Below, piece by piece: positions 1 to 64,000 of a stretch of DNA of 64,000 bases. The DNA is from Dasania marina DSM 21967. Lineage in GTDB: Bacteria > Pseudomonadota > Gammaproteobacteria > Pseudomonadales > Dasaniaceae. The notes beneath the pieces were generated by a model that was not told the DNA's origin, did no database searches, and saw only the letters and a list, made by a program, of their open reading frames with translations. A program made the translations under genes and the position numbers. The stretch spans positions 1 through 64,000 of the forward strand of contig NZ_KB891577.1 in assembly GCF_000373485.1 (NCBI RefSeq). Direction: 5' to 3'. How positions within the stretch are numbered: the first letter of the stretch is position 1; every line of letters starts with the position of its first letter.

Positions 1-95
1 CGACTATCGACTATCGACTATCGACTATCGACTATCGACTATCGACTATCGACTATCGACTATCGACTATCGACTATCGACTATCGACTATCGAC
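1..95. repeat. Heptanucleotide tandem repeat (cgactat)n
   Basis: Thirteen uninterrupted perfect copies of the 7-mer cgactat run from base 1 to 91, followed by a partial copy (cgac). The array touches the window edge, so its true length is unknown. It ends about 80 bp before the dnaB start, so it lies in the dnaB upstream region. A pure 7-bp array is prone to slippage. A second heptamer array with a different unit lies at 43550. Confidence 0.97.
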
Positions 96-176
96 GACTT
101 GAGCTAAAAGCGCAAATACCCCACAATGCTCTTCGTCATTTTTGATAACAATAAACGCTGTTAGGTTATAGATACT

Positions 177-1604
177 GTGGATTTTGATCCCGAGCACGAA
201 CCCGCTGACTATATGATGTCCTCCCCGCCGCCAGGCTTGGGGGGGGAGATGGATTTGGCTGCGCTGAAAGTGCCGCCGCACTCTATAGAGGCCGAGCAGT
301 CGGTGCTGGGTGGCTTAATGATAGCCAATGATGCTTGGGATAATGTCGCCGATCAGCTTAAGCCCGATGACTTTTATCGTGGTGCCCATAAGCAAATCTT
401 TAAGCAAATGATTGTGTTGGTGGAAGCTGAAAACCCCATCGATGTCATCACCCTGTCAGAAGCGCTTAACAACACTGGTGAGCTAGAGCAAGTGGGCGGT
501 TTGTCCTACCTAGCCGAGTTGACTAGAAACACCCCCAGTGCCGCCAATATACGCGCCTATGCCACGGTAGTACGCGAGCGCGCCAGCTTGCGCTCACTGA
601 TAGGTGTGGCCAATGAGATTGTTGAAAATAGCTACAACCCCGAAGGGCGTAGCAGCGACGATCTGCTAGACGAAGCCGAACGTAATATTATGCGTATAGG
701 CGAGGAGCGCCCCAAAGAGGGTGGCCCGCAAGGGGTTAACCCACTATTGCAGCTCACCTTAGAGCGCATAGACGAAATGAGCACCTCCGAAGGTGGCATT
801 ACCGGGGTGACCACCGGCTTTGCCAAGCTGGATGAGATGACCTCGGGCCTGCAGAACTCAGATTTAATTATTGTTGCCGCTAGGCCCTCTATGGGTAAAA
901 CCACCTTCGCCATGAACCTGGTAGAAAACGCCCTGTTTGGCAGCGAAAAACCGGTATTGGTATTCAGTATGGAAATGCCCGCCGACGCTATCGTGATGCG
1001 GATGATTTCCTCTATAGGCCGTATTAACCAAACCCATGTGCGTACTGGCCAGCTCAGCGAAGAAGAATGGCCGAAACTGGCATCGGCCATTACCAAGTTA
1101 AAAGACAAGCCCTTATTTATTGATGACACCGCAGCACTTACCCCTACTGAAGTCAGAGCTCGCGCCCGACGTTTGGTACGCGAGCACGGCGACCTAGGGA
1201 TGATTATGATCGATTACCTGCAATTGATGCGGGTAGCGGGTGCCAGTGAGGGTCGTACCGCCGAGATCTCTGAAATTTCACGCTCGTTAAAAAGCATAGC
1301 CAAAGAGTTTCAGTGCCCGGTAGTGGCGCTGTCGCAGCTTAACCGCTCGCTGGAGCAGCGCCCCAATAAGCGCCCCATTAACTCTGACTTGCGTGAATCC
1401 GGTGCGATAGAGCAAGATGCTGACGTCATTATGTTTATCTACCGCGACGAGGTATATAACGAAGACAGTACCGATAAAGGGATAGGTGAAATCATTATTG
1501 GTAAGCAACGTAACGGCCCCATTGGTTATTGCAAGCTGGCCTTTATCGGCCAATACACGCGCTTTGAAAACCTCAGCCATTACGACGATGAAGACGCCTA
1601 CTAA
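177..1604 (+). CDS. dnaB: Replicative DNA helicase DnaB
   Basis: DnaB is the hexameric 5'-3' helicase that unwinds DNA at the replication fork and binds primase (DnaG). The 475-residue product matches the family length (E. coli about 471). The N-terminal helical domain opens with the family signature KVPPHSIEAEQSVLGGLM at about residues 31-48. The RecA-like C-terminal domain has a Walker A (ARPSMGKTT, about 235-243), a Walker B region ending IDYLQLM (about 345), and the late motif DLRESGAIEQDADVIMF. The GTG at 177 has only a weak ribosome site; ATGs at 213/216 are alternatives, and the first 30 residues are the variable part of the family. The heptamer array lies just upstream. No clear terminator follows before the next gene. 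Confidence 0.96.
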   Translation: MDFDPEHEPADYMMSSPPPGLGGEMDLAALKVPPHSIEAEQSVLGGLMIANDAWDNVADQLKPDDFYRGAHKQIFKQMIVLVEAENPIDVITLSEALNNTGELEQVGGLSYLAELTRNTPSAANIRAYATVVRERASLRSLIGVANEIVENSYNPEGRSSDDLLDEAERNIMRIGEERPKEGGPQGVNPLLQLTLERIDEMSTSEGGITGVTTGFAKLDEMTSGLQNSDLIIVAARPSMGKTTFAMNLVENALFGSEKPVLVFSMEMPADAIVMRMISSIGRINQTHVRTGQLSEEEWPKLASAITKLKDKPLFIDDTAALTPTEVRARARRLVREHGDLGMIMIDYLQLMRVAGASEGRTAEISEISRSLKSIAKEFQCPVVALSQLNRSLEQRPNKRPINSDLRESGAIEQDADVIMFIYRDEVYNEDSTDKGIGEIIIGKQRNGPIGYCKLAFIGQYTRFENLSHYDDEDAY

Positions 1605-1668
1605 TTTTGTCCTGAGTGCATAGCGGATAAAGCATGCATAAAGAGAGCGCATAGTGAGGTAAGCCCCA

Positions 1669-2778
1669 GTGAGTGCCCCCGTTTTATTTTCTAAATTAGC
1701 CTGCCCACAAGGTGGCGTCATTGCCATCGCGACCCTCAATAACGAAAAAACCTTAAACGCCTTAAGTTTTGAAATGGTTGAGTTGCTGCTCGCGCAATTG
1801 CAGCAATGGCAAAACGACGCGCGCGTTAAACTGGTGTTTTTACAGGGTCAGGGCGGCCGAGCTTTTTGTGCCGGCGGTGATGTGCATGCCATGCGGCTAT
1901 TAGCACTGAAAAATCCTGGCGGCCCCTGTGTCGAAGCAGAAACTTTTTTTGCACAAGAGTACCGACTAGATTACCTGCTGCATAATTACGCTAAACCCAT
2001 AGTGGTTTGGGGCCATGGCATAGTGATGGGTGGTGGCCTAGGTTTGTTGGCCGGTTGCAGCCATAGGGTAGTGACGGAAAAAACCCGCATCGCCATGCCT
2101 GAGGTCACCATAGCCTTATTCCCCGATGTGGGCGGCAGTTATTTTTTACATCGTATGCCCGGTGAGTGTGGCCGTTTCTTAGCCTTAACGGCGGCTTCTA
2201 TTAATGCTAGCGATGCTCTCTATGCCGGTTTGGCTGATGTCTTTCTCAACCACAGCCAACAAGCGCAAGTGTTAGCAGCTTTGCAGGCACTGGCGTATAG
2301 CGGTGATAACCAGGCCGATAGCGCTTTGATTAGTGAGCAGTTACAGCGCTTTGCAGCCTTAGCTATAGACAAACCCGAAGCCAATTTACAGCCACATCAA
2401 CGTATTATTGACGAACTCTGTGGCGGTGATGATGTGCAACTTATTGTTGAGCGCATCGCTAACATAGTCAGTGACGATCTCTGGTTGCAGCGTGCCCAGC
2501 AAGGTTTACGCGGCGGCTCGCCTTTGGCGATTAAATGGATTTTTAAACAGCTACAACGCAGTGCGCAGTTGGATTTAAAAGCGGTGTTTAATGCCGAGCT
2601 GGTACTGGTTAGCAATATACTGCGCCACCCTGAATTTGCCGAAGGGGTGAGGGCTTTATTGGTGGATAAAGATAAAACCCCGCAGTGGCAATATGCCACG
2701 TTGGCAGAGGTAGGCGATGCGGTAGTCGACCGTTTTTTTGTGCCGCCTTGGCCGGTTAATCCTTTGGCGGATTTATGA
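1669..2778 (+). CDS. Enoyl-CoA hydratase/isomerase family protein, probable 3-hydroxyisobutyryl-CoA hydrolase
   Basis: This is a 369-residue crotonase-fold protein. The length and the motif series fit the 3-hydroxyisobutyryl-CoA hydrolase branch, which releases 3-hydroxyisobutyrate from its CoA ester in valine breakdown. The series is FCAGGDVHAM (oxyanion hole), GHGIVMGGGLGL, RIAMPEVTIALFPDVGGSYF and a long C-terminal region. The start is GTG 1669, with GAGG about 10 nt upstream. It lies 65 bp after dnaB in the same direction. No other valine-degradation gene is nearby, so the substrate is inferred from family motifs; a general enoyl-CoA hydratase is the alternative. Confidence 0.85.
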   Translation: MSAPVLFSKLACPQGGVIAIATLNNEKTLNALSFEMVELLLAQLQQWQNDARVKLVFLQGQGGRAFCAGGDVHAMRLLALKNPGGPCVEAETFFAQEYRLDYLLHNYAKPIVVWGHGIVMGGGLGLLAGCSHRVVTEKTRIAMPEVTIALFPDVGGSYFLHRMPGECGRFLALTAASINASDALYAGLADVFLNHSQQAQVLAALQALAYSGDNQADSALISEQLQRFAALAIDKPEANLQPHQRIIDELCGGDDVQLIVERIANIVSDDLWLQRAQQGLRGGSPLAIKWIFKQLQRSAQLDLKAVFNAELVLVSNILRHPEFAEGVRALLVDKDKTPQWQYATLAEVGDAVVDRFFVPPWPVNPLADL

Positions 2779-2809
2779 TTTTTAGTCGCTAGTTCCTAGT
2801 CTGCAGTCG

Positions 2810-3727
2810 TTAGGAGGGGCGTGATTGTCGCTTGTCGTACTGTATGCATAGAGCGGCAAAAATAGCGCCTGTCATATTAATCCAAATACTAAATAGAGCA
2901 CCCGGCAGCGCCGCGGCTTGGCTGAAAAATTTTAGCGCCAATGCCGTGGCCAATCCTGAGTTTTGCATACCTACTTCTATGGCTATGGTGCGGCATATTT
3001 TGCTGTTAAAGCCCAGGCTATAAGCGCCTATATAACCCAGCGTCAAGCCGACAACATTATGCAGTAAGGTGGCAAACACTATGCCTAGGCTTAGTGTGTA
3101 TAAGTGCGGCTGGTTGAGGGCTACCACAATGCTGATAATCAATAATATGGTGAGCACGGCGATAGGTGCTAATGCGGGCTCTATCGTTTTAATCGCGCTG
3201 TGAAAAAAGTAATTTAGGGCTACACCTAGGGCGATTGGCATTAAGATGATTTTTACTAAGCTTAGTAGTATGTCTAGCGCGGGTATATCGATGTGGCTGC
3301 CGGTGAGTAAGGTTAATAGAAGCGGTGTTAGTACCACGCTAAGTAATGTAGAAAATGCGGTCATGGAAACCGACAGGGCGACATGGCCTTTAGCTAAATA
3401 GGTCATCACATTAGAAGCGGTACCACCGGCAACACTGCCTACTAATAGCAGGCCTAAGCTTAAGTCTTGATCTAATAGAAAGATTTTGGCGCAGGCCAGC
3501 GCTAGCAGCGGCATCACCGAAAACTGTAATAGCAGGCCGGCGATTAAGGCATAGCGATATTGTTTGATGGCAATAAAATCGGCAGGCCGTAAGGTCATGC
3601 CCATGCATAGCATCACTAAGGTTAATAAAGGGATAATGGTCGCTTTAAGGCCAGCTAAAGTCTCGGGGGCTAAAAACCCCGCCAGCGCCGCCAAGGGCGC
3701 CCACAGCGGAAAGTATTTCAGTAGCAT
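2810..3727 (-). CDS. Bile acid:sodium symporter (BASS/SBF) family transporter
   Basis: This is a 305-residue, very hydrophobic protein with about nine to ten predicted membrane segments. The second segment carries the family-typical LCMGMTLRPADF stretch. BASS proteins use sodium to import organic anions. In bacteria these can be keto acids, pantoate-like compounds or others, and the substrate cannot be read from sequence. It is the last gene of the minus-strand run diguanylate cyclase-DUF971-transporter, 24 bp after the DUF971 gene, so it is probably co-transcribed. It converges with the acyl-CoA gene at 2778. Confidence 0.85.
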   Translation of the reverse strand: MLLKYFPLWAPLAALAGFLAPETLAGLKATIIPLLTLVMLCMGMTLRPADFIAIKQYRYALIAGLLLQFSVMPLLALACAKIFLLDQDLSLGLLLVGSVAGGTASNVMTYLAKGHVALSVSMTAFSTLLSVVLTPLLLTLLTGSHIDIPALDILLSLVKIILMPIALGVALNYFFHSAIKTIEPALAPIAVLTILLIISIVVALNQPHLYTLSLGIVFATLLHNVVGLTLGYIGAYSLGFNSKICRTIAIEVGMQNSGLATALALKFFSQAAALPGALFSIWINMTGAIFAALCIQYDKRQSRPS

Positions 3728-3751
3728 TGCTGTGCCTTAGTGATTGCTGAG

Positions 3752-4135
3752 TTACAGACCTATGCGAACCACTTGCAAGTCAGGGTCGCGGTTGGCCTTG
3801 GCTTGCTCTAGGCGCTGTAAGTAATCCTGCCAATAGGCTTGTTGTTTGGTCGCCAATTCGTGTAAATAACTGAAGGTGTAAATACCGCTGTTGTGGCCAT
3901 CACTAAAATACAGTTGCACGGCATAATTACCCACGGTTTTTATATCGTCTATGGCAACGTTAATCTTCCCCGTTTGCAATACCGCTTGGCTGGGGCTGTG
4001 GCCGCGTACCTCCGCAGAGGGCGAATACACTCGTAAATATTCAGCGCTTAAGCTATAGCGCTGTTCGCCAAACTGTAGCTCTAGGGTTTTGCTTTGCGTG
4101 TGTAGTTGAATATTAGTGAGGGTGGGTGTGTTCAT
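3752..4135 (-). CDS. DUF971 family protein (gamma-butyrobetaine hydroxylase-like N-terminal domain)
   Basis: This 127-residue protein carries the DUF971 pattern: LRVYSPSAEVRGH, then an extended beta region, then GIYTFSYLHELA near the end. The domain also forms the N-terminus of gamma-butyrobetaine hydroxylases, and a role in iron-sulfur or metal handling has been suggested for stand-alone members. In Pseudomonas an orthologue follows hslVU directly. Here a diguanylate cyclase gene and a terminator separate it from hslU. The function is unproven. Confidence 0.85.
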   Translation of the reverse strand: MNTPTLTNIQLHTQSKTLELQFGEQRYSLSAEYLRVYSPSAEVRGHSPSQAVLQTGKINVAIDDIKTVGNYAVQLYFSDGHNSGIYTFSYLHELATKQQAYWQDYLQRLEQAKANRDPDLQVVRIGL

Positions 4136-4171
4136 GATTAATGTCTGCCAGTGTTAGTTAACAACCTCTGC

Positions 4172-4873
4172 CTAAGCGACGGCTTTGTTGCGGCCTTGTT
4201 GCTTGGCAAGATAGAGGTTTTGATCGGCGCGTTGGTAAAACGCGTTAACCGATTCTTGTTCTTGCAGGGTAGCAACACCTAAAGAAATGGTCACGCCAAA
4301 ACTGCGGTGGGGTGGAATTTCTATGGAAAGCTGCTCTATGGTTAGGCGTATGCGTTCGGCATAGTCTTTGGCGTCGGTATAGCTACACTGGGGCAGCAAT
4401 ATGGCAAATTCTTCGCCACCCACTCGGGCAAACACATCTTGGGCTCGCGTTTTGAGGCTGATGGCTTGGGTAACTTTACGCAGTACTTCATCGCCACCGG
4501 GATGGCCGTATTGATCGTTTACTTTTTTAAAATGATCTAGGTCTAGGTAAATAACAGATAGCGGTGTCTGGTAGCGTTGGGCATTGGCTATTTCCTCATT
4601 CATACGCTCAACCATAAAGCGCAAGTTAAAAATGCCGGTGAGGCTGTCTCTTATCGCTAGGTTGGAAATGAGCTGTTCTTGTTTACCTACGTAAAGGCTA
4701 AAAGAAATAAACACGGCCTGGGTGCCAAACAGCATATAGGCGTATAAACCACTGTGTTGTTGTAGCTCGGTGAGTAAATCTGCGCCGGAGAGGCAGCGTA
4801 TAATTAGCCAGCCTACAGGTGCGCCGGCTGCAAGAATCCCGCCTTGAATTGCTCTTAGTGTTATTTTATTCAT
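4172..4873 (-). CDS. Membrane-anchored GGDEF diguanylate cyclase
   Basis: This 233-residue protein probably makes c-di-GMP from two GTP. Two hydrophobic segments (about residues 10-28 and 42-62) anchor it in the inner membrane with almost no periplasmic loop. The GGDEF domain follows: DSLTG (76-80), DLDHFKKVNDQYGH (111-124) and active-site GGEEF (152-156). A product-inhibition I-site (RAQD, 143-146) lies five residues before it. All catalytic elements are intact, so activity is expected. The input signal is unknown because there is no separate sensor domain. It heads a minus-strand run with the DUF971 and transporter genes. PilZ proteins that could read c-di-GMP are encoded at 14698 and 34948. 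Confidence 0.93.
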   Translation of the reverse strand: MNKITLRAIQGGILAAGAPVGWLIIRCLSGADLLTELQQHSGLYAYMLFGTQAVFISFSLYVGKQEQLISNLAIRDSLTGIFNLRFMVERMNEEIANAQRYQTPLSVIYLDLDHFKKVNDQYGHPGGDEVLRKVTQAISLKTRAQDVFARVGGEEFAILLPQCSYTDAKDYAERIRLTIEQLSIEIPPHRSFGVTISLGVATLQEQESVNAFYQRADQNLYLAKQQGRNKAVA

Positions 4874-4947
4874 GGGGGCGGATAATAAAGATAAACTATC
4901 GCCTTGTACAATTTCTATGCACTTAGCCAGCGAATAAGCCTAGAAAA

Positions 4948-4980
4948 ACAAAACCGCAGTGATGATCACTGCGGTTTTTA
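4948..4980 (-). terminator. Rho-independent terminator after hslU
   Basis: A 13-bp perfect stem (AAAACCGCAGTGA) with a 3-nt loop is flanked by A and T runs, so it can work in both directions. It lies 20 bp past the hslU stop and separates hslVU from the diguanylate cyclase gene. Confidence 0.9.
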
Positions 4981-5000
4981 CTAAGTTGCTATGGGTTAAC

Positions 5001-6323
5001 TTAGAGAATAAAGCGGCTTAAATCATCGTCGTTAACTAACTCACCTAATTTTTCATCGACATAGTTAGCGTCTATCAGCAGTTTATCGCCGCTGTGATCT
5101 GAGGCGGTAAACGAGGCTTCGTCTAGTAGGCGCTCCATAATGGTATGTAATCGGCGCGCACCTATGTTTTCGGTGCGCTCGTTAACTTCCCATGCGGTTT
5201 CCGCGATTTTTAAAATACCGTCCTCGGTGAAGCTAATGTTTAGGCCTTCGGTGGCAATTAAGGCTTGATATTGCTCGGTAAGTGAGGCGTCGGGCTCGGT
5301 TAAGATGCGTCTAAAGTCATCGGGGCTGAGTGCTTCTAACTCTACTCTGATCGGCAGGCGGCCTTGTAGCTCGGGGATTAAGTCCGAGGGCTTGGCCAGA
5401 TGGAAGGCACCCGAGGCGATAAATAAAATATGGTCGGTTTTAATCATGCCGTACTTGGTGCTTACCGTGCTGCCTTCGATTAAGGGTAGCAAGTCGCGCT
5501 GTACACCTTCCCGCGAAACATCTGCACCGGCACCTTCACTGCGCTTGGCCACTTTATCCAGCTCGTCTATAAAGACTATGCCGTTCTGTTCGGCAGCGTG
5601 TATGGCTTTGGTTTTAATATCGTCTTCATTAACCAGTTTGGCGGCTTCTTCGTCTTGCAGTTTTTTCATGGCCTCTTTGACGTTGAGCTTGGCGCTTTTC
5701 TTTTTGTCCTTACCCATATTGGAGAACATACTTTGCAGTTGATTGGTCATATCCTCCATGCCTGGCGGGGCCATGATTTCTACACCCATTTGCGCGGCAC
5801 TGATTTCTATTTCTATTTCTTTATCATCCAGCTCGCCTTCACGTAGTTTTTTACGGAATAGCTGGCGGGTGCTGGTTTCTTTGTCGGCGCTGGCTTCTTC
5901 GCCACGGGCTGGCGGTAATAGTGCGTCTAACACTCTTTCCTCAGCGGCGTCTTGGGCGCGATGTTTTACTTTTGCCATTTCCTGTTCGCGGAACATTTTG
6001 ATGGCGACATCCATTAGGTCACGCACTATGGATTCTACATCGCGGCCTACATAGCCTACTTCGGTAAACTTGGTGGCTTCCACTTTAATAAAAGGCGCGT
6101 TAGCTAATTTAGCCAAGCGACGAGCAATTTCGGTTTTGCCTACGCCGGTGGGGCCTATCATGAGAATGTTTTTCGGGGTGATTTCGGCACGCAGCTCTTC
6201 GTTAAGCTGCATGCGACGCCAGCGGTTGCGCAAGGCGATGGCAACAGCGCGTTTGGCGTTATCTTGGCCGATGATGTGTTTGTCTAGCTCGTGAACAATT
6301 TCTCTGGGGGTCATTTGTGACAT
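5001..6323 (-). CDS. hslU: ATP-dependent protease ATPase subunit HslU
   Basis: HslU is the AAA+ unfoldase that feeds substrates into the HslV peptidase. It is 440 residues long (E. coli 443). Walker A is GPTGVGKT (57-64), Walker B is [10 protein letters not shown], and the I-domain lies between. The extreme C-terminus, LSRFIL, is the tail that docks into HslV and activates it. It starts 39 bp after hslV and ends in a strong terminator, so hslVU is a two-gene operon. Confidence 0.97.
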
Positions 6324-6362
6324 GGTATTACCTATTGATGGGCAGCAAGGCGCAGTGTTGGT

Positions 6363-6908
6363 TTAGCTGTCGCTCTCTAATTCTTCTATGGTGCGGTTGT
6401 GGTTGGTGTAGACGCAGATGTCGCCGGCTATGGCCAAGCCTTTCTCGACTATGTCTCTCGCACTTAGCTCGGTGTTATCCAGCAAAGCTTTGGCAGCGGA
6501 CTGAGCAAAAGGGCCACCCGAGCCTATGGCGATAAGATTGTTTTCGGGCTCTATCACGTCACCATTACCGGTAATGATGAGTGAGGTGTTTTTGTCAGCT
6601 ACCGCCAACAGGGCCTCTAGCTGGCGTAGTGAGCGCTCGGTGCGCCAGGCTTTGGCCAGCTCTACTGCGGCGCGTACTAGGTTGCCTTGTTGTTTTTCCA
6701 ATTGCGCTTCAAATAGCTCAAACAGGGTAAAGGCATCGGCAGTGCCTCCGGCAAAACCGGCAATCACTTGGTCGTTATACAGCCGGCGCACCTTGCGGGC
6801 ATTGCTCTTCATCACGGTGTTACCCATAGATACTTGGCCGTCGCCGCCTATAGCCACATGGCCATTGCGACGTACTGAAAGAATAGTGGTGCCTCTATAT
6901 TGCTCCAA
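6363..6908 (-). CDS. hslV: ATP-dependent protease proteolytic subunit HslV
   Basis: HslV is the N-terminal-nucleophile (threonine) peptidase of the HslUV complex. The 181-residue product begins [14 protein letters not shown]. The catalytic threonine is the first T of TTILSVRR, so six residues must be removed. This leader resembles the Burkholderia/Xanthomonas type and differs from E. coli, where the Thr follows Met directly. [13 protein letters not shown] and [14 protein letters not shown] are typical. The ATG is preceded by GGAG in a good position. The SPOR gene and argS lie upstream in the same direction. Confidence 0.97.
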
Positions 6909-7019
6909 GGGGGGTTCTCCTTAGTGGGGGCGTGGTTTGGTGGATGTGAATTTATTCAGATATTGTTATATGGGGGTGTACTTGGGTTTATTCAAGGGTG
7001 TTATTGAAAGGGAGGGGGT

Positions 7020-7045
7020 GAGATGCCTTAATGTTAAGGCATCTC
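7020..7045. repeat. Perfect 12-bp inverted repeat between the SPOR gene and hslV
   Basis: GAGATGCCTTAA is followed by a 2-nt spacer and its exact complement. It sits 20 bp after the SPOR-gene stop. It could act as a 3' hairpin for that gene, but no T run follows on the minus strand, so termination is uncertain. The remaining bases up to 6909 form the hslV upstream region. Confidence 0.85.
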
Positions 7046-7066
7046 ACTAGAGTTAATGCAGGCAAC

Positions 7067-7642
7067 CTAGCTTTCCACTTTACGCTTTAGTAATAAGGTT
7101 TCCACATTATTGTTGATGAGCAGATTGCGTGCTTTAGACAGTTTAGAGCGCGAGATAAACGGCCCTACCTGCACTCGGTGCCAGGTATCGTTGCCCTTGC
7201 CTGTGACAGCTTCAACTTTGGTGTCTAGGCCTAACAATATCAGTTTAGCGCGTAGGCGGTCGGCATCGGCGGCGTTTTTGAAGGAGCCCGCCTGCAGTAT
7301 GTAAATGATTTGCTGTTGGGGTCTGTCGCTGTTGCTTTCTTCTATGGGCACGATGACTTCGCGCTCAGGTAGCAAGGTGTAAAACTCAAAGCTGGTGGTG
7401 GTTTGTTTTTTGCTGTCGTCAGTTTTGGCTTTTTTGCTAACTTTTTTGGTATTGCTGTTGCTGCTCTCTGTAGTGGCCGGGGTGATATCGGCTAAGTGCG
7501 CCAAGAAGGCAATAAATAAACCGGTGACTATACCTGTGAATAGCCACACCCAGCCAGGCACCTGGCTTTTAGGGGCGCTGCTGCGGCTGGTGTTGCGTTT
7601 TTTGCTGTTGCCTTTAGCTTTTTTGGCAAAGTCGTGAGTCAT
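7067..7642 (-). CDS. SPOR-domain membrane protein (FtsN-like)
   Basis: This 191-residue bitopic protein has a basic, serine-rich cytoplasmic tail and one membrane segment (WVWLFTGIVTGLFIAFLAHL, about residues 32-51). A Lys/Ser-rich periplasmic linker leads to a C-terminal SPOR domain (YILQAGSFKNAADADRLRAK through HRVQVGPF). SPOR domains bind denuded peptidoglycan at the division septum. The position between argS and hslV matches the Pseudomonas ftsN-like gene, so a cell-division role is likely. It lies 29 bp after argS. Confidence 0.88.
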   Translation of the reverse strand: MTHDFAKKAKGNSKKRNTSRSSAPKSQVPGWVWLFTGIVTGLFIAFLAHLADITPATTESSNSNTKKVSKKAKTDDSKKQTTTSFEFYTLLPEREVIVPIEESNSDRPQQQIIYILQAGSFKNAADADRLRAKLILLGLDTKVEAVTGKGNDTWHRVQVGPFISRSKLSKARNLLINNNVETLLLKRKVES

Positions 7643-7671
7643 ATTTTCTTATTACTACTATTGATTGTGCG

Positions 7672-9354
7672 TTACATAGATTCAGGTGCGGAAACACCTA
7701 GCAAGTCTAAGCCATTTTTTAGCACCTGTCTTACTGCTGCACTTAAGCTGAGACGCGCGTTGCGTAAGTTTTCATCCTCTATCAACATTTTATGGCTGTT
7801 GTAATAGCTGTGGAATTCACCGGCTAGTTCTTGCAGGTAGTTGGCGACTATATGGGGTTCGGTATTGCTGCCAGCACGAGTAATGAGATCGGGATAGGCG
7901 GCTAGTTTGTTCATTAAGCCTTTTTCGGCATCTGCGCTGAGTAGCTCGAAATTAGCTTGCTGCTGTGCTGACCAAGTCCAGCCGTGATCGTCTAGTTTGC
8001 GCAGCATGCTGCAGACGCGGGCGTGGGCGTATTGTATGTAATACACCGGGTTGTCATTACTTTGTGAAATGGCCAGGTCTATATCAAAGGTGAGCTGCGA
8101 GGTGGTGGCCCGCGCTACTAAAAAGTAACGGGTGGCATCGCGGCCCACTTCTTCGACTAGGTCTTGTAGGGTGACGTAGCTACCGGCGCGCTTAGAAATT
8201 TTAACCTCTTCGCCGCCGCGCATCACCATCACCATTTGGTGTAGCACGTATTCTGGCCAGGCTTTAGGTATGCCTTGGTTTAGCGCTTGTAGGCCTGCGC
8301 GCACGCGGGTAATAGTGCTGTGATGGTCGGCACCTTGTTCGTTAACTACGCGCTCAAAGCCGCGCTGCCATTTATTCATATGGTAGGCGACGTCGGGTAC
8401 GAAGTAGGTGTAGCCGCCTTCGGATTTGCGCATGACGCGATCTTTATCGTCACCAAAATCGGTAGTTTTTAACCACAGGGCGCCGTCTTTTTCGTAGGTG
8501 TGGCCGCTGGCGATCAGCTGTTGTACTGTCTTTTCGACATCGCCTTCGCTGTAGAGTGACGACTCTAAAAAGTACACATCAAAATCGACACCAAAGGCTT
8601 TCAGGTCGTGATCTTGCTCGCGACGTAAGTAGGCGACGGCGAAGTCGCGTATAGCGTCTAAGTCGTCTACATCGGCCTTGCCGGTTACATGCTTATCTTC
8701 GGCGTGTATGGTGTCGCCCTTCATATAGCTTTCGGCTAGCTCGGTAATATAGCTACCGCGATAGCCTTCGGCGGGCCAACTTGCATCGTCTGGGCCTAGG
8801 CCTTTACAGCGTGCTTGGGTAGATAGGCCTAAGTTGTTGATTTGTGCGCCGGCATCGTTGTAGTAAAACTCGCTGGTTACATCCCAGCCGTTGGCAGCTA
8901 ATAAGCGGCAGATGCTGTCGCCTACGGCGGCACCACGGCCGTGGCCTACATGCAACGGGCCGGTGGGGTTGGCGGAGACATACTCCACCTGTACTTTTTT
9001 GCCGGCGCCGCTGCTGTTGCGACCAAAGCTATCACCAGCTGTTAACACGCTGTTGATAATGGCGGAGGTGGCGGCATCGTCCATAAAGAAGTTGATAAAG
9101 CCGGGGCCAGCAATCTCAGCTTTATTGAGTTGGGCTGAGGGTGGTAGGGCATCGATAATTAACTGGGCCACATCGCGGGGCGCTTTACCGGCGGCTTTGG
9201 CTAGGGTCATGGCGATATTACTGGCGAAGTCACCATGGCTTTTGTCGCGAGTGCGATCGACCGTCACGCGGGGCTGAATAGTTTCAGGTAGGTTGCCATT
9301 GGCAACTAGCGTGTTGAGGGCAGCGGTAATTAGCTCGGCTACATGGTCTTTCAT
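7672..9354 (-). CDS. argS: Arginyl-tRNA synthetase
   Basis: This class I aminoacyl-tRNA synthetase charges tRNA-Arg. The 560-residue product has the N-terminal Add-1 domain, then the [14 protein letters not shown] signature (HIGH equivalent HVGH). The KMSKS loop is [10 protein letters not shown], and the C-terminal anticodon-binding domain (DALR type) runs to the end. The length agrees with the family (E. coli 577). It is first in the minus-strand run argS-SPOR-hslV-hslU. Confidence 0.97.
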
Positions 9355-9590
9355 AGGGTAATCGCTTCACAGTATCGGTGTTAATAAAATAGCCGCGTAT
9401 TATCCCTGTTTATGAGGCCGGGTGCTACCCACTCAGGGGTAGGTGCTGCTATCTTTGGCCTTAATTGATGAGGGTTTATGCGTAATCGGTCTAGAAGATT
9501 TTGCCCTATCGGCCGCTATACTGCTTCGAGGGGCTAGCTTGTGCCTCAATTAGCTAATTGATTCAGTGTTATTTTAACAAGGAGTTTGTC

Positions 9591-10214
9591 ATGGCCCCAC
9601 CCAATGTTACCGATAGTTATTCCTCGCGGGGCTTGCAAAAGCCCGCTCTGCCCGAGCAGGCCAGCGAGCGTGCTAGCGAAGCCCGCAGCAAGCCGCACCC
9701 CCATGGCATGCCGCCGGGTTTGGCGAAAAAAATAGACTCGGGTGAGCTGGATGACCCCAAAGCCAGCCTCAACCAAGCCATTATTGAATCACAACTGAGC
9801 GTGAGTGTAGGCGCCAAAGATCAGCCCATGGCGCTGTTGTTTAAGACAGTGCTGGAAGCTTTAAAAGAATATGTAGACCCAATCCTAGGCACTAACGCCA
9901 TAGAAGAGGCCTACGAGTCTGGCTTAGATGTATCGCCCGAAGCCACCGCCGAGCGCATAGTAAGCCAAAGCACCGCCTTCTTCTCTGCCTTTCAATCGCA
10001 AGAGCGCAATCAGGACCTAAGTCTGCAAGAACAGGTAGATAAGTTTTTAGAAGTGATAGGCGGCGGCATAGACCAAGGCTTTAAAGAAGCCAGAGATATA
10101 CTGGGAGGCTTAGGCGTGCTAGAGGGCGACATCGCTAGCAATATTGATAAGACCTATGAGTTGGTGCAGCAGGGTTTGAAAGACTTTGCTGCTGGGCAGC
10201 AAAGTCAGTTGTAA
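9591..10214 (+). CDS. DUF5610-like protein of unknown function
   Basis: This is a predicted soluble protein of 207 residues. I chose ATG 9591 because AAGGAG stands 7 nt upstream; an in-frame TTG 33 bases earlier lacks such a site. The N-terminal third is polar and low complexity, with HPHGMPPGLAKKIDSGELDD at about residues 35-54. The C-terminal half is helical with repeated glycines (VIGGGIDQGFKEARDILGGLG). This layout fits DUF5610, a domain of unknown function. It is a single-gene unit divergent from argS and convergent with priA. No signal peptide or membrane segment is seen. Confidence 0.7.
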   Translation: MAPPNVTDSYSSRGLQKPALPEQASERASEARSKPHPHGMPPGLAKKIDSGELDDPKASLNQAIIESQLSVSVGAKDQPMALLFKTVLEALKEYVDPILGTNAIEEAYESGLDVSPEATAERIVSQSTAFFSAFQSQERNQDLSLQEQVDKFLEVIGGGIDQGFKEARDILGGLGVLEGDIASNIDKTYELVQQGLKDFAAGQQSQL

Positions 10215-10279
10215 GCTTCAAGCTATAAGCGGCAAGAAATGACTTGCCACTTGCCACTTGCGGCTTGCGGCTTGAAGCT
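10214..10279. repeat. Dispersed 3'-end repeat, copy 1 (aagcttcaagc/aagctgcaag family)
   Basis: The element starts at the last base of the DUF5610 stop codon. Terminal arms AGCTTCAAGC (10214-10223) and GCTTGAAGCT (10270-10279) are perfect inverted repeats enclosing short cttgcc/cttgcgg repeats. Related sequences occur at 14597 and 43481, both beside stop codons. It also separates the convergent DUF5610 and priA genes. Confidence 0.75.
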
Positions 10280-10292
10280 GGCCGAAGGCCTT

Positions 10293-12500
10293 CTAATACA
10301 TATCCGCCGGATCCACATCCACCGACCAACGTACTTTTTTAGCTAAGGGATGTTTCTCGGCTATGGCGACGATATGTTGTAGCCGTTGATGTAATAGGGA
10401 GCGGGTTTCCGCTTGTAGAATAAGCTGGGCGCGAAAGCGTCCGGCTTTTTTTGTCATGGGGGCGGGTAATGGCCCCAGGCATTGGGCTTGTGGTTGTTGA
10501 GGGTGTTGGTGTAGTTCGCTGTGTTGGCGCAGGGCCTGTAGCAGTTGTTCGGCTTCGGCTAGGCTGCTGTGGTCGGCGCGGATGATGGCTAGGTGGCCAA
10601 AGGGGGGGAGGCCTAGCACCGCGCGTTCGCGCAGTAATTGTTGGGCAAATAGTTGGTAGTTGTTGTTAACCAAACTGAGTAGAAAAGGGTGCTCGGGTTG
10701 TAGGGTTTGCACCATGACTTGCCCGGGTTTTGTTTCACGGCCTGCGCGCCCTGCCACTTGTATTAGCAGTTGACCCGTTTTTTCGGGGCCGCGAAAGTCG
10801 GCGCTAAATAAACCGCCGTCGGCATCCAGTATCACCACCAAGGTAACATCGGGGAAGTGGTGGCCTTTGGCCAGCATTTGGGTGCCGACTAAGATGCAGG
10901 GTTGGCCTTTGTGTACCTCATCGACCATGTCTTGCATGGCGTTTTTACGGCTGGTGGTGTCGCGGTCTATGCGCATCACATCGGTATGGGGGAATAATTG
11001 CTGTAATACTTGCTCACTGCGTTCGGTGCCTATGCCGCGAAAGTCTAACTCGTGGCTATGGCAGTCGGGGCAGTGACTGGGCAGCGGCCATTGGCTGTCA
11101 CAGTGATGGCAGCGCAGGCTACGCTGGCGGTAGTGTACGGTGAGCCTAGCGTCACAGTGTGGGCATTGGGCGATATGGCCGCAGCTATTGCACATCAGCG
11201 TGGGGGCAAAGCCGCGGCGGTTGATAAACACTAGCACCTGGTTGCCGCTACTGATCTCGCCGTGTATGGCGCTTAACACTTGCGGGCTAAAGCCGTTTTG
11301 CAGCGGGCTGTTGCGAGTATCAATTAATTGTAGGGGCGGCAGTGCTGCGCCGGTGGCTCGCTGGTTGAGCTGTAAGTGTTGGTAGCGGCCGCTTTGGGCG
11401 TTGTACAGCGTCTCTAGGCTGGGGGTGGCGGAGCCTAGCACTATGGGTATGTTGAGTTCGAAGGCGCGCTTAATGCCTATGTCGCGGGCAGAGTAGCGAA
11501 AGCCTTCCTGTTGTTTAAACGAGCCGTCGTGCTCTTCATCAATAATAATAATGCCCAGTGCAGGCATGTCAGTAAAAATGGCCGAGCGGGTGCCTATTAC
11601 AATGGCGGCTTGTTGTTGGCGGGCCTGCTGCCAGGCGACGGCGCGTTCGCGGTCGGTAAGCCCCGAGTGTAGGGTGGCGATGCGGCAGTGAAAGCGGCGC
11701 TGAAATCTGGCTAGGGTTTGTGGGGTGAGTCCTATCTCCGGTATCAATACTAGCGCTTGTTTACCGGCGTTTAGGCACTGGCCGATTAATTGTAAATACA
11801 CCTCGGTTTTGCCACTGCCGGTAATGCCGTCTAGCAGGCTGCATTGGAAATGTTGGTGATCAATACTGGCTACCGCTTGTTGCTGTTGTGGGTTGAGGGT
11901 AAGCGCGGCTTCTTTTAAATCGGTAACGCTGCTCACTGGGCTGTGGCTTTGAAAGGTCTGTGCCAAGCCCTTATCGACCAAGGCTTTGATATGGCTGCGG
12001 CCCAGCTCGGCGCTGGTGAGCTCGGCCATGCTAATGTCGCTGTGTTGTTGTAATAGTTGCAGGGCCAGCGCTTGTTTGGGGGCGCGTTTCAGTGCGCCTG
12101 CTGGCAAGCCTTTACCTTCGGTGCTTAGCCGCCAGCGGGTTTCGCTGTAGCTGGGCAGCTCCGCCTGTTTACGCATAAGGGTAGGCAGCGCATTGCTCAG
12201 CACTTCGCCTATGGAGTATTGGTAGTAGCTGCTAGCCCAGTCGCATAGCTTTAAAATATGGGGGCTGATTAGGCTGTGTTGGTCTAGCACGGCGATGGCG
12301 GGCTTGAGTTTACCGTGGTCTACCGCGCTGGTATCGCTAAGTTCTAATAAGATGCCTATTAGCTGACGCGGGCCAAAGGGCACTTTAATGCGCAGTCCTG
12401 GCTGTAGGTTTTGTACTTGCTCGGGGCTTAAATCGGCGGGCGGCAGGTAATCAAAGCTGCGGCGCAGAGGGGTGGGTAGGGCAAGGCGTAAATAGGTCAT
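10293..12500 (-). CDS. priA: Primosomal protein N' (replication restart helicase PriA)
   Basis: PriA recognises abandoned replication forks and reloads DnaB. The 735-residue protein (E. coli 732) has an N-terminal 3' DNA-binding domain (LRLALPTPLRRSFDYLPP). Walker A is GITGSGKTEVY and the DEAH-like box is IIIDEEHDGSFK. Four pairs of zinc-binding cysteines lie in the region CNSCGHIAQCPHC through CPDC, and the helicase C-terminal motifs include QVAGRAGR. It is monocistronic, with rpmE divergent from it. Confidence 0.97.
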   Translation of the reverse strand: MTYLRLALPTPLRRSFDYLPPADLSPEQVQNLQPGLRIKVPFGPRQLIGILLELSDTSAVDHGKLKPAIAVLDQHSLISPHILKLCDWASSYYQYSIGEVLSNALPTLMRKQAELPSYSETRWRLSTEGKGLPAGALKRAPKQALALQLLQQHSDISMAELTSAELGRSHIKALVDKGLAQTFQSHSPVSSVTDLKEAALTLNPQQQQAVASIDHQHFQCSLLDGITGSGKTEVYLQLIGQCLNAGKQALVLIPEIGLTPQTLARFQRRFHCRIATLHSGLTDRERAVAWQQARQQQAAIVIGTRSAIFTDMPALGIIIIDEEHDGSFKQQEGFRYSARDIGIKRAFELNIPIVLGSATPSLETLYNAQSGRYQHLQLNQRATGAALPPLQLIDTRNSPLQNGFSPQVLSAIHGEISSGNQVLVFINRRGFAPTLMCNSCGHIAQCPHCDARLTVHYRQRSLRCHHCDSQWPLPSHCPDCHSHELDFRGIGTERSEQVLQQLFPHTDVMRIDRDTTSRKNAMQDMVDEVHKGQPCILVGTQMLAKGHHFPDVTLVVILDADGGLFSADFRGPEKTGQLLIQVAGRAGRETKPGQVMVQTLQPEHPFLLSLVNNNYQLFAQQLLRERAVLGLPPFGHLAIIRADHSSLAEAEQLLQALRQHSELHQHPQQPQAQCLGPLPAPMTKKAGRFRAQLILQAETRSLLHQRLQHIVAIAEKHPLAKKVRWSVDVDPADMY

Positions 12501-12608
12501 TACATGGCTTAGGCTGGAGGTGGTCGGTTTTTTATCGGTTTTAACGCTGGCCTAGTCTAACAAAGAGTGTATAAAGGCGGTAACACTGCTTTTAGGCTAA
12601 TGCTAGTC

Positions 12609-12636
12609 TTGCTAATTGGCTTTATTTTGGTATCAT
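12609..12636 (+). promoter_or_regulatory. Candidate sigma-70 promoter for rpmE
   Basis: A -35 box TTGCTA (12609-12614) and a -10 box TATCAT (12631-12636) are separated by 16 bp. They lie about 120 bp before the rpmE start in the priA-rpmE divergent region. The call rests on consensus matching only. Confidence 0.5.
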
Positions 12637-12756
12637 GCACCGCCTATTTTCAAGCAGCTCAAAGCGCTATTTATAGAATAGATAGTACTTTGGGATGAGT
12701 TAGTGCGGTGCTTGGCAAGAGATCAAGTGGCGGCACATATTTTAAGGAAACAAACC

Positions 12757-12978
12757 ATGCAACCTGATATCCATCCTAAATACGAAGTAATGACAGCTAC
12801 CTGTAGCTGTGGCAACGTTGTTAAAACGCGTTCTACCTTATGTGAAGATATGCACTTGGACGTATGTTCTGCCTGCCACCCGTTCTACACCGGTAAGCAA
12901 AAAATGCTGGATAGTGGCGGCCGTGTTGATCGTTTCCGTAAGCGTTTTGGTGGTCGTGGTACTAAAGCAGAAGCTTAA
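12757..12978 (+). CDS. rpmE: 50S ribosomal protein L31 (zinc-binding type)
   Basis: This 73-residue protein of the large ribosomal subunit starts [20 protein letters not shown], with AAGGAAA just upstream. An in-frame ATG 54 bases earlier would add residues absent from the family. The cysteines CSCGN and [12 protein letters not shown] form the zinc site, so this is the zinc-containing form rather than the zinc-free paralogue. It is monocistronic, with its own promoter candidate and terminator. Confidence 0.96.
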
Positions 12979-12999
12979 CCCGCACATGCTAGATGATCA

Positions 13000-13036
13000 A
13001 AAAACGCTCAGCTCATCAGGTTGGGCGTTTTTTTTT
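13000..13036 (+). terminator. Rho-independent terminator after rpmE
   Basis: The stem AAAACGCTCA/TGGGCGTTTT (one G-T pair) is followed by a run of nine or more T, about 20 bp after the rpmE stop. Confidence 0.88.
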
Positions 13037-13353
13037 GCTCTCACTTTATGTGAGTCTTTACTTTCATTTAGCTCGTCAGGCAAATGAATTACGGTTATTA
13101 AGGCATTCGTGTCTGCGCTGGCGTGCTGATTAAGGCTGGGGCTAGCTAATTGCTGGCCTTGGCGGAGGACGATTGAAAAGGCTGTTGCTTGGGTGTTACT
13201 GCCTATCCTTCTGGTGAGAGGGGATAGCCGCACTCATTGATTTCAAGCATTAGCCTATAGACCTATCTATAGGTCTATAGGCTAATGCTTATTATAAAGA
13301 TTCTCTTTGCGGGTATTTTGCAAAGGGGTATAAAAACGATAAAGGGAACCGTT
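13037..13353. other. 317-bp intergenic region upstream of the malic enzyme gene
   Basis: No gene is supported here. The stretch holds a partial echo of the rpmE terminator loop (gctcgtcagg, near 13071), the perfect palindrome at 13245-13290, and the ribosome site of the next gene. Any promoter of the malic enzyme gene must lie here, but no strong consensus pair stands out. Confidence 0.6.
13245..13290. repeat. Perfect 22-bp inverted repeat upstream of the malic enzyme gene
   Basis: Two exact 22-nt complementary arms (13245-13266 and 13269-13290) are separated by only 2 nt. The centre, ctatagacctat/ataggtctatag, is itself internally repetitive. It lies 63 bp before the chosen ATG. No T run follows, so it is not an ordinary terminator; an operator, a cruciform or a mobile-repeat remnant is possible. 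Confidence 0.95.
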
Positions 13354-14598
13354 ATGTCAGAAGAATTTAAACAGGCCGCCTTGGACTATCATCAATTTCC
13401 TAAGCCAGGCAAAATTAGTGTTGAGTTAACCACCGCTGCTGAAACGCTAACTGACCTCTCCTTGGCTTATAGCCCCGGCGTTGCCGAGCCTGTACGTGCT
13501 ATTGCTGCTGACCCCGAAAATGCGTACAAATATACCGCTAAAGGTAATTTGGTTGCGGTTATTACTAATGGTACCGCTATTTTGGGTTTAGGTAACTTAG
13601 GGCCTTTGGCGAGTAAGCCGGTAATGGAAGGTAAAGCTTTACTGTTTAAACGTTTTGCTGGCATAGACTCGGTGGATATAGAAGTCGATACCGAAGACCC
13701 GCAGCAGTTTATCGATACTGTGGTACGCATAGCCGATACCTTTGGCGGTATTAACTTAGAAGATATAAAAGCGCCTGAGTGTTTTCAAATTGAAAACGTA
13801 CTTATCGAGCAGTGCAAAATCCCTGTGTTTCACGACGATCAGCACGGCACCGCCATCGTGACCGCAGCAGGTATGTTAAACGCGTTGGAAATTTGCGGCA
13901 AAAATCTTGAGAATGCAAAAATCGTTTGCTTGGGTGCGGGATCAGCGGCGATAGCCTGTATGCGTTTATTAAAAAGCTTGGGCGCTCAGCAACAAAATCT
14001 CACTATGGTTGACCGCGGTGGCGTTATTTACGCGGGGCGGGATGGTTTGAATGAGTTTAAAGAAGAGTTCTCGCACTTAACCGATGCCCGTACCTTGGCC
14101 GAAGCTTTAGAGGGCGCCGATGTGTTTATGGGTTTATCGGGAGCCAATCTATTAGAGCCTGAATTGTTGATAAAAATGGCCCCTAACCCTATTGTTTTTG
14201 CCTGCTCTAACCCCGATCCAGAAATTAATCCGGTGTTGGCTAAAAAGGTTCGTCCTGATGTCATTATGGCTACTGGCCGCTCGGATTTCCCCAATCAGGT
14301 TAACAATGTTTTAGGCTTTCCTTTTATCTTCCGTGGTGCTTTAGATGTGCGCGCTCGCCGTATTAATGAAGCGATGAAAGTGGCGGCAGTAGAAGCGTTG
14401 CGTGCCATTGCTAAATTGCCGGTAACCCAAGAGGTGTTAGATGCCTGCGGTGAAACGTCTCTCACCTTTGGGCCGGATTATATTTTGCCTAAACCTGTAG
14501 ATAGTCGTTTGTTAAGTTCTATTTCGGCGGCAGTGGCACAAGCGGCAATAGATACCGGGGTAGCGCAGTTGCCGTATCCTGCGCATTATCCTTTGTAA
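13354..14598 (+). CDS. Malic enzyme (short, single-domain NAD(P)-dependent form)
   Basis: Malic enzyme converts malate to pyruvate and CO2 with reduction of NAD or NADP. The 414-residue product starts at ATG 13354 behind AAAGGGAA; a longer reading would run through the palindrome and is unlikely. Family motifs are SPGVAEPV, IPVFHDDQHGTAIVTAAG and the Rossmann loop LGAGSAAIACM. The phosphotransacetylase-like domain of the large MaeB enzymes (about 760 residues) is absent, so this is the compact form. NAD versus NADP preference cannot be decided here. It is monocistronic, with a terminator behind it. Confidence 0.93.
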   Translation: MSEEFKQAALDYHQFPKPGKISVELTTAAETLTDLSLAYSPGVAEPVRAIAADPENAYKYTAKGNLVAVITNGTAILGLGNLGPLASKPVMEGKALLFKRFAGIDSVDIEVDTEDPQQFIDTVVRIADTFGGINLEDIKAPECFQIENVLIEQCKIPVFHDDQHGTAIVTAAGMLNALEICGKNLENAKIVCLGAGSAAIACMRLLKSLGAQQQNLTMVDRGGVIYAGRDGLNEFKEEFSHLTDARTLAEALEGADVFMGLSGANLLEPELLIKMAPNPIVFACSNPDPEINPVLAKKVRPDVIMATGRSDFPNQVNNVLGFPFIFRGALDVRARRINEAMKVAAVEALRAIAKLPVTQEVLDACGETSLTFGPDYILPKPVDSRLLSSISAAVAQAAIDTGVAQLPYPAHYPL

Positions 14599-14627
14599 GC
14601 TATAAGCTATAAGCTGCAAGATGTAAG
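14597..14627. repeat. Dispersed 3'-end repeat, copy 2
   Basis: Two copies of aagctata plus aagctgcaag begin at the malic enzyme stop codon. It matches the family seen at 10214 and 43481 and lies just before a terminator. Confidence 0.65.
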
Positions 14628-14634
14628 AGAGAAG

Positions 14635-14664
14635 AAAAAAGCCAGGCGTTAGCTTGGCTTTTTT
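14635..14664 (+). terminator. Bidirectional terminator between the malic enzyme and PilZ genes
   Basis: The stem AAAAAAGCCA/TGGCTTTTTT has a GC-rich inner loop. It has T runs on both strands and serves the convergent malic enzyme and PilZ genes. Confidence 0.88.
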
Positions 14665-14697
14665 GTGGCTGTTAATTAGGGGATAGGTGATGAGGGT

Positions 14698-15057
14698 TTA
14701 GTGCCCTAGTGCGGCGAGTTCGCGTTCTAGCAAGCTGCTGTCGCCTAGGTTGAGTTCTACTAGGCGGCGCAAGTGGCGTATGCTGTCTATGTCTATGTGC
14801 AGGCATTCAAACCCAAGGTGGCCGTCTTCGTCATGACGCTCTAGGGCGGTCATGGTAATGTCGGTGTTGTCGCCCAGATGTATGCTGATAGCAAAGTTTT
14901 GTGCGGGGTCTCCGCTCCAGTCATCGGGCTTAATAATTAATAAGCCTTTGAGGGAAACGTCTACCAGCTCTACTGCCCAAATATCCGCGCCCTGCTGGAT
15001 GCTGGTTTCGGCCTGAAAGGTGATGCGGCTAAAGCTTCTGCGTTCGTTGCTGCTCAT
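14698..15057 (-). CDS. PilZ-domain c-di-GMP-binding protein
   Basis: This 119-residue single PilZ domain has both ligand motifs: the arginine box RRSFSR near residue 6 and DVSLKG in the strand region. PilZ proteins bind c-di-GMP and switch motility, pilus or surface functions. Nothing else is fused to it, so its partner is unknown. It sits 79 bp downstream of ettA on the same strand. The protein is short but complete. Confidence 0.9.
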   Translation of the reverse strand: MSSNERRSFSRITFQAETSIQQGADIWAVELVDVSLKGLLIIKPDDWSGDPAQNFAISIHLGDNTDITMTALERHDEDGHLGFECLHIDIDSIRHLRRLVELNLGDSSLLERELAALGH

Positions 15058-15135
15058 AAAAAAGCTCTCAATTAGTGGCGCTGGTAGTCACTATAGCATT
15101 AGCTGCTGGGCTGTTAAGCCGCAGCAGCGTGTTGC

Positions 15136-16797
15136 TTAGCGTAACTTTTTATAACGGCTGCGCTGCGGTAAGGTGTTTTCGCCTTTACGGGCCACCAAGT
15201 CGCCATGGTAGTCAGTATAGTTACCCTCAAAAAATACCACTTCACCATCATCCTCATAGGCCAAAATATGAGTGGCTATGCGGTCTAAAAACCAGCGGTC
15301 ATGGGAGATGATCATAGCGCAACCGGGGAAGGTGAGCAGTGCTTCTTCTAGGGCGCGCAGGGTTTCTATATCCAAATCATTGGAAGGTTCATCCAATAAT
15401 AAAACATTGCCGCCCTGTTTTAATGTGCAGGCCAATTGCAGGCGGCCGCGTTCACCGCCCGATAACTCGCCTACCCGTTTTTGCTGATCGGAGCCTTTAA
15501 AGTTAAAGCGGCCTATATAGGCGCGGGAAGATGTCTCATAGCCGCCAATTTTTAATTGTTCATTGCCGTCGGATACGGCTTCCCAAACGGTTTGGTTGTC
15601 GTTTAAGCCGTCGCGCAATTGCTCTACATAGACTAAATCCACAGTGTCGCCTAGCACCACTTCGCCGCTATCGGGCTGCTCCATGCCGGCAATAATTTTA
15701 AACAGGGTGGATTTACCAGCACCGTTGCCCCCTATCACGCCGACTATGGCGCCCTTAGGCACTGAGAAACTGACGTTGTCGTAGAGTGCATTATCGCCAA
15801 AGGCCTTGCTGATGCCTGTAACTTCTATCACCTTGTCGCCCAGACGTTGGCCGGGTGGGATATAAATTTCGTTGGTTTCTGAGCGCGATTGAAAGTCCTG
15901 CGATTGCAGCTCTTCAAAGCGCGCTAGGCGGGCCTTGCTCTTGGCTTGTCTGCCCTTAGGGTTTTGGCGCACCCATTCCAGTTCGGCTTTTACCGCTTTT
16001 GAGTGCGAGGCTTCATGTTTGGATTCCTGACCTAAGCGTGCTTCTTTCGCCTCCAGCCAGTTGGAGTAGTTACCTTCATAAGGAATACCGCGGCCGCGGT
16101 CTAATTCCAAAATCCAGTTGGCGGCATTATCTAAAAAGTATCTATCGTGGGTAATGGCGACTACGGTGCCAGGGTATTCGGTGAGGAAGTGTTCCAGCCA
16201 GTGTACCGATTCGGCATCCAAGTGGTTGGTGGGCTCGTCCAGTAACAGCATGTCGGGGTTGGACATAAGCAGGCGGCACAGCGCTACGCGGCGGCGCTCA
16301 CCCCCTGATAAGGTAGTAACGTCGGCATCCCAAGGCGGCAGGCGCAAGGCATCGGCGGCCACTTCTAGCTTGTGCTCCATGTTGTGGGAGTCAGAGGCTT
16401 GGATAATATTTTCCAGCTCTTGTTGGCGCTTGGCCAAGGCGTCAAAGTCGGCATCGGGCTCGGCATAGGCGGCGTAGACGGCGTCTAATTCTTTTTGCGC
16501 ATCCACTACATCGCTCATGCCATCTTCTACATTGCCGCGCACATCTTTACTGGGGTCTAGTTCGGGCTCTTGCGGCAGGTAGCCTACGTTAATGCCGGCT
16601 TGCGGACGGGCTTCGCCGTTATATTCGGTATCTACCCCCGCCATAATTCGCAGCAGGGTGGATTTGCCGGAGCCGTTTAAGCCCAGTACGCCAATCTTGG
16701 CGCCGGGGAAAAAGGATAGCGAGATGTCTTTAAGAATTTCACGTTTGGGTGGCACGACTTTGCCGACGCGGTTCATGGTGTAAACATATTGAGCCAT
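15136..16797 (-). CDS. ettA: Energy-dependent translational throttle protein EttA (ABC-F)
   Basis: EttA binds the ribosomal E site and gates entry into elongation according to the ATP/ADP ratio. The start MAQYVYTMNRVGKVVPP (553 residues; E. coli 555) is chosen by homology. An in-frame extension to 16956 would add about 53 unrelated residues. The two ABC cassettes have Walker A loops GLNGSGKST and GGNGAGKST and signatures LSGGERRRVAL and LSGGERGRLQL. The P-site tRNA-interaction linker (VRQNPKGRQAKSKARLARF) is present. It is divergent from the FapA-like gene. Confidence 0.96.
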   Translation of the reverse strand: MAQYVYTMNRVGKVVPPKREILKDISLSFFPGAKIGVLGLNGSGKSTLLRIMAGVDTEYNGEARPQAGINVGYLPQEPELDPSKDVRGNVEDGMSDVVDAQKELDAVYAAYAEPDADFDALAKRQQELENIIQASDSHNMEHKLEVAADALRLPPWDADVTTLSGGERRRVALCRLLMSNPDMLLLDEPTNHLDAESVHWLEHFLTEYPGTVVAITHDRYFLDNAANWILELDRGRGIPYEGNYSNWLEAKEARLGQESKHEASHSKAVKAELEWVRQNPKGRQAKSKARLARFEELQSQDFQSRSETNEIYIPPGQRLGDKVIEVTGISKAFGDNALYDNVSFSVPKGAIVGVIGGNGAGKSTLFKIIAGMEQPDSGEVVLGDTVDLVYVEQLRDGLNDNQTVWEAVSDGNEQLKIGGYETSSRAYIGRFNFKGSDQQKRVGELSGGERGRLQLACTLKQGGNVLLLDEPSNDLDIETLRALEEALLTFPGCAMIISHDRWFLDRIATHILAYEDDGEVVFFEGNYTDYHGDLVARKGENTLPQRSRYKKLR

Positions 16798-17013
16798 GTT
16801 GTTTTGAATCCTAGCTAAGGTACTAAAAGGGTGCTTGCAATAGCCAAGAAAGTTACCGGATGTATCCTGCCTTGTCGACCCCATTGCCAAGCTGTGCCAA
16901 TAAAACAATACATTCCTTATAGTTATTAAGGGCTTAGAAACTAACAGGGCTGCCATAGTGCAATAACTACGCTATATTGAGGCTATCTATTTTTTTAGCA
17001 GGGGGTTTACGCG

Positions 17014-18771
17014 GTGTCAGATCAACAAAATTCATCAGCTGCTGCCGCGCAATCACCCGTGGCGCAAGTTAGTGCGGTGAGCTTACGCTTAGCTGATGAC
17101 GGCCAGTTGCTGGCCGAGCTAACACCTGATTGCAGTGAAATTCCTATGCCTGTAAGTCTTATGTCCCTGCGCGGTCAGCTGCAGGATCAGAACTTTGCCG
17201 AGCTGTGGATAGATGATGATGCCCTGCAGGATGTAGTGGTAAAAGCAGCGTCGGGTGAGTCGGGGTTGGTGGTGATAGGTGAGCGTCGTGATGCTAGGGC
17301 CGAGGTGCACATCGCCAATAATAAACGGGTGGTTCATGTTGATATAGAGCCGGCCTATGGTGGCCAACCACTCAGTGTAAAGATGCTGCGAGAGTTGCTG
17401 AAGAATAACCGTATTGCTGCTAACTGTATAGACAGCAGTCTGCTGGAACAGGCGGTGGCGGGTCAGGGTAGCAATCATATTGTTGCCAGGGCTATAGAGC
17501 CCATCGCCGGGCAGGATGGTTACCTCAATATATTGATAGAGGAGAGTGTGGCTACGCTTGATGAGGATGCGCAGGGCAATATCGATTTTCATAAGTTGCA
17601 AGAGTTTGTGGTGGTAGAGCAGGGTGTAGAGCTGGCGCGTGTTGCGCCGCATACGCTAGGTACGCCCGGCGAGGATGTACTGGGCATGCCTATAGCGCCA
17701 CAGGCGGGTAAGCCCTTCAGTTTTTCTGCGGCCTTGACCGGTGCGGCCATTAGCGATGATGATGACAATTTACTAATAGCTACGGTGAAAGGTCACCCGG
17801 TTATTTTGCAAGATGGGGTGAGTGTGGATCCCACTCTGGTACTGCCCAATGTTAACCTGGCTAGCGGCAATATAGATTTTGATGGCTCGGTGCTGGTTAA
17901 AGGTAGTGTCGCCAGCGGCTATGAAATACGGGCCACCGGTGACGTAGTGGTAAAAGATACGGTGGATAAGGCTAAAATCATCGCCGGCGGCAATATCTCA
18001 GTAGCCAATGGTGTTATTGGTGAGGATAGAGCTGCCAAGCTTAAAAAACGCCCTATGGCTATTCCTGTATCTATGTCGGCAGAGGGTGAGCAAGTCCCTG
18101 AAGAGGAAGGTTTTGAAGCTCTGCAAATGGGCGCCTATCTTGAGGCGGCAGGGGATATAGCGGCCCGATTTGTCAATATGGCCGAGCTAAAAACAGGTCA
18201 AAATATAGAGGTTAGAGAGTATTTGATGCACAGTCGGGTGAGTGCTTTGGGCAGTGTCTTGCTGGGGCAAAAGGGTGGCCGCGGTGCTATCTTTGGTGGC
18301 TATAGCTACGCGTTAAAATCGATAGCAGTGAATAATCTGGGTAATGACGCCTATATAAAAACGGCGGTGGAAGTGGGTGAGCTCAACACGGATGGCGTTA
18401 AGTTAAAAGAACTGCGCGAATTGGCGCAAAAGCGTAGAGCCGATACTGATAAGTTGGCGGTCGTCTTGGGCAAAATTCGACGCTATGAGGCAGTTAAGCC
18501 CTTGACTAGCGAACTGGCCGAAAAATCGGTAAAAATCACTAAAACATTAGCTTCTCTAATCGCGCAATCAGAGAAATTGGCGGCGGCAATAGTGCAGCTG
18601 GAGCAAAAAATCACGAATCGCCAGCCGGCGTTGGTAACCGTGAAAAAAATGCTCTACCCCAATGTGTCACTGACCCTAGACGGCCTAGGCTACCAGCAAA
18701 AAATGGAAAGCAAGGCGCTGTGCTTGATGAATGTAGCGGGTGAGGTGCAGCTTTCGGCTTTGCAGGCTTAA
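17014..18771 (+). CDS. FapA/DUF342 family protein
   Basis: This 585-residue soluble protein has a polar N-terminus, then the DUF342/FapA region (about residues 90-480). Glycine-rich beta-helix-like repeats lie at NIDFDGSVLVKGSVASGYEI and DVVVKDTVDKAKIIAGGNIS. The C-terminal part has a coiled-coil stretch (about 470-540). FapA (flagellar assembly protein A) in Vibrio affects polar localisation of flagellar regulators, but many members are uncharacterised. It starts at GTG 17014, with AGGGGG 9 nt upstream. It is a single-gene unit between ettA and glyA; the only flagellar genes in the window are pomAB. Confidence 0.85.
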   Translation: MSDQQNSSAAAAQSPVAQVSAVSLRLADDGQLLAELTPDCSEIPMPVSLMSLRGQLQDQNFAELWIDDDALQDVVVKAASGESGLVVIGERRDARAEVHIANNKRVVHVDIEPAYGGQPLSVKMLRELLKNNRIAANCIDSSLLEQAVAGQGSNHIVARAIEPIAGQDGYLNILIEESVATLDEDAQGNIDFHKLQEFVVVEQGVELARVAPHTLGTPGEDVLGMPIAPQAGKPFSFSAALTGAAISDDDDNLLIATVKGHPVILQDGVSVDPTLVLPNVNLASGNIDFDGSVLVKGSVASGYEIRATGDVVVKDTVDKAKIIAGGNISVANGVIGEDRAAKLKKRPMAIPVSMSAEGEQVPEEEGFEALQMGAYLEAAGDIAARFVNMAELKTGQNIEVREYLMHSRVSALGSVLLGQKGGRGAIFGGYSYALKSIAVNNLGNDAYIKTAVEVGELNTDGVKLKELRELAQKRRADTDKLAVVLGKIRRYEAVKPLTSELAEKSVKITKTLASLIAQSEKLAAAIVQLEQKITNRQPALVTVKKMLYPNVSLTLDGLGYQQKMESKALCLMNVAGEVQLSALQA

Positions 18772-18938
18772 TAGCATCAGCCATCAAACTACCGCCGCCT
18801 TAAAGAAATGCTTTGTTTCCCCACTTACTACGCCAAAACACATGCCTAAAGCGCTTTGATAAGGTACAATCCTTCGCTTTCTGGCAGCTAGCCTGGCTGC
18901 ACTCAATGCAATTTGGTTACGATAATTAGGGGATACCG

Positions 18939-20201
18939 ATGTTCTCGAAAGATATGCAAATTAGTGGTTTTGATGATGAGCTTTTTACCGCGATTCAAGA
19001 AGAGAATCGTCGTCAAGAACAGCACATAGAACTTATTGCGTCTGAAAACTACACCAGCCCACGCGTCATGGAAGCTCAGGGCTCATCTATGACTAACAAA
19101 TATGCTGAAGGTTACCCCGGTAAACGCTATTACGGTGGCTGTGAGTTTGTTGATAAGGCTGAGACCTTAGCCATAGATCGCGTTAAAGCTTTATTCGGCG
19201 CTGATTATGCCAACGTGCAGCCGCACTCAGGCTCACAAGCCAACTCTGCGGTATTTCTAGCGTTAGTTAATCCTGGTGATACCGTGTTAGGTATGAGCTT
19301 AGATGCTGGCGGTCACTTAACCCATGGTGCCAAGCCTAACTTCTCTGGCCGTGTGTATAACGCTATTCAATACGGCCTAGACCCTGAAACAGGTTTAATA
19401 GACTACGCACAGGTTGAAGCACTAGCTTTAGAGCACAAACCTAAAATGATTATCGCAGGTTTCTCTGCTTATTCAGGCATAGTCGACTGGGCTAAATTTC
19501 GTGAAATCGCTGATAAAGTCGGTGCCTACTTATTTGTTGATATGGCGCACGTTGCCGGTTTAGTGGCTGCGGGCTTATACCCCAACCCTGTACCTTTCGC
19601 AGACGTAGTAACCTCAACTACCCACAAAACCTTACGCGGCCCACGCGGCGGTGTGATTTTAGCTAAGGCTAACGCTGAGCTAGAGAAGAAGTTTAACTCT
19701 GCGGTATTCCCCGGCGGCCAAGGCGGCCCGTTAATGCACGTGATTGCAGCGAAAGCGGTTAGCTTTTTAGAAGCCCAGGGCGAAGATTTTAAAGTTTACC
19801 AACAGCAAGTCGTCAAAAATGCGAAAGTGATGGCGGCTACGTTTATGCAGCGCGGCATTAAAATCGTGTCTGGCGGTACTGAAAATCACCTAATGCTGGT
19901 TGATTTAATCGGTAAGGACTATACCGGTAAAGACGCCGATGCGGCTTTAGGCGAAGCCTTTATAACCGTTAACAAAAACGCTGTGCCTAACGACCCACGC
20001 TCACCGTTTATTACTTCTGGTTTACGCGTAGGTACCCCCGCAATTACTACCCGTGGTTTTGCCGAAGCAGAAACCGAGCAGCTGACTAACTGGATCTGTG
20101 ATGTATTGGATTCATTAGAAAACGGTAACAGCGCAACGGTTATCCCTGAAGTGAAAGCGAAAGTGCTAGAAATTTGTGGCCGTTTCCCGGTTTACAAATA
20201 A
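18939..20201 (+). CDS. glyA: Serine hydroxymethyltransferase
   Basis: GlyA interconverts serine and glycine with tetrahydrofolate, using pyridoxal phosphate, and supplies one-carbon units. The 420-residue product (E. coli 417) carries [12 protein letters not shown] near the N-terminus, the [15 protein letters not shown] substrate loop and the PLP-lysine motif [14 protein letters not shown]. It ends with a strong terminator. It directly precedes nrdR and the riboflavin operon, an order also known in other gammaproteobacteria. Confidence 0.97.
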
Positions 20202-20207
20202 GCATTA

Positions 20208-20250
20208 AACAACAGGATCGGGGTTAGCTCCCCGGCCTTGTTGTTTGTTT
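20208..20250 (+). terminator. Rho-independent terminator after glyA
   Basis: A long stem (AACAACAGG..CGGGG pairing with CCCCG..CCTTGTTGTT) is followed by a T-rich tail, six bases after the glyA stop. Confidence 0.88.
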
Positions 20251-20257
20251 CAATAGG

Positions 20258-20286
20258 TTTTCAGCCTATAGTTGGCTGCTTATGCT
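20258..20286 (+). promoter_or_regulatory. Candidate promoter of the nrdR-rib-nusB-thi operon
   Basis: A -35 TTTTCA (20258-20263) and a -10 TATGCT (20281-20286) are separated by exactly 17 bp, 38 bp before the nrdR ATG and just past the glyA terminator. No long leader exists, so there is no room for an FMN riboswitch. Confidence 0.5.
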
Positions 20287-20323
20287 AAGCTCTTGCCACC
20301 ATTAACTTTTTTAAGGCAACTTC

Positions 20324-20794
20324 ATGCGTTGTCCGTTCTGTTCCCACGATGACACCAAAGTTATCGACTCTCGTTTAGTCGCTGAAGGTGGCCAAGTGCG
20401 CCGCCGCCGTGAATGTATTGCCTGTTCTGAGCGCTACACCACCTACGAAACCGCCGAGCTGTTAATGCCGCGTATTATTAAAGGTAACGGTAATCGTGAG
20501 CCCTTTGATGAGGAGAAAATGCGCAGCGGTATTTTGCGCGCCTTAGAAAAGCGGCCAGTGAGTGTGGAAGATATAGAAGCCGCTATTAATCATATCAAAA
20601 AAGCCCTGCAAGCTACCGGCGAGCGCGAAGTGCGCTCTATGGTTGTAGGTGAATTGGTGATGGAGCATCTGCAAAGGTTGGATCAAGTGGCCTTTGTGCG
20701 TTTCGCTTCGGTATACCGCGACTTTAAAGACCTGGAAGAATTCCGTCAGGAAATTGATCGCTTAACCAATGAGCGTGTAGAAAGCGAGCCCTAG
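20324..20794 (+). CDS. nrdR: Transcriptional repressor NrdR
   Basis: NrdR represses ribonucleotide reductase genes according to nucleotide levels. The 156-residue protein has an N-terminal zinc ribbon ([10 protein letters not shown] and [15 protein letters not shown]) and an ATP-cone domain starting [17 protein letters not shown]. It is first of a tightly spaced operon, with ribD following after 8 bp. The nrdR-ribD linkage is common in proteobacteria. Confidence 0.97.
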
Positions 20795-20802
20795 GTAATT
20801 CT

Positions 20803-21948
20803 GTGACCGACCATAGCTATTTTATGCAGCGTGCCCTGACCTTGGCCGAAGGTGGTTTATATACTGCCTCCCCCAATCCGCGGGTGGGCTGTGTGTTGGT
20901 GCAGCAAGATGACATTATTGGTGAGGGCTTCCACCTACGCAGTGGCGAAGCTCACGCCGAAGTGCATGCCCTGCGCGATGCCCAGCAGCGCGGTATTGAC
21001 GTGGTGGGTGCTACCGCCTATGTCACCTTAGAACCCTGCAGTCATACCGGTAAAACCCCTCCTTGTTGTGATGCGTTAATACGCGCTCAAGTCGGCAAGG
21101 TGGTGGTCGCCATGCAAGACCCCAACCCACTGGTAGCGGGTGCCGGCATCCAACGCTTGCGTGCTGCAGGTATAGCGGTAGACGTGGGGGTGCTAGCCGA
21201 GCAGGCCGAGCAATTAAATAAAGGTTTTATTAAGCGCATGCGCCAAGGCTTGCCATGGTTACGGGCTAAGTTGGCGATGAGTGTCGATGGTCGCACCGCT
21301 ATGGCCAGCGGTGAAAGCCAGTGGATTACCGGCCCTGCCGCGCGCTCAGATGTGCAGCGCCTGCGGGCACAAAGCTCGGCGATTATTTCGAGTGTCGATA
21401 CCGTGCTAATGGATGAGGCTTCATTAAATGTACGCGCCGAGCAATTGGGCATGGCTGATCAATCACTAGTGGCCGCCATCGTCGCCCAACAACCCTTGCG
21501 AGTGATTTTGGACTCCACTTTGCGGCTATCGGCTAGCGCTAAGCTATTTAGCCAGCCCGGCCCTATAGTAGTTATTTGTGCTCAGGCTAAGCCACCGCAG
21601 CGGCAAGCGTTAGAGGCTGCGGGCGCCGAGGTGCTGCAATTAGCCGGCGAACAAGGTCAGGTAGACTTGGCGGCGGTCATGGCCGAGCTGGGTCGCAGAG
21701 CCTGTAATGAGGTATTACTAGAAGCCGGTGCCACCTTGGCTGGTGCGTTTTTACAGCAAGGCCTGTTGGATGAAATCACGGTGTATATGGCCCCCACGTT
21801 ATTAGGTAGCGAGGCGCGGCCGTTGTTTAACTTACCGCTTAGCAGTATGTCGCAGCAGCAGCGTTTACAGATACAGCAGATTAGCCCGGTAGGTGACGAC
21901 TGGCGTATAGATGCCCGGCCTATCGTTGAGACTAATAGAAAAGGTTAG
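20803..21948 (+). CDS. ribD: Riboflavin biosynthesis protein RibD (deaminase/reductase)
   Basis: RibD carries out steps two and three of riboflavin synthesis: deamination of the pyrimidine and NADPH-dependent reduction of its ribose. The 381-residue product has the cytidine-deaminase-like zinc domain (HAEVHAL, then EPCSHTGKTPPCCDALI) and a C-terminal reductase domain (LAMSVDGRTAMASGESQWIT). It starts at GTG 20803 and lies 6 bp before ribE. Confidence 0.96.
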   Translation: MTDHSYFMQRALTLAEGGLYTASPNPRVGCVLVQQDDIIGEGFHLRSGEAHAEVHALRDAQQRGIDVVGATAYVTLEPCSHTGKTPPCCDALIRAQVGKVVVAMQDPNPLVAGAGIQRLRAAGIAVDVGVLAEQAEQLNKGFIKRMRQGLPWLRAKLAMSVDGRTAMASGESQWITGPAARSDVQRLRAQSSAIISSVDTVLMDEASLNVRAEQLGMADQSLVAAIVAQQPLRVILDSTLRLSASAKLFSQPGPIVVICAQAKPPQRQALEAAGAEVLQLAGEQGQVDLAAVMAELGRRACNEVLLEAGATLAGAFLQQGLLDEITVYMAPTLLGSEARPLFNLPLSSMSQQQRLQIQQISPVGDDWRIDARPIVETNRKG

Positions 21949-21954
21949 CAAAGC

Positions 21955-22623
21955 ATGTTTACAGGTATTATTGCCGCTGTCGGTAGCATAGCCGCCAAAG
22001 AAATGCGTGATGGCGACCTGCGTTTGCAGGTGAGCAGTGGCAAGTTAGATTTAGCAGATGTGCAATTGGGTGATAGTATTGCCACCAATGGCGTGTGCCT
22101 AACCGTGGTGGCTTTGCCCGGCGACGGTTTTTGGGCTGATGTGTCATTAGAAACACTGGCCTTGTCCAGCCTAGCGAATGCGCAAGTCGGCGATAGCGTG
22201 AATTTAGAAAAAGCGCTGACCTTGGCGACGCGTTTAGGTGGCCATTTAGTGAGTGGCCATGTCGACGGCCTAGCCGAAGTAGTGAGTCGTAAGCCCGATG
22301 CTCGCTCTGAGCGTTTTCGCTTAAAAGCACCCGCGCATTTGGCCAAATACATAGCCCACAAAGGTTCGGTGTGTATAGATGGCGCCAGCCTTACAGTGAA
22401 TAAGGTAGACGGTGCCGAGTTTGAACTCAACATCGTGCCACACACCGTGCAAGAAACGATAATCAAACACTATAAGCCCGGCACCCAGGTCAATTTAGAA
22501 GTGGATCAAGTGGCCAGATATTTGGAACGTTTAATATTGGGCGAACAGGCCGCGGTCAGTGATACAATTACCGGCGGCGTCACCAAGGCCCTGCTGGCTG
22601 AGCATGGCTTTTATAAAGCGTAA
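21955..22623 (+). CDS. ribE: Riboflavin synthase, alpha subunit
   Basis: Riboflavin synthase converts two 6,7-dimethyl-8-ribityllumazines to riboflavin. The 222-residue product begins with the diagnostic MFTGIIAAVG. It contains two lumazine-binding repeats, seen in SIATNGVCLTVV (first) and SVCIDGASLTVNKV (second), and the linker GGHLVSGHVDG. It is also called ribC in E. coli. It is in the rib operon, 18 bp before ribBX. Confidence 0.96.
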   Translation: MFTGIIAAVGSIAAKEMRDGDLRLQVSSGKLDLADVQLGDSIATNGVCLTVVALPGDGFWADVSLETLALSSLANAQVGDSVNLEKALTLATRLGGHLVSGHVDGLAEVVSRKPDARSERFRLKAPAHLAKYIAHKGSVCIDGASLTVNKVDGAEFELNIVPHTVQETIIKHYKPGTQVNLEVDQVARYLERLILGEQAAVSDTITGGVTKALLAEHGFYKA

Positions 22624-22641
22624 AACGCAAAGGTTTAGAGA

Positions 22642-23760
22642 ATGGCATTAAATACCGTAGAAGAACTGATACAAGACATACGCCTAGGCAAAATGGTTAT
22701 CCTGATGGATGACGAAGATAGAGAAAACGAAGGCGATCTGGTTATGGCCTCTGAGTGTGTTAAACCTCAGGACATTAACTTTATGGCCAAGCATGCCCGC
22801 GGCTTAATTTGCTTAACGCTGTCGCAAGAGCGCTGCCAGCAATTGGATTTAGGTTTGATGGTGGCGGGCGCCAATGGCGCTCAATTTGGTACCAATTTCA
22901 CCCTTTCTATAGAAGCTGCCGAAGGTGTGACCACCGGCATTTCCGCAGCCGACCGCGCCCACACTGTACGCACCGCCGTGACTCGTAATGCTAAGCCTGC
23001 CGACATCGTACAGCCTGGCCACATCTTCCCCATTATGGCCCAGCCCGGTGGTGTATTGACCCGCGCCGGCCATACCGAAGCGGGTTGTGATTTAGCACGC
23101 TTAGCGGGCTTTGAAGCGTCGGGCACTATAGTCGAAATCATGAATGAAGACGGCACCATGGCGCGTCGTCCCGAGTTAGAAATTTTTGCTAAAGAACACA
23201 ACTTAAAGATAGGCACTATCGCTGATTTAATTCACTACCGCGTGATTAACGAGCGCACCGTAGAAAAAATCAGTGAAGGTGTGGTGCAAACCGATTACGG
23301 CGAGTTTGTACTGCACACCTATAAAGATTTACTGGCCGGTGACATCCATCACGCCATGGTGAAAGGTACTATCGACGCCAACACACCTACTTTGGCACGG
23401 GTGCATTTAGCGTCCGCTATGCGCGACTTGCTCACCACCCAACCTAACGACAACCTCAGCTGGAATATGCCTCGCTGCTTGGCAAAAGTGGCTGAAGAGG
23501 GCTGTGGTGTCGTGGTGCTGCTAGCCAATAACGAAACAACTGCTGAGCATTTAGACAGTGTGGCTATCGCCATGGGTGAAAAGAACCGCCCCATAGAAGA
23601 TGCCAGCTCAAAAAATGCCAGCTATCATACGGTAGGCTTGGGTTCACAAATTTTACGTGATGTGGGTGCGGGTAAGCTGCGCTTAATGGGCGTGCCTATT
23701 AAATACAATGCGATATCCGGTTTTGAATTAGAAGTGATAGAACACGTAGCGCCGGAATAA
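22642..23760 (+). CDS. ribBX: 3,4-dihydroxy-2-butanone 4-phosphate synthase with a degenerate cyclohydrolase II-like domain (RibBX)
   Basis: The N-terminal half (about 1-205) is a complete RibB domain that makes the four-carbon riboflavin precursor from ribulose 5-phosphate: [21 protein letters not shown] and [13 protein letters not shown] are intact. The C-terminal half (about 210-372) aligns with GTP cyclohydrolase II, but where RibA has [15 protein letters not shown] it reads [17 protein letters not shown]. The zinc cysteines and the catalytic QEGRGIGL loop are therefore gone. This matches the RibBX variant described in Proteobacteria. The missing activity can come from the stand-alone ribA at 28576. 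Annotation as a bifunctional RibBA would be wrong. Confidence 0.92.
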
Positions 23761-23798
23761 AAATTAACAACGATTTAGAGAGAATGCGAGAGAGTGTG

Positions 23799-24272
23799 AT
23801 GAAAGATATTAAAGTTATTGAAGGTGATTTTATTTCGGCTAAGGGTAAAAAGTTTGCCTTAGTGGTAACGCGCTGGAATAGTTTTGTAGTTGGCAGTTTA
23901 TTAGAAGGTGCTGTCGATTACTTAACGCGTCACGGTGTTAACAAAGAAGACATGGCTATAATCTATTGTCCCGGTGCTTTTGAGATTCCCTTAACCGTTA
24001 AAAAAGTTGCAGCTAAAAAAGAATTTGATGCCATTATTGCGCTAGGTGCAGTTATACGCGGTGGCACGCCCCATTTTGAATTTGTGGCTGGCGAGTGTGT
24101 TAAAGGTTTATCTACTGTTAATCTGGACGCTGAAATACCGGTATCTTTTGGTGTGCTTACCGTTGATAGCATAGAGCAGGCGGTAGAGCGTGCCGGTACC
24201 AAGATGGGTAACAAGGGTGAAGAAGCCGCGGCTTCAGCACTGGAAATGGTTAGCCTACTAGATAATATTTAA
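23799..24272 (+). CDS. ribH: 6,7-dimethyl-8-ribityllumazine synthase
   Basis: RibH condenses the butanone phosphate from RibB with the pyrimidine from RibD; it forms icosahedral or smaller shells in the cytoplasm. Start ATG 23799 gives 157 residues (E. coli 156); an in-frame ATG at 23784 would add five residues and cannot be excluded. Motifs are [35 protein letters not shown] and SFGVLTVDS. It closes the rib block, followed by nusB after 88 bp. Confidence 0.95.
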
Positions 24273-24360
24273 ATGTTTAGCGGGGCTTAGCCCAACTATT
24301 TTATTGATAAGACGCGCCTGTAACGGTGCGTTTGTTCTTTTTATGTAAGTGAGAATTATC

Positions 24361-24822
24361 GTGTCTGACAACAAAGCAACATCGTTTAACCCCGCCGCCC
24401 GCCGCAAGGCGCGCCACTATGGTATGCAAGCCTTATATCAATGGCATATGGCTCGTGCATCCTTAAGCGATATTGAATCGCAGTTTTTAACAGATTACGA
24501 TTTTAACAATGTCGATAAAGCCTATTTTCACGAATTGGTTTTTGATGTTCCCAGCTGCGTCTCTGAACTGGAAGAGGCCTTTGGTCAGTACTTACAGGGC
24601 CGCACTATGGACGAGCTAGATCCCATAGAGTTAGCTTTATTGCGTGTGGGTAGCTACGAGTTAATTAAGCGTATCGATATACCCTATAAAGTGGTGATTA
24701 ATGAGTCGGTATCATTAGCGAAAAAATTTGGTGCTGCTGAAAGCCATAAATACATCAACGCCGTGCTGGATAAGCTGGCGCAACAAGTGCGCGCCGTAGA
24801 AATTAACGCCGCACAACGTTAA
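24361..24822 (+). CDS. nusB: Transcription antitermination factor NusB
   Basis: NusB binds boxA RNA with ribosomal protein S10 and prevents early termination in rRNA operons. GTG 24361 gives 153 residues beginning MSDNKATSFNPAARRKARHY; an upstream in-frame GTG at 24349 would add four residues and overlaps the likely ribosome site. The RKARHYGMQALYQW helix and PYKVVINESVSLAKKFG are typical. The ribH-nusB-thiL order is conserved in many gammaproteobacteria. Confidence 0.95.
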   Translation: MSDNKATSFNPAARRKARHYGMQALYQWHMARASLSDIESQFLTDYDFNNVDKAYFHELVFDVPSCVSELEEAFGQYLQGRTMDELDPIELALLRVGSYELIKRIDIPYKVVINESVSLAKKFGAAESHKYINAVLDKLAQQVRAVEINAAQR

Positions 24823-24838
24823 GCCTATTAGAAATCAG

Positions 24839-25810
24839 ATGATGCCGCTGACTGAATTTTCATTAATAGAGCGTTATTTTGCTTCGATTACGCAGCCAGC
24901 CAGCCCCTATGTAGACTTAGCCATAGGTGATGATTGCTGCTTATTATCGATACCCGATACGATGCAGCTGGCGCAATCCATCGATACCTTAAACGCCAAT
25001 ATACATTTCCCCGCCGAAGCCAATGCCGATTTGATTGCGCAGCGTGCGCTGGCGGTGTCGGTCAGTGATTTAGCGGCCATGGGTGCCAGCCCGGTGGCTT
25101 TTTCCTTGGCGATATCTATGCCTGAGCTTAGTGAGCCTTGGCTGGCGGCGTTTAGCCGAGGTTTACAGCAAGCTGCCCGGCACTATGGCATTGCGCTAAT
25201 TGGCGGTGATACCACCAAAGGCCCATTGAGCCTTACCCTGCATGTACAGGGTGTGGTTGCCAAGGGCAGAGCCTTACAGCGTCACGGTGCCTCGGTAGGG
25301 GATTGTATATTTGTTACCGGCAGCCTAGGTGATGCCGCCGCGGCACTGGCCTTTATGCAGGGTCAGTTGCCAGTGGCTAAAAGCGCCCAGCAGTTTTTTA
25401 AGCAACGCTATTATCAACCCAGTGCCAGAGTGGCGGTGGGCCAAAGCCTGCACGATATAGCCACGGCGGCGATAGATGTCTCTGACGGGTTTATTGCCGA
25501 CCTAGGCCATATTGCCAGACGCAGTGCGGTGGGCGCGGTGGTGGATGTTAGTCTGCTGCCGGTATCGGCCGAGTTGCAAGCAAATGCCAGCGCCGAGCAA
25601 GCCTTAAGTTATGCGCTAAGTGGCGGCGATGATTATGAACTGTGTTTTACCGCCCCCAGCGATAAGCGTGCACAGTTATTGGAGTTGTCCGAGTTAATCG
25701 ATGTCGCTATTACCGAGGTGGGCACTATAGTGGCCGGTGAGGGTGTGCGCTGTATAGATGAGCAAGGCCGGGAAATAATATTGTCTGAAAGTGGTTACCA
25801 GCATTTTTAA
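24839..25810 (+). CDS. thiL: Thiamine-monophosphate kinase
   Basis: ThiL phosphorylates thiamine monophosphate to the active cofactor thiamine pyrophosphate. The 323-residue product has the family elements AIGDDCCLL, SIDTLNANIHFP, DLAAMGASPVAFSLAISMP, GGDTTKGPLSLTL, DVSDGFIADLGHI and SGGDDYELCFTAP. Two adjacent ATGs (24839/24842) could serve as the start. It lies 16 bp after nusB. Confidence 0.96.
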   Translation: MMPLTEFSLIERYFASITQPASPYVDLAIGDDCCLLSIPDTMQLAQSIDTLNANIHFPAEANADLIAQRALAVSVSDLAAMGASPVAFSLAISMPELSEPWLAAFSRGLQQAARHYGIALIGGDTTKGPLSLTLHVQGVVAKGRALQRHGASVGDCIFVTGSLGDAAAALAFMQGQLPVAKSAQQFFKQRYYQPSARVAVGQSLHDIATAAIDVSDGFIADLGHIARRSAVGAVVDVSLLPVSAELQANASAEQALSYALSGGDDYELCFTAPSDKRAQLLELSELIDVAITEVGTIVAGEGVRCIDEQGREIILSESGYQHF

Positions 25811-25838
25811 TACTCATCTGTAATGGCGATAAAAACTT

Positions 25839-26327
25839 ATGCGCGTAAATTCCAAAGCCATACTTACTAACCCCATCCATTGTTTAGCCTTTGGCTTTGG
25901 CAGTGGTTTAGCGCCCAAGGCGCCGGGGACTTTTGGCACGCTAATGGCCGTGCCTTTGTATTTAGTCTTAATGCAGCTGCCTTTATTGGGGTATGTACTG
26001 CTGTTGTTAGTCAGCTTTATAGTGGGGGTGTATCTCTGCGGTAAAACTGCTGATGACCTAGGGGTGCACGATCACCCCGGCATAGTGTGGGATGAGTTTG
26101 TCGGTTTTTGGATTACCATGCTATTGGCCCCTGCCGGTTGGCTGTGGTTGCTGATAGGTTTTGTCTTGTTTCGACTATTTGATATTTGGAAACCCTGGCC
26201 AATTAACGTGCTGGATAAAAATATGGAGACCGGCTTAGGTATTATGTTGGATGATGTACTGGCTGGGGTTTATGCTTTTATCTGCTTGCAGGGGCTGGTG
26301 TATTTACAGGCTACGTTTAACGTTTAA
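25839..26327 (+). CDS. pgpA: Phosphatidylglycerophosphatase A
   Basis: PgpA removes phosphate from phosphatidylglycerophosphate in the inner membrane to give phosphatidylglycerol. The 162-residue product shows FGSGLAPKAPGTFGTL at the N-terminus, the acidic catalytic region DHPGIVWDEFVGFW, and three to four hydrophobic segments. It sits between thiL and the thiD fusion; thiL-pgpA linkage is widespread. Confidence 0.95.
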   Translation: MRVNSKAILTNPIHCLAFGFGSGLAPKAPGTFGTLMAVPLYLVLMQLPLLGYVLLLLVSFIVGVYLCGKTADDLGVHDHPGIVWDEFVGFWITMLLAPAGWLWLLIGFVLFRLFDIWKPWPINVLDKNMETGLGIMLDDVLAGVYAFICLQGLVYLQATFNV

Positions 26328-26366
26328 TCGGCATATATTTATTGATGGTTTATTGGGAGTTAGTAC

Positions 26367-27779
26367 TTGAACAATTTTTTGCAACATAAAAAGCCCGTGG
26401 TGTGGACTATTTCAGGTTCTGATTCTGGCGGCGGTGCCGGGGTGCAGGCCGACTTGTATAGCTTTCAAGATTTCGCCGTACACGGTTGCTCGGTGATTAG
26501 CGCCCTGACCGCGCAAAACTCCTTTACCGTGGGTTATACCGTGGCTACCGAACGCAAAAATATTGTTGCGCAAATTAATGCCTTGGATAGCGACTTGCCC
26601 GCGAAGGCGATTAAGCTGGGCATGTTATTAAATGAGGAGGTGATAACCACAGTCGCCAAATATATCGCTGATTACAGTGGCTATGTGGTGTGCGACCCGC
26701 ATCTAATGACCGCCAGTGGTGATTGCTTATTGGCCGATGGTGCCGGGGCATTACTGCGCCAGCACATTATCCCTAGAGCGGATGTGCTTAGCCTAAATAT
26801 TACCGAAGCGCAGGCCCTCAGTGGCAGCACCATTACTCAAGCCGACGATATGGTGACGGTGGCGGCGCAGTTACTTAAACAAGGTGCGCGCTCGGTGATA
26901 CTTACCGGTGGCCATTTTGAGGACTATAGCGAGTTGTGTTTGGATTACTGGAGCGATGGCGAGCAAAGTTATTGGTTGCAGGGCGAGTATATAGATACGG
27001 TTAATGACCACGGCAGTGGTTGTAGCTTTAGCGCTGCCATTACCGCAGCCTTGGCGCGCGGCTTTAGCCTGCAAGATGCGCTGGTGCTGGCCAAAGCCTA
27101 TGTTAGCCAAGGCCTGCGCTATGCAGTGCAAATTGGCAGTGGCCCTGGCCCCGTCGGGCACTTTGGCTGGCCCGGCGACCTAGATGATTTACCGGTGCTG
27201 GCTACACAGTTGCCGACGCTGGGGCTTAGTTTTCCCGCCTGCGACGACACCCTACAGCTGTGTCCGGTAGTAACAAGGTTACAGCAGCTGCCCGAGCTGC
27301 TGGATTCCGAGTTGGTTAGCGTGCTGCGTTTACGCATAGAGGGCGACGATGCTTGGGTCAGTGAGGCTATAGATCAGTGTCGCCAACAACAGGTACAAGT
27401 GATTATTGAAGGTGACTGGCAGCGAGCCATAGACGAGCAGGCCTATGGCGTACATCTAGAGCTAGAGCAGCTCAGCGATGAGGTGTTAATTGCGCTACAT
27501 GAGGCTAAGTTGATGTTGGGCGTAGCAGTGCATAGCTATGCCGATATCGCCACAGCCGATGGCGTGGAGCCCAGCTATATGGAATTACATGTAGCCGCCG
27601 GCGAAGAAGGTTGGGCCCAGCTGGAACAGTGGGTGGGTTTGTTGGCCGACTTCTATCCCTTAGTGGCGGTCAGCGTCGCCGATGCCAAACAGATTAACCA
27701 ATGCATGATGGCCGGTGTTGATGGTGTGGTGGTTATGGCTCAGCAGTTGTTGGCCGAAGACAGCAGCATTACTCTCTAG
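26367..27779 (+). CDS. thiD: Hydroxymethylpyrimidine (phosphate) kinase ThiD fused to a degenerate ThiE-like domain
   Basis: Residues 1 to about 265 form an intact ThiD kinase, which phosphorylates hydroxymethylpyrimidine twice for thiamine synthesis. Its elements are SGSDSGGGAGVQADL (16-30), the LTAQNS loop, and the anion-hole/base motif DHGSGCSFSAA (214-224). Residues about 290-470 keep the size and rhythm of a ThiE barrel (AYGVHLELEQL, MLGVAVHSYADIA, AGVDGVVVM). They lack the expected LR-x-K substrate motif (here LRLRIEGDD), the NDR motif (here IEGDW) and the GP-F-T-TK phosphate loop. The second domain is therefore probably not a working thiamine-phosphate synthase. It follows thiL-pgpA in the same operon. 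Confidence 0.88.
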   Translation: MNNFLQHKKPVVWTISGSDSGGGAGVQADLYSFQDFAVHGCSVISALTAQNSFTVGYTVATERKNIVAQINALDSDLPAKAIKLGMLLNEEVITTVAKYIADYSGYVVCDPHLMTASGDCLLADGAGALLRQHIIPRADVLSLNITEAQALSGSTITQADDMVTVAAQLLKQGARSVILTGGHFEDYSELCLDYWSDGEQSYWLQGEYIDTVNDHGSGCSFSAAITAALARGFSLQDALVLAKAYVSQGLRYAVQIGSGPGPVGHFGWPGDLDDLPVLATQLPTLGLSFPACDDTLQLCPVVTRLQQLPELLDSELVSVLRLRIEGDDAWVSEAIDQCRQQQVQVIIEGDWQRAIDEQAYGVHLELEQLSDEVLIALHEAKLMLGVAVHSYADIATADGVEPSYMELHVAAGEEGWAQLEQWVGLLADFYPLVAVSVADAKQINQCMMAGVDGVVVMAQQLLAEDSSITL

Positions 27780-27805
27780 GCCAAAATATAGTAAGGGGAT
27801 AGCGT

Positions 27806-28447
27806 GTGAGCAGGTATTTACTAACTTTATTGCTAAGCATTCCCGTGCTGGCTATTGCCCAGTCCCAGCCCGAAGTCATAGTAGAAGGGCTGTTTAACGG
27901 CGGCGCTATTTTACGCATCGATGGCCAGCAAACCCTGTTGCGGCAAGGCCAAGCCAGCAACAGTGGGGTAACGGTGATAGAGGCCAGCACCCGCCATGTG
28001 GTGATAGAGCTAGACGGCCAACGCCAGACTTTAGGGTTAAACAAGCAGATTAGCGGCGCCAGTGACTCGCCTGAGGCACCTGAAGTTAAGGTCAGCCGCG
28101 ATAATAACAACCGCTATTTAACATACGCTACCATTAATGGCCGCCGCATTACTGTGCTGGTGGATACCGGTGCCAATATCGTCGCGATGAGTGGCGTCCA
28201 CGCCCAGCGCTTGGGTATTAAGTATAGGCAGGGGCTAAAGTCGCGGGTAACTACCGCCAGCGGTGTCGCCGCAGCTTATAGTCTGGTGTTGCCATCGGTT
28301 ACCGTGGGTGCCATTACTATTAGCGGGGTAGAGGCTTCGGTGATAGAAGGCAACTATCCCAGCCATGTGTTACTAGGCATGAGTTATTTATCGCAGGTGG
28401 ATATGCAGGAGCAAAACGGCGTGATGACGCTGAGCCGTAAATACTAA
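27806..28447 (+). CDS. Exported retropepsin-like (clan AA) aspartic protease
   Basis: This 213-residue protein has a signal peptide (LLTLLLSIPVLAIAQS, residues 5-20), so it is probably periplasmic. An N-terminal domain (about 22-85) is followed by a single retropepsin-like domain with the catalytic motif VLVDTGANIVAMS (D120-T-G). LLGMSYLSQVD near the C-terminus is the second conserved element. One DTG per chain means it must dimerise to act. Start GTG 27806 follows AAGGGG. It is 26 bp behind the thiD fusion, so probably last in that operon. The physiological substrate is unknown. Confidence 0.85.
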   Translation: MSRYLLTLLLSIPVLAIAQSQPEVIVEGLFNGGAILRIDGQQTLLRQGQASNSGVTVIEASTRHVVIELDGQRQTLGLNKQISGASDSPEAPEVKVSRDNNNRYLTYATINGRRITVLVDTGANIVAMSGVHAQRLGIKYRQGLKSRVTTASGVAAAYSLVLPSVTVGAITISGVEASVIEGNYPSHVLLGMSYLSQVDMQEQNGVMTLSRKY

Positions 28448-28575
28448 GCCTGTTTCTTTGTATCTCGCTTAACGAGCAGCGAATTTCACCTATACATCGA
28501 CGCTCACCTTGTTAAAATGAGCGCCCTTTATTTTATCCTTTTATTGATCTTTTTTATTTGATAGTGGAGAGCCTA

Positions 28576-29181
28576 GTGTCAATACGCTTTGTGGAGTCGT
28601 CAAAATTACCTACCCAGTGGGCGGTGTTTGACATGCATGGCTTTGAAGATGTGGCCAACGATAAAGAGCATATCGTATTAACCCTAGGTGATGTGGCCGA
28701 TGGCGAGCCTGTATTGGCTAGGGTGCACTCCGAATGTTTAACCGGCGATGCGCTATTTAGCTTGCGCTGTGATTGTGGTTCGCAATTACAGGCTGCTTTG
28801 CAAAAAATTGCCGAGGAAGGTCGTGGCGTATTGTTATACCTGCGCCAAGAAGGCCGTGGCATAGGCCTATTAAATAAAATAAAAGCTTATAAGTTGCAAG
28901 ATGCCGGTGCCGATACGGTAGAGGCCAACGAGCAATTGGGTTTTGGTGCCGATATGCGTAACTACGGCATTTGTACTGAGATGCTAAGGCATCTGGGTAT
29001 TAAAAGCCTGCGCTTAATGACCAATAATCCTCGTAAGGTTAATGCTCTAACCGAGCAAGGCCTGATTATCGCCGAGCGCATCCCCCTGCAAACCGGCCAA
29101 AATCCGCATAATGCCCATTACTTGGCTACCAAGGCCGGGAAGCTGGGGCATTTAATGCGTAGCGATGATGATAGCGAGTGA
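28576..29181 (+). CDS. ribA: GTP cyclohydrolase II
   Basis: RibA opens GTP to the first pyrimidine intermediate of riboflavin synthesis. GTG 28576 with GGAGAG just upstream gives 201 residues (E. coli 196); in-frame upstream starts exist but add non-family sequence. The zinc motif [28 protein letters not shown] and the TNNPRKV loop are all intact. It complements the RibBX protein, which has lost this activity. Its stop codon abuts that of the convergent SpoIIAA-like gene with zero spacing. About 110 bp of upstream sequence separates it from the protease gene. Confidence 0.96.
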
Positions 29182-29583
29182 CTAATGGCTGCCCTGCAGC
29201 CAGTTGAACGCTTGAGTTTCCTGATCAAAAAACTCTACATTGCCAGAGGTAAACCAGCTGGCAATTTTGCTGCTGTATTCTAGCCATTGGCGATTGTTTT
29301 CTTGATTGCTGTAGATGGCAATTTTATTAAACGCGCTGCCGTGTTTTAGGCCCAGCTTAAGATCATCCCAAGCAGCTTTAAGCTCCCATCCTTGAAAATC
29401 ACTGCAATCAAAAAAAACATTCATTTTGGCTGGCTCAACGCTGTTGAGGGCGGATTCAATTAAAGGTGTGATGTATTGGTAGTCTTGGTGAGTGAGTTTG
29501 CCTATGGCTTTGAAGGACAGAAAAAAATCACTGCCAACGCGTTCGAAGCCTAAACTAACACCGTGTCTATAGGGAGTGGACAT
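29182..29583 (-). CDS. SpoIIAA-like (STAS-related) protein
   Basis: This 133-residue cytoplasmic protein fits the SpoIIAA-like family. It has an FKAIGKLTHQDYQYITPLIE helix-strand start, MNVFFDCSDFQGWELKAAWDD in the middle, and KIAIYSNQENNRQW later. Members resemble anti-sigma-factor antagonists, but the family is mostly uncharacterised. It is the last minus-strand gene of the dxs region, 72 bp after dxs, and is convergent with ribA. Confidence 0.78.
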   Translation of the reverse strand: MSTPYRHGVSLGFERVGSDFFLSFKAIGKLTHQDYQYITPLIESALNSVEPAKMNVFFDCSDFQGWELKAAWDDLKLGLKHGSAFNKIAIYSNQENNRQWLEYSSKIASWFTSGNVEFFDQETQAFNWLQGSH

Positions 29584-29655
29584 AATATTGCCTGCTAAAA
29601 CGTTTACGGTAGGCTGTGTATAGCAGGTTTTATTCGTTTATAAAGCGCTTAGGAC

Positions 29656-31557
29656 TTAGCCTGCTTTGACGTTTGGCTTGCTGTTTAGTAATACCAAGCG
29701 CTGGCGTATAGCCTGCTCTACGCCAGCGCTGTCTAAACCGCAGCTGGCTAATAAACTGCTATGTTTACCGTGGTCTATAAACGCATCGGGCAAGCCTAGA
29801 TTAAGCACGGCTTGCGGTATGCCTGCTTGGTTGAGGTATTCGCTGACGCCGGCACCGGCACCACCTGCTATGCTGTTTTCTTCTAGGGTTACCAGTAACT
29901 CGTGGCTGGCGGCCATGCGGCAAATCATGTCTTGGTCTAGCGGTTTGGCAAAGCGCATATCAATCACCGTGGCGTTGAGCGCGTCGGCAGCGGCTAAGGC
30001 GGCGGGTAGTAGCGTGCCAAAGTTAAGTATGGCTACTTGTTTGCCTTCGCGGCGTGCAACGGCCTTGCCTATAGGTAGTGCGCTCATGCGCGACTCTATA
30101 GCGGCGCCGGGGCCGGTGCCGCGCGGATAGCGTATGGCGGCGGGGCCTTTATGTTGGTATCCGGTGTATAACAACTGCCGGGTTTCGTTTTCGTCAGAAG
30201 GCGTCATGACCAGCATATGCGGGATACAGCGTAAAAAGCTGATATCAAAACTGCCGGCGTGGGTGGGGCCGTCTTCACCCACTAGGCCTGCTCTATCGAT
30301 GGCAAAGGTAACATCCAGCTCTTGCAGGGCAACATCGTGTATTAATTGATCGTAGGCTCTTTGCAAAAAGGTGGAGTAAATTGCCACTACTGGTTTTAAT
30401 CCATCACAGGCCATGCCGGCGGCTAAGGTCACAGCGTGCTGTTCGGCAATGGCGACATCGTGAAAGCGCTGCGGATATTGCTGGGCAAAATCGATCATAC
30501 CTGAGCCATCGCACATGGCGGGGGTGATACCGATTAATTGCTGGTCGCTGGCGGCCATGTCACATAGCCACTGGCCAAACACCTCTTGGTATTTAGGCTT
30601 TTTAACGGCGTCGCTGCTGCTGGCTTTGGCTTCTATTTTATTAATAGCGTGATAGCCCACTGGGTCTTTCTCGGCGGGGCCAAAGCCCTTACCTTTTTGG
30701 GTGATGATATGCAGCAGCTGTGGGCCTTTGAGGTCACGCATATTGCGCATGGTGCTAATCAGGTTGGGCAGATCGTGGCCGTCTATGGGCCCTATGTAGT
30801 TAAAGCCAAGCTCTTCAAATAAGGTGCCGGGGGCGACCATGCCCTTCATATGTTCTTCTATGCGCTGCGCTAAGTCCCAGGCGGGGGGAAGGCGCGACAG
30901 CACTTTTTTACTGCCTTCGCGCAGGCCTGTATAGGTTTTGCTGGCCCAAATTTTGGAGAAATAGGTGTTGAGGCCGCCGGTGTTATGGGAGATAGACATT
31001 TGATTGTCGTTGAGCACCACTAGCATATCGGCGTTGACATGGGCGGCATGAGCCAAGGCTTCAAAGGCCATGCCGGCGGTCATGGCACCATCGCCTATCA
31101 CCGCGACGGTTTTGCGTTTGATGTCTTGATCGCGGGCGGCTATAGCCATGCCCAGCGCGGCGCTAATACTGGTGCTGGAATGGCCTACGCCAAAGGTGTC
31201 GTACTCGCTTTCGGCGCGTTTGGGAAAGCCAGCCAAACCGTGCTGCTGACGCATGCTGTGCATTTGCTCGCGGCGGCCGGTTAAAATTTTATGGGGATAG
31301 GTTTGGTGGCCTACATCCCAAACGATGCGATCGTCGGGAGTGTTGTAGAGGTAATGCAGGGCCACAGTTAGTTCCACCACACCCAGACCTGCGCCAAAGT
31401 GACCGCCGGTTTGGCCTACGGTGTAAAGCAGATAGGCGCGCAGCTCTTCTACCAGTTGTGGCAGTTGCTCTTCCTGCAGCTCACGCAGTTGTGCAGTTTG
31501 GTCGATGCCGTCCAGCAAGGGCGTAGCGGGGCGCGTCTGTGGTATTTCGTTAAACAT
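29656..31557 (-). CDS. dxs: 1-deoxy-D-xylulose-5-phosphate synthase
   Basis: Dxs joins pyruvate and glyceraldehyde 3-phosphate, the first step of the MEP isoprenoid route and a source of thiamine and pyridoxal precursors. The 633-residue thiamine-pyrophosphate enzyme (E. coli 620) contains [18 protein letters not shown], the cofactor motif [17 protein letters not shown] through LNDNQMSIS, and transketolase-like [15 protein letters not shown]. It follows ispA by 107 bp. The ThiD/ThiL genes at 24.8-27.8 kb make its cofactor. Confidence 0.97.
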
Positions 31558-31664
31558 GGTTTATCCCGTCGTAACCGACCTGTTTCGCTGCAGATCGGAG
31601 CGGCATTGTAGCGTAAAGAGGCCGCGATTACCTGTCCTATATGAGCGCTAACTCATTCTAAGGC

Positions 31665-32573
31665 TTAGTGTTTTCTCGTTATTATATAGGCCGATAAGGC
31701 GCGTAAAGGCTGGGCAGTGTCGCCAAATGCGGCCAGTGCCTGCAGTGCTTGCTGGTGCAGTTGTTGGGCCTTGTCTTTGGCGCCCACTAGTCCCAGTAAT
31801 GCAGGGTAAGTGGGTTTGTTAAGCGCGAGGTCGGCCCCTTGCGGTTTGCCTAGCGTGATGGTGTCACTCTCTATATCCAGGATGTCGTCGGTGACTTGAA
31901 AGGCTAACCCTATGGCACTGGCGTAGGCGTCTAAGGCGCACCGTTGTTCGTCACTGGCACCGGCGATAATAGCGCCCATAGCCACCGCAGCGCGTATTAA
32001 TGCGCCGGTTTTCAGTTGGTGCAAGGTTTGTAAATGCGGCAGGTCTATCCGTTGGTTGACCGAAGCTAGGTCTATGGCCTGGCCGCCTACCATGCCCAGC
32101 GGCCCAGCGGCCTGGCTTAGCGTTTGGATAAGGGCGACACGGATGTCGCTGCTGCTATTGAGGCTGGCCAATTGCTCAAAGGCCAGTGCTTGTAAGGCAT
32201 CACCGGCGAGTATGGCGGTGGCCTCATCAAAGGCTATATGGCAGGTGGGTTGGCCGCGCCTGAGGTCGTCGTCATCCATGGCGGGCAGGTCGTCGTGCAC
32301 TAACGAGTAGCTGTGTATCATTTCCACAGCGCTGGCGGCTTTGTCTAAATCCTGTGGCGAGCAGCCGGCGTTAATGGCTTGGGCCGTGGCGTATACCAGC
32401 ATAGGGCGCACCCGTTTACCGCCATTAAACAGGCTGTAATGCATGGCATCATGTAGCCGCTGTAACAGCGGCGCTTGCGCGCTAGTGGCTAGCTGGGCAT
32501 TGAGTTGGGTGGCTAGGGCCGCTTCTACTCGCTGCTGGCTGCTTTCTAAAAACCCCTGGAAGCTGTCACTCAT
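31665..32573 (-). CDS. ispA: Farnesyl diphosphate synthase (geranyltranstransferase)
   Basis: IspA adds isopentenyl diphosphate units to make farnesyl diphosphate. It has 302 residues (E. coli 299). Both Asp-rich metal motifs are present: [17 protein letters not shown] and [20 protein letters not shown] is the substrate-binding motif. It overlaps xseB by 4 nt (ATGA), so translation is coupled. The xseB-ispA-dxs order is typical of gammaproteobacteria. Confidence 0.96.
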
Positions 32574-32809
32574 TCGAGATCATCGTCGAAGTCGTGGGCG
32601 CTGAGTTCGTTGTTTTCTTCGATCAGTATTTGTACTTTTTGCTCGGCGTCGTTGAGTGCTGATTGGCAGTCGCGGGTGAGCTTAATGCCTTTCTCAAAGG
32701 ACTTAAGAGACTCTTCCAGGCTGAGGTCACCGTGCTCCATGTCTTCAACCAGCTCTTCCAATTGGTCTAGAGTTTTTTCGAAATTGATGGTTTTTTTGGC
32801 TTTCGCCAT
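32570..32809 (-). CDS. xseB: Exodeoxyribonuclease VII small subunit
   Basis: This 79-residue helical protein starts [20 protein letters not shown], followed by [19 protein letters not shown], the XseB signature. It pairs with XseA (not in this window) to form exonuclease VII. It is first in the xseB-ispA-dxs run. Confidence 0.95.
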
Positions 32810-33148
32810 GGTGAACTCCCCGTGGGTGTAGCTGTTTTATGATAGTTGTAGCTTGTGATTATAAAGCTTGCTTAGTCATAGAGGTATCCCTAAGCGTCGA
32901 AACCATAAAAATTAAAGATTGGCTTGATTGAGCCGCTATTCTGTAGAGGTTTTATAGATATTAATTGATCAATATCGTTTGATAATGACATCTTTTAGGG
33001 CGTAGTGGTTTATCTCTCGCTATACTCGGGGGATAATCAGGGCCGGCTGATAGCTGTTAGAAAATACAGGGTTTTATACAGCTATATGCCGTCTAACTAT
33101 AGGCGGCAATAGTGTCCGTAATAATCGAACAATAATGGAGAGTAGAGA
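32810..33148. other. Divergent intergenic region between xseB and pomA
   Basis: About 340 bp without a supported gene. It contains an interrupted inverted repeat (GATATT-8 nt-AATATC, near 32957-32976) and a TATACT hexamer at 33021-33026, about 125 bp before pomA, that could be a -10 box. No convincing -35 box or sigma-54 site was found by eye. Promoters for both divergent operons must lie here. Confidence 0.5.
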
Positions 33149-33910
33149 GTGGATTTAGCAACTCTTATAGGGATGGCAGGTGCCATGGTGATTATAATCA
33201 CTGCGATGGCATTGAGTGGCGGCGTCTTGATGTTTGTCGATATCCCATCGGTGCTGATTGTTATTGTCGGCAGTATTTTTGTAGTGATGTCTAAATTTGG
33301 CCTGTCGACGTTTTTAGGTGCAGGTAAAGTCGCGGCTAAAGCCTTTATGTTTAAATCCTCTGACCCTGCCGAATTGATCGATGAGATAGTCGAGTTGGCC
33401 GATGTGGCGCGTAAGGGTGGTTTACTCTCTCTGGAAGGTAAAGAGGTGAGCAATGACTTTTTACAGGACGGTATACAGTTATTAGTGGACGGCCACGACC
33501 CCGAAGTGGTTAAAGACTTACTGGGCAAAGATATGAATAAAACGGTAGAGCGTCATGAAATAGGCTCCACCATATTCTCTGCCTTGGGTGATGTTGCCCC
33601 CGCCATGGGTATGATAGGTACGCTAGTGGGCCTAGTAGCGATGCTGTCTAATATGGATGACCCCAAGTCCATAGGTCCGGCGATGGCGGTAGCGTTATTA
33701 ACCACACTCTATGGTGCAATGTTGGCGAATATGGTGGCAATTCCCATTTCCGATAAATTAAACCTGCGCCGTGGCGAAGAGAGCATGATTAAGAGTTTGG
33801 TTATCGATGCTTTATTAGCTATACAGGGCGGCCAAAACCCTAGAGTAATCGATTCCATGTTGCGCAATTATTTACCTTCGTCTAAGCGCGGTAGCGCTGA
33901 CGATGAATAA
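33149..33910 (+). CDS. pomA: Flagellar motor stator protein PomA (MotA family)
   Basis: PomA forms the ion channel of the flagellar stator with PomB and pushes on the rotor. The 253-residue length equals Vibrio PomA. Two N-terminal membrane segments (about 5-23 and 30-50) are followed by a charged cytoplasmic loop. A further pair follows, seen in DVAPAMGMIGTLVGLVAML and AMAVALLTTLYGAMLANMV, which carries conserved prolines and glycines. Start GTG follows GAGAG. Sodium coupling is inferred from similarity, not shown. Confidence 0.93.
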   Translation: MDLATLIGMAGAMVIIITAMALSGGVLMFVDIPSVLIVIVGSIFVVMSKFGLSTFLGAGKVAAKAFMFKSSDPAELIDEIVELADVARKGGLLSLEGKEVSNDFLQDGIQLLVDGHDPEVVKDLLGKDMNKTVERHEIGSTIFSALGDVAPAMGMIGTLVGLVAMLSNMDDPKSIGPAMAVALLTTLYGAMLANMVAIPISDKLNLRRGEESMIKSLVIDALLAIQGGQNPRVIDSMLRNYLPSSKRGSADDE

Positions 33911-33928
33911 ATAAGGCGCCGGTCAAAT

Positions 33929-34915
33929 ATGAGTGATGAGCAGGATTGCCCCAAGTGCCCGCCCCCCGGTGCCCCCGGGTGGATGGGTACTTTTGCGGAT
34001 TTAATGTCGCTATTAATGTGTTTCTTCGTATTACTGCTGTCTTTTGCCGAAATGGATGCGATGAAGTTCAAACGCTTGGCGGGATCTATGGCGCAAGCGT
34101 TTGGTGTGCAAACTAAATTAGATGTAAAAGACCCGCCCAAGGGTACCAGTGTTATTGCCCAGGAGTTTAGCCCCGGCCGACCCGAGCCCACCCCTATCAA
34201 TGAAATATTTCAACATACCGATGATTTGACCGAGTTGTCGCTAGAGGTTGAGTGCGCGGAAGAGTACGAGGTAGAGGCGGGTAGTGATAGCAAGCAGGCC
34301 GGTGTGCAAATGCCAGTAGCGGTGGCTGAAAAAATTAAACAATTGATACAAGAAACCGAAAACGATGCGGTAGATTTAGCCAAGGCATTGAGCAAGCAAA
34401 TTGCCGAGGGCGAAGTGGAGGTGGAAACCACTGGGCGTAAAATTGTGCTGCGCATACGTGAACACGGTTCCTTTATTTCCGGATCGGCGCGCTTGGCGGA
34501 TGACTATATTCCACTATTACAAGAAGTGCGTAATGTCTTAGCCACTAAAAAAGGCACGATTACCGTGGAAGGTCATACCGACAACATTCCTATCCAGTCC
34601 TCACGTTTTCGCTCTAACTGGGAGTTATCGACTAGCCGGGCCGTGTCGGTAGCCCATGAATTATTTTCTGGTGGTATCTTAAAGCCTCAGCGTTTTCGCA
34701 TATCCGGTTTTGGTGACGTGCACCCTGTTGATAGCAATGAGACCGCAGACGGTAGGGCTAAAAATCGCCGCGTAGAAATTGTGGTACAGCAAGGTATGGA
34801 TCAAGATCTAAAAGAAGAGATACAAGTGCTAAAACACCAAGATAAAGAACTGTACGACTCCCTGCAGCTTGATGATGAGGTGTTATTTGATCTCAGGCCC
34901 GACGAAATTTTTTAG
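33929..34915 (+). CDS. pomB: Flagellar motor stator protein PomB (MotB family)
   Basis: This 328-residue partner of PomA has a short N-terminus with CPKCPPPGAPG, typical of PomB. One membrane helix follows with the ion-carrying aspartate (WMGTFADLMSLLM, D24), then a periplasmic linker. A C-terminal OmpA-like peptidoglycan-binding domain (VEGHTDNIPIQ through NWELSTSRA and GRAKNRRVEI) anchors the stator to the wall. It lies 18 bp after pomA and 32 bp before a PilZ gene in the same direction. Confidence 0.94.
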   Translation: MSDEQDCPKCPPPGAPGWMGTFADLMSLLMCFFVLLLSFAEMDAMKFKRLAGSMAQAFGVQTKLDVKDPPKGTSVIAQEFSPGRPEPTPINEIFQHTDDLTELSLEVECAEEYEVEAGSDSKQAGVQMPVAVAEKIKQLIQETENDAVDLAKALSKQIAEGEVEVETTGRKIVLRIREHGSFISGSARLADDYIPLLQEVRNVLATKKGTITVEGHTDNIPIQSSRFRSNWELSTSRAVSVAHELFSGGILKPQRFRISGFGDVHPVDSNETADGRAKNRRVEIVVQQGMDQDLKEEIQVLKHQDKELYDSLQLDDEVLFDLRPDEIF

Positions 34916-34947
34916 CTTAGTGATAGCAGTAATAATAGAGAATAATT

Positions 34948-35541
34948 ATGAATGATGAACGTCGCCGCTATTTCCGCATAGATGAAAACCTACGAGTTTC
35001 ATACCGCCTAGTCAGTGATGCTGAGGCGCAAGTCTTTTCTAAACAGACTAAAAATGATAGGGATGGTATTAACTATGCGGCTAATTTTGATAACCGCATA
35101 CAGACCTTGCTGGATGCCTGTCGTATACAGGCACCTATAGCGGCAGAGCTTATCGATTTAGTAAACAAAAAATTAAACTTTGTTATTCAGCAAATGGATA
35201 TCGATGCCGGCTTAATGCAGAAGGTGGCTTATAGTTTACGACAGGTTAATGTCAGTGCCTGTGGTATGGCTTTTCCCTGTGAGGAATTACTACCGGAAGG
35301 GCGATATGTGCAATTGGATATTTTGCTTAGCCCTGGTGACTTACATATAGTGATTTTGGCTGAGGTGCTAGGCTGTAGCGAGGCTGAGGAAGGCGCAGAG
35401 GCTGCCTATATAGCGCGGGTGAATTTTTCAAATGTTAATAATAATGATCAAGAATTACTAATACAGCATATTGTTAAAGGCCAGAGTAATCAGTTAAAAC
35501 GCCAGCGCTTGCAGTCAGAGCAGGCGCAAGATCAACTCTAG
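34948..35541 (+). CDS. PilZ-domain protein in the pomAB operon
   Basis: This 197-residue cytoplasmic protein opens with the arginine box NDERRRYFRIDENLRVSYR. The second c-di-GMP motif, VNVSACGMAF, comes about 85 residues later. The intervening stretch (about residues 25-95) is a helical insert not seen in simple PilZ domains. Its place directly behind pomB suggests that it adjusts stator function in response to c-di-GMP. That role is inferred from context and from the known YcgR/FlgZ type of PilZ motor brake. The product ends in a glutamine-rich tail. Confidence 0.88.
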   Translation: MNDERRRYFRIDENLRVSYRLVSDAEAQVFSKQTKNDRDGINYAANFDNRIQTLLDACRIQAPIAAELIDLVNKKLNFVIQQMDIDAGLMQKVAYSLRQVNVSACGMAFPCEELLPEGRYVQLDILLSPGDLHIVILAEVLGCSEAEEGAEAAYIARVNFSNVNNNDQELLIQHIVKGQSNQLKRQRLQSEQAQDQL

Positions 35542-35556
35542 TTATGTTAGCTCTGT

Positions 35557-35604
35557 AAAAAGCCAACAGCCCAATGCTTTTAGGGGCTAATACAGGCTGT
35601 TGGC
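35557..35604 (-). terminator. Terminator between the PilZ and Spy-like genes
   Basis: Perfect 10-bp arms GCCAACAGCC/GGCTGTTGGC enclose a 23-nt loop. A run of T follows the stem only on the minus strand, so it mainly ends the Spy-like transcript. It may also slow plus-strand transcription from the PilZ gene. Confidence 0.8.
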
Positions 35605-35622
35605 AATTGCTTAGTTTAGCGC

Positions 35623-35955
35623 TTAGCTCTTGTCGTGTTTTTCTTTATGGCGGCGCTTGCCGTGCATCTTATCCATTTTCTCCAGCTGTTCTGCGCTGAG
35701 CACGGTGCTGAGTTTGTCGCGAGTTGCACTCTCTATGGCTTTGTGTTGTTTCTGCTGTTCTTTAAAAATAGCTGCCACTTGTTGTTGCTGTTGCTCGCTT
35801 AACGCTAGTTTCTTAGCCATTTTTTCCATACGTTTCTCGTGATGTTGCTCCTGCGATGGCCTGTCGTCATGGTGTTTGCCGGCATAGGCAATGCTGGAAA
35901 GGCTTAGTAAGGCGATACAGATAACGGTGAATGCCTTTGTCATATTGATTTTCAT
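35623..35955 (-). CDS. Spy/CpxP-like periplasmic protein
   Basis: Start ATG 35955 (GGAG 8 nt upstream) gives 110 residues with a signal peptide (TKAFTVICIALLSLSSIAYA). The mature protein is small, highly charged and helical. It has two LTxxQ-like elements (LALSEQQQQQV and LSAEQLEKM) and a basic, His/Lys-rich C-terminus. This is the layout of Spy and CpxP, envelope-stress chaperones or feedback inhibitors. It lies 97 bp downstream of the BaeR-like regulator on the same strand. In E. coli spy is controlled by BaeSR and CpxAR, so regulation by the adjacent pair is likely. Confidence 0.82.
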   Translation of the reverse strand: MKINMTKAFTVICIALLSLSSIAYAGKHHDDRPSQEQHHEKRMEKMAKKLALSEQQQQQVAAIFKEQQKQHKAIESATRDKLSTVLSAEQLEKMDKMHGKRRHKEKHDKS

Positions 35956-36052
35956 AGTAGCTCCGTGTGTTACATAGTGAGGTTGATAACGAGGTTGAGG
36001 GCCTACTATAAAAACAAACTGTGCAAGAAAAGTGGCTGAATTAAGTATCTTG

Positions 36053-36745
36053 CTAGGCCGGGCATTTATCAATAGAGATAAGTTCAAAGCGATAGCCCGC
36101 GCCATAGATGGCGTGTAAAAATTGATACTGGGGGTAATGCTGTTGCAGTTTTTTACGCAGCTTTTTAATATGGCTGTCTATGGTTCTGTCGCTTACTACG
36201 CGGTGATCTTTATACATACCGTCCATTAATTGGCTGCGGCTAAAAATGCGCCCCGGTTGCAGCGCTAGCTGGCTGAGCAATTGATACTCTACGGTGGTGA
36301 AGTGCAGGCTTTGCTGCTGAAAGTGTATGCACTGTTGTTGCGGGTCTAGCTCAAAGCCTGCGTGTTGCAGGGGCGGGCTGTTAAGCCTGCGCAAAATAGC
36401 TTTCACTCTGGCCACCACTTCACGCATGCTATAGGGCTTGCAGATATAATCGTCAGCACCCAGCTCTAGGCCTAACAGGCGGTCTATTTCTTCCACTTTT
36501 GCGGTAGTGATTAAGATGGGGGTATCGCTAAATTGGCGTATGGCCTTGCACAGGCTGAGGCCGTCGGTGCCGGGTAGCATTAAATCTAAAATAATAGCGG
36601 CGGCGTGATGTTGTTGCAGCCAGGGTAGCACTTGGTCGCCGTGGCCTATGCAGTGGCTGCTAAAGCCCGCCTGTTGAAAATACTCCACCAATAATTGCGC
36701 GAGCTTGGGTTCATCTTCAACAATTAAAATAGGGGCTGTGCTCAT
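36053..36745 (-). CDS. baeR: Response regulator, BaeR-like (OmpR family)
   Basis: This 230-residue regulator has a receiver domain with phosphorylation site D54 in LDLMLPGTDG and the switch lysine in ICKPYS. The winged-helix DNA-binding domain includes VVSDRTIDSHIKKLRKKL and IYGAGYRFEL. Long stretches (HGDQVLPWL, TAKVEEIDRLLGLELGADDY) agree closely with E. coli BaeR. It overlaps the kinase gene by 4 nt. The family controls envelope stress and efflux genes. Confidence 0.9.
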   Translation of the reverse strand: MSTAPILIVEDEPKLAQLLVEYFQQAGFSSHCIGHGDQVLPWLQQHHAAAIILDLMLPGTDGLSLCKAIRQFSDTPILITTAKVEEIDRLLGLELGADDYICKPYSMREVVARVKAILRRLNSPPLQHAGFELDPQQQCIHFQQQSLHFTTVEYQLLSQLALQPGRIFSRSQLMDGMYKDHRVVSDRTIDSHIKKLRKKLQQHYPQYQFLHAIYGAGYRFELISIDKCPA

Positions 36746-38181
36746 GCTGTGCTGGCGCTCAAGGGTAGGCTGATGGTTATTAGCAGGCCACCATATTGTG
36801 AATGCTGGGCTAGGATATGACCGTCATGGGCGGCGACTATGCGCTGGCATATCGCCAAGCCTAAACCGGAGCCGCCGGTGCTGCGATTGCGTGAATGCTC
36901 TACCCGGTATAAGGGGTCAAATAAGTGCGCTAGTGCGTCATCGGGCACGCCGGGGCCGTTGTCTTCTATGCGGATAATAGCGTGCTGTTTATCGCTGTGT
37001 AAGCGTATACGCACCTGGCTGTGTTCGGGGCAGTAGCGTTTACAGTTGGCCAGTATGTTGTCTAGCAACTGAGCTATGCGGGTGCTGTCTACGGCACAGT
37101 TGATGCTGTGTGTGGGGTAGTCGCCAGTGAGGGTAATGGATTTTTGCTGTAAGTATTGTTGGTGCCGTTGGCTTTGCTGCTTGAGTAGCGCTGCTAAATC
37201 GGTAGTTTGCTTGTGGTAGTGTAGGCTGCCTAAATCGGCGCTGTTTAATTGGTGCAGGTCATCAATCAATTTTTTTAATTGCAGGGTTTCCTGCTGCAAG
37301 GATTGCAGGTTGTTTTTAGTCAACGGCCTGACCTCATCCAACATGGCTTCAATTTCGGCTAATAAAATACTTACCGGTGTGCGCAATTCATGCGATGTGT
37401 CGGCCAGCCATTGTTTACGCAATAGTTCATTTTTATTTAATGTGACGGCCAAGCTGTGTATATCTTGGGCCAACCCTCCTAACTCATCACGGCGTTGTAG
37501 TAATAACAGTGAACCTTGCTGGGGTTGGTAGTCTCCTTGGGTTAAGCGGTGCAAGGCCTTGGCGAGTACGCGTATAGGGTTAACAAAGTGGCGGGCTAAG
37601 GGCAGGCTGATTAACAGGGCCAAGGCGAATACCATCAAGCTAATCAGGGCAAAGGTTTCAGTTTGTTTTTCGATAAAGGTTAATTCAAAGCCCTTGCTAA
37701 TAAAGGTTTTTTTGGGCCTGGCCAGCCATCCTACGGTTTGTTGTTGCGAGATAATGGGTAGTAGTTGATAGTCTTTTTTGTTGTTATAACGGCCAAAGAG
37801 CGGTTGATGTTGCTGGTTTAGTATGACAATTTTTGGTGGTCGGGGTTGGTGCCGGTCATGCTGATCTCTTGCCCTTATATCGGTTTCTTTATCGATGTCA
37901 GCTTCTGCCGGGTACGGATGAGCGCTGATGTCCAGCTGCCATTGTTGTTGCAGTAATTGCCGAAAAAAATGCTCTGGCCTAGCGATAGTGTCCCAGCCCT
38001 GGTGTTGCTCATAGGCGTTAGCGAGTCGCTGGGCCAGCGGTGCCAGTTGCTTGGCTTCACGGGTGTTAACATATTCCAGCATGCCGTTATCAATACTCCA
38101 ACGCATAAAGGCAAACATTAAAACCACCAGGCAGGTGCTGGTACTTAGTAGTGTTATTAATAATTTCTGTTGAATGCGCAT
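36742..38181 (-). CDS. baeS: Sensor histidine kinase, BaeS-like
   Basis: This 479-residue inner-membrane kinase has a first membrane segment at about residues 8-27 and a periplasmic sensor region (about 30-175). A second membrane segment (ALISLMVFALALLISLPLA) is followed by HAMP and the H-box WLADTSHELRTPVSIL. The ATP-binding boxes are NILANCKRYC (N), IEDNGPGVPDD (G1) and GGSGLGLAICQRIV (G2). The catalytic parts are complete. It pairs with the overlapping BaeR-like gene. The signal is not readable from sequence. Confidence 0.9.
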   Translation of the reverse strand: MRIQQKLLITLLSTSTCLVVLMFAFMRWSIDNGMLEYVNTREAKQLAPLAQRLANAYEQHQGWDTIARPEHFFRQLLQQQWQLDISAHPYPAEADIDKETDIRARDQHDRHQPRPPKIVILNQQHQPLFGRYNNKKDYQLLPIISQQQTVGWLARPKKTFISKGFELTFIEKQTETFALISLMVFALALLISLPLARHFVNPIRVLAKALHRLTQGDYQPQQGSLLLLQRRDELGGLAQDIHSLAVTLNKNELLRKQWLADTSHELRTPVSILLAEIEAMLDEVRPLTKNNLQSLQQETLQLKKLIDDLHQLNSADLGSLHYHKQTTDLAALLKQQSQRHQQYLQQKSITLTGDYPTHSINCAVDSTRIAQLLDNILANCKRYCPEHSQVRIRLHSDKQHAIIRIEDNGPGVPDDALAHLFDPLYRVEHSRNRSTGGSGLGLAICQRIVAAHDGHILAQHSQYGGLLITISLPLSASTA

Positions 38182-38272
38182 GGCTTAAGAATAATCACTA
38201 TAGGTGATGATGGCTATAGCCGCTTAGGAACTTGCACATTGCTTGCTTATTTAAAGAGGGAGAGGGGGCAAT

Positions 38273-38305
38273 AAAAAAGGCGAGTCTCAAATGAGAGCCG
38301 CCTTT
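38273..38305 (-). terminator. Terminator after the chemoreceptor gene
   Basis: Outer arms AAAGGCG/CGCCTTT and an inner stem TCTC/GAGA form the hairpin. On the minus strand the hairpin is followed by a T run, 31 bp past the stop. Confidence 0.82.
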
Positions 38306-38335
38306 GCCGAGTGCGTAGGTGTTTGCTGTGTGCTA

Positions 38336-39508
38336 TTACACGCAAATACGTTTAAGTAGCTCGTCCATTTTGCGAGAGCAGTCTTGGTGGTCTAAGGTTT
38401 TTTCAGCAATGGCGCTGAGGTTTGCACTAACTTCACGGCCTTGGTCGGCAATAGCTTGCACGCGCTGATTGATTTGATCGGTGGCCGAGGTTTGGGTGCT
38501 GGTGCCGTCGGCAATTTGATTGGTTAGCTGAGTAACATTGCTGATTACATCGTGGATTTTTCGCAGTAATTGCTCGATGTTTTTGCTTTGCTCTAGGCTG
38601 TTGTTACTCAGTTCTCTGCCTTGTTCCATGGCTTTTACTGCTGCCTGTGCTTTGCCTTGTAAGCCTTCCACCATGTTTTGTATCTCTACCGTGGCCTCTT
38701 GAGTGCGGTGAGCTAGGGCGCGCACTTCGTCGGCAACCACGGCAAAACCACGGCCTTGCTCGCCAGCACGTGCGGCCTCAATAGCTGCGTTGAGTGCCAG
38801 TAGGTTGGTTTGTTCGGCTATGCTGCCTATTACATCCAATACCGAGCCTATTTGCGCGCTTTCTTCCTGTAGCTGGGCAACGTTTTCGGTCATGCTCTCT
38901 ACAGTGTTGGCCAAGGTAGTCATAGAGCTTTGATTGCTACTAGAGGCTTGGCTGCCATGCTCTATCATGCTGGCTACTTCACGTACGGTGGAGGCTATCT
39001 CGCCGGCATTCTCTGCTAAGGCTGTTGAGGTAGAGGCAACTTGGTGTATAGAGCTGGCAACGTCGTCTAGCTCGGTGGTGCTGTTTTGCAGCTGGTTTAC
39101 CGAGTGGCTCATTTTAAGGGTTTGTTCTTCATAACCCTCGCGCACTTGGTTGGCATTTTCCCGTAGGTTGTCCATCACATCGTGCAGTTGTTTGATAAAT
39201 CCGGTTAGTGAGTGCGTGACTAGGCTCAGTTCATCACTGCCGGTGTCGTCAGGGGTTGAGTTGGGGGCACGCTCGGTATTAGCGACTAAATCAATATAGC
39301 TTTGCAATTGGCCTAGCCGCTTAGTGAGGTATTGCTGTGCTAGAAGCCATACGGTTACTGACATAAGAGTGGCTATTGCTGCGATTAGCGCGAGTGCCAT
39401 ACCCACGCTGAGGGTGTCAGGTAGTAGTAGCCAGCCAAGAATCAGCAGCGCTAAGCCCAGCAGTGCTGTGGGTGCTGCAATACGGGCGGAGATGGATGAT
39501 CCAGTCAT
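38336..39508 (-). CDS. Methyl-accepting chemotaxis protein with minimal periplasmic part
   Basis: This 390-residue chemoreceptor has two hydrophobic segments near the N-terminus (about 10-28 and 34-54) joined by only a few residues, so no ligand domain faces the periplasm. A short linker leads to the cytoplasmic signalling domain with the hairpin tip [20 protein letters not shown] and [20 protein letters not shown]. It ends KRICV without an obvious methyltransferase-tether pentapeptide. It may sense a membrane or cytoplasmic signal, or work with a partner. It is an orphan: no che genes are in the window. Confidence 0.9.
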
Positions 39509-39649
39509 GATAAAAAAGCCTATGTAAGTTATCTATAGCTGTAGCTGCTAGTTGTTATTTAGGTCATACCAATAGCAATATGACATTCTAGTATAGCGGC
39601 AGATATTTAATTAGCTTGAGAATCTTAATGTTTTTAGCTTGCGGTAAGC

Positions 39650-40699
39650 TTAAGGCAGCTTATCAATGTTCTGTTTAAAACGCATAGCACGCTCTAGCCG
39701 CTGCTTAATATTGTCGTTGTTTGGAGCTAGCTGCAAGGCTTCTAGCCAATAGCGTATAGATTGCTGTAGCTCTCCTTTGATGTAGTGCTGTTGGCCTAGC
39801 TCGATAATCTGTTCTAAGTGTTGAGAGAGTGCGAGCTTGGCTTTACTTAACCGGTCTAATTCTTGATCACTAAGACTGTCTTGTTGCGCCAGAGTGCTGA
39901 TGATGGCCTGTATTTCAGGCCATTGCTGTAGTTGTATAAGCTTGTCCAGGCTTTGAGTTAGTTGTGTGGTGATCAATTGTTGTTGCTGCAGCGCTTGCTG
40001 TTGTTGTTGCTGTGCTGCCAGTTGCAGTTTTTTATTAACCGCGTGCTTGAGTGCACTGAGGTCGGTTTGCAGCGGCAGCGGCAGCTGCTGGGCTGCGGTG
40101 AGAAGGTTTTGTGCGTCATGCCATTGCTGCTGCTGTATAGCTGCCTCGACAGCAGTCATTAAAATGGGCAGGTATTGCTGGGAGCGCAAAAGGTTTTGTT
40201 GCTGTATCGCGATGTAATCAGCCTGCTGTGGTTCGGCCTGTAATAGCTGTTCTAGAATGCTTTGTGCCTGCTGCAGTACTGGTGCTTCTACTTTGGCGAG
40301 TCGTACTTTTTGTTGCGCGATAAAATGTTGCTGTCTGTCTTGCGCCTTGGCCAAGGCGGCAGTTAATGCGCTGGAGTGGGGGTTTTTATCCAAGGCGCCG
40401 TTAAGCAGCGTCAGCGCTTGCGGCCATAGATGTTGTTGTTGCAGTTGTTCGCCGCTGCGCAGTATTTGCTTGATGTAGTTATGTTGCTGGCTACTAACTT
40501 GGTCACGTTGCTGTTGTAGTTGCGTATAATAAGGGCTGTTGCTGGCGCTATCATCTATGAGCTGTAGCGCCTGCTCAAATTCATGATTATTGATAAGTGC
40601 GGTTAACTGCTGTTGTGGGTTTACCCCCCAATGGCTTATGGAACTACAGGCACTAATAAGTAACAGATAGCCTATGAATAGTAGCTTGCTACTGGCCAT
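39650..40699 (-). CDS. Glutamine-rich repeat lipoprotein (TPR-like)
   Basis: This 349-residue lipoprotein starts at ATG 40699, with a signal peptide whose lipobox is LLLISACSS. The mature part is extremely rich in Gln and Leu. It forms tandem helical repeats resembling TPRs; the clearest is the last one (YIKGELQQSIRYWLEALQLAPNN). The chosen start overlaps the end of the cyclase gene by 11 nt, so translation is coupled. The function is unknown; a periplasmic or outer-membrane partner of the cyclase's sensor domain is one possibility. Confidence 0.8.
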   Translation of the reverse strand: MASSKLLFIGYLLLISACSSISHWGVNPQQQLTALINNHEFEQALQLIDDSASNSPYYTQLQQQRDQVSSQQHNYIKQILRSGEQLQQQHLWPQALTLLNGALDKNPHSSALTAALAKAQDRQQHFIAQQKVRLAKVEAPVLQQAQSILEQLLQAEPQQADYIAIQQQNLLRSQQYLPILMTAVEAAIQQQQWHDAQNLLTAAQQLPLPLQTDLSALKHAVNKKLQLAAQQQQQQALQQQQLITTQLTQSLDKLIQLQQWPEIQAIISTLAQQDSLSDQELDRLSKAKLALSQHLEQIIELGQQHYIKGELQQSIRYWLEALQLAPNNDNIKQRLERAMRFKQNIDKLP

Positions 40700-42143
40700 T
40701 ATTACCGCTGAGATTTGTGTTTTGAGAGAGTATGTCTTCAATCAGGCTGTCCATACTGAGTTGGTGTTCTCGCGCAATGCTGTTGATAAGATAGGTCTTA
40801 ACCTTTTTCTCTTTGCCGCGCACACGCAGCATTTTATTGGCTGCGGCAGAAATTTTATGACTATCTAGTGCCTGCTGACAAGCGGTGGCAGTGGCTAAAA
40901 TTTCACCCGAGCCCGCTTCGCTACACAATCTGGACGCTAGGTTAACACTATCACCGACCACGGTATATTCCATGCGTTTTTGATTGCCCAGTACGCCGGC
41001 TAGCATGGGACCGCTGTTAATACCTATACTCAATTTAATTTCGGGTAGTTGCTGGGTGCGGCGGCGTTTATTTAAGGCGCCGGTGAGTTTTTGCATCAAT
41101 ATGGCGCAGGCAATGGCATGAAATTGATGCTGCGCATTTTTTTTAGGCGCGCCAAACACCACCATGGCGCAGTCGCCGATAAACTTATCAATGCTGCCAA
41201 AATACATATTGGCGCATAAGGTGAAGTAGGAGAAATACTCATTCAGCAGTTCGGCAACGTTTTCGGGGCTAAGTTGCTCCGACATGCTAGTGAAGCCCAC
41301 AATGTCGGCAAATAATACCGTGGCATCGACGCGCTCACCTTTAACCTCGACAGTGTCTAGTTGCTGCAATAATTGGCTGGCTACATCTTTGGCTAAAAAG
41401 CGGTCTAGCAAGGATTCCACTTGCTGCTTTCTAATAAGCCCATCACTCATTTTATTAATCGTGCTGATGAGTTGCCCCAGCTCATCGTTGCGTCGCTCCT
41501 CCATGCGTTGAAAATTACCGTGGCTAATTTTATGTGTGGCGTTAAGAATTTGTTTAATAGGGTTAGAAATATGCAGGCCAATAAAATAGGCTGCCAGTAA
41601 CCCTAGTAAAATAATGGCACCACTTACCCATAGTAGTAAGCGTAAGGTGTGCTGATAAATACTGGAGAGCATATCAGTGGCTAAGGCGATAATGACATAG
41701 CCGCCTGTTTTATCGTTGAAATCTATCGGGCTGGCGGCATGCACTATGCCATTGTCCTGTGCTTGGCTAAGACTTTTTAGCGATTGTTGCACGGTGTGGG
41801 TGAGGTGTGCGGTAATGTTGTTGCTAATATCGGGGCCGCTTTTGGCCAGCACTTGTAGTTGCGTATCAACAACGGTAACAGCCAGTACGCGTGGCAGCTG
41901 GGCAAAATTGTTGGCCATCAATTGCATCGATAGGCTGTCATCGGTAAACAGCGGCTCGCGCATGGCGCTGGCCAGTTGCTTGGCCATGGCAATACTAAAG
42001 TCATTGATTTGCTGGTTTTGAATATCGTGCTGTTTGTTGAGCGTGATAATACTCAGCACAGAAATACCTGTGATGATGAGTAGTGAGATCATCAGCGATA
42101 GCTTTACAGCTAAGGGCAATTGACTAAACAGGTTTTTTTTCAT
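40689..42143 (-). CDS. Membrane-bound class III adenylate/guanylate cyclase with HAMP domain
   Basis: This 484-residue protein has a first membrane segment (about 13-30), a periplasmic sensor region of about 120 residues, and a second segment (LLLWVSGAIILLGLLAAYFIG). HAMP follows (HISNPIKQILNATHKISHGN), then the cyclase domain. Metal-binding aspartates lie in VLFADIVGFTSMSEQ and FIGDCAMVVFGAP. Transition-state Asn/Arg are in VVGDSVNLASRLC. The catalytic set appears complete and the DKFIGD lysine favours ATP, so it probably makes cAMP. It is the middle gene of a three-gene minus-strand group. Confidence 0.92.
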   Translation of the reverse strand: MKKNLFSQLPLAVKLSLMISLLIITGISVLSIITLNKQHDIQNQQINDFSIAMAKQLASAMREPLFTDDSLSMQLMANNFAQLPRVLAVTVVDTQLQVLAKSGPDISNNITAHLTHTVQQSLKSLSQAQDNGIVHAASPIDFNDKTGGYVIIALATDMLSSIYQHTLRLLLWVSGAIILLGLLAAYFIGLHISNPIKQILNATHKISHGNFQRMEERRNDELGQLISTINKMSDGLIRKQQVESLLDRFLAKDVASQLLQQLDTVEVKGERVDATVLFADIVGFTSMSEQLSPENVAELLNEYFSYFTLCANMYFGSIDKFIGDCAMVVFGAPKKNAQHQFHAIACAILMQKLTGALNKRRRTQQLPEIKLSIGINSGPMLAGVLGNQKRMEYTVVGDSVNLASRLCSEAGSGEILATATACQQALDSHKISAAANKMLRVRGKEKKVKTYLINSIAREHQLSMDSLIEDILSQNTNLSGNNGQ

Positions 42144-42234
42144 TATATTTTTTGCGCACCTTTAACGGCGGCGTTGTTATAGTCTGTTTAAGTATAGCGC
42201 TTATGGTCGTTACTGTTGTGACTCATATCTACTT

Positions 42235-42729
42235 TTAACAGGCATCGGTAGTGATGTTTAACGAGCTTAACTCCTGCTCGGTGGCCGCTTGTTGATGTAC
42301 GTTATAACTTTCTTTTGATATTCGGCAATAATGGCAGGCTTGGGCGCGGTGTGATATTTTTGCCCAGCCGGTTGCCGAATGTTTTTTGGCCCAGTCATTG
42401 GGCGCGTAATAATAATCCCCTTGTTTAGTGCCGCGCATAGCTAAATAGTTGCTGTTGAGTATCATTTCCCGGTTGATATAGTCCAAGGGATCACCGCAAA
42501 ATCGACAGCAGCGGCTACGAGAAATAATAATACGCCACAGTACTAGCGCCAATAACACCGCGGTACTACACAGAATTACCCCCAAGCCTAAAGAGATTAT
42601 ATTGCTGTAGCTGAGCCAGGCAATGCTAACCGCAGTTAATAACAGCAAGGTTTTAATCCACTTAAGGCTGTTATGAGTAAGCGTGCTTTCAATCTTACTG
42701 ACGCGGTTATAGGTTTCGGGGCTATCCAT
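42235..42729 (-). CDS. Membrane protein with a cytoplasmic zinc-ribbon-like domain, function unknown
   Basis: I do not recognise a named family for this 164-residue protein. Two adjacent hydrophobic segments (about 24-43 and 46-66) are followed by a soluble domain with CRFCGDP and CHYC, two CxxC knuckles about 57 residues apart that could bind zinc. It is first of a minus-strand group, 91 bp before the cyclase gene. Conserved-looking aromatic stretches (YYYAPNDWAKKH) lie between the knuckles. Confidence 0.65.
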   Translation of the reverse strand: MDSPETYNRVSKIESTLTHNSLKWIKTLLLLTAVSIAWLSYSNIISLGLGVILCSTAVLLALVLWRIIISRSRCCRFCGDPLDYINREMILNSNYLAMRGTKQGDYYYAPNDWAKKHSATGWAKISHRAQACHYCRISKESYNVHQQAATEQELSSLNITTDAC

Positions 42730-42885
42730 TCAGTTGTTAGTTCCATTGTGAAGGTGTAGGCCGTTTAGGCAGTGCTAAGCTTATGGTAAGCGTTAAGTTG
42801 AAACAAGCGCTAACACAGGCTTTGCACTATGCTGTGATCCTGTTATAAAGGCCTTTCAGTGATAGGCGTAGTGTATAGGGTAAAG

Positions 42886-43455
42886 ATGATGGCGAAACAG
42901 CGGTTAATAGTGGGTATTTCGGGTGCCTCAGGGGTGGTTTACGGTATTCGTTTACTTGAGCTGTTACAGCCTACTGATATTGAAACCCATTTGGTGATGA
43001 CCAAGTCCGCCGAGTTAACACTAAGCTTCGAAAGCGATTTAAAGCTGGCTGATGTGCAGGCCTTAGCTGATGAAGTGCATGCGGTTAAAAATGTAGGGGC
43101 GGCCATAGCCAGCGGCTCCTTTAAAAATATGGGCATGGTGGTGGCACCCTGCTCGGTACGCAGCATGTCAGAAATAGCCAGCGGAGTAACCTCCAATTTA
43201 CTCACTAGGGCCGCTGACGTGATGTTAAAAGAGCGGCGCAAGTTAGTATTAATGGTGAGAGAAACCCCGTTTCACACCGGCCACTTACGCACAATGACTG
43301 CGCTGTCAGAAATGGGGGCGATTATAGCGCCACCTTTACCCGGGTTTTACGCTAAGCCTAAAACCGTTGCTGATATCGTCGACCACAGCGTGGGCCGCAC
43401 CTTGGATTTGTTTGATATAGATGTAGGCGTGGTGAATCGTTGGGGGGAGGGTTGA
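42886..43455 (+). CDS. ubiX: Flavin prenyltransferase UbiX
   Basis: UbiX attaches dimethylallyl phosphate to FMN to make prenyl-FMN, the cofactor of the ubiquinone decarboxylase UbiD. ATG 42886 (AGGG 5 nt upstream) or 42889 gives 188-189 residues. The flavodoxin-like start LIVGISGASGVVYGIRLLEL, the APCSVRSMSEIASG loop and RETPFHTGHL match the family. The gene stands alone on the plus strand. A perfect hairpin and repeats follow the stop codon. Confidence 0.95.
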   Translation: MMAKQRLIVGISGASGVVYGIRLLELLQPTDIETHLVMTKSAELTLSFESDLKLADVQALADEVHAVKNVGAAIASGSFKNMGMVVAPCSVRSMSEIASGVTSNLLTRAADVMLKERRKLVLMVRETPFHTGHLRTMTALSEMGAIIAPPLPGFYAKPKTVADIVDHSVGRTLDLFDIDVGVVNRWGEG

Positions 43456-43459
43456 AGCT

Positions 43460-43480
43460 CTAATAGCCTAAGGCTATTAG
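43460..43480. terminator. Perfect 9-bp hairpin after ubiX
   Basis: CTAATAGCC, a taa loop and GGCTATTAG lie four bases after the ubiX stop. There is no T run, so it may stabilise the mRNA 3' end rather than terminate. Confidence 0.65.
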
Positions 43481-43527
43481 CGCAGCGGCAAGCTTTAAGC
43501 TGCAAGCGACAAGAAAAAGCTTGTGCG
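43481..43527. repeat. Dispersed 3'-end repeat, copy 3
   Basis: The sequence contains gcggcaagctttaagctgcaagc and gacaagaaaaagcttg in shorter parts, related to the elements at 10214 and 14597. It follows the ubiX hairpin. Confidence 0.6.
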
Positions 43528-43549
43528 GTAGGTTTGATAAATTAAAATT

Positions 43550-43633
43550 TTACAGGTTACAGGTTACAGGTTACAGGTTACAGGTTACAGGTTACAGGTT
43601 ACAGGTTACAGGTTACAGGTTACAGCTTACAGC
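43550..43633. repeat. Heptanucleotide tandem repeat (ttacagg)10 plus two variants
   Basis: Ten perfect copies of ttacagg (43550-43619) are followed by two ttacagc copies (43620-43633). The array ends exactly at the stop codon (tta on this strand) of the minus-strand DUF501 gene. It is therefore the immediate 3' flank of that gene and lies between convergent genes. Confidence 0.97.
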
Positions 43634-44143
43634 TTATAACTCTATCTCTAACTCATTCAGTTGAAACTCTTCGTCCATCAACGCACCTATCACATTGCTC
43701 TCCGCTAGATGGTGCGCGTACTGCATGTGCAGGCAGCGTACTTTATCCCATTGGGTAATCCCACCGATACCGTATTGCTCGAACAAGGGACTAAACCCTA
43801 GTTGCTCGATGAGAGCCTTGTCGTTGCTATCCATTTTTTGCCAGCGGCTGGCCACATAGTCGCGTTGATTCTGTAAAAATTGTTCCCGCAGTGCATAGTC
43901 ATTTTGTAGGCGCTGTTCTATGGTTTTAACCCAGCCTAGCGTTTCTATACTGCCTATGGCTTTGCTCAGGGTTTTAGAGCTCAACCAATACAAGGTAGGG
44001 AAGGGTTGCTTGTCTACCAGTGAACGCATTTGCAACACTAGGGGGATGCCGCTGGCTGATTCGGCAGCAATGCTGACTATGCCTCTGGGGGGGCGGCCCA
44101 GTTGTTGTTGAATGAGTGTGAGCTGCTGCGGGCTTAACGTCAT
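43634..44143 (-). CDS. DUF501 family protein
   Basis: This 169-residue cytoplasmic protein shows the DUF501 features: LGRPPRGIVSIA near the start, then PFPTLYWLSSKTLSKAI. The C-terminal part reads GIGGITQWDKVRCLHMQYAHHL, with a conserved Cys-Leu-His. The family has no established function and is often found beside ppx/gppA genes in other bacteria, which is not the case here. The stop codon directly touches the heptamer array. The gene is complete. Confidence 0.85.
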   Translation of the reverse strand: MTLSPQQLTLIQQQLGRPPRGIVSIAAESASGIPLVLQMRSLVDKQPFPTLYWLSSKTLSKAIGSIETLGWVKTIEQRLQNDYALREQFLQNQRDYVASRWQKMDSNDKALIEQLGFSPLFEQYGIGGITQWDKVRCLHMQYAHHLAESNVIGALMDEEFQLNELEIEL

Positions 44144-44348
44144 AGTGTAATGTAGGTTAGTTATCGGGCGGCCAGTATACCGAAAAAATGTAACGAAAGA
44201 GATGGTCGGCTGGCTGTGATGGCGTCGCTACAGTGGCTGCTAGTCACTCAATAATCGTTGTTTATATAGCCTTGTTACTTGAACACATATTTAAGTTTGT
44301 ATGCTTAGTTTTATTACAGCTAACTGAGATTTATACACGTAAAAAACG

Positions 44349-44354
44349 TATAAT
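44349..44354 (+). promoter_or_regulatory. Candidate -10 box upstream of mqo
   Basis: A perfect TATAAT lies 50 bp before the mqo ATG. The hexamer 17 bp upstream (GAGATT) is a poor -35 box, so the promoter may need an activator. A short inverted repeat (tacacgt/aacgtata) overlaps it. Confidence 0.45.
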
Positions 44355-44404
44355 TTGCGTCCCAAAAACTTATTAGGTGGGCGCGCAAGCGCCTAGAATT
44401 CATT

Positions 44405-45889
44405 ATGGTAAAAATAGTCGATGCACTATTAGTGGGGGCCGGAGCGATGAGCTCCACTTTGGCCACCCTGTTAAATCAATTAGACCCCACGCTGAAAGTG
44501 GCTGTGGTCGAGCGTTTAGCCGATGTTGCTGTGGAAAGCACCTATGGCTGGAACAATGCCGGCACTGGTCATGCTGCTTACTGTGAGCTGAACTACACCC
44601 CGGAAACTGACGGTAAGGTGGATATTACTAAAGCCAAAGAAATTAACGCCGCCTTTGAGGTGAGCCAACAATTTTGGACGTATTTAGTGACTCGCGGGGT
44701 TATGCCTGAGCCGAAAAAATTTATTAATCGTACGCCCCACCTCAGCTTTGTATGGGGCCAAAAAAATGTAGACTTTTTGCGCCAGCGTTATGAGCTGATG
44801 AGCCAAGATCATCAGTTTCAAGGCATGCAATACAGCGAAGACCCCGCGCTTATCCAGCAGTGGATACCGTTGGTGATGAAGGGTCGTAAAGATAACGAAC
44901 CGGTGGCGGCCACTCGAGTAGAGCGCGGTGCTGATGTGGATTTTGGTGCCTTGGCCAGAAGCATGATTCGCTATCTGCAAGCACAGGATAATTTTGATTT
45001 AATGCTGGGTCACTCGGCGGTGAATATGAAGCCCATGCCCACGGGTGGCTGGACGGTATTATTAAAAAATAATATTACCGGCAAGCGCCGCTTTGTGCGC
45101 ACCCGCTTTTTGTTTTTAGGTGCCGGCGGTGGTGCAGTGCGCTTATTGCAAAAATCAAAAATCAAAGAAGGCCGTGGCTACGGTGGTTTCCCCGTCAGTG
45201 GCCAGTGGCTGGTATGTGCCAATCCAGAGGTGGTTAAGCAGCACAATGCCAAGGTCTATGGCAAAGCAGCGATAGGTGCGCCGCCTATGTCGGTACCGCA
45301 TTTAGATACCCGTAATATAGGTGGCGAAACGGCGCTGTTATTTGGCCCCTTTGCCGGTTTTACCACCAAATTTTTAAAAGAAGGTTCCAGTATGGATTTA
45401 CCCAAATCCATTAAAGGCGATAATATAATGCCCATGTTATCGGTGGGCTTACATAATATGTCACTGACTAAATACTTAATTGGCGAGGCTATGCAGTCGC
45501 AGCGTTCGCGCATGAAGTCTTTGCGTCAATACTTTCCTGAAGCCCGTGATGAGGACTGGACGCTACTTAACGCTGGTAAGCGTGTACAGATCATCAAGAA
45601 AGATGAAAAGGGCAAGGGTAAGCTGGAGTTTGGCACCGAGATCGTAGCCAGTGCCGATGGCTCGCTAGCGGCTTTACTGGGGGCGTCGCCAGGTGCGTCT
45701 ACCTCTACTCAAACCATGATTAGTGTTATTGAACGTTGTTTTGCTGATCGCTTGGAGAATGATGGCTGGAAAGACAAGCTCAAGGCTATGATCCCCTCCT
45801 ATGGTGAAAGCCTAAGAGAAAATCCTGAGCTATTGGCCGCAGTGAGGGCGAAAAATATCAGTACCTTAAAGCTGGATGGTGAAGGTTAG
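44405..45889 (+). CDS. mqo: Malate:quinone oxidoreductase
   Basis: Mqo is a peripheral membrane FAD enzyme that oxidises malate to oxaloacetate and passes electrons to quinone, in place of or beside malate dehydrogenase. The 494-residue product (family about 490-550) has the FAD fold at the N-terminus (DALLVGAGAMSSTLATLL). STYGWNNAGTGHAAYCELNY and FLFLGAGGGAVRLLQKS are further family motifs. ATG 44405 has only a weak ribosome site. It is monocistronic, with its own terminator. The malic enzyme at 13354 uses the same substrate. Confidence 0.96.
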   Translation: MVKIVDALLVGAGAMSSTLATLLNQLDPTLKVAVVERLADVAVESTYGWNNAGTGHAAYCELNYTPETDGKVDITKAKEINAAFEVSQQFWTYLVTRGVMPEPKKFINRTPHLSFVWGQKNVDFLRQRYELMSQDHQFQGMQYSEDPALIQQWIPLVMKGRKDNEPVAATRVERGADVDFGALARSMIRYLQAQDNFDLMLGHSAVNMKPMPTGGWTVLLKNNITGKRRFVRTRFLFLGAGGGAVRLLQKSKIKEGRGYGGFPVSGQWLVCANPEVVKQHNAKVYGKAAIGAPPMSVPHLDTRNIGGETALLFGPFAGFTTKFLKEGSSMDLPKSIKGDNIMPMLSVGLHNMSLTKYLIGEAMQSQRSRMKSLRQYFPEARDEDWTLLNAGKRVQIIKKDEKGKGKLEFGTEIVASADGSLAALLGASPGASTSTQTMISVIERCFADRLENDGWKDKLKAMIPSYGESLRENPELLAAVRAKNISTLKLDGEG

Positions 45890-45916
45890 GCCCTAGCTAG
45901 CAGCAAGAAAAAGACG

Positions 45917-45948
45917 AAAAACCGATAACGATGTTATCGGTTTTTTTT
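45917..45948 (+). terminator. Rho-independent terminator after mqo
   Basis: The 12-bp stem AAAACCGATAAC/GTTATCGGTTTT with a 3-nt loop ends in eight T, 28 bp after the stop. Confidence 0.92.
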
Positions 45949-45992
45949 GCGCTGCAGTTTGGCGAATGAATGTTTAATAATGCGCTGGGTGA

Positions 45993-46478
45993 TTAACGGC
46001 AGCTAATAGGCAGTTGCAAGAGTTCTACGTTGGTTTGGTTGTCGCCACTCACTTGCATAGCTGCAGGAACCTCATCAAATCCACACACCCAAGAAACGGG
46101 GCTGGCCGGGGATAGTTCAACATAGATAGGCCTTATACTGACTTGCTTACCGTTTATTTGCGGCAGTGCTTTATTGCCTAGGGTGAGCTGTAGTGCACCA
46201 TCAATAACAGTGACTGAGGCTAGATAGTTGCCCATGATTTTATCGGCATCAGGTAGCCCTGCAGTACTGTTGTTGCTGGGAAAGGTGGCGGTGGCTAGGT
46301 AGTAATCGGCTATGGTTTTTTTAAAGGGCGCTATGAGATCCAGGCTTTCTTTAATTTGCTTTTGCGCCACGCGATGACTGGTGTTGGGCATGGCCATAGT
46401 GAGTAATATAGCTATCACTGCTAGTACGACTAGAATTTCTATTAGAGTAAAGCCTGCGGTGGTTTTACGGCTGGGCAT
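45993..46478 (-). CDS. Type IV pilin-like protein
   Basis: This 161-residue protein has a class III leader (MPSRKTTAG) cut before FTLIEILVVLAVIAILL, the pilin N-terminal helix with Glu5. The globular part contains two cysteines, in VCGFDE and at the C-terminus (ISCR), that can form the usual C-terminal disulfide loop. It could be a major or minor pilin or a pseudopilin. No pilus assembly genes are in the window, so it is an orphan. It lies 31 bp after the DUF1289 gene on the same strand. Confidence 0.88.
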   Translation of the reverse strand: MPSRKTTAGFTLIEILVVLAVIAILLTMAMPNTSHRVAQKQIKESLDLIAPFKKTIADYYLATATFPSNNSTAGLPDADKIMGNYLASVTVIDGALQLTLGNKALPQINGKQVSIRPIYVELSPASPVSWVCGFDEVPAAMQVSGDNQTNVELLQLPISCR

Positions 46479-46509
46479 GAGGCTTATCTTCCTAATATTG
46501 TTTGAATGT

Positions 46510-46701
46510 CTATTGTGAATTAGGTTTGTGAGTTGCTGCCTGTTGTTTGCGTTGCGTGACGGTTTTTAAAATATCGACTTTTTGTTGCTCGCTGGCTTTG
46601 CCCCATAGCAGTATCTCATCCAGGCTGCGCAGGCAGCCTATGCAAATATCTTTATGGTTTAGGCAGCAGTTTCTGATGCAGGGGGAGGCGATGGTGTCCA
46701 T
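46510..46701 (-). CDS. DUF1289 family protein
   Basis: This 63-residue protein begins with the DUF1289 cysteine pattern: SPCIRNCCLN, then ICIGCLRSLDEI and a Trp-Gly (LLWGKAS). Four conserved cysteines suggest metal or iron-sulfur binding, but the function is unknown. The N-terminus is complete. It starts just after the tRNA-Met downstream repeat zone and precedes the pilin gene. Confidence 0.85.
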   Translation of the reverse strand: MDTIASPCIRNCCLNHKDICIGCLRSLDEILLWGKASEQQKVDILKTVTQRKQQAATHKPNSQ

Positions 46702-46761
46702 GGTTTAACGTTAGCAAAGAATGGGGGGGAATGCTTGTGGTAAATGTTGGGGTGGTGTTAT

Positions 46762-47372
46762 GGAAAAGGCCCGCGCCATTGAGGGTGTGAGCCTGCTGCT
46801 TGTTTGGGTAGATTAATGCGAGGGGGATTGAATAACAAAAGCTTTAGGCTTTTGTTACCCCTGCGGGTCGCCATGGAAGGCTGGCGTTAGCATGCCCCAC
46901 GCAGTGCTTTGTGAATCGGGGCTTAAACTCGATTCCGCCGCTGGCGGCCATTACAAAAAAGGCCCACCCTATTGAGGGTGTGAGGGGTTTTTGGGTTTGG
47001 GTATATTAATTCGAGGCGGATTGAATGATAAAAGCTTTAGGCTTTTATCACCCCTTCGGGGCGCCATGGAAAGCTGGCGTTAGCATGCCCCACGCAGTGC
47101 TTTGGGTATCAAACTTTGCTGTAAGCAAAGTTTGTGAACCGGGGCTTAAACTCAGTTCCGCCGCTGGCGGCCATTACGGAAAAGGTCCGCCCTATTAGGA
47201 ATGTGAGCTGGTTTTGAGTTTGGGTATATTAATTCGAGGCGGATTGAATGATAAAAGCTTTAGGCTTTTATCACCCCTGCGGGGCGCCATGGAAAGCTGG
47301 CGTTCAAACTTTGCTGTAAGCAAAGTTTGTGAACCGGGGCTTAAACTCAGTTCCGCCTCTTGCTACCATTAC
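46762..47372 (-). repeat. Three tandem hairpin-rich units downstream of tRNA-Met (193-223 bp each)
   Basis: Units are at about 46762-46954, 46955-47177 and 47178-47372. Each contains, in + order, a G/C terminator-like stem, then gggtatattaattcgaggcgg (or a variant). The latter contains a degenerate copy of the tRNA 3' T-arm region. An AAAAGC-TTTAG-GCTTTT hairpin, a CCCC-tnc-GGGG hairpin and a CGCCA..TGGCG hairpin follow. Then come gaaYcggggcttaaact, and a CCGCC-gct-GGCGG hairpin in the first two units. Units 2 and 3 also hold an 11-bp hairpin (CAAACTTTGCT). The tRNA CCA end and the unit landmarks are spaced 189, 223 and 193 bp. Hairpins stay paired through compensatory changes between units. 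A short plus-strand reading frame inside unit 3 follows the repeat and is not a gene. Confidence 0.9.
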
Positions 47373-47405
47373 AAAAAAGGCCCACCCTATGGGTGAGCCT
47401 TTTTT
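47373..47405 (-). terminator. Terminator of tRNA-Met
   Basis: The stem GGCTCACCC/GGGTGGGCC with a 3-nt loop is flanked by six A and six T, four bases after the encoded CCA. It is the centre of a longer 36-bp-arm inverted repeat (47352-47426) that takes in the tRNA 3' end. Confidence 0.88.
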
Positions 47406-47409
47406 GTAA

Positions 47410-47486
47410 TGGTAGCAAGAGGCGGATTTGAACCGCCGACCCCATCATTATGAGTGATGTGCTCTAACCAGCTGAGCTACCTTGCC
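47410..47486 (-). tRNA. tRNA-Met (anticodon CAT, elongator type)
   Basis: A 77-nt gene on the minus strand, from GGCAAGG to the encoded CCA. The acceptor arm pairs GGCAAG with CTTGCT (one G-T). The D arm is GCTCAGCTGGTTAGAGC, the anticodon loop is CTCATAA, and the T loop is TTCAAAT. The anticodon-arm sequence ATCACTCATAATGAT is the same as in elongator tRNA-Met of E. coli. A CAT anticodon could also belong to tRNA-Ile2, but the D/anticodon arms favour Met. Confidence 0.95.
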
Positions 47487-47579
47487 AAAACTTGTTGTCG
47501 ATAAATCCCTATCGTAATGTTCAGCTACCGTGCTAAACATGTTGAACAGTTGTCGAAATAGCTTGTTCAGGAGGCGCGT

Positions 47580-47608
47580 ATTCTGGCGATCTGGTCGCTT
47601 GTTGTCAA
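47580..47608 (-). promoter_or_regulatory. Promoter of tRNA-Met
   Basis: On the minus strand, a perfect TTGACA (47603-47608) and a CAGAAT -10 box (47580-47585) are spaced 17 bp. A GC-rich discriminator (ACGCGCC) follows, typical of stable-RNA promoters under stringent control. It lies 94 bp before the tRNA. Confidence 0.75.
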
Positions 47609-47633
47609 GCCGTTAGACCGCCTTTCTGCGCTT

Positions 47634-48725
47634 TTAAACGTTAAATTTGAAGTGTACGACGTCACCGTCTTTGACGATGTAGTCTTTGCCTTCTAGGCGT
47701 AGTTTGCCGGCTTCTTTAGCGCCTTGTTCACCGTTGTAGGTGATGAAGTCCTCGTAGGAGATGACTTCGGCTTTAATGAAGCCGCGTTGAAAGTCAGTGT
47801 GTATCACACCTGCGGCTTCGGGGGCGGTGGCGCCTTTGGGTATGGTCCAGGCGCGTACTTCTTTGACTCCGGCGGTGAAGTAGGTGTGTAGGCTGAGCAG
47901 TTGGTAGCCAGCGCGTATTACTCTGTCTAGGCCCGGCTCTTCCATGCCTAAGTCGGCTAGGAATTCGTTTTTTTCTTCATCATCCAGTTCGGCTATTTCG
48001 GATTCTAGCTTATTGCAGATGACCACGACGATGGCGTTTTCTTCGGCGGCTATGGCTTTAACCACATCTAGGTGGGGGTTGTTGTCAAAGCCTTCTTCAT
48101 CCACGTTGGCGATGTACATGGTGGGCTTGATAGTTAATAGGTGCAGGCTGGGCAGCACTTCTAGTTCGGCATCGCTATAGCTTAATGAACGTGCAGCGTT
48201 GCCCTCTTCAAAATGGGGGATGAGTTTTTCTAGTAGGGCTTTTTGGGCACTGGCCAGTTTGTCGCCGCCTTTGGCGACGCGGGTGACACGTTGTAGTTGT
48301 TTTTCGGCGCTGTCTAAGTCGGCCATGGCCAGTTCTATATTGATAATACCTATGTCGTCGGCGGGGTCGATTTTGTTGGCGACGTGGATAACGTTGTCAT
48401 CGTCAAAGCAGCGCACTACGTGAGCGATAGCATCGGTTTCGCGTATGTTAGCTAAGAACTTATTACCCAGGCCTTCACCCTTGGAGGCGCCTTCTACTAA
48501 GCCGGCGATGTCAACAAACTCCATGGTGGTGGCGATGGTTTTTTCGGGTTTAACAATAGCGGCCAGTGCATCTTGGCGCGGGTCGGGGATAGGTACTGTG
48601 CCGGCGTTGGGTTCTATGGTGCAGAAGGGAAAGTTTTCTGCGCCTATGCCAGCCTTGGTTAAGGCGTTAAATAAGGTTGATTTACCTACGTTGGGTAGGC
48701 CAACTATGCCGCAATTAAAACCCAT
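47634..48725 (-). CDS. ychF: Redox-regulated ATPase YchF
   Basis: This universally conserved Obg-family P-loop protein prefers ATP and associates with ribosomes. The 363-residue product (E. coli 363) starts [20 protein letters not shown]. It has the NxxE-type NKLESEI motif in place of NKxD, and the C-terminal TGS domain ends [18 protein letters not shown]. It lies 41 bp after pth. Confidence 0.97.
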
Positions 48726-48766
48726 GATCTGTTCCTGTTGTCTGTGTAGTGCTGTCGTGTAAAAGC

Positions 48767-49366
48767 CTAGGCTTTTATGCTGTGTAGATAGTTCATGGCT
48801 TTAGCCCAGTCGCCTGTTAAAGCGTGGGGCAGGGCGCGTATGCTATCGTCAATTATATCCATCATCATTTGATATTCTTTGGCCGGTGCTTTGTTAAGCA
48901 CGTAGCCGGTCACTTTGTCGGATGAACCGGGGTGGCCTATGCCTATACGTAGGCGGTGAAAATTTTTGTTGTTACCCAGTGTGGCTATGGTGTCGCGCAG
49001 GCCGTTGTGGCCACCGTGGCCGCCGCCTTGTTTAAAGCGTGCGGTGCCTGCGTCTATGTCTAGTTCGTCGTGGGCAACTAAAATATCTTCGGGTGCAATT
49101 TTATAAAACGTGGCCATAGCTGCTATGGCTAGTCCGCTGCGGTTCATAAAGGTGCTGGGAATCAGTAAGCGTACATCGTGGCTATGGCCCTGGCTATCAA
49201 CGAGGTTGATGCGGGCAGTGTCGCCATAAAATTTAGCTTCGGATTTGAGCGTGCCGTTATAGTGTCGGGCCAGCTCGGTAACGAACAAGGCCCCAGCATT
49301 GTGGCGTGTTTCTTCATATTCACGGCCTGGGTTACCCAGGCCTACGATAAGTTGAATTGCGCTCAA
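48767..49366 (-). CDS. pth: Peptidyl-tRNA hydrolase
   Basis: Pth rescues tRNAs from peptidyl-tRNA released by stalled ribosomes. The 199-residue enzyme has [17 protein letters not shown] with the catalytic His and Asn, the STFMNRSG loop, HDELDIDAG and [10 protein letters not shown]. It is between rplY and ychF in the conserved prs-rplY-pth-ychF group. Confidence 0.97.
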
Positions 49367-49413
49367 TGTTGGGGCCTTATTGTCTTACTTGGCAATACTA
49401 AAAAGGGGCAAGA

Positions 49414-50070
49414 TTACTCTGCGCCACCTTCTTCTTTAGTTTCGCCTTCAGCTTCATCAGCTGCGTCGTCATCGCTAGCAGCACCACGTGGTATGTTAAC
49501 AGCACATACTAATAGATCGTGATCTTCACCGTGACTTAGGGCAACACTTTCTACGCCTTTAGGTAGTACTAGGTCAGAAATGTGCAGGTTGTCACCAGCG
49601 TTTAGCGCAGCCATATCGACTTCGATAAACTCGGGTAAGTCTTTAGGTAGGCAAAACACTTCTAGGTCGTTTAATGCATGTGAGGCGATACCGCCTTCTT
49701 GCTTAACGCCAGGGCAGTTTGCTTCGTTGATGAAGTGCAAAGGTACATGCATGGTGATTTTGGTTTTAGCGCTAACGCGCATAAAATCAACGTGCATGAA
49801 GGTTTCTCTGGCGGGGTGGCGTTGTACGTCTTTAATAACCACTTGCTCAGCTTTACCATCAAGGTTTAAAGTGATTAAGCTAGTGAAAAACGCTTCGTTG
49901 TTAGCAAGCTTAACGATTTCGTTTTCAGCAAATAGGATGGGGGTAGGTTTTTTCTTACCGCCACCGTAAATGATGCCTAACACTTTGTTGTCCAGGCGAC
50001 GCAGGCGGCGGCTCGCACCTTTCCCTAAGTCAGCTCTGGTTTGTACGTCTAAAGTAAATTCGCCAGACAT
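49414..50070 (-). CDS. rplY: 50S ribosomal protein L25 (long, CTC/TL5 form)
   Basis: L25 binds 5S rRNA. ATG 50070 with AGGAGAC upstream gives 218 residues beginning MSGEFTLDVQTRADLGKGAS. The N-terminal domain (about 1-92) is the 5S RNA-binding part. The C-terminal TL5 domain and an acidic, Glu/Ala-rich tail make it the long stress-type form rather than the 94-residue E. coli form. An in-frame upstream ATG at 50103 is unlikely because it precedes the ribosome site. Confidence 0.95.
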   Translation of the reverse strand: MSGEFTLDVQTRADLGKGASRRLRRLDNKVLGIIYGGGKKKPTPILFAENEIVKLANNEAFFTSLITLNLDGKAEQVVIKDVQRHPARETFMHVDFMRVSAKTKITMHVPLHFINEANCPGVKQEGGIASHALNDLEVFCLPKDLPEFIEVDMAALNAGDNLHISDLVLPKGVESVALSHGEDHDLLVCAVNIPRGAASDDDAADEAEGETKEEGGAE

Positions 50071-50170
50071 AATATGTCTCCTATAAGTAGCGAAACTCAC
50101 CAAGGCCTGCGACCGGCGTTTAGTGAGGGTTGCGAGCGGCTTAACGGGTAGTTAGTTACGCTCTTTAAGT

Positions 50171-50202
50171 GTTTACCGATAAACAAATATTTATCGGTAA
50201 AC
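50171..50202. repeat. Perfect 13-bp inverted repeat upstream of rplY
   Basis: GTTTACCGATAAA, a 6-nt spacer and the exact complement sit 101 bp before the rplY ATG, between the prs terminator and rplY. It may be an operator or a leader hairpin; no T run follows. Confidence 0.85.
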
Positions 50203-50242
50203 GGTATTTTTTGGGCCGCTTTACACCTTAATGTAAAACGGC

Positions 50243-50274
50243 AAAAGGGACAGCGTATAAAAACTGTCCCTTTT
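50243..50274 (-). terminator. Terminator after prs
   Basis: An 11-bp perfect stem (AAAAGGGACAG) with a 10-nt loop and T-rich flanks lies 34 bp past the prs stop. Confidence 0.82.
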
Positions 50275-50307
50275 GTTTAGCCGCGTTGCTGTTGGCTAAG
50301 TTTCTAT

Positions 50308-51252
50308 TTAACGAAAGAGTGCGCTAATCGACTCTTCGTTGCTGACTCGGCGTACCGATTCAGCTAATAAATTGGCCATGGATAATTGACGTATACAGCC
50401 TAGTTGCTTGGCTTCGTCGCTTAGTGGAATAGTGTCGGTGACAACTAATTCATCCAGTGCTGAGTTTTTGATATTGACTAAAGCATTGCCTGACAGTACT
50501 GCGTGAGTACAGTAGGCGACGACTTTTTCAGCGCCGCGTGCTTTTAGAGCTTCAGCGGCTTTACATAAGGTGCCAGCGGTGTCGACCATATCATCAACCA
50601 ATATGCAGGTGCGGCCTTCAACTTCACCAATAATGTGCATCACTTGTGCTTCGTTAGCCTGTGGGCGGCGCTTGTCTATGATGGCTAGGTCGCAATCATC
50701 AAGTTGCTTGGCTACGGCGCGGGCGCGTACTACGCCGCCTATGTCGGGTGATACGACTACGATGTTTTGGTAATTTTGCTTGTTGATGTCATCTAACAAT
50801 ACGGGTGAGCCGTAAACGTTATCTACGGGTACATCAAAAAAGCCTTGAATTTGTTCTGCGTGTAAATCGACGGTTAATACGCGATCTACACCTACGCCGG
50901 TCATCATATCGGCAACGACTTTAGCGCTAATGGCTACTCGTGAAGAACGTACGCGTCTATCTTGGCGAGCGTAACCGAAATAAGGCACAACAGCAGTTAC
51001 GCGGCCAGCAGAGGCGCGACGCAAGGCATCGATCATGACGATCAATTCCATAAGGTTGTCGTTGGTGGGCGCACAAGTTGATTGAATAATAAATACGTCG
51101 GCACCACGAACATTCTCGTTGATCTCTACCGCGATCTCGCCGTCACTAAATTTGCTGACATCGGCATCACCCAGAGGGATGTGCAGCTGCTCGCTAACTT
51201 TTTGAGCCAGTTCGGGGTTAGCGTTACCGGTAAAAATCATTAACGTAGACAA
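50308..51252 (-). CDS. prs: Ribose-phosphate pyrophosphokinase
   Basis: Prs makes PRPP, the precursor for nucleotides, histidine, tryptophan and NAD. The likely start is TTG 51252, with AGGA 8 nt before it. It gives 314 residues beginning [17 protein letters not shown], matching Pseudomonas Prs (313). An internal ATG at 51240 and an in-frame ATG at 51312 are less likely. Motifs are [24 protein letters not shown], the PRPP loop [14 protein letters not shown] and the C-terminal [13 protein letters not shown]. Confidence 0.95.
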
Positions 51253-51312
51253 GGCGGGTATCCTGCTTGTGGGTATGTGATTGTGGGTATCTGTAGCTTC
51301 AGTGCTGTGCAC

Positions 51313-51405
51313 CGAAACTGCTAGGTTAGAAGTATAACCTTTTGGCCGGTGTGCCGCTCAGTATCTGCAGCGGACTTGTAAAATAGGTGGGTTGAGCTCT
51401 TAACC
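51313..51405. other. Region upstream of prs
   Basis: About 95 bp between the prs start and the tRNA-Gln repeats holds no supported gene. prs is probably transcribed from here or by read-through from ispE and tRNA-Gln. Confidence 0.5.
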
Positions 51406-51674
51406 CTGCTGGCTAGAAGCTAGGCTTCTTTTTCCAACGTCTCACGTCAAAAGCGTGAGTTTTCTAAATATGGCTGGGGCGGCAGGGTGGATTCAAGCCT
51501 TACGGCTTTCAGGGCTAAAGCCCCATCATCTTTGATGATGTCCAAACGCTGTTGCGTTTGTCGAACCTCGTTCGACTCCTGCTGGTTAGAAGTTACACTT
51601 CTTTTCCAGCGTCTCACGCCCCCTTTTATTTCTAAACAGGGTGTGAGCTTTCTAAATATGGCTGGGGCGGCAGG
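51406..51674 (-). repeat. Hairpin-rich repeat zone downstream of tRNA-Gln with a copied tRNA 3' end
   Basis: The last 16 nt of tRNA-Gln plus 10 nt of its 3' flank (51649-51674) recur exactly at 51461-51486, 188 bp away. Both copies are followed on the minus strand by a hairpin built on CTCAC/GTGAG. Next comes a six-bp AGAAGY hairpin whose last pair changes from T-A to C-G between copies. Between the copies stand five consecutive short hairpins: AAGCC-ttac-GGCTT, GGGCT-aa-AGCCC, CATCATC-ttt-GATGATG, CAAACGC-tgtt-GCGTTTG and TCGAAC-ctc-GTTCGA. A reading frame that crosses this zone and the tRNA is not a gene. Confidence 0.9.
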
Positions 51675-51733
51675 ATTCGAACCTGCGAATGCTGAGATCA
51701 AAACCCAGTGCCTTGCCGCTTGGCGACGCCCCA
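51659..51733 (-). tRNA. tRNA-Gln (anticodon TTG)
   Basis: A 75-nt gene on the minus strand, from TGGGGCGTCGCCAAG to the encoded CCA. The acceptor stem TGGGGCG pairs with CGCCCCA, the anticodon loop is TTTTGAT, and the T arm is GCAGG-TTCGAAT-CCTGC. It is 21 bp after ispE on the same strand, as in the Pseudomonas ispE-tRNA(Gln)-prs order. It is probably processed from the lolB-ispE transcript. Confidence 0.96.
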
Positions 51734-51754
51734 ATAAACTTTTATAGGCCTGCT

Positions 51755-52594
51755 CTAGTTATAGAGCTTCATGTGACAAGGAGATTGGTTCACTCCTCTA
51801 GCCACAAAGCCTGTTAACTCGGCGGGCAACTCATGTAAAACCTGTAGTGCTGATGCGTGATCAGCAAACTGGCCAAATATACAAGCGCCGGTGCCGGTTA
51901 ATCGAGATTTTGTCTTTTGGCTCAACCACTTAAGTGCGCTATCCACTTGCGGGTAAATTGCCCTTACAATAGGCTCACAATCGTTCCTGTGATCCTCCTC
52001 GAAAACGGCGGCTATTGTGATGGGTGGGCTGTTACGTGTCAATTGTTTGTTTGAAAAAATTTGCAATGTGGATACTTCGCAATCAGGTTTCACTACAAGA
52101 TACCAATAATCGGGTATTTTTAGAGCAGTTAGGCGTTCACCCACCCCTTCGCCCCAGGCACTTTTGCCTTCAACAAATAGCGGCACATCGGCACCCAGTT
52201 GCAAACCTAATCGTGCTAACTCAGCTAAAGGCAGCTGTAATTTCCATAAATAATTAAGGCCGACTAAGGTGGTGGCTGCATTGGAACTACCGCCGCCCAA
52301 ACCGCCACCTAAAGGCAAAATTTTATCCAGTTGTATATCGGCCCCTAATTGGCAACCGCTATGTTGTTGTAATAATTTAGCGGCGCGCACAATTAAATTA
52401 TCGTTTTCGGCGACGCCTGCTAGGGCGGGGCTGAGGTTGATTTGTGCATCCTCACGCAGGCTAAAGTGTAGCTGGTCTCCGTAATCTAACAGTTGAAATA
52501 AGGTTTGCAGCTGGTGATAACCGTCGGCGCGCTGGCCGATAATGTGTAAAAACAAGTTGAGTTTGGCAGGAGCCATTAACGAAAGTGTGGTCAT
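51755..52594 (-). CDS. ispE: 4-diphosphocytidyl-2-C-methyl-D-erythritol kinase
   Basis: IspE phosphorylates CDP-methylerythritol in the MEP isoprenoid pathway, the route that Dxs (29656) starts. ATG 52594 gives 279 residues (family about 280-290); an in-frame TTG at 52648 would overlap lolB. Motifs are APAKLNLFLHI, the GHMP-kinase ATP loop LPLGGGLGGGSSNAATTL, and MTGTGACIFG-like RLTGTGACIFG. It is between lolB and tRNA-Gln. Confidence 0.94.
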   Translation of the reverse strand: MTTLSLMAPAKLNLFLHIIGQRADGYHQLQTLFQLLDYGDQLHFSLREDAQINLSPALAGVAENDNLIVRAAKLLQQHSGCQLGADIQLDKILPLGGGLGGGSSNAATTLVGLNYLWKLQLPLAELARLGLQLGADVPLFVEGKSAWGEGVGERLTALKIPDYWYLVVKPDCEVSTLQIFSNKQLTRNSPPITIAAVFEEDHRNDCEPIVRAIYPQVDSALKWLSQKTKSRLTGTGACIFGQFADHASALQVLHELPAELTGFVARGVNQSPCHMKLYN

Positions 52595-52614
52595 GTGGCG
52601 GTATATTCTTGTGC

Positions 52615-53229
52615 TTAGAGTTGTTGGGCTAGGTCGTCGTCGCTGCACTCTGCGTCCAGTGACCAGTTTTTAAGTAGTAGGGTCACCTTGAGCTGGGGGT
52701 GGCTGGCAACGGCTTTTCTGGGCAAGCTGTGGCCGTCTAGGCTTAGCCACTGCCGGTAATCTACGCGCCAGCCCATTTGGCTGAAGCCCTCGTGATCTTG
52801 TTGGCTAATAGCGTGGCCGGGGGCAGGTAGGCCACGTACCCAATACAATAGTTGGGTGACGGGCAGCTGCCAGCCTTGTTGCGCCAGTAGTTGTTCGGGG
52901 TTGTCGGCGCTGTACAGTTGTTCGCTGGTTTGCAATTGCGCCTGTTGGCCGTTACCCCATAAATGGGCTGCGCCCTGGCCTAGGGGGCCGCTAAGGCGTA
53001 TATCAAATTGCTCACCACATTGCTGCCAATTGACGTAGCCGGTGTTGGCGTCGGACGCGCTGCGTAGGCCTATTTTACCGCCTATCAGCCATTGCTGTAT
53101 GCCGCGATTGGCCTGCTGCTGGGCCTGGCTCAGCCATAGTGCACCCTCTGGTTGTGGTTGGTGGCTACAGGCGCTGGCTAATAACAGCAGGCTAAGGGTG
53201 GTGAGTAAGTTTGATGTGCGTATAGCCAT
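52615..53229 (-). CDS. lolB: Outer-membrane lipoprotein LolB
   Basis: LolB receives lipoproteins from LolA and inserts them in the outer membrane. The 204-residue precursor has a signal peptide with lipobox LLASACSH. It continues with WLIGGKIGLRS, then the LolB beta-barrel strands with WQQCGEQFDIRLSGPLGQG and LLYWVRGLPAPG. The hemA-adjacent, ispE-linked position is the conserved one. It follows the TPR lipoprotein gene by 2 bp. Confidence 0.94.
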   Translation of the reverse strand: MAIRTSNLLTTLSLLLLASACSHQPQPEGALWLSQAQQQANRGIQQWLIGGKIGLRSASDANTGYVNWQQCGEQFDIRLSGPLGQGAAHLWGNGQQAQLQTSEQLYSADNPEQLLAQQGWQLPVTQLLYWVRGLPAPGHAISQQDHEGFSQMGWRVDYRQWLSLDGHSLPRKAVASHPQLKVTLLLKNWSLDAECSDDDLAQQL

Positions 53230-53231
53230 GT

Positions 53232-55001
53232 TTAGGGTTGCGCCTTCTGGCCAGGCGGATGTGCGGTGGTGATGTCACTGCTGTCATTCAACAGGCGTTG
53301 CATGGTGTTTTCTATCAGGGGGTTGTTGGGGTGTTTTTCCAGCGACTGCTGCCATATTTGGCGGGCTTTTTCCGGCTGATTCAGCATCCATAACACTTCG
53401 CCTAGGTGTGAGGCTACTTCGGGGTCGGGGAAGTGGCTGTAAGCTTTTTCTAGCAGGCTGAAGGCACGGTTAAGATTGCCGCGGCGGTATTCTACCCAGC
53501 CTAGGCTATCGAGTATGGCGGGGTCGCTGGGCTTTAAGCTCAGCGCTAGGCTAATTAAGGAGAAGGCTTCGTCTAGGCGCTCGCTACGATTGGCCAGCAC
53601 ATAGCCCAAGGCGTTTAGCGCGGTGACGTTTTCTGGGTCTTGGGCGATGATATTGCGCAGGTCTTGTTCCATTAACGCAAAATCGTCTCGTTTCTCGCTA
53701 ACCAATGAGCGCATGTATAGCAGGTTGGCGTGATTGGGGTGTTGCACCAAGGCTTCACTGAGTAGGGCATGGCATTGTTGGTATTGCTGTTGGCTAAGCA
53801 ATAGCTCAGCCTCGATAAGATAAAAGCGCAGTGCTAAATCGGGGTGCTGTTGGCGGCGTTGTTGTAACATGGCCAGTGCGCCGGCGTTATCACCTTGTTG
53901 GCTGTAGAGTTCGGCCATACGGTTACTGGCGGCTATGTAATCATCCCCTATTGATATGGCTTGGTAGTGGTCTATGGCTACGCTGAGTTGATTTTCGCGC
54001 TCGGCTATTTGTGCGAGATAATAGCGGGCTTCATTGTTGCGGGTGCCGGTGGCTAGGGCGAGGGTGAAGTATTGTTTAGCTTGCGGGTAGTCGTTGAGCT
54101 CGGTGTTAATCAGCGCTAGCGACATGAGTAAATCGATCTCATTAGGGGTATCAGCTAGCAGGTATTCAAATTGTTCGCGGGCCTTGTTGAGATCTTTTTG
54201 TAGTAGCAGGCGGGCATATTGCAAACGCAGACGGCGGTTGTTGGGGTATTGCTGTTGTATGGCCTCTAGCCTGACAAAGGCTTCTTCGTGCTTACCCATT
54301 TGTTGCAGTAGCCGCGTTTCTATAATCACCGCTTGTATGTCGCTGTTATCCAGCGCTACGCCCTTGCGGGCTGAGGCCAGTGCTAGGCTGAGTTGGTTTT
54401 GGCTTTGCTGCAGAATGGCGCGGCTAACATATAATTGGCCGTACTGAGGGTGGCGCTTAATTAATTCATCTATGGCCGAGGCCACCATTTGCTGGCTGAG
54501 CGCAGGCATGTTGAGGCTGGAGGCCGCAATCGCGGTAAAGTTGGTGGCGCCGCCGACTTTGAGTACCCGCTCCATATGTTCTAGAGACTCTAGCGGTTGA
54601 TTGTTTTGCGCCAGCAAAGTAGCGGTAGTGTATTGGGCCTCGGCGCTATCGGGTTCTAACTCTGCCCACAGCTGTGCCATATCCAGTGCGGCGTTTTGTG
54701 CTTTCATATACTGGGCAAGGCGAGTCGCGCGGGTGGCCACGCCTGGGTCACGGGTTTGATGGGCTTGTTGCACGTAGTGGTCTAGGGCGACATCGAATTG
54801 ATCGCGACGTACCGCAAACTCAGCCACTAGCAGCTGGTGAAAGCTCTCGGCCGGAAAGGGGCGCTTGGGTATAGCTGCGGCAGCTTTGGGTTGAGCAGGC
54901 TTATCAGCCGTGGCTGGGGGTGTGTCGACGGCGTGCTGAGGGGCGGTACAGGCGCCTAGCTGTAGGGTGAGCAAGGCAATAAGCCACAGGTAGTTCTTCA
55001 T
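53232..55001 (-). CDS. TPR-repeat lipoprotein
   Basis: This 589-residue protein has a lipoprotein signal (LLTLQLGACTAP). A Pro/Ala-rich linker is followed by about twelve helical TPR units through to the C-terminus. Well-formed repeats are NVTALNALGYVLANRSERLDEA and AILDSLGWVEYRRGNLNRA in part. TPR arrays mediate protein contacts. The gene is first of the lolB-ispE run and has a counterpart at this spot in Pseudomonas. A role in envelope assembly is plausible but not shown. Confidence 0.86.
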   Translation of the reverse strand: MKNYLWLIALLTLQLGACTAPQHAVDTPPATADKPAQPKAAAAIPKRPFPAESFHQLLVAEFAVRRDQFDVALDHYVQQAHQTRDPGVATRATRLAQYMKAQNAALDMAQLWAELEPDSAEAQYTTATLLAQNNQPLESLEHMERVLKVGGATNFTAIAASSLNMPALSQQMVASAIDELIKRHPQYGQLYVSRAILQQSQNQLSLALASARKGVALDNSDIQAVIIETRLLQQMGKHEEAFVRLEAIQQQYPNNRRLRLQYARLLLQKDLNKAREQFEYLLADTPNEIDLLMSLALINTELNDYPQAKQYFTLALATGTRNNEARYYLAQIAERENQLSVAIDHYQAISIGDDYIAASNRMAELYSQQGDNAGALAMLQQRRQQHPDLALRFYLIEAELLLSQQQYQQCHALLSEALVQHPNHANLLYMRSLVSEKRDDFALMEQDLRNIIAQDPENVTALNALGYVLANRSERLDEAFSLISLALSLKPSDPAILDSLGWVEYRRGNLNRAFSLLEKAYSHFPDPEVASHLGEVLWMLNQPEKARQIWQQSLEKHPNNPLIENTMQRLLNDSSDITTAHPPGQKAQP

Positions 55002-55286
55002 AAATACAGTGTTCCTTCAATTGCTCTCATAATGACACAAAGGCCTGTTAGAAAACCAGCTAGGCGGGGGGCTAAGTCTGAGCTGGGGCTGGAAAAAGTC
55101 GATTTTAACGCTTGCTAGGCTTACTTTGGTGTCGTTAAGCAAAAATAGTTAGACAAAGTCAGGCGAAGATCAATCCACATTTGCTCGCTAACTTGATAGT
55201 ATTAGGCGCTTTTTTAGGGTTTGGCCAAAGCAGCCATAATTAGGTTGGGCAAACTGAGATGACTTTGTAAGGTTCGCCAACAGCAA
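55002..55286. other. Divergent intergenic region between the TPR lipoprotein gene and hemA
   Basis: 285 bp without a supported gene. It must hold promoters for the minus-strand lolB run and the plus-strand hemA run. I see only weak matches (for example CATAAT near 55236) and no clear hairpin. Confidence 0.5.
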
Positions 55287-56579
55287 ATGGCTTTATTAGC
55301 ACTGGGTATTAATCACAAATCGGCACATGTGTCTCTGCGCGAGCGCGTGGCCTTTGCGCCTGAGCAAATGACCGAGGCGTTGCAGGATTTACTGACGACC
55401 GCGGCCATAGACGAGGCGGTTATTTTATCCACCTGTAATCGCACTGAGATTTTTGCCGTAATCGGCAGAGAGGGTGATAGCGCTGAGGGTGATAATGCCG
55501 AGGGCGGCGCGGCCAGCCAGCGTATCTTACAGTGGCTGGCGGACTATCATCATCTATCCTTGGCGGATTTGCAGGCCTGCTATTACGAGCATCACCAAGA
55601 GCAGGCGCTGCGTCATATGGTGGCGGTATCCAGCGGTCTGGATTCTATGGTGTTGGGTGAGCCGCAAATTTTTGGCCAAATGAAATCGGCCTACGCGGTG
55701 GCACAGGAGGCAGGGGCGATCAACTCGCAGCTGTATAATGTTTTCCCGCATGTGTTTTCCTTGGCTAAAAAAGTACGCACCGATACTGCCATAGGCGAAA
55801 ACCCGGTGTCGGTAGCCTTTGCCGCGGTGACCTTGTCGCGCCATATTTTTTCAGACTTGAGCAATACCTCAGCGCTATTAATTGGTGCTGGCGAAACCAT
55901 AGAGCTAGTCGCTAGGCACCTGTTTGAAAATGGCGTGGGTAGCATAGTCGTGGCCAATCGTACCTTGGGGCGCGCGCGCGAGTTGGCGCAGCAGTTTGGC
56001 GCCGAGGCGGTGTTACTATCGGAAATCCCCGAGCAATTAGTTAGCGCCGATATAGTGATTTCGTCTACCGGCAGCCAGCTACCGATTTTAGGCAAGGGTG
56101 CCGTGGAGCACGCCTTAAAAATACGCAAGCACAAGCCCATGTTAATGGTAGATATCGCAGTGCCGCGGGATATAGAAGAGCAAGTCGGCGAGTTAGAGGA
56201 TGTGTACTTATATACGGTTGACGATCTCACTGAAATCGTCGATGCAAACCGCCAGAGCAGGCAGCAAGAAGTGCGCAAGGCCGATGTTATTATTAATGAA
56301 GGCGTATGCGATTACTTGCAAAAACTGCGCTCCTTGGATGCGGTAGATATACTCAAAGCTTTTCGCTCCCAGTCAGAGCAAATACGTGATGCCGAATTGC
56401 TTAAGGCTTTAAAACAATTAGAAAAAGGTGAACAGGCCGAGCGTGTACTGGAACAGATGGCGCGCAGCCTAACCAATAAGTTGATACACAGCCCCAGCAT
56501 AGAAATGAAGAAGGCCAGTGCCCATGGCCGTAAAGATTTAATCAGTTTGACACAACAACTGTTTGGTTTGAAAAAATAA
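55287..56579 (+). CDS. hemA: Glutamyl-tRNA reductase
   Basis: HemA reduces glutamyl-tRNA to glutamate-1-semialdehyde, the committed step of the C5 haem pathway. The 430-residue enzyme has [17 protein letters not shown], the catalytic cysteine in [23 protein letters not shown], and the NADPH-binding part [15 protein letters not shown]. The [11 protein letters not shown] loop is present. It is first of the plus-strand run hemA-prfA-prmC-moeB, a conserved neighbourhood. Confidence 0.97.
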
Positions 56580-56684
56580 AGCGGCAAAAACGGGTCATGG
56601 CTATAGCGCGTGAGCGCGTCAAGACCATTCGCAGTAAACAGCCTGCCCGCGCAGGTCTACCGCATCTTAATTAAAAGACATGAT

Positions 56685-57770
56685 ATGAAGCAATCGTTAG
56701 TAAATAAGCTAGAAAACTTAATCGATAGGCACGAAGAAATAGCCGCTTTGCTCAGTGATGGCGACGTGATTAGCGATCAAAATAAATTCCGCGCGCTGTC
56801 TAAAGAGTATGCCGAAATAGAACCTGTGGTGAAATGCTATGAACAATACCGCGTGGCCCTAGAAAATATCGAAGAAGCGCAGGTGTTGATGGATGATAGC
56901 GACCCTGAAATGCGTGACATGGGCAAAGAGGAGTTTAAAAGTAGCCAAGCGCAAAGAGATGAGTTGGAGCAGGAGCTGCAAAAGCTGTTATTACCCCGTG
57001 ACCCCAACGATTCCAATAATGTATTTTTAGAAGTACGGGCTGGCACCGGTGGTGATGAGGCGGCGATTTTTGCCGGTGATTTATACCGTATGTATTCACG
57101 CTACGCCGAAAACCAAGGTTGGAAAATTACCGTAGTGACTGAGCGTGCAGGCGATCACGGCGGCTTTAAAGAGATTATTGCCAGCATTAGTGGCCAAGAT
57201 GTTTACGCCCATTTAAAATTTGAGTCTGGTGCACACCGCGTGCAGCGCGTGCCTGAAACCGAATCGCAGGGCCGAGTGCACACTTCCGCCTGTACCGTGG
57301 CGGTTATGCCTGAACTCGATGAAGTGGATGCCATAGAAATTAATAAGGCCGATATACGGGTTGATACCTTTAGGGCCTCAGGTGCCGGTGGCCAGCACGT
57401 TAACAAAACTGACTCGGCGATACGGATTACCCATATGCCTACTGGCATAGTCGTGGAGTGCCAGGACGAGCGTTCGCAGCATAAAAACAAAGCACGTGCC
57501 ATGTCCTTATTGCAGTCGCGCATCTTAACCGGCATACAAGATAAGCAGCAGCAGGAGCAGGCCAGTGAGCGCCGCAGCTTAGTGGGCAGTGGCGACCGCT
57601 CTGAGCGCATACGCACCTACAACTATCCGCAAAGCCGGATTAGCGATCACCGCATTAACTTAACTCTATATAAACTCAATGAGATTATGGAAGGCGCGTT
57701 GAACGAAGTGATAGAGCCGCTGCGCAATGAGTATCAGGCTGACCTATTGGCGTCTATGGGCGACGAATGA
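56685..57770 (+). CDS. prfA: Peptide chain release factor 1
   Basis: RF1 ends translation at UAA and UAG. ATG 56685 gives 361 residues (E. coli 360) beginning [19 protein letters not shown]; longer in-frame starts add unrelated sequence. The peptidyl-hydrolysis motif is in [15 protein letters not shown] and the PxT-type stop-reading region lies before it. It overlaps prmC, whose product methylates the GGQ glutamine, by 4 nt (ATGA). Confidence 0.97.
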
Positions 57771-58612
57771 GCAGCATAGCCGAGCTGTTAGCCAGTCGCA
57801 GCAGCTTAGCGGCTGTAAGTGATACGCCCGGCTTAGATGTTGAGTTATTACTAGCGCATTGTTTGGATAAAGATCGTAGCTATTTAAAAACCTGGCCAGA
57901 GCGCGAGGTGGGCGAGCAACAACAGCAGCAGTTTGCGGTGCTATTACAGCGTAGGCAGCGCGGTGAGCCTATAGCCTATCTGATAGGCAGTCGCGGTTTT
58001 TGGACGCTGGATTTACGTGTCAACGCCTCTACCTTAATCCCCCGCCCCGAAACCGAATTACTGGTAGAGCTGGCCTTAGAAAAGTTGGCCGATACTGCGC
58101 TGGCACGTATTTTAGATTTAGGTACCGGCACCGGCGCTATAGCCTTGGCCATAGCTTCAGAAAATAATCATTGGCAGGTGCTGGCCTGTGATGTGCAAGC
58201 GGAGGCGGTGGCGCTGGCGCAAGACAATGGCCAGCAAAACAAGATTCATAATGTTGAATTTTTACAGTCCAATTGGTTTGCGCAAATTCCTGTGCAGCAA
58301 TTTGACTTGATCGTTAGCAACCCGCCTTACATCGATCCAGCCGACCCGCATTTAGCCCAAGGCGATGTGCGTTTTGAACCGCGCAGTGCCTTGGTTGCCG
58401 CCGGCAAAGGCTTGGCGGATATCCGCCATATTATTCAACAGGCGCAAGCCTATTTAGAACCTGGGGCTTGGCTGCTGCTGGAACACGGTTATGATCAAGG
58501 CCCAGCCGTGCGTGAGTTGTTGCATACACAGGGTTATAGCGCAGTGGCTACACGACAAGATATAGCGGGTATGGATAGAGTGTCACTGGCGCAATATCCC
58601 GCCACGGCATGA
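57767..58612 (+). CDS. prmC: Release factor glutamine methyltransferase PrmC
   Basis: PrmC methylates the GGQ glutamine of release factors, including the product of the overlapping prfA gene. The 281-residue enzyme has [12 protein letters not shown], the SAM-binding [16 protein letters not shown], and the catalytic VSNPPYIDP. Its start overlaps the prfA stop, so translation is coupled. Confidence 0.97.
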
Positions 58613-58622
58613 GGTAATAGTA

Positions 58623-59369
58623 ATGAACGACGAGCAGTTACTACGTTATAGCCGGCATATTATGATGCCCGATTTTGATGTGGCCGGTCAGCAAGCGCTT
58701 ATAGACGCTAAGGTGTTAATTGTGGGCATGGGCGGCTTGGGTTGCCCTGTTGCATTGTACCTGGCGGCGGCTGGTGTAGGTGAATTGTGGTTGGCCGATT
58801 TTGATGCTGTGGATATCAGCAATCTACAGCGCCAAATTGCCCACGATGTGGCGGATGTAGGCCGCCCTAAGGTGATCTCGGTACGCGAGCGTATAGCCGC
58901 GATTAACACTGACGTGCGGGTAGAATGTATTAACGAGCATTTAGCGGGGCAGCTGTTAGATGATGCCCTCAAGCATGTTGATGTGGTGGTAGATGCCAGC
59001 GATAACTTCGCCACCCGTTTTGATATTAACCGCGCCTGTGTGGCGGCGAAAAAACCCTTGGTATCCGGGGCGGCTATACGCAGCGAAGGCCAGGTGGCGG
59101 TGTTTGACAGCCGCGACGCTAACAGCCCTTGTTACCGCTGCCTGTACGATGATAATGCCGATGACAGCCAGCTAAGCTGCTCACAAAGTGGCGTGTTGTC
59201 ACCCTTGGTGGGGGTGATAGGCTCTATGCAGGCCTTGGAAACGATCAAAGTTATCAGCGGTTTTGGCCAGCCTTTAATCGGCCAGTTAATGATATTTGAT
59301 GCCAAGGTTATGGAGTGGCGCAAGCTCACATTACCCAAAAATACCAGCTGCCCAGTGTGCGCATCTTAG
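58623..59369 (+). CDS. moeB: MoeB/ThiF/HesA-family adenylyltransferase
   Basis: This family adenylates the C-terminus of a small sulfur-carrier protein (MoaD or ThiS). The 248-residue length equals E. coli MoeB (249). The ATP loop is VGMGGLGCPVALYLAAAG, and FDAVDISNLQRQI carries the conserved Arg. The zinc cysteines are CYRC and CPVC. ThiF is an alternative identity, and thiamine genes are elsewhere in the window. The length and the hemA-prfA-prmC-moeB context favour MoeB. Confidence 0.9.
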   Translation: MNDEQLLRYSRHIMMPDFDVAGQQALIDAKVLIVGMGGLGCPVALYLAAAGVGELWLADFDAVDISNLQRQIAHDVADVGRPKVISVRERIAAINTDVRVECINEHLAGQLLDDALKHVDVVVDASDNFATRFDINRACVAAKKPLVSGAAIRSEGQVAVFDSRDANSPCYRCLYDDNADDSQLSCSQSGVLSPLVGVIGSMQALETIKVISGFGQPLIGQLMIFDAKVMEWRKLTLPKNTSCPVCAS

Positions 59370-59525
59370 CTACACAGACTTTCACAGACATCATGCAGCC
59401 CTTCGTGAGCTATTGTGCTTTTATGCACTATTCTTAATGGCGTTGTTGATTAATAAAGGCTGCTGCATTGAGTAATAAATAAGTAGAAGCCCTGCGAGTA
59501 AAAATAAAAAACGTTAGAAAACGTA

Positions 59526-60125
59526 CTCAGCCATGTGGGGGCCTATGTCTTTACCAAAGGCTTACAGGGCTGCTATACCTATGTGAACCAAAAGGTTTTA
59601 GAGATGTTTGGCAGGCGCTATGACGAGGTCATAGGCAAAGGTGACAGCCAGTTTTCCCATAATAGCAAGGTGCTGATTGGTTTTTCAACGGACATAACAG
59701 AGCGCTATGAGTTAAAAGAAAGCTATCAACAGCAGGCTAATACCGACGCCTTAACCGGTTTATTTGATCGTAGATGTTTTTTTGAAAATGCCGATAGAGG
59801 ATAAAGTTTTATTGGCAGTAGTCAAAAACATTATCCCGAATGTGCGTTTAGAAGATGTGCTTGCCAGAATAGGGGGGAGTTTTCTGTGTTGTTACCAGAA
59901 ACTACGCCTGATAAAGCACAGTTGGTAGCCGAAAGAATTCGAGCTTATCAAGATGCTAATGAGTTCGCGGCTGAAAACGGTATTCATATAGCAGTTAAAC
60001 TCAGCGTGGGTGTGTCAGCATTAAGAGCGACTGATGAAAAGTTTTTAGATCTATACTCGCGCTCTGATAAGGCGTTGTATCAGGCAAAATATAAAGGTAA
60101 AAATACTGTGTATTACCTATCCTAA
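59526..60125 (+). pseudogene. Decayed PAS-GGDEF diguanylate cyclase
   Basis: Three pieces of one gene remain. The first (from about 59535) gives a PAS tail (YVNQKVLEMFGRRYDEVIGK) and the GGDEF start (ANTDALTGLFDRRCFF), then reads into a stop near 59802. The second, in another frame, resumes at DKVLLAVVKNIIPNV and DVLARIGG, so roughly 120 bp containing the DxDxFKxxND region is missing. At the GGEEF site bases are lost (six G then agtttt), shifting the frame again. The rest is the complete GGDEF C-terminus (LLPETTPDKAQLVAERI through SDKALYQAKYKGKN). With no intact active site it cannot make c-di-GMP. The N-terminus is also gone. Confidence 0.88.
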
Positions 60126-60204
60126 GGTTAGCATTGAACTAAATAATATCGCTGTGTCTAAGCCCCGAATAATAACGAATAAAACAAGGCGGAGAATATT
60201 TACC

Positions 60205-60819
60205 ATGAGCAAACTAAGCAACACTTATTACTGTATGCAGGCGCAGCTGTTGGATAGAACAGCCTGCCTAAGCGGCCTAGCACCGCTATTGCTGCGCTTG
60301 TATTTAATTCCCGTATTTTGGATGGCAGGCAGCAGTAAAATTGATTTCACCACCCTAATGCCCTATGCCGGAACCGTGCAGTGGTTTGGCGATTACTTAG
60401 GTATGCCTCTGCCTACCTTAATGGCTTTTTTGGCTGGCTGGGCCGAAGTGTTAGGTGCTGTTTTTTTGGCGGCAGGCTTTGCGGTACGTTGGATTAGTAT
60501 TCCACTTATGGTCACCATGTTAGTGGCGGCTTTTGCCGTGCATTGGCCCAATGGCTGGCAGGCCATAGCTGATGCCAGCGCGCCCTTTGCTAACGAACGT
60601 GTGGCCGAAGCGACTATGCGTTTAGAGCGAGCCAAAGAAATTTTAACAGAACACGGTAATTACGCTTGGTTAACCGGGCGTGGTTCGCTGGTGATAGTTA
60701 ATAATGGCATAGAATTTTCCATTACCTATTTTGTTATGTTGTTGTCGCTGTTCTTTAGTGGCGGTGGTCGCTATGTAAGCCTAGATTATTGGCTGAGTCG
60801 TGCTTTTCCTAAGCCGTAA
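60205..60819 (+). CDS. DoxX family membrane protein
   Basis: This is a 204-residue inner-membrane protein of about four helices; start ATG 60205 follows GGAG. LLLRLYLIPVFWMAGSSKI and GWAEVLGAVFLAAGFAVRW are the typical DoxX segments. A 55-residue hydrophilic insert (about 112-165, WPNGWQAIADASAPFANERV) precedes the last helix. DoxX proteins are poorly understood; some take part in redox or oxidative-stress functions. A terminator follows at 60852. Confidence 0.85.
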   Translation: MSKLSNTYYCMQAQLLDRTACLSGLAPLLLRLYLIPVFWMAGSSKIDFTTLMPYAGTVQWFGDYLGMPLPTLMAFLAGWAEVLGAVFLAAGFAVRWISIPLMVTMLVAAFAVHWPNGWQAIADASAPFANERVAEATMRLERAKEILTEHGNYAWLTGRGSLVIVNNGIEFSITYFVMLLSLFFSGGGRYVSLDYWLSRAFPKP

Positions 60820-60851
60820 ACACCCAGTAATTTTCTATACCTAAGTACTGT

Positions 60852-60882
60852 AAAAAATACTGAATTTATTTCGGTATTTTTT
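60852..60882 (+). terminator. Terminator after the DoxX gene
   Basis: A 13-bp stem (AAAAAATACTGAA, one T-G pair) with a 5-nt loop and T tracts on both strands lies 33 bp after the stop. Confidence 0.85.
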
Positions 60883-60939
60883 ATCTGTCTATATGTATAG
60901 CTGTTTGCATATCGTAATGTCAGGCAGGAAGTGCTGTGT

Positions 60940-61209
60940 TTAGCTTTGTGGCAGGGGCGTATGGATAAATTGATTTATGGCTGCTTGTTGATTAACCGGC
61001 ATTTGCTGAAAGGCTGTGATAGGACAAAATACAGTTAAGGCCTGCCGCCAGCGCCTACCAGCGTCTATAGAGATATCCATATTACGATGCTTGGCACCGA
61101 GGCTGGCCTCAAAGCCCCAGTCCGGCTGGTCTTCTGGAATGAGTCTGCGCGCTAGGGTAGTAATAAGTGGGCGTAAAACAACCTGATAGGTGCTAGAATA
61201 CTGGGCTAT
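60940..61209 (-). pseudogene. Possible remnant of a minus-strand gene
   Basis: An 89-codon minus-strand frame is open from the TGA at 61210-61212 to the stop at 60940-60942. It has protein-like composition, for example RRLIPEDQPDWGFEASLG and MDISIDAGRRWRQALTVF. No ATG, GTG or TTG begins it until an internal ATG 31 codons in, and no ribosome site is seen. It ends toward a terminator that works in both directions. It could be the 3' piece of a lost gene or an untranslated frame. I do not recognise the family. Confidence 0.35.
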
Positions 61210-61236
61210 TCATTGCAACATATAAGAGATACGCCC

Positions 61237-62568
61237 TTGTTAGGTAAGTTATTTGGAAAGAAAAATAAGGCTGAAGTGACATCTTCAGCGCCTCAGGCCA
61301 AAAAAGCCGATAAAAAGCCCCACGGCCGCGGCAAGCATCAACAGAGCAAAAAAGCCAAACCTCAGCAGCCTGCGTGGACTGTTGATCAATTTAAAGTCCC
61401 GGTACTGGATGGTAAAGCGCGTTTTCACGACCTAGGCATAGACGATAGGCTGATGCACGGCATTGCCGACTTGGGTTTTGAATACCCTTCAGCCATACAG
61501 GCAGCGTCGCTACCTCATACCCTGCAAGGCCACGATGTTATAGGCAAGGCACAAACCGGTACCGGTAAAACAGCCGCTTTTTTAATTACCATTATTAACG
61601 ACTTATTAAACAACCCTATAGAGGGTGAGCGTTTTGCGGGTGAACCCAGAGCCGTCATCATAGCCCCTACCCGTGAGCTAGTGGTGCAAATAGCCGATGA
61701 TGCCCGGGGCTTGCTGAAGCACACAGATATTAATGTGGTGACCTTAATTGGCGGTGCTGATTATCAAAAGCAACAACAACAGCTGCAAAATAACTGTGTT
61801 GATATTGTGGTTGCCTCGCCGGGGCGCTTAATCGATTTTATGCAGCGCGGTGATTTGTATTTAGATCAGATAGAAGTGTTGGTTATAGACGAAGCCGACC
61901 GCATGTTAGATATGGGCTTTATACCGCAGGTGCGTCGTATTGTGCGTTCAACCCCGCGTAAGGAAGATAGGCAAACACTGTTATTTAGTGCCACCTTTAC
62001 CCCGGAAGTCCTTAGTCTCACCGAGCAATGGACCTTTAACCCCATCACTATAGAGATAGAGCCCGAGAGTGTTGCTACCGATAGTGTCGAGCAAAAAGTC
62101 TTTATTGTTGCAGCCCAGGACAAGTATCGGTTACTTAAAAATATCGTCACCGACGACAGTGTTGAAAGCGTTATAGTATTTGCCAACCGTCGCGATCAGG
62201 TGCGTAAATTATCTGAGCGTTTACAGAAAGCCGGTGTGAAGTGCGGCATGTTATCGGGCGAGGTGCCACAGAATAAACGCACCTCTACCCTGCAGAACTT
62301 TAAAGATGGCAAGTTGAAAGTGTTAATTGCCACCGATGTTGCGGGCCGGGGTATACATGTTAAAGGCATTAGTCATGTGGTGAATTACACGCTGCCGGAA
62401 GATCCGGAAGATTATGTACACCGTATAGGCCGCACCGGTAGAGCAGGCGCTAAAGGCACCTCTATTAGCTTTGCCTGTGAAGATGACGCCTTCTTGTTGC
62501 CCACCATAGAAGAGTTGTTAGGCGATAAGTTAAAATGTGAGCAGCCGCCGGAAGAGCTGCTGCGCTAA
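61237..62568 (+). CDS. rhlB: ATP-dependent RNA helicase RhlB (DEAD-box)
   Basis: RhlB unwinds RNA and in many gammaproteobacteria works in the degradosome with RNase E. TTG 61237 (AAGAG 9 nt upstream) gives 443 residues beginning [14 protein letters not shown], like Pseudomonas-type RhlB. A TTG at 61213 is possible but has no ribosome site. A basic Lys/Gln-rich N-terminal tail is followed by [31 protein letters not shown] and [13 protein letters not shown] strong terminator follows. Confidence 0.94.
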
Positions 62569-62599
62569 ATATAGCGCCTGCTAAGTAAAGATAAAACGA

Positions 62600-62627
62600 A
62601 ACGCCTCAAACAGAGGCGTTTTTTTAT
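62600..62627 (+). terminator. Terminator after rhlB
   Basis: The stem AACGCCTC/GAGGCGTT with a 5-nt loop is followed by seven T, about 32 bp past the stop. Confidence 0.9.
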
Positions 62628-62717
62628 GGGCCAGATTTATGGGCGAAATATAAGGGCTAGAGATTTTTTGGCGGGGTAGCATAAGCTAGTGCGTTATTAA
62701 AAAGTAGGATAAAAATC

Positions 62718-63314
62718 TTAAGTTTTTTTGACGCTTATCCAAGCGCCTAGCAGAGTTAAAATGATGAGTAAGCTTAAACCAATAGTTTCTAACAGCCCAT
62801 TGATAAACGCATTGTTGCTCCACTGCAAATAATGAAGTTTATATAGCTTAGCGATAAACTCAGTATCTTGGCCGCGTTGTTTTAGGCCGAGGGTGTGCCA
62901 ATCTAAGGTGATGTTCACGCCAGTAGTGGTGGTAGCCTGATAGCCGTCTACCGTGTTTATATTGCCATAGCGCTGCGGATCGCTGCGTAAGGCGTCGGCG
63001 ATCAGTTGCTGCACCTGTGCAGGCGTGGCTGCGGGCCATGGCTGCTGGTTATGGGTATGTAGTTGCTGCCATTGATTATTTGTTTTTACTAGCAGGTGCT
63101 CGCCCAGTATCGTTTTTAGCCGCCGCAGTTCCTGCCAATCGGCTTGGCTGCTTAGTGTTACCGAGTGAGCTAGGGGGTAAGTGGCTACATAGAGCTTTTG
63201 GTAGGCCCCTTGGTAGCCCGGCTTTATGCTAAAAAATACCCCGGTCGCGGCCCATAGGCACAGGGGTATTAACATGACCAGACCGATACGACGGTGGTAT
63301 TTTTTTAAAATCAT
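62718..63314 (-). CDS. PepSY-domain membrane protein
   Basis: This 198-residue protein has an N-terminal membrane segment (IGLVMLIPLCLWAATGVFFS), a periplasmic PepSY-like region (about 30-155), and a C-terminal membrane helix (LLETIGLSLLIILTLLGAWI). The start is ATG 63314; an upstream in-frame ATG at 63362 has no ribosome site. PepSY-associated membrane proteins often assist iron or haem uptake or redox systems. No such genes flank it here, so the role is open. It is divergent from the cupin gene. Confidence 0.78.
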   Translation of the reverse strand: MILKKYHRRIGLVMLIPLCLWAATGVFFSIKPGYQGAYQKLYVATYPLAHSVTLSSQADWQELRRLKTILGEHLLVKTNNQWQQLHTHNQQPWPAATPAQVQQLIADALRSDPQRYGNINTVDGYQATTTTGVNITLDWHTLGLKQRGQDTEFIAKLYKLHYLQWSNNAFINGLLETIGLSLLIILTLLGAWISVKKT

Positions 63315-63423
63315 GATGTGGTTTTTAACCTGAAGTGATAAAAGTGCGGAGTATAGCAACACCCCGTTATGTTGTGTTTAAAATGCTGGGCTAAAGACGG
63401 TTAGTTAAAAAGAGTGAGTACTT

Positions 63424-64000
63424 ATGCTTAATATGGATTTCAGTAAACCCTTAGTGATAGACACTGCCAATATGGCGTGGGTAAGCAGCCCCTCTCCCAT
63501 GGTGTTGCGCAAACCCTTGGAGCGTGAAGCTGCCGAGAGTGGCCATGTCACTAGCGTGGTGCAATATTTACCGCAGTCTAGCTTTACCCAGCACAGCCAC
63601 CCTTTAGGTGAAGAGATTTTTGTATTAGAGGGGGTGTTCTCTGATGAGACCGGTGACTACGGCCCCGGCACTTACCTGCGCAATCCTCCCAGCAGCGCTC
63701 ATACCCCGTTTAGTCAACCAGGCTGTATTATATTGGTAAAACTAAATCAGTTTCAGGCGGATGATTCACGCTTTGTACGCGTCAATACCTTAGTAACACC
63801 ATGGCAGGCTGGCATCGATGGCGCACAAGTGATGCCGTTGCATGAGTTTAAAGGCGAGCAGGTAGCCTTAATGAAATGGCCGGTTGGCGTAGCATGCCAA
63901 CCCTGTTGCCTTGTCGGTGCTGCGGAGGTGTTGGTATTGTCTGGTAGCCTTAAAGATGAGCACGGCTGTTACCCCAAGCGCACGTGGCTGCGCAGTTCAG
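63424..64000 (+). CDS. Cupin-domain protein, ChrR-like (cut by the window end)
   Basis: The frame is open from ATG 63424 to the last base of the window (192 codons), so the C-terminus is missing. The first cupin has the metal motif QHSHPLGEEIFVLEG (H57, H59, E63/E64) and a later histidine in SSAHTPF (H93). A second cupin-like half begins near residue 135 (MKWPVGVACQPCC, VLVLSGSLKDEHG). The layout resembles ChrR-type cupins that bind zinc in anti-sigma factors or stand alone as redox/oxygen sensors or dioxygenases. No sigma-factor gene is visible within the window. Confidence 0.82.
   Translation, partial: MLNMDFSKPLVIDTANMAWVSSPSPMVLRKPLEREAAESGHVTSVVQYLPQSSFTQHSHPLGEEIFVLEGVFSDETGDYGPGTYLRNPPSSAHTPFSQPGCIILVKLNQFQADDSRFVRVNTLVTPWQAGIDGAQVMPLHEFKGEQVALMKWPVGVACQPCCLVGAAEVLVLSGSLKDEHGCYPKRTWLRSS

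Follow-up and report, generated by a model that had tools for sequence, protein, structure and literature searches.

What kind of element directly follows a tRNA gene, is built of hairpins in tandem, and repeats part of that tRNA in each unit? Such an array, of three hairpin-rich units of 193, 223, and 195 bp, lies directly 3′ of tRNA-Met at 46.7–47.4 kb of a 64,000-nt stretch of Dasania marina DSM 21967 DNA (contig NZ_KB891577.1, positions 1 to 64,000; hereafter the window). We consider it rather probable that the array consists of tandem partial tRNA-Met 3′ ends in which the T-loop is split by a non-autonomous palindromic insertion module, with rtT as the Escherichia coli case. Rfam searches of the window at gathering scores report tRNAs only, and the description that follows is built on repeat families, two models of the units, and comparison across genomes; the first model (R1) describes the Dasania-type hairpins, and the second (R2) is wider, with rtT in its training set.

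The host tRNA-Met (CAT) is intact and lies on the minus strand (47410–47486; ARAGORN; RF00005, 67.4 bits). Read along that strand, it is followed by a strong palindromic terminator, the acceptor and T-stem in inverted copy, GGTTCA, hairpins H1 to H4, and then AATCCGCCTC. The terminator-like palindrome directly 3′ of the tRNA is bidirectional (47369–47409), and the inverted tRNA copy with its terminator pairs with the tRNA 3′ end and terminator as a 41-nt palindrome (arms 47347–47387 and 47391–47431, 93% complementary). Each unit is a partial tRNA copy in which the 3′ strand of the same tRNA resumes at T-loop base A58, the hairpins being placed exactly at the split point of the T-loop; all units carry GAA(T/C)CG..(C)GRTTC on the minus strand and have their hairpins in constant order. 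The original prediction of three tandem units, each with a degenerate copy of the T-arm and acceptor, is borne out: start-to-start spacings are 193 and 223 in a 174-nt repeat family and 223 and 195 in an 87-nt family, and copies of the tRNA T-stem/acceptor (AATCCGCCTC or AATCCCCCTC) stand at 47245, 47022, and 46829 on the minus strand.

The units differ in detail, and all of their parts lie on the minus strand. Unit A opens with the inverted acceptor/T-stem 3′ end, which forms the 5′ strand of its closing stem (47346–47368; inverted repeat I1), and its core (47246–47330), bordered by GGTTC (47335–47331) and AATCCGCC (from 47245), contains H1 (CAAACTTTGC..), H2 (ACGCC..GGCG), H3 (CCCCGCAGGGG), and H4 (GATAAAAGC..). 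It is matched by R1 at 47240–47336 (E 4.9e-22) and by R2 with 53.3 bits, unit A being in both training sets, and ends in a direct tRNA-Met copy from A58 (AATCCGCCTC, 47236–47245). Unit B opens with a relic terminator and inverted acceptor copy (47166–47210; repeat family D2 and sequence), has an additional hairpin, H5 (TACCCAAAGCACTGCGTGGGGCATGCTA), between H1 and H2 of its core (47023–47135; R1 E 1.2e-19; R2 26.1 bits), and closes with a direct copy from A58 (47013–47022). Unit C, farthest from the tRNA, has a similar opening (46940–46986; D2) and a core that has kept H5, H2, H3, and H4 and lost H1 (46830–46912; R1 E 1.1e-9; R2 28.0 bits, E 5.2e-6), followed by the degenerate tRNA copy AATCCCCCTC (46820–46829) and, at the end of the array, a last relic terminator stem (46755–46795; repeat family D1 and sequence). 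With tRNA copies of just 10 nt and units that have diverged, this may be a relic array of some age. The window contains another cassette of this family at 51483–51583 (minus strand; R2 23.4 bits, E 1e-4), which stands behind tRNA-Gln (51659–51733) and is followed by the Gln acceptor, CCA, and terminator region copied in full.

With the array as a query, the host genome yielded dispersed matches adjoining other tRNAs and 5S rRNA. Host cassettes stand behind the tRNAs for Met (two genes), Asp, Arg-ccg, Arg-acg, Arg-cct, Pro-ggg, Gln, Leu-caa, Ser-gga, and Phe, and a sister genome, also a Dasania (G001), has five units at the same tRNA-Met, versus three in the host (G000), as well as cassettes behind other tRNAs. 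Fourteen of the 27 R1 matches in the host lie on the same strand within 1 kb 3′ of a tRNA, where 0.30 are expected, as do 22 of 46 in the sister (expected 0.42); first copies are mostly 67–97 nt from the tRNA end. The host has one more match close to a tRNA, in opposite orientation to it and overlapping a same-strand match. An intrinsic terminator lies between tRNA and unit in Dasania and in many relatives. Separately, copies of hairpin H5 (TACCCAAAGCACTNCGTGGGGCAGGCT) adjoin an inverted 5S rRNA 3′ end behind 5S rRNA genes (L008 and L010; G000 C2:757.5 kb and C13:201.9 kb).

The original prediction also proposed looking for the same hairpin order next to tRNA genes of other Cellvibrionales-like genomes. 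We built a core pattern from the core start alone (GGTTCGACAAA..TTTGNACGCC); the matches listed are above all in Gammaproteobacteria, with Zetaproteobacteria and a few others, and some (e.g. L223, L260, and L284) have the look of chance hits within genes. A same-strand tRNA lies upstream of 100 of the 133 core matches listed, typically 65–90 nt away, and one of the 133 comes after a tmRNA; the pattern contains GGTTCGA, a T-arm motif, and may therefore favor tRNA-linked members. The sequence after H4 follows the tRNA that it adjoins: at 83 of the loci listed its median alignment score is 42 against the adjacent tRNA and 17 against other tRNAs, the match begins exactly at A58 in 38 of 62 strong cases, and the base 5′ of GGTTCGA tracks the host tRNA in 48 of 82 (25 when shuffled). 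The tRNA copy thus matches the adjacent tRNA.

The wider model has matches in 88 of 184 sampled gammaproteobacterial genomes (E ≤ 1e-4) and in 52 of the 199 genomes of a phylum sample (E ≤ 1e-6), counts in which tRNA-borne and free cores are picked up alike and weak matches need care. In two single-contig genomes, only a minority of matches lie within 1 kb 3′ of a tRNA (4 of 17 in G161 and 2 of 18 in G164); since most are away from tRNAs, the module need not lie near a tRNA, and doing so is one of its habits. Other placements occur as well, with four copies 3′ of a tRNA on the opposite strand at G073:C1:662711-663338, and some arrays standing before a tRNA (G161 491265-491806).

Cores away from tRNAs suggest where the module begins and ends. 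A Dasania palindromic repeat, TTTTCTTTG(C/T)TTGCCC^AAAGAAAA, is found empty (TTTGCCC^AAAGAAAA) and also filled with a core at the caret. Genes in prophage-like regions of G164 have cores inside them (L349, at G164:C1:976000-981200, L350, and L351), and comparison of two paralogous segments of that genome shows two clean insertions, each of 72 bp and in frame, with the reading frames open. In the first pair, whose host gene looks like a serine recombinase, filled CTGCGCCCCGA[CAAATCGG..CGTGA]ACCCG is set against empty CTGCGCCCCGAGCCCG; in the second, filled GGTGGA[CAAATTCG..GAACA]ATCCGG is set against empty GGTGGAGTCCGG. From the filled and empty repeats and these gene pairs, the core is best seen as an inserting module with the ends A^CAAA...(T/G)(C/G)A^. 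The gene pairs belong to G164, not to the window, and the gene-borne cores differ in sequence from those of the window; judged by shared order, ends, and model scores rather than by a tree, gene-borne and tRNA-borne cores appear to be homologous. At tRNAs, no clean empty site came to light. G161 has a MITE-like set of seven dispersed, nearly identical repeats (~400 bp; L339–L345) with inverted TAGCCCGGATATTGCACCAAGG termini and a core inside. The host and its sister also contain a palindromic intergenic repeat family, TTTTCTTTGCTTGCCCAAAGAAAAC..GAACC (L119–L138), with and without the core, away from tRNAs.

Closely similar cores thus occur in unrelated flanks, and the tRNA-linked members follow one plan: tRNA, terminator, inverted T-arm/acceptor, GGTTCG[ACAAA-H1-H2-H3-H4-GARTC]AATCC, acceptor, CCA. 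Under the explanation we favor, a hairpin-rich module of ~70–115 bp would have been inserted in the T-loop of a duplicated tRNA end. The module would move as DNA, probably in a single-stranded hairpin form acted on by an enzyme whose gene lies elsewhere, and would enter palindrome apices or GA/AA steps; copies adjoining tRNAs may persist because the intact upstream tRNA stays unharmed. Recombination between the repeated tRNA ends and terminators would make arrays longer or shorter, and, as a guess, the duplicated and partly inverted tRNA end could arise by template switching at the terminator palindrome. With read-through, as annotated for E. coli tyrT, a unit could be released as rtT RNA, and we infer that such release may also occur outside E. 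coli.

The original prediction further took paired changes between the units as a sign of selection for structure. Both paired changes are present (AACAAAAGC..GCTTTTGTT versus GATAAAAGC..GCTTTTATC, and GAATCG..CGATTC versus GAACTG..CGGTTC); by themselves they are weak evidence, and they become strong evidence because homologues show double-sided change, in 13 of 22 pairs of a 12-sequence alignment and in 14 of 16 pairs when 38 sequences are aligned, the latter far above shuffled and slid controls. Among the 38 diverse sequences, 92.1% of cells are paired (67.6% when shuffled), double-change cells number 146 (47 when shuffled), and the covariation score is 0.581, compared with 0.147 for shuffled and at most 0.096 for slid alignments. 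This excess supports the prediction of selection for structure: a base-paired structure is kept up by compensatory change. Mispairs in H1, counted on the tRNA-sense strand, are 8 GT and 0 AC, a bias suggesting that the structure forms on the sense strand, whether as RNA or as single-stranded DNA. GA steps border H1 and H4 in much of alignment A2, and a covarying tandem GA motif has been described for RtT RNA by the authors of CaCoFold (PMC7657543).

Strong covariation and tRNA-specific ends could equally reflect a function at the RNA level, and the units might be kept as a functional rtT-type small RNA processed from tRNA read-through, with mobility secondary. The GT bias of H1 and the covarying GA motif are in keeping with this, the annotation of the E. 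coli units reads RtT sRNA "processed from tyrT transcript," and Rfam lists as an sRNA a look-alike, AaHKsRNA22, that scores 22.9 bits in the window. However, an intrinsic terminator parts tRNA from unit in Dasania as well as in many relatives, some E. coli strains have no rtT, the hairpins vary freely in both sequence and number, and cores also lie in frame within genes. Since the core module inserts elsewhere, including in coding genes, we do not regard a processed RNA as the sole explanation or the best supported one, and we think it somewhat unlikely that RNA function is what primarily maintains the units.

Classic REP/BIME elements, moved by a RAYT (Y1) transposase, resemble the window family as mosaic palindromic intergenic repeats, and the host genome has two Y1 matches. 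Y1 presence does not follow element presence, however (G005 has 16 elements and no Y1), no R2 match adjoins the two Y1 genes that we looked at (L308 and L309), and the window units are longer and carry tRNA-specific, tRNA-derived ends; we rejected Y1/RAYT as the mover on the lack of tracking, and consider this origin improbable. Where genomic islands have integrated at tRNA genes, partial copies of the tRNA remain (PMC9897764), and the units could be relics of tyrosine-integrase islands that used the tRNA T-loop as attachment site. We hold this to be very improbable: the hairpin core, common to different tRNAs, breaks the copied T-loop itself, and neither an integrase gene nor cargo was found between tRNA-Met and its 3′ copies in the 193- to 223-bp units, the family's units being ~180–220 bp. 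That the units are RNA sponges binding CsrA/RsmA through GGA in hairpin loops hardly merits consideration and was rejected, as GGA is enriched in the family (37 of 82 H1 loops, 10.7 when shuffled) but absent from the window loops (CTTACAG and CTAAAG) and from E. coli rtT hairpin loops. Within the 82 tRNA-linked cassettes among the loci listed, GGA in the H1 loop is enriched in many lineages and lacking from both Dasania and E. coli, and the H4 loops seem to resemble those of H1.

On the insertion-module explanation, the same cassette plan behind many different tRNA genes and a tmRNA, together with similar cores inserted in genes and other repeats, makes rtT a comparative problem, in which many genomes can be searched for boundaries, empty sites, and candidate enzymes; the explanation also covers the partial copies of tRNAs that recur outside island junctions. 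More tentatively, and with the odds in our estimation against the full statement, rtT RNA may be one case of a previously unrecognized, phylum-wide palindromic mobile module that enters DNA hairpin apices (in many cases the T-loop of a duplicated tRNA end), serves at the same time as a structured RNA, and is moved by a dedicated enzyme.

Among known systems, Rickettsia palindromic elements (RPE) are small palindromic DNA elements found in frame inside genes. The G164 cores are like them by description, and the two 72-bp pairs of that genome are clean in-frame insertions set against empty paralogues; we know of no RPE in duplicated tRNA ends. AaHKsRNA22 (RF02902), an sRNA of Aggregatibacter, shares the hairpin order of the window, where units A and B score 22.9 bits (E 0.05) and 18.5 bits, below its gathering score, and that score is reached in the tmRNA-linked L304. 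Our literature search on tRNA-linked repeats, the coverage of which leaves out most older rtT papers, returned nothing relevant. E. coli rtT has been known for decades and, to our knowledge, has no convincing role or origin.

RF00391 marks four units in tyrT/tyrV of E. coli K-12 (L328), with GGAAGGRTGAGAACCTTCGACTAAGGTTCGA, hairpins with CCCGAAGGG, and then AATCCTTCCCCCACCACCA, which is A58–A76. R1 does not find E. coli rtT (E 0.33), so R2 was needed, and its E. coli matches are by construction, since rtT is in its training set. Hairpin sequences are unlike those of the window, whose units, unlike rtT, come after an intrinsic terminator, and the wider family stands behind many tRNA types whereas rtT stands behind Tyr. 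At an E-value cut-off of 10, RF00391 matches nothing in the window, its gathering score not being reached, and we therefore call the array rtT-like rather than a member of RF00391 as modeled. That array length changes at tRNA ends, close to what the original prediction supposed, is supported by copy numbers: three and five units stand at the same Dasania tRNA-Met, and E. coli strains range from 0 to 5 rtT units, loss being as likely as original absence because strains without rtT carry a different gene at the locus. The predicted parallel with rtT stands in its anatomy. Both families lie 3′ of a tRNA in tandem (rtT units are ~180 bp) and have an inverted T-arm (GGRTGAGAACC in rtT) and GGTTCGA; the window array is on the same strand directly 3′ of its tRNA, each unit carries the tRNA 3′ end from A58 (10-nt copies in the window), and hairpin order and conserved pairing can be aligned with E. 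coli rtT, both being in alignment A2. RF00391 itself recognizes relatives, passing its gathering score in L244, L230, and L303, tRNA-Tyr members that the core pattern had found independently.

Follow-up and report, generated by a model that had tools for sequence, protein, structure and literature searches.

A hairpin array 3' of tRNA-Gln in Dasania marina is, by its sequence and predicted fold, a divergent member of the TLR/RtT class

The array of short hairpins that follows the tRNA-Gln gene in the window (the whole stretch of DNA analyzed here, 64,000 nucleotides from one end of contig NZ_KB891577.1 of Dasania marina DSM 21967) belongs, judged by its sequence and predicted fold, to the known class of tRNA-linked repeats (TLR/RtT), of which it is a divergent member. 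Its anatomy, its specificity for its own tRNA, the conservation of its fold and its presence at other tRNA genes and in relatives are established here, as are the gain and loss of units in E. coli. We consider it probable that the array, as a TLR member, is made together with pre-tRNA-Gln and processed at the copied tRNA 3' end, with its units exchanged by recombination.

Descriptions of TLRs go back to 1978; as of 2021, they were without an established function (PMC8144298). E. coli carries 22 copies at ten loci (PMC8144298, citing Egan and Landy, 1978 and Rudd, 1999), directly 3' of tRNA or rRNA genes, with the 3' 18-19 bp copying the upstream tRNA or 5S rRNA; the repeats are rich in hairpins, number one to five at a locus, at about 150-180 bp, and have had their structural conservation traced within Enterobacteriales (PMC8144298). 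RNAs of the RtT family give Northern signals in A. pleuropneumoniae (PMC4986893); a role of RtT in the stringent response, repeated in that paper, is set aside here, the claim having later been retracted (PMC8144298). That the design of the tRNA-Gln array is unprecedented is not supported, since the TLRs and RtT of E. coli share it.

The host gene lies between ispE and prs on the minus strand, so that the array, at lower coordinates, is on its 3' side. The features of the locus are listed from the tRNA outward (P0 is the closing helix; model R3 is described below):

51659..51733, minus: tRNA-Gln (ttg), host gene of the array (ARAGORN; Rfam tRNA, 58.8 bits)
51649..51674, minus: first copy of the 26-nt repeat, covering the 3' strands of T-stem and acceptor, the CCA and 10 trailer nucleotides (exact match)
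51613..51647, minus: trailer hairpin CTCAC..GTGAG, first copy (fold; no T-tract after it)
51588..51602, minus: hairpin AGAAGT gta ACTTCT, first copy (fold)
51475..51588, minus: complete TLR-type element (model R3, 37.5 bits, E 5.3e-6 over the whole genome)
51578..51582, minus: P0 5' strand GCAGG, complement of the tRNA T-stem 3' strand and of its downstream copy (covaries with the tRNA in relatives)
51560..51576, minus: P1 hairpin GTCGAAC gag GTTCGAC (family core GAGAACC..GGTTCGAC; fold, alignment, model R3)
51544..51559, minus: hairpin H1 AAACGC aaca GCGTTT (C-G to U-A double change in relatives)
51524..51540, minus: hairpin H2 CATCATC aaa GATGATG (double changes at four pairs)
51512..51523, minus: hairpin H3 GGGC ttta GCCC (stem invariant in six sequences)
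51495..51508, minus: hairpin H4 AAGCC gtaa GGCTT (double changes at two pairs)
51461..51486, minus: second copy of the 26-nt repeat, its first 5 nt, CCTGC (51482-51486), being the P0 3' strand (exact match)
51389..51460, minus: shortened second unit with the second CTCAC and AGAAGC hairpins, AGCAGG and a weak terminator-like hairpin, without the hairpin string

The 26-mer CCTGCCGCCCCAGCCATATTTAGAAA is thus present twice at a spacing of exactly 188 bp, confirming that the end of tRNA-Gln and its flank are copied downstream. The original prediction also placed a CTCAC/GTGAG and an AGAAGY hairpin after each copy, and both are there: the second copies lie at 51441-51459 and at 51415-51429, the latter (AGAAGC/GCTTCT) differing from AGAAGT/ACTTCT by a compensatory change of T-A to C-G. 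Its five short hairpins between the copies (51495-51576) are indeed perfect, with loops of 3-4 nt (GAG, AACA, AAA, TTTA, GTAA) rather than 2-4 nt. The hairpin string sits within a split copy of the T-arm (GGTTCGA, the hairpins, then ATCC, acceptor strand and CCA), which makes the stretch between the T-loop and its copy the natural unit. Since no T-tract follows the first trailer hairpin, it is not terminator-like by its sequence, and no terminator-like site was found on the minus strand ahead of the element.

Chance can be ruled out as the origin of the array, both by shuffling the region and by the survey of tRNA flanks with swapped queries described below: in 500 doublet-type shuffles the longest exact direct repeat was at most 12 nt, and the region folds with a z of -6.6 against shuffles.

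The original prediction read the arrays as the product of a general process at tRNA 3' ends and proposed a survey of tRNA 3' flanks for spaced copies of the 3' end. With a query consisting of the 79-nt tRNA end plus trailer and a cut-off at the 99th percentile of swapped queries, unit-length repeats were found in 7 of 41 flanks in the D. marina genome, in 10 of 33 in its sister species and, for two members of the family, in 3 of 38 and in 5 of 27; taken together, this amounts to 25 of 139 flanks against 1.4 expected, with periods mostly of 163-231 bp. The split-T-arm reading, derived from the flanks of every one of the genome's 45 tRNAs, applies equally at Arg-ccg, Arg-acg, Ser-gga, Asp, Leu-caa, the second Met, Phe and Pro-ggg, each element ending in the sequence of its own tRNA. 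When each tRNA's motif, spanning the end of the T-loop, the T-stem and the acceptor, was compared with the motifs of differing tRNAs in the four genomes, it was the best one downstream in 24 of 143 flanks (about 4 expected). The orthologous tRNA-Gln locus carries the element in five relatives (G001, G003, G004, G006 and G009), with at least two full units in the sister species G001, and no element is visible at that locus in three others (G005, G008 and G032). Where the prediction had allowed for other tRNA genes without arrays and for relatives without the repeats, both the arrays and an orthologous tRNA-Gln element were found, which supports the general process.

The fold is conserved along with the position. 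Whether the tRNA T-stem is GCAGG, GAAGG or GAGG, its copy and the P0 strand complementary to it change accordingly. An alignment of six Gln elements has 91% of its cells paired and 19 cells with double changes, as against 6.6 in shuffles and 0-4 once the partners are shifted along; in alignment A5 there are 26 such cells against 5.9 in shuffles.

Several other loci of the D. marina genome have features of their own. The copy at the end of the Arg-acg element (L064 899-1028), CATCCTTC, matches the sister species' tRNA-Arg-acg (CCTTC) but departs from the tRNA that it follows (CCATC), and so appears to preserve a former state of that tRNA. The flank of tRNA-Ser(tga) (L070) has a second copy of trailer and terminator about 163 bp downstream, the element between them having decayed. 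One hairpin string resembling those of the tRNA elements (C11:604183-604298, L077) stands 49 kb from any tRNA and has no tRNA copy, and another (C2:219168-219289, L057 1569-1690) lies 461 nt beyond tRNA-Asp.

Kinship with the E. coli elements was examined with covariance models. The pattern GGATGAGAACC-N(0-10)-GGTTCGAC was scanned exactly over 84,980 species genomes, and the figures that follow are among the matches listed: 138 were in the examined genome and viral loci, 105 of them with a same-strand upstream tRNA (103 at a distance of 300 nt or less). Among these 103, 68 end in a copy of the upstream tRNA matching at 10 or more of 12 positions, against 51 of 1750 in a swapped-tRNA control, and 41 of the 68 copies are identical over the last 18 nt. 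The repeat often takes in trailer and terminator, so that these flank the core on either side, which is the dual-terminator arrangement known from rrnA, rrnB and rrnD (PMC8144298). Model R1, built from 28 of these loci with E. coli left out, matches RtT of E. coli K-12 at 61-66 bits, rrB of rrnB, five elements of the lysT operon, and the orthologous Gln elements (39.4 bits in G003); alone it gave no match to the window's Gln copy.

Model R3 was made from R1-aligned elements of the relatives, E. coli and four other genomes, with no D. marina sequence and without locus L129, where R1, misled by a nearly palindromic Phe element, matches the wrong strand. It matches the Gln element of the window at 37.5 bits and the Met element at 39.2 bits, at 74 nt and 56 nt from the modelled tRNA 3' end and on the same strand, and since it leans on orthologues of the window elements, these matches show kinship, not independence. 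Its best six matches in the whole 4.1-Mb genome are Ser-gga, Arg-acg, the window's Met and Gln, Leu-caa and the second Met, each lying 3' of a tRNA, at a distance of 49-276 nt and on its strand. A MAFFT-only model of the lineage elements (R2) found no base pair, and Rfam RtT (RF00391) found no match in the window at its gathering score (45 bits) or at E<=5; that cut-off was reached at two of six loci tested outside E. coli (L183 and L216).

Set beside the E. coli TLRs, the tRNA-Gln array shows the copied 3' end (16 nt to the CCA exact, plus 10 nt of trailer, with one mismatch directly before the exact 26 nt) and tandem units within the range of one to five, being one full and one shortened unit that ends near 51389 at tRNA-Gln and three units at tRNA-Met. 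In contrast to the E. coli TLRs, the window elements have other hairpins, no GGA loops and an altered P1 junction, the invariant family core GGATGAGAACC being changed to GCAGGAGTCGAAC, and no terminator stands between tRNA-Gln and its element. Rfam RtT (E. coli tyrT/tyrV, RttR) has the same order of P0 with the tRNA copy, P1 GGTTCGA hairpin, hairpin string and tRNA 3'-end copy, at a period of 178 bp as against 188 bp; its tandem GA motif (PMC7657543) fits the GA-GA opposition beside P1 in the core, whereas the window Gln element has Watson-Crick pairs there. The Aggregatibacter sRNA AaHKsRNA22 (RF02902) has four hairpins in the same order and is matched full-length by both tRNA-Leu(caa) units of D. 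marina (L072 1254-1357 and 1554-1652), at 28.8 bits and so below the gathering score of 39.8 bits, suggesting that this Rfam family may belong to the same group.

The second array of the window, at tRNA-Met, has the following parts:

47410..47486, minus: tRNA-Met (cat), host of the sister array
47236..47357, minus: array unit 1 (R3, 39.2 bits, E 1.9e-6 over the whole genome)
47013..47162, minus: array unit 2 (13 bits with R3 alone; 91% identity to unit 1 over the shared stretch)
46820..46944, minus: array unit 3 (R3, 20 bits)

The two arrays had been called unrelated, which is wrong: their architecture is common, a single model matches both, and having the same parts they are one kind of element. 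The Met units copy just 10 nt of the tRNA 3' end (AATCCGCCTC), a partial TLR feature, and a terminator-like hairpin lies directly 3' of tRNA-Met, so these units may be little transcribed. That terminator belongs to an extended dyad (47347-47431, minus) with 41-nt arms that are 93% complementary and perfect over 30 nt, reaching through the trailer into the 3' half of the tRNA.

A duplicated tRNA 3' end is the usual mark of integration, which is what speaks for the array as an att-site scar left at tRNA-Gln by a lost prophage or island. We give this hardly any credence, for the same architecture and conserved core follow many different tRNAs in one genome and relatives keep the element at the orthologous tRNA-Gln locus; the flank survey and the whole-genome R3 matches refute it in the main. 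The sequence between the two copies is non-coding throughout. As had been predicted, no integrase or foreign gene was seen between or beside them, the eight neighbors scanned (hemA, lolB, ispE, prs, rplY, pth, ychF and one pilin-like gene) being housekeeping or pilin-like.

The arrays might also be a neutral by-product of replication, generated by fold-back template switching between the hairpins of the terminator and the T-arm, which would produce both inverted and direct copies of the tRNA 3' end, with repeated snap-back synthesis making the short hairpins. The tRNA-Met terminator dyad, with 30 perfect nucleotides reaching into the 3' half of the tRNA, would fit such an origin, as would similar dyads at Ser-gga and Arg-acg and stems that are nearly perfect (101 mismatches in 2272 stem positions). 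We nevertheless judge it quite improbable, because such a process would leave neither GGATGAGAACC..GGTTCGAC..ATCC and the branch order unchanged from phylum to phylum nor the family restricted to the 3' flanks of tRNA and rRNA genes. The stem mismatches include 27 G-T against 15 A-C (p 0.04), a weak excess that weakly points to selection acting on RNA rather than DNA.

The distribution of these elements is wide. Of the genomes sampled, R1 at E<=0.001 matches 99 of 274 in the class and 47 of 249 in the phylum. Fifty R1 loci were picked without regard to tRNAs, tRNA-Gln being the commonest host (17); of the 46 with enough upstream sequence, 45 have a same-strand upstream tRNA and 43 a copy of that tRNA's positions 59-70 at 10 or more of 12. 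Among the matches listed, the pattern is also found in other Proteobacteria, and in MAGs named Verrucomicrobia, Bacteroidota and a few archaea, with about 20 chance matches expected at uniform base composition and some of the matches resting on single MAG contigs that may be chance or misbinned. We found no earlier report of such breadth in open-licence papers, and it appears to be new. Units also come and go within a species: the tyrT-tyrV junction of E. coli is empty in 2863 genomes and carries the unit in about 1919-2008, the filled form having 176 bp inserted between direct repeats of 19-20 bp.

Such exact presence/absence polymorphism is what one would expect of a self-spreading non-coding DNA element that targets tRNA 3' ends, inserts at the T-loop and restores the tRNA 3' half, with no function as RNA. 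Its direct repeats, running from the T-loop and often through CCA, trailer and terminator, resemble the attachment sites of integrative elements, and similar cores at many isotypes, nearly the same hairpins at different tRNAs within one genome, and fast turnover between D. marina and the sister species G001 all agree with it. On the other hand, there is no integrase among the neighbor genes scanned, a single recombinase would have to accept many tRNAs, and the folded core is conserved across phyla with P0 re-matched to each tRNA; on balance, we regard a purely DNA-level element as unlikely. Carriage by phages or plasmids has no support, as there are no phage copies of note (four viral-contig matches, among those listed, are without a tRNA) and the plasmid matches look like fragments of chromosomes.

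The elements could instead serve as CsrA/RsmA- and Hfq-binding RNAs that titrate CsrA in step with tRNA transcription. Among the pattern matches listed, loops contain 0.69 GGA per element against 0.21 in shuffles, and RrB of E. coli binds CsrA and Hfq in vitro (PMC8144298). Set against this, the 19 TLRs of tRNA operons score below 0.01 for CsrA binding (PMC8144298). All loops of the window Gln element lack GGA, which speaks against extending such a role to that element. Family members also occur in some phyla where, to our knowledge, CsrA is not expected, and we hold the proposal to be very improbable.

We return to a TLR-type element made with its tRNA as the reading we favor. The unit follows the tRNA gene on the same strand as P0, the P1 hairpin, the string of short hairpins, the copy of the tRNA 3' end and the repeated trailer; in it, the 3' strand of P0 repeats the T-stem/acceptor strand of that same tRNA. 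As no terminator-like site precedes the element, transcription of pre-tRNA-Gln would run into it; the tRNA-Met units would need read-through, because a terminator-like hairpin directly follows that tRNA. In E. coli, rrA/B/F lie between two terminators and are made by read-through transcription, processed, and bound by Hfq and CsrA in vitro, and the copied 3' end was proposed by the same authors as a recognition site for RNase E (PMC8144298). By analogy with that proposal for RrB, the D. marina element would fold as predicted with P0 closed by the tRNA copy, and the copied tRNA 3' end would be a processing site that gives a defined 3' end and releases a structured RNA. Units would multiply and vanish by recombination between the direct repeats of the tRNA 3' end.

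TLRs may, as a tentative extension, form one widespread bacterial family (with few archaeal MAG matches) that spreads from tRNA to tRNA, its closing helix rebuilt each time from the 3' half of the target tRNA. The work supplies a large comparative set of TLR-type elements in which the closing helix is rewritten for each tRNA, together with natural pairs of empty and filled alleles at tyrT-tyrV in E. coli, so that the role of the copied tRNA end becomes directly testable.
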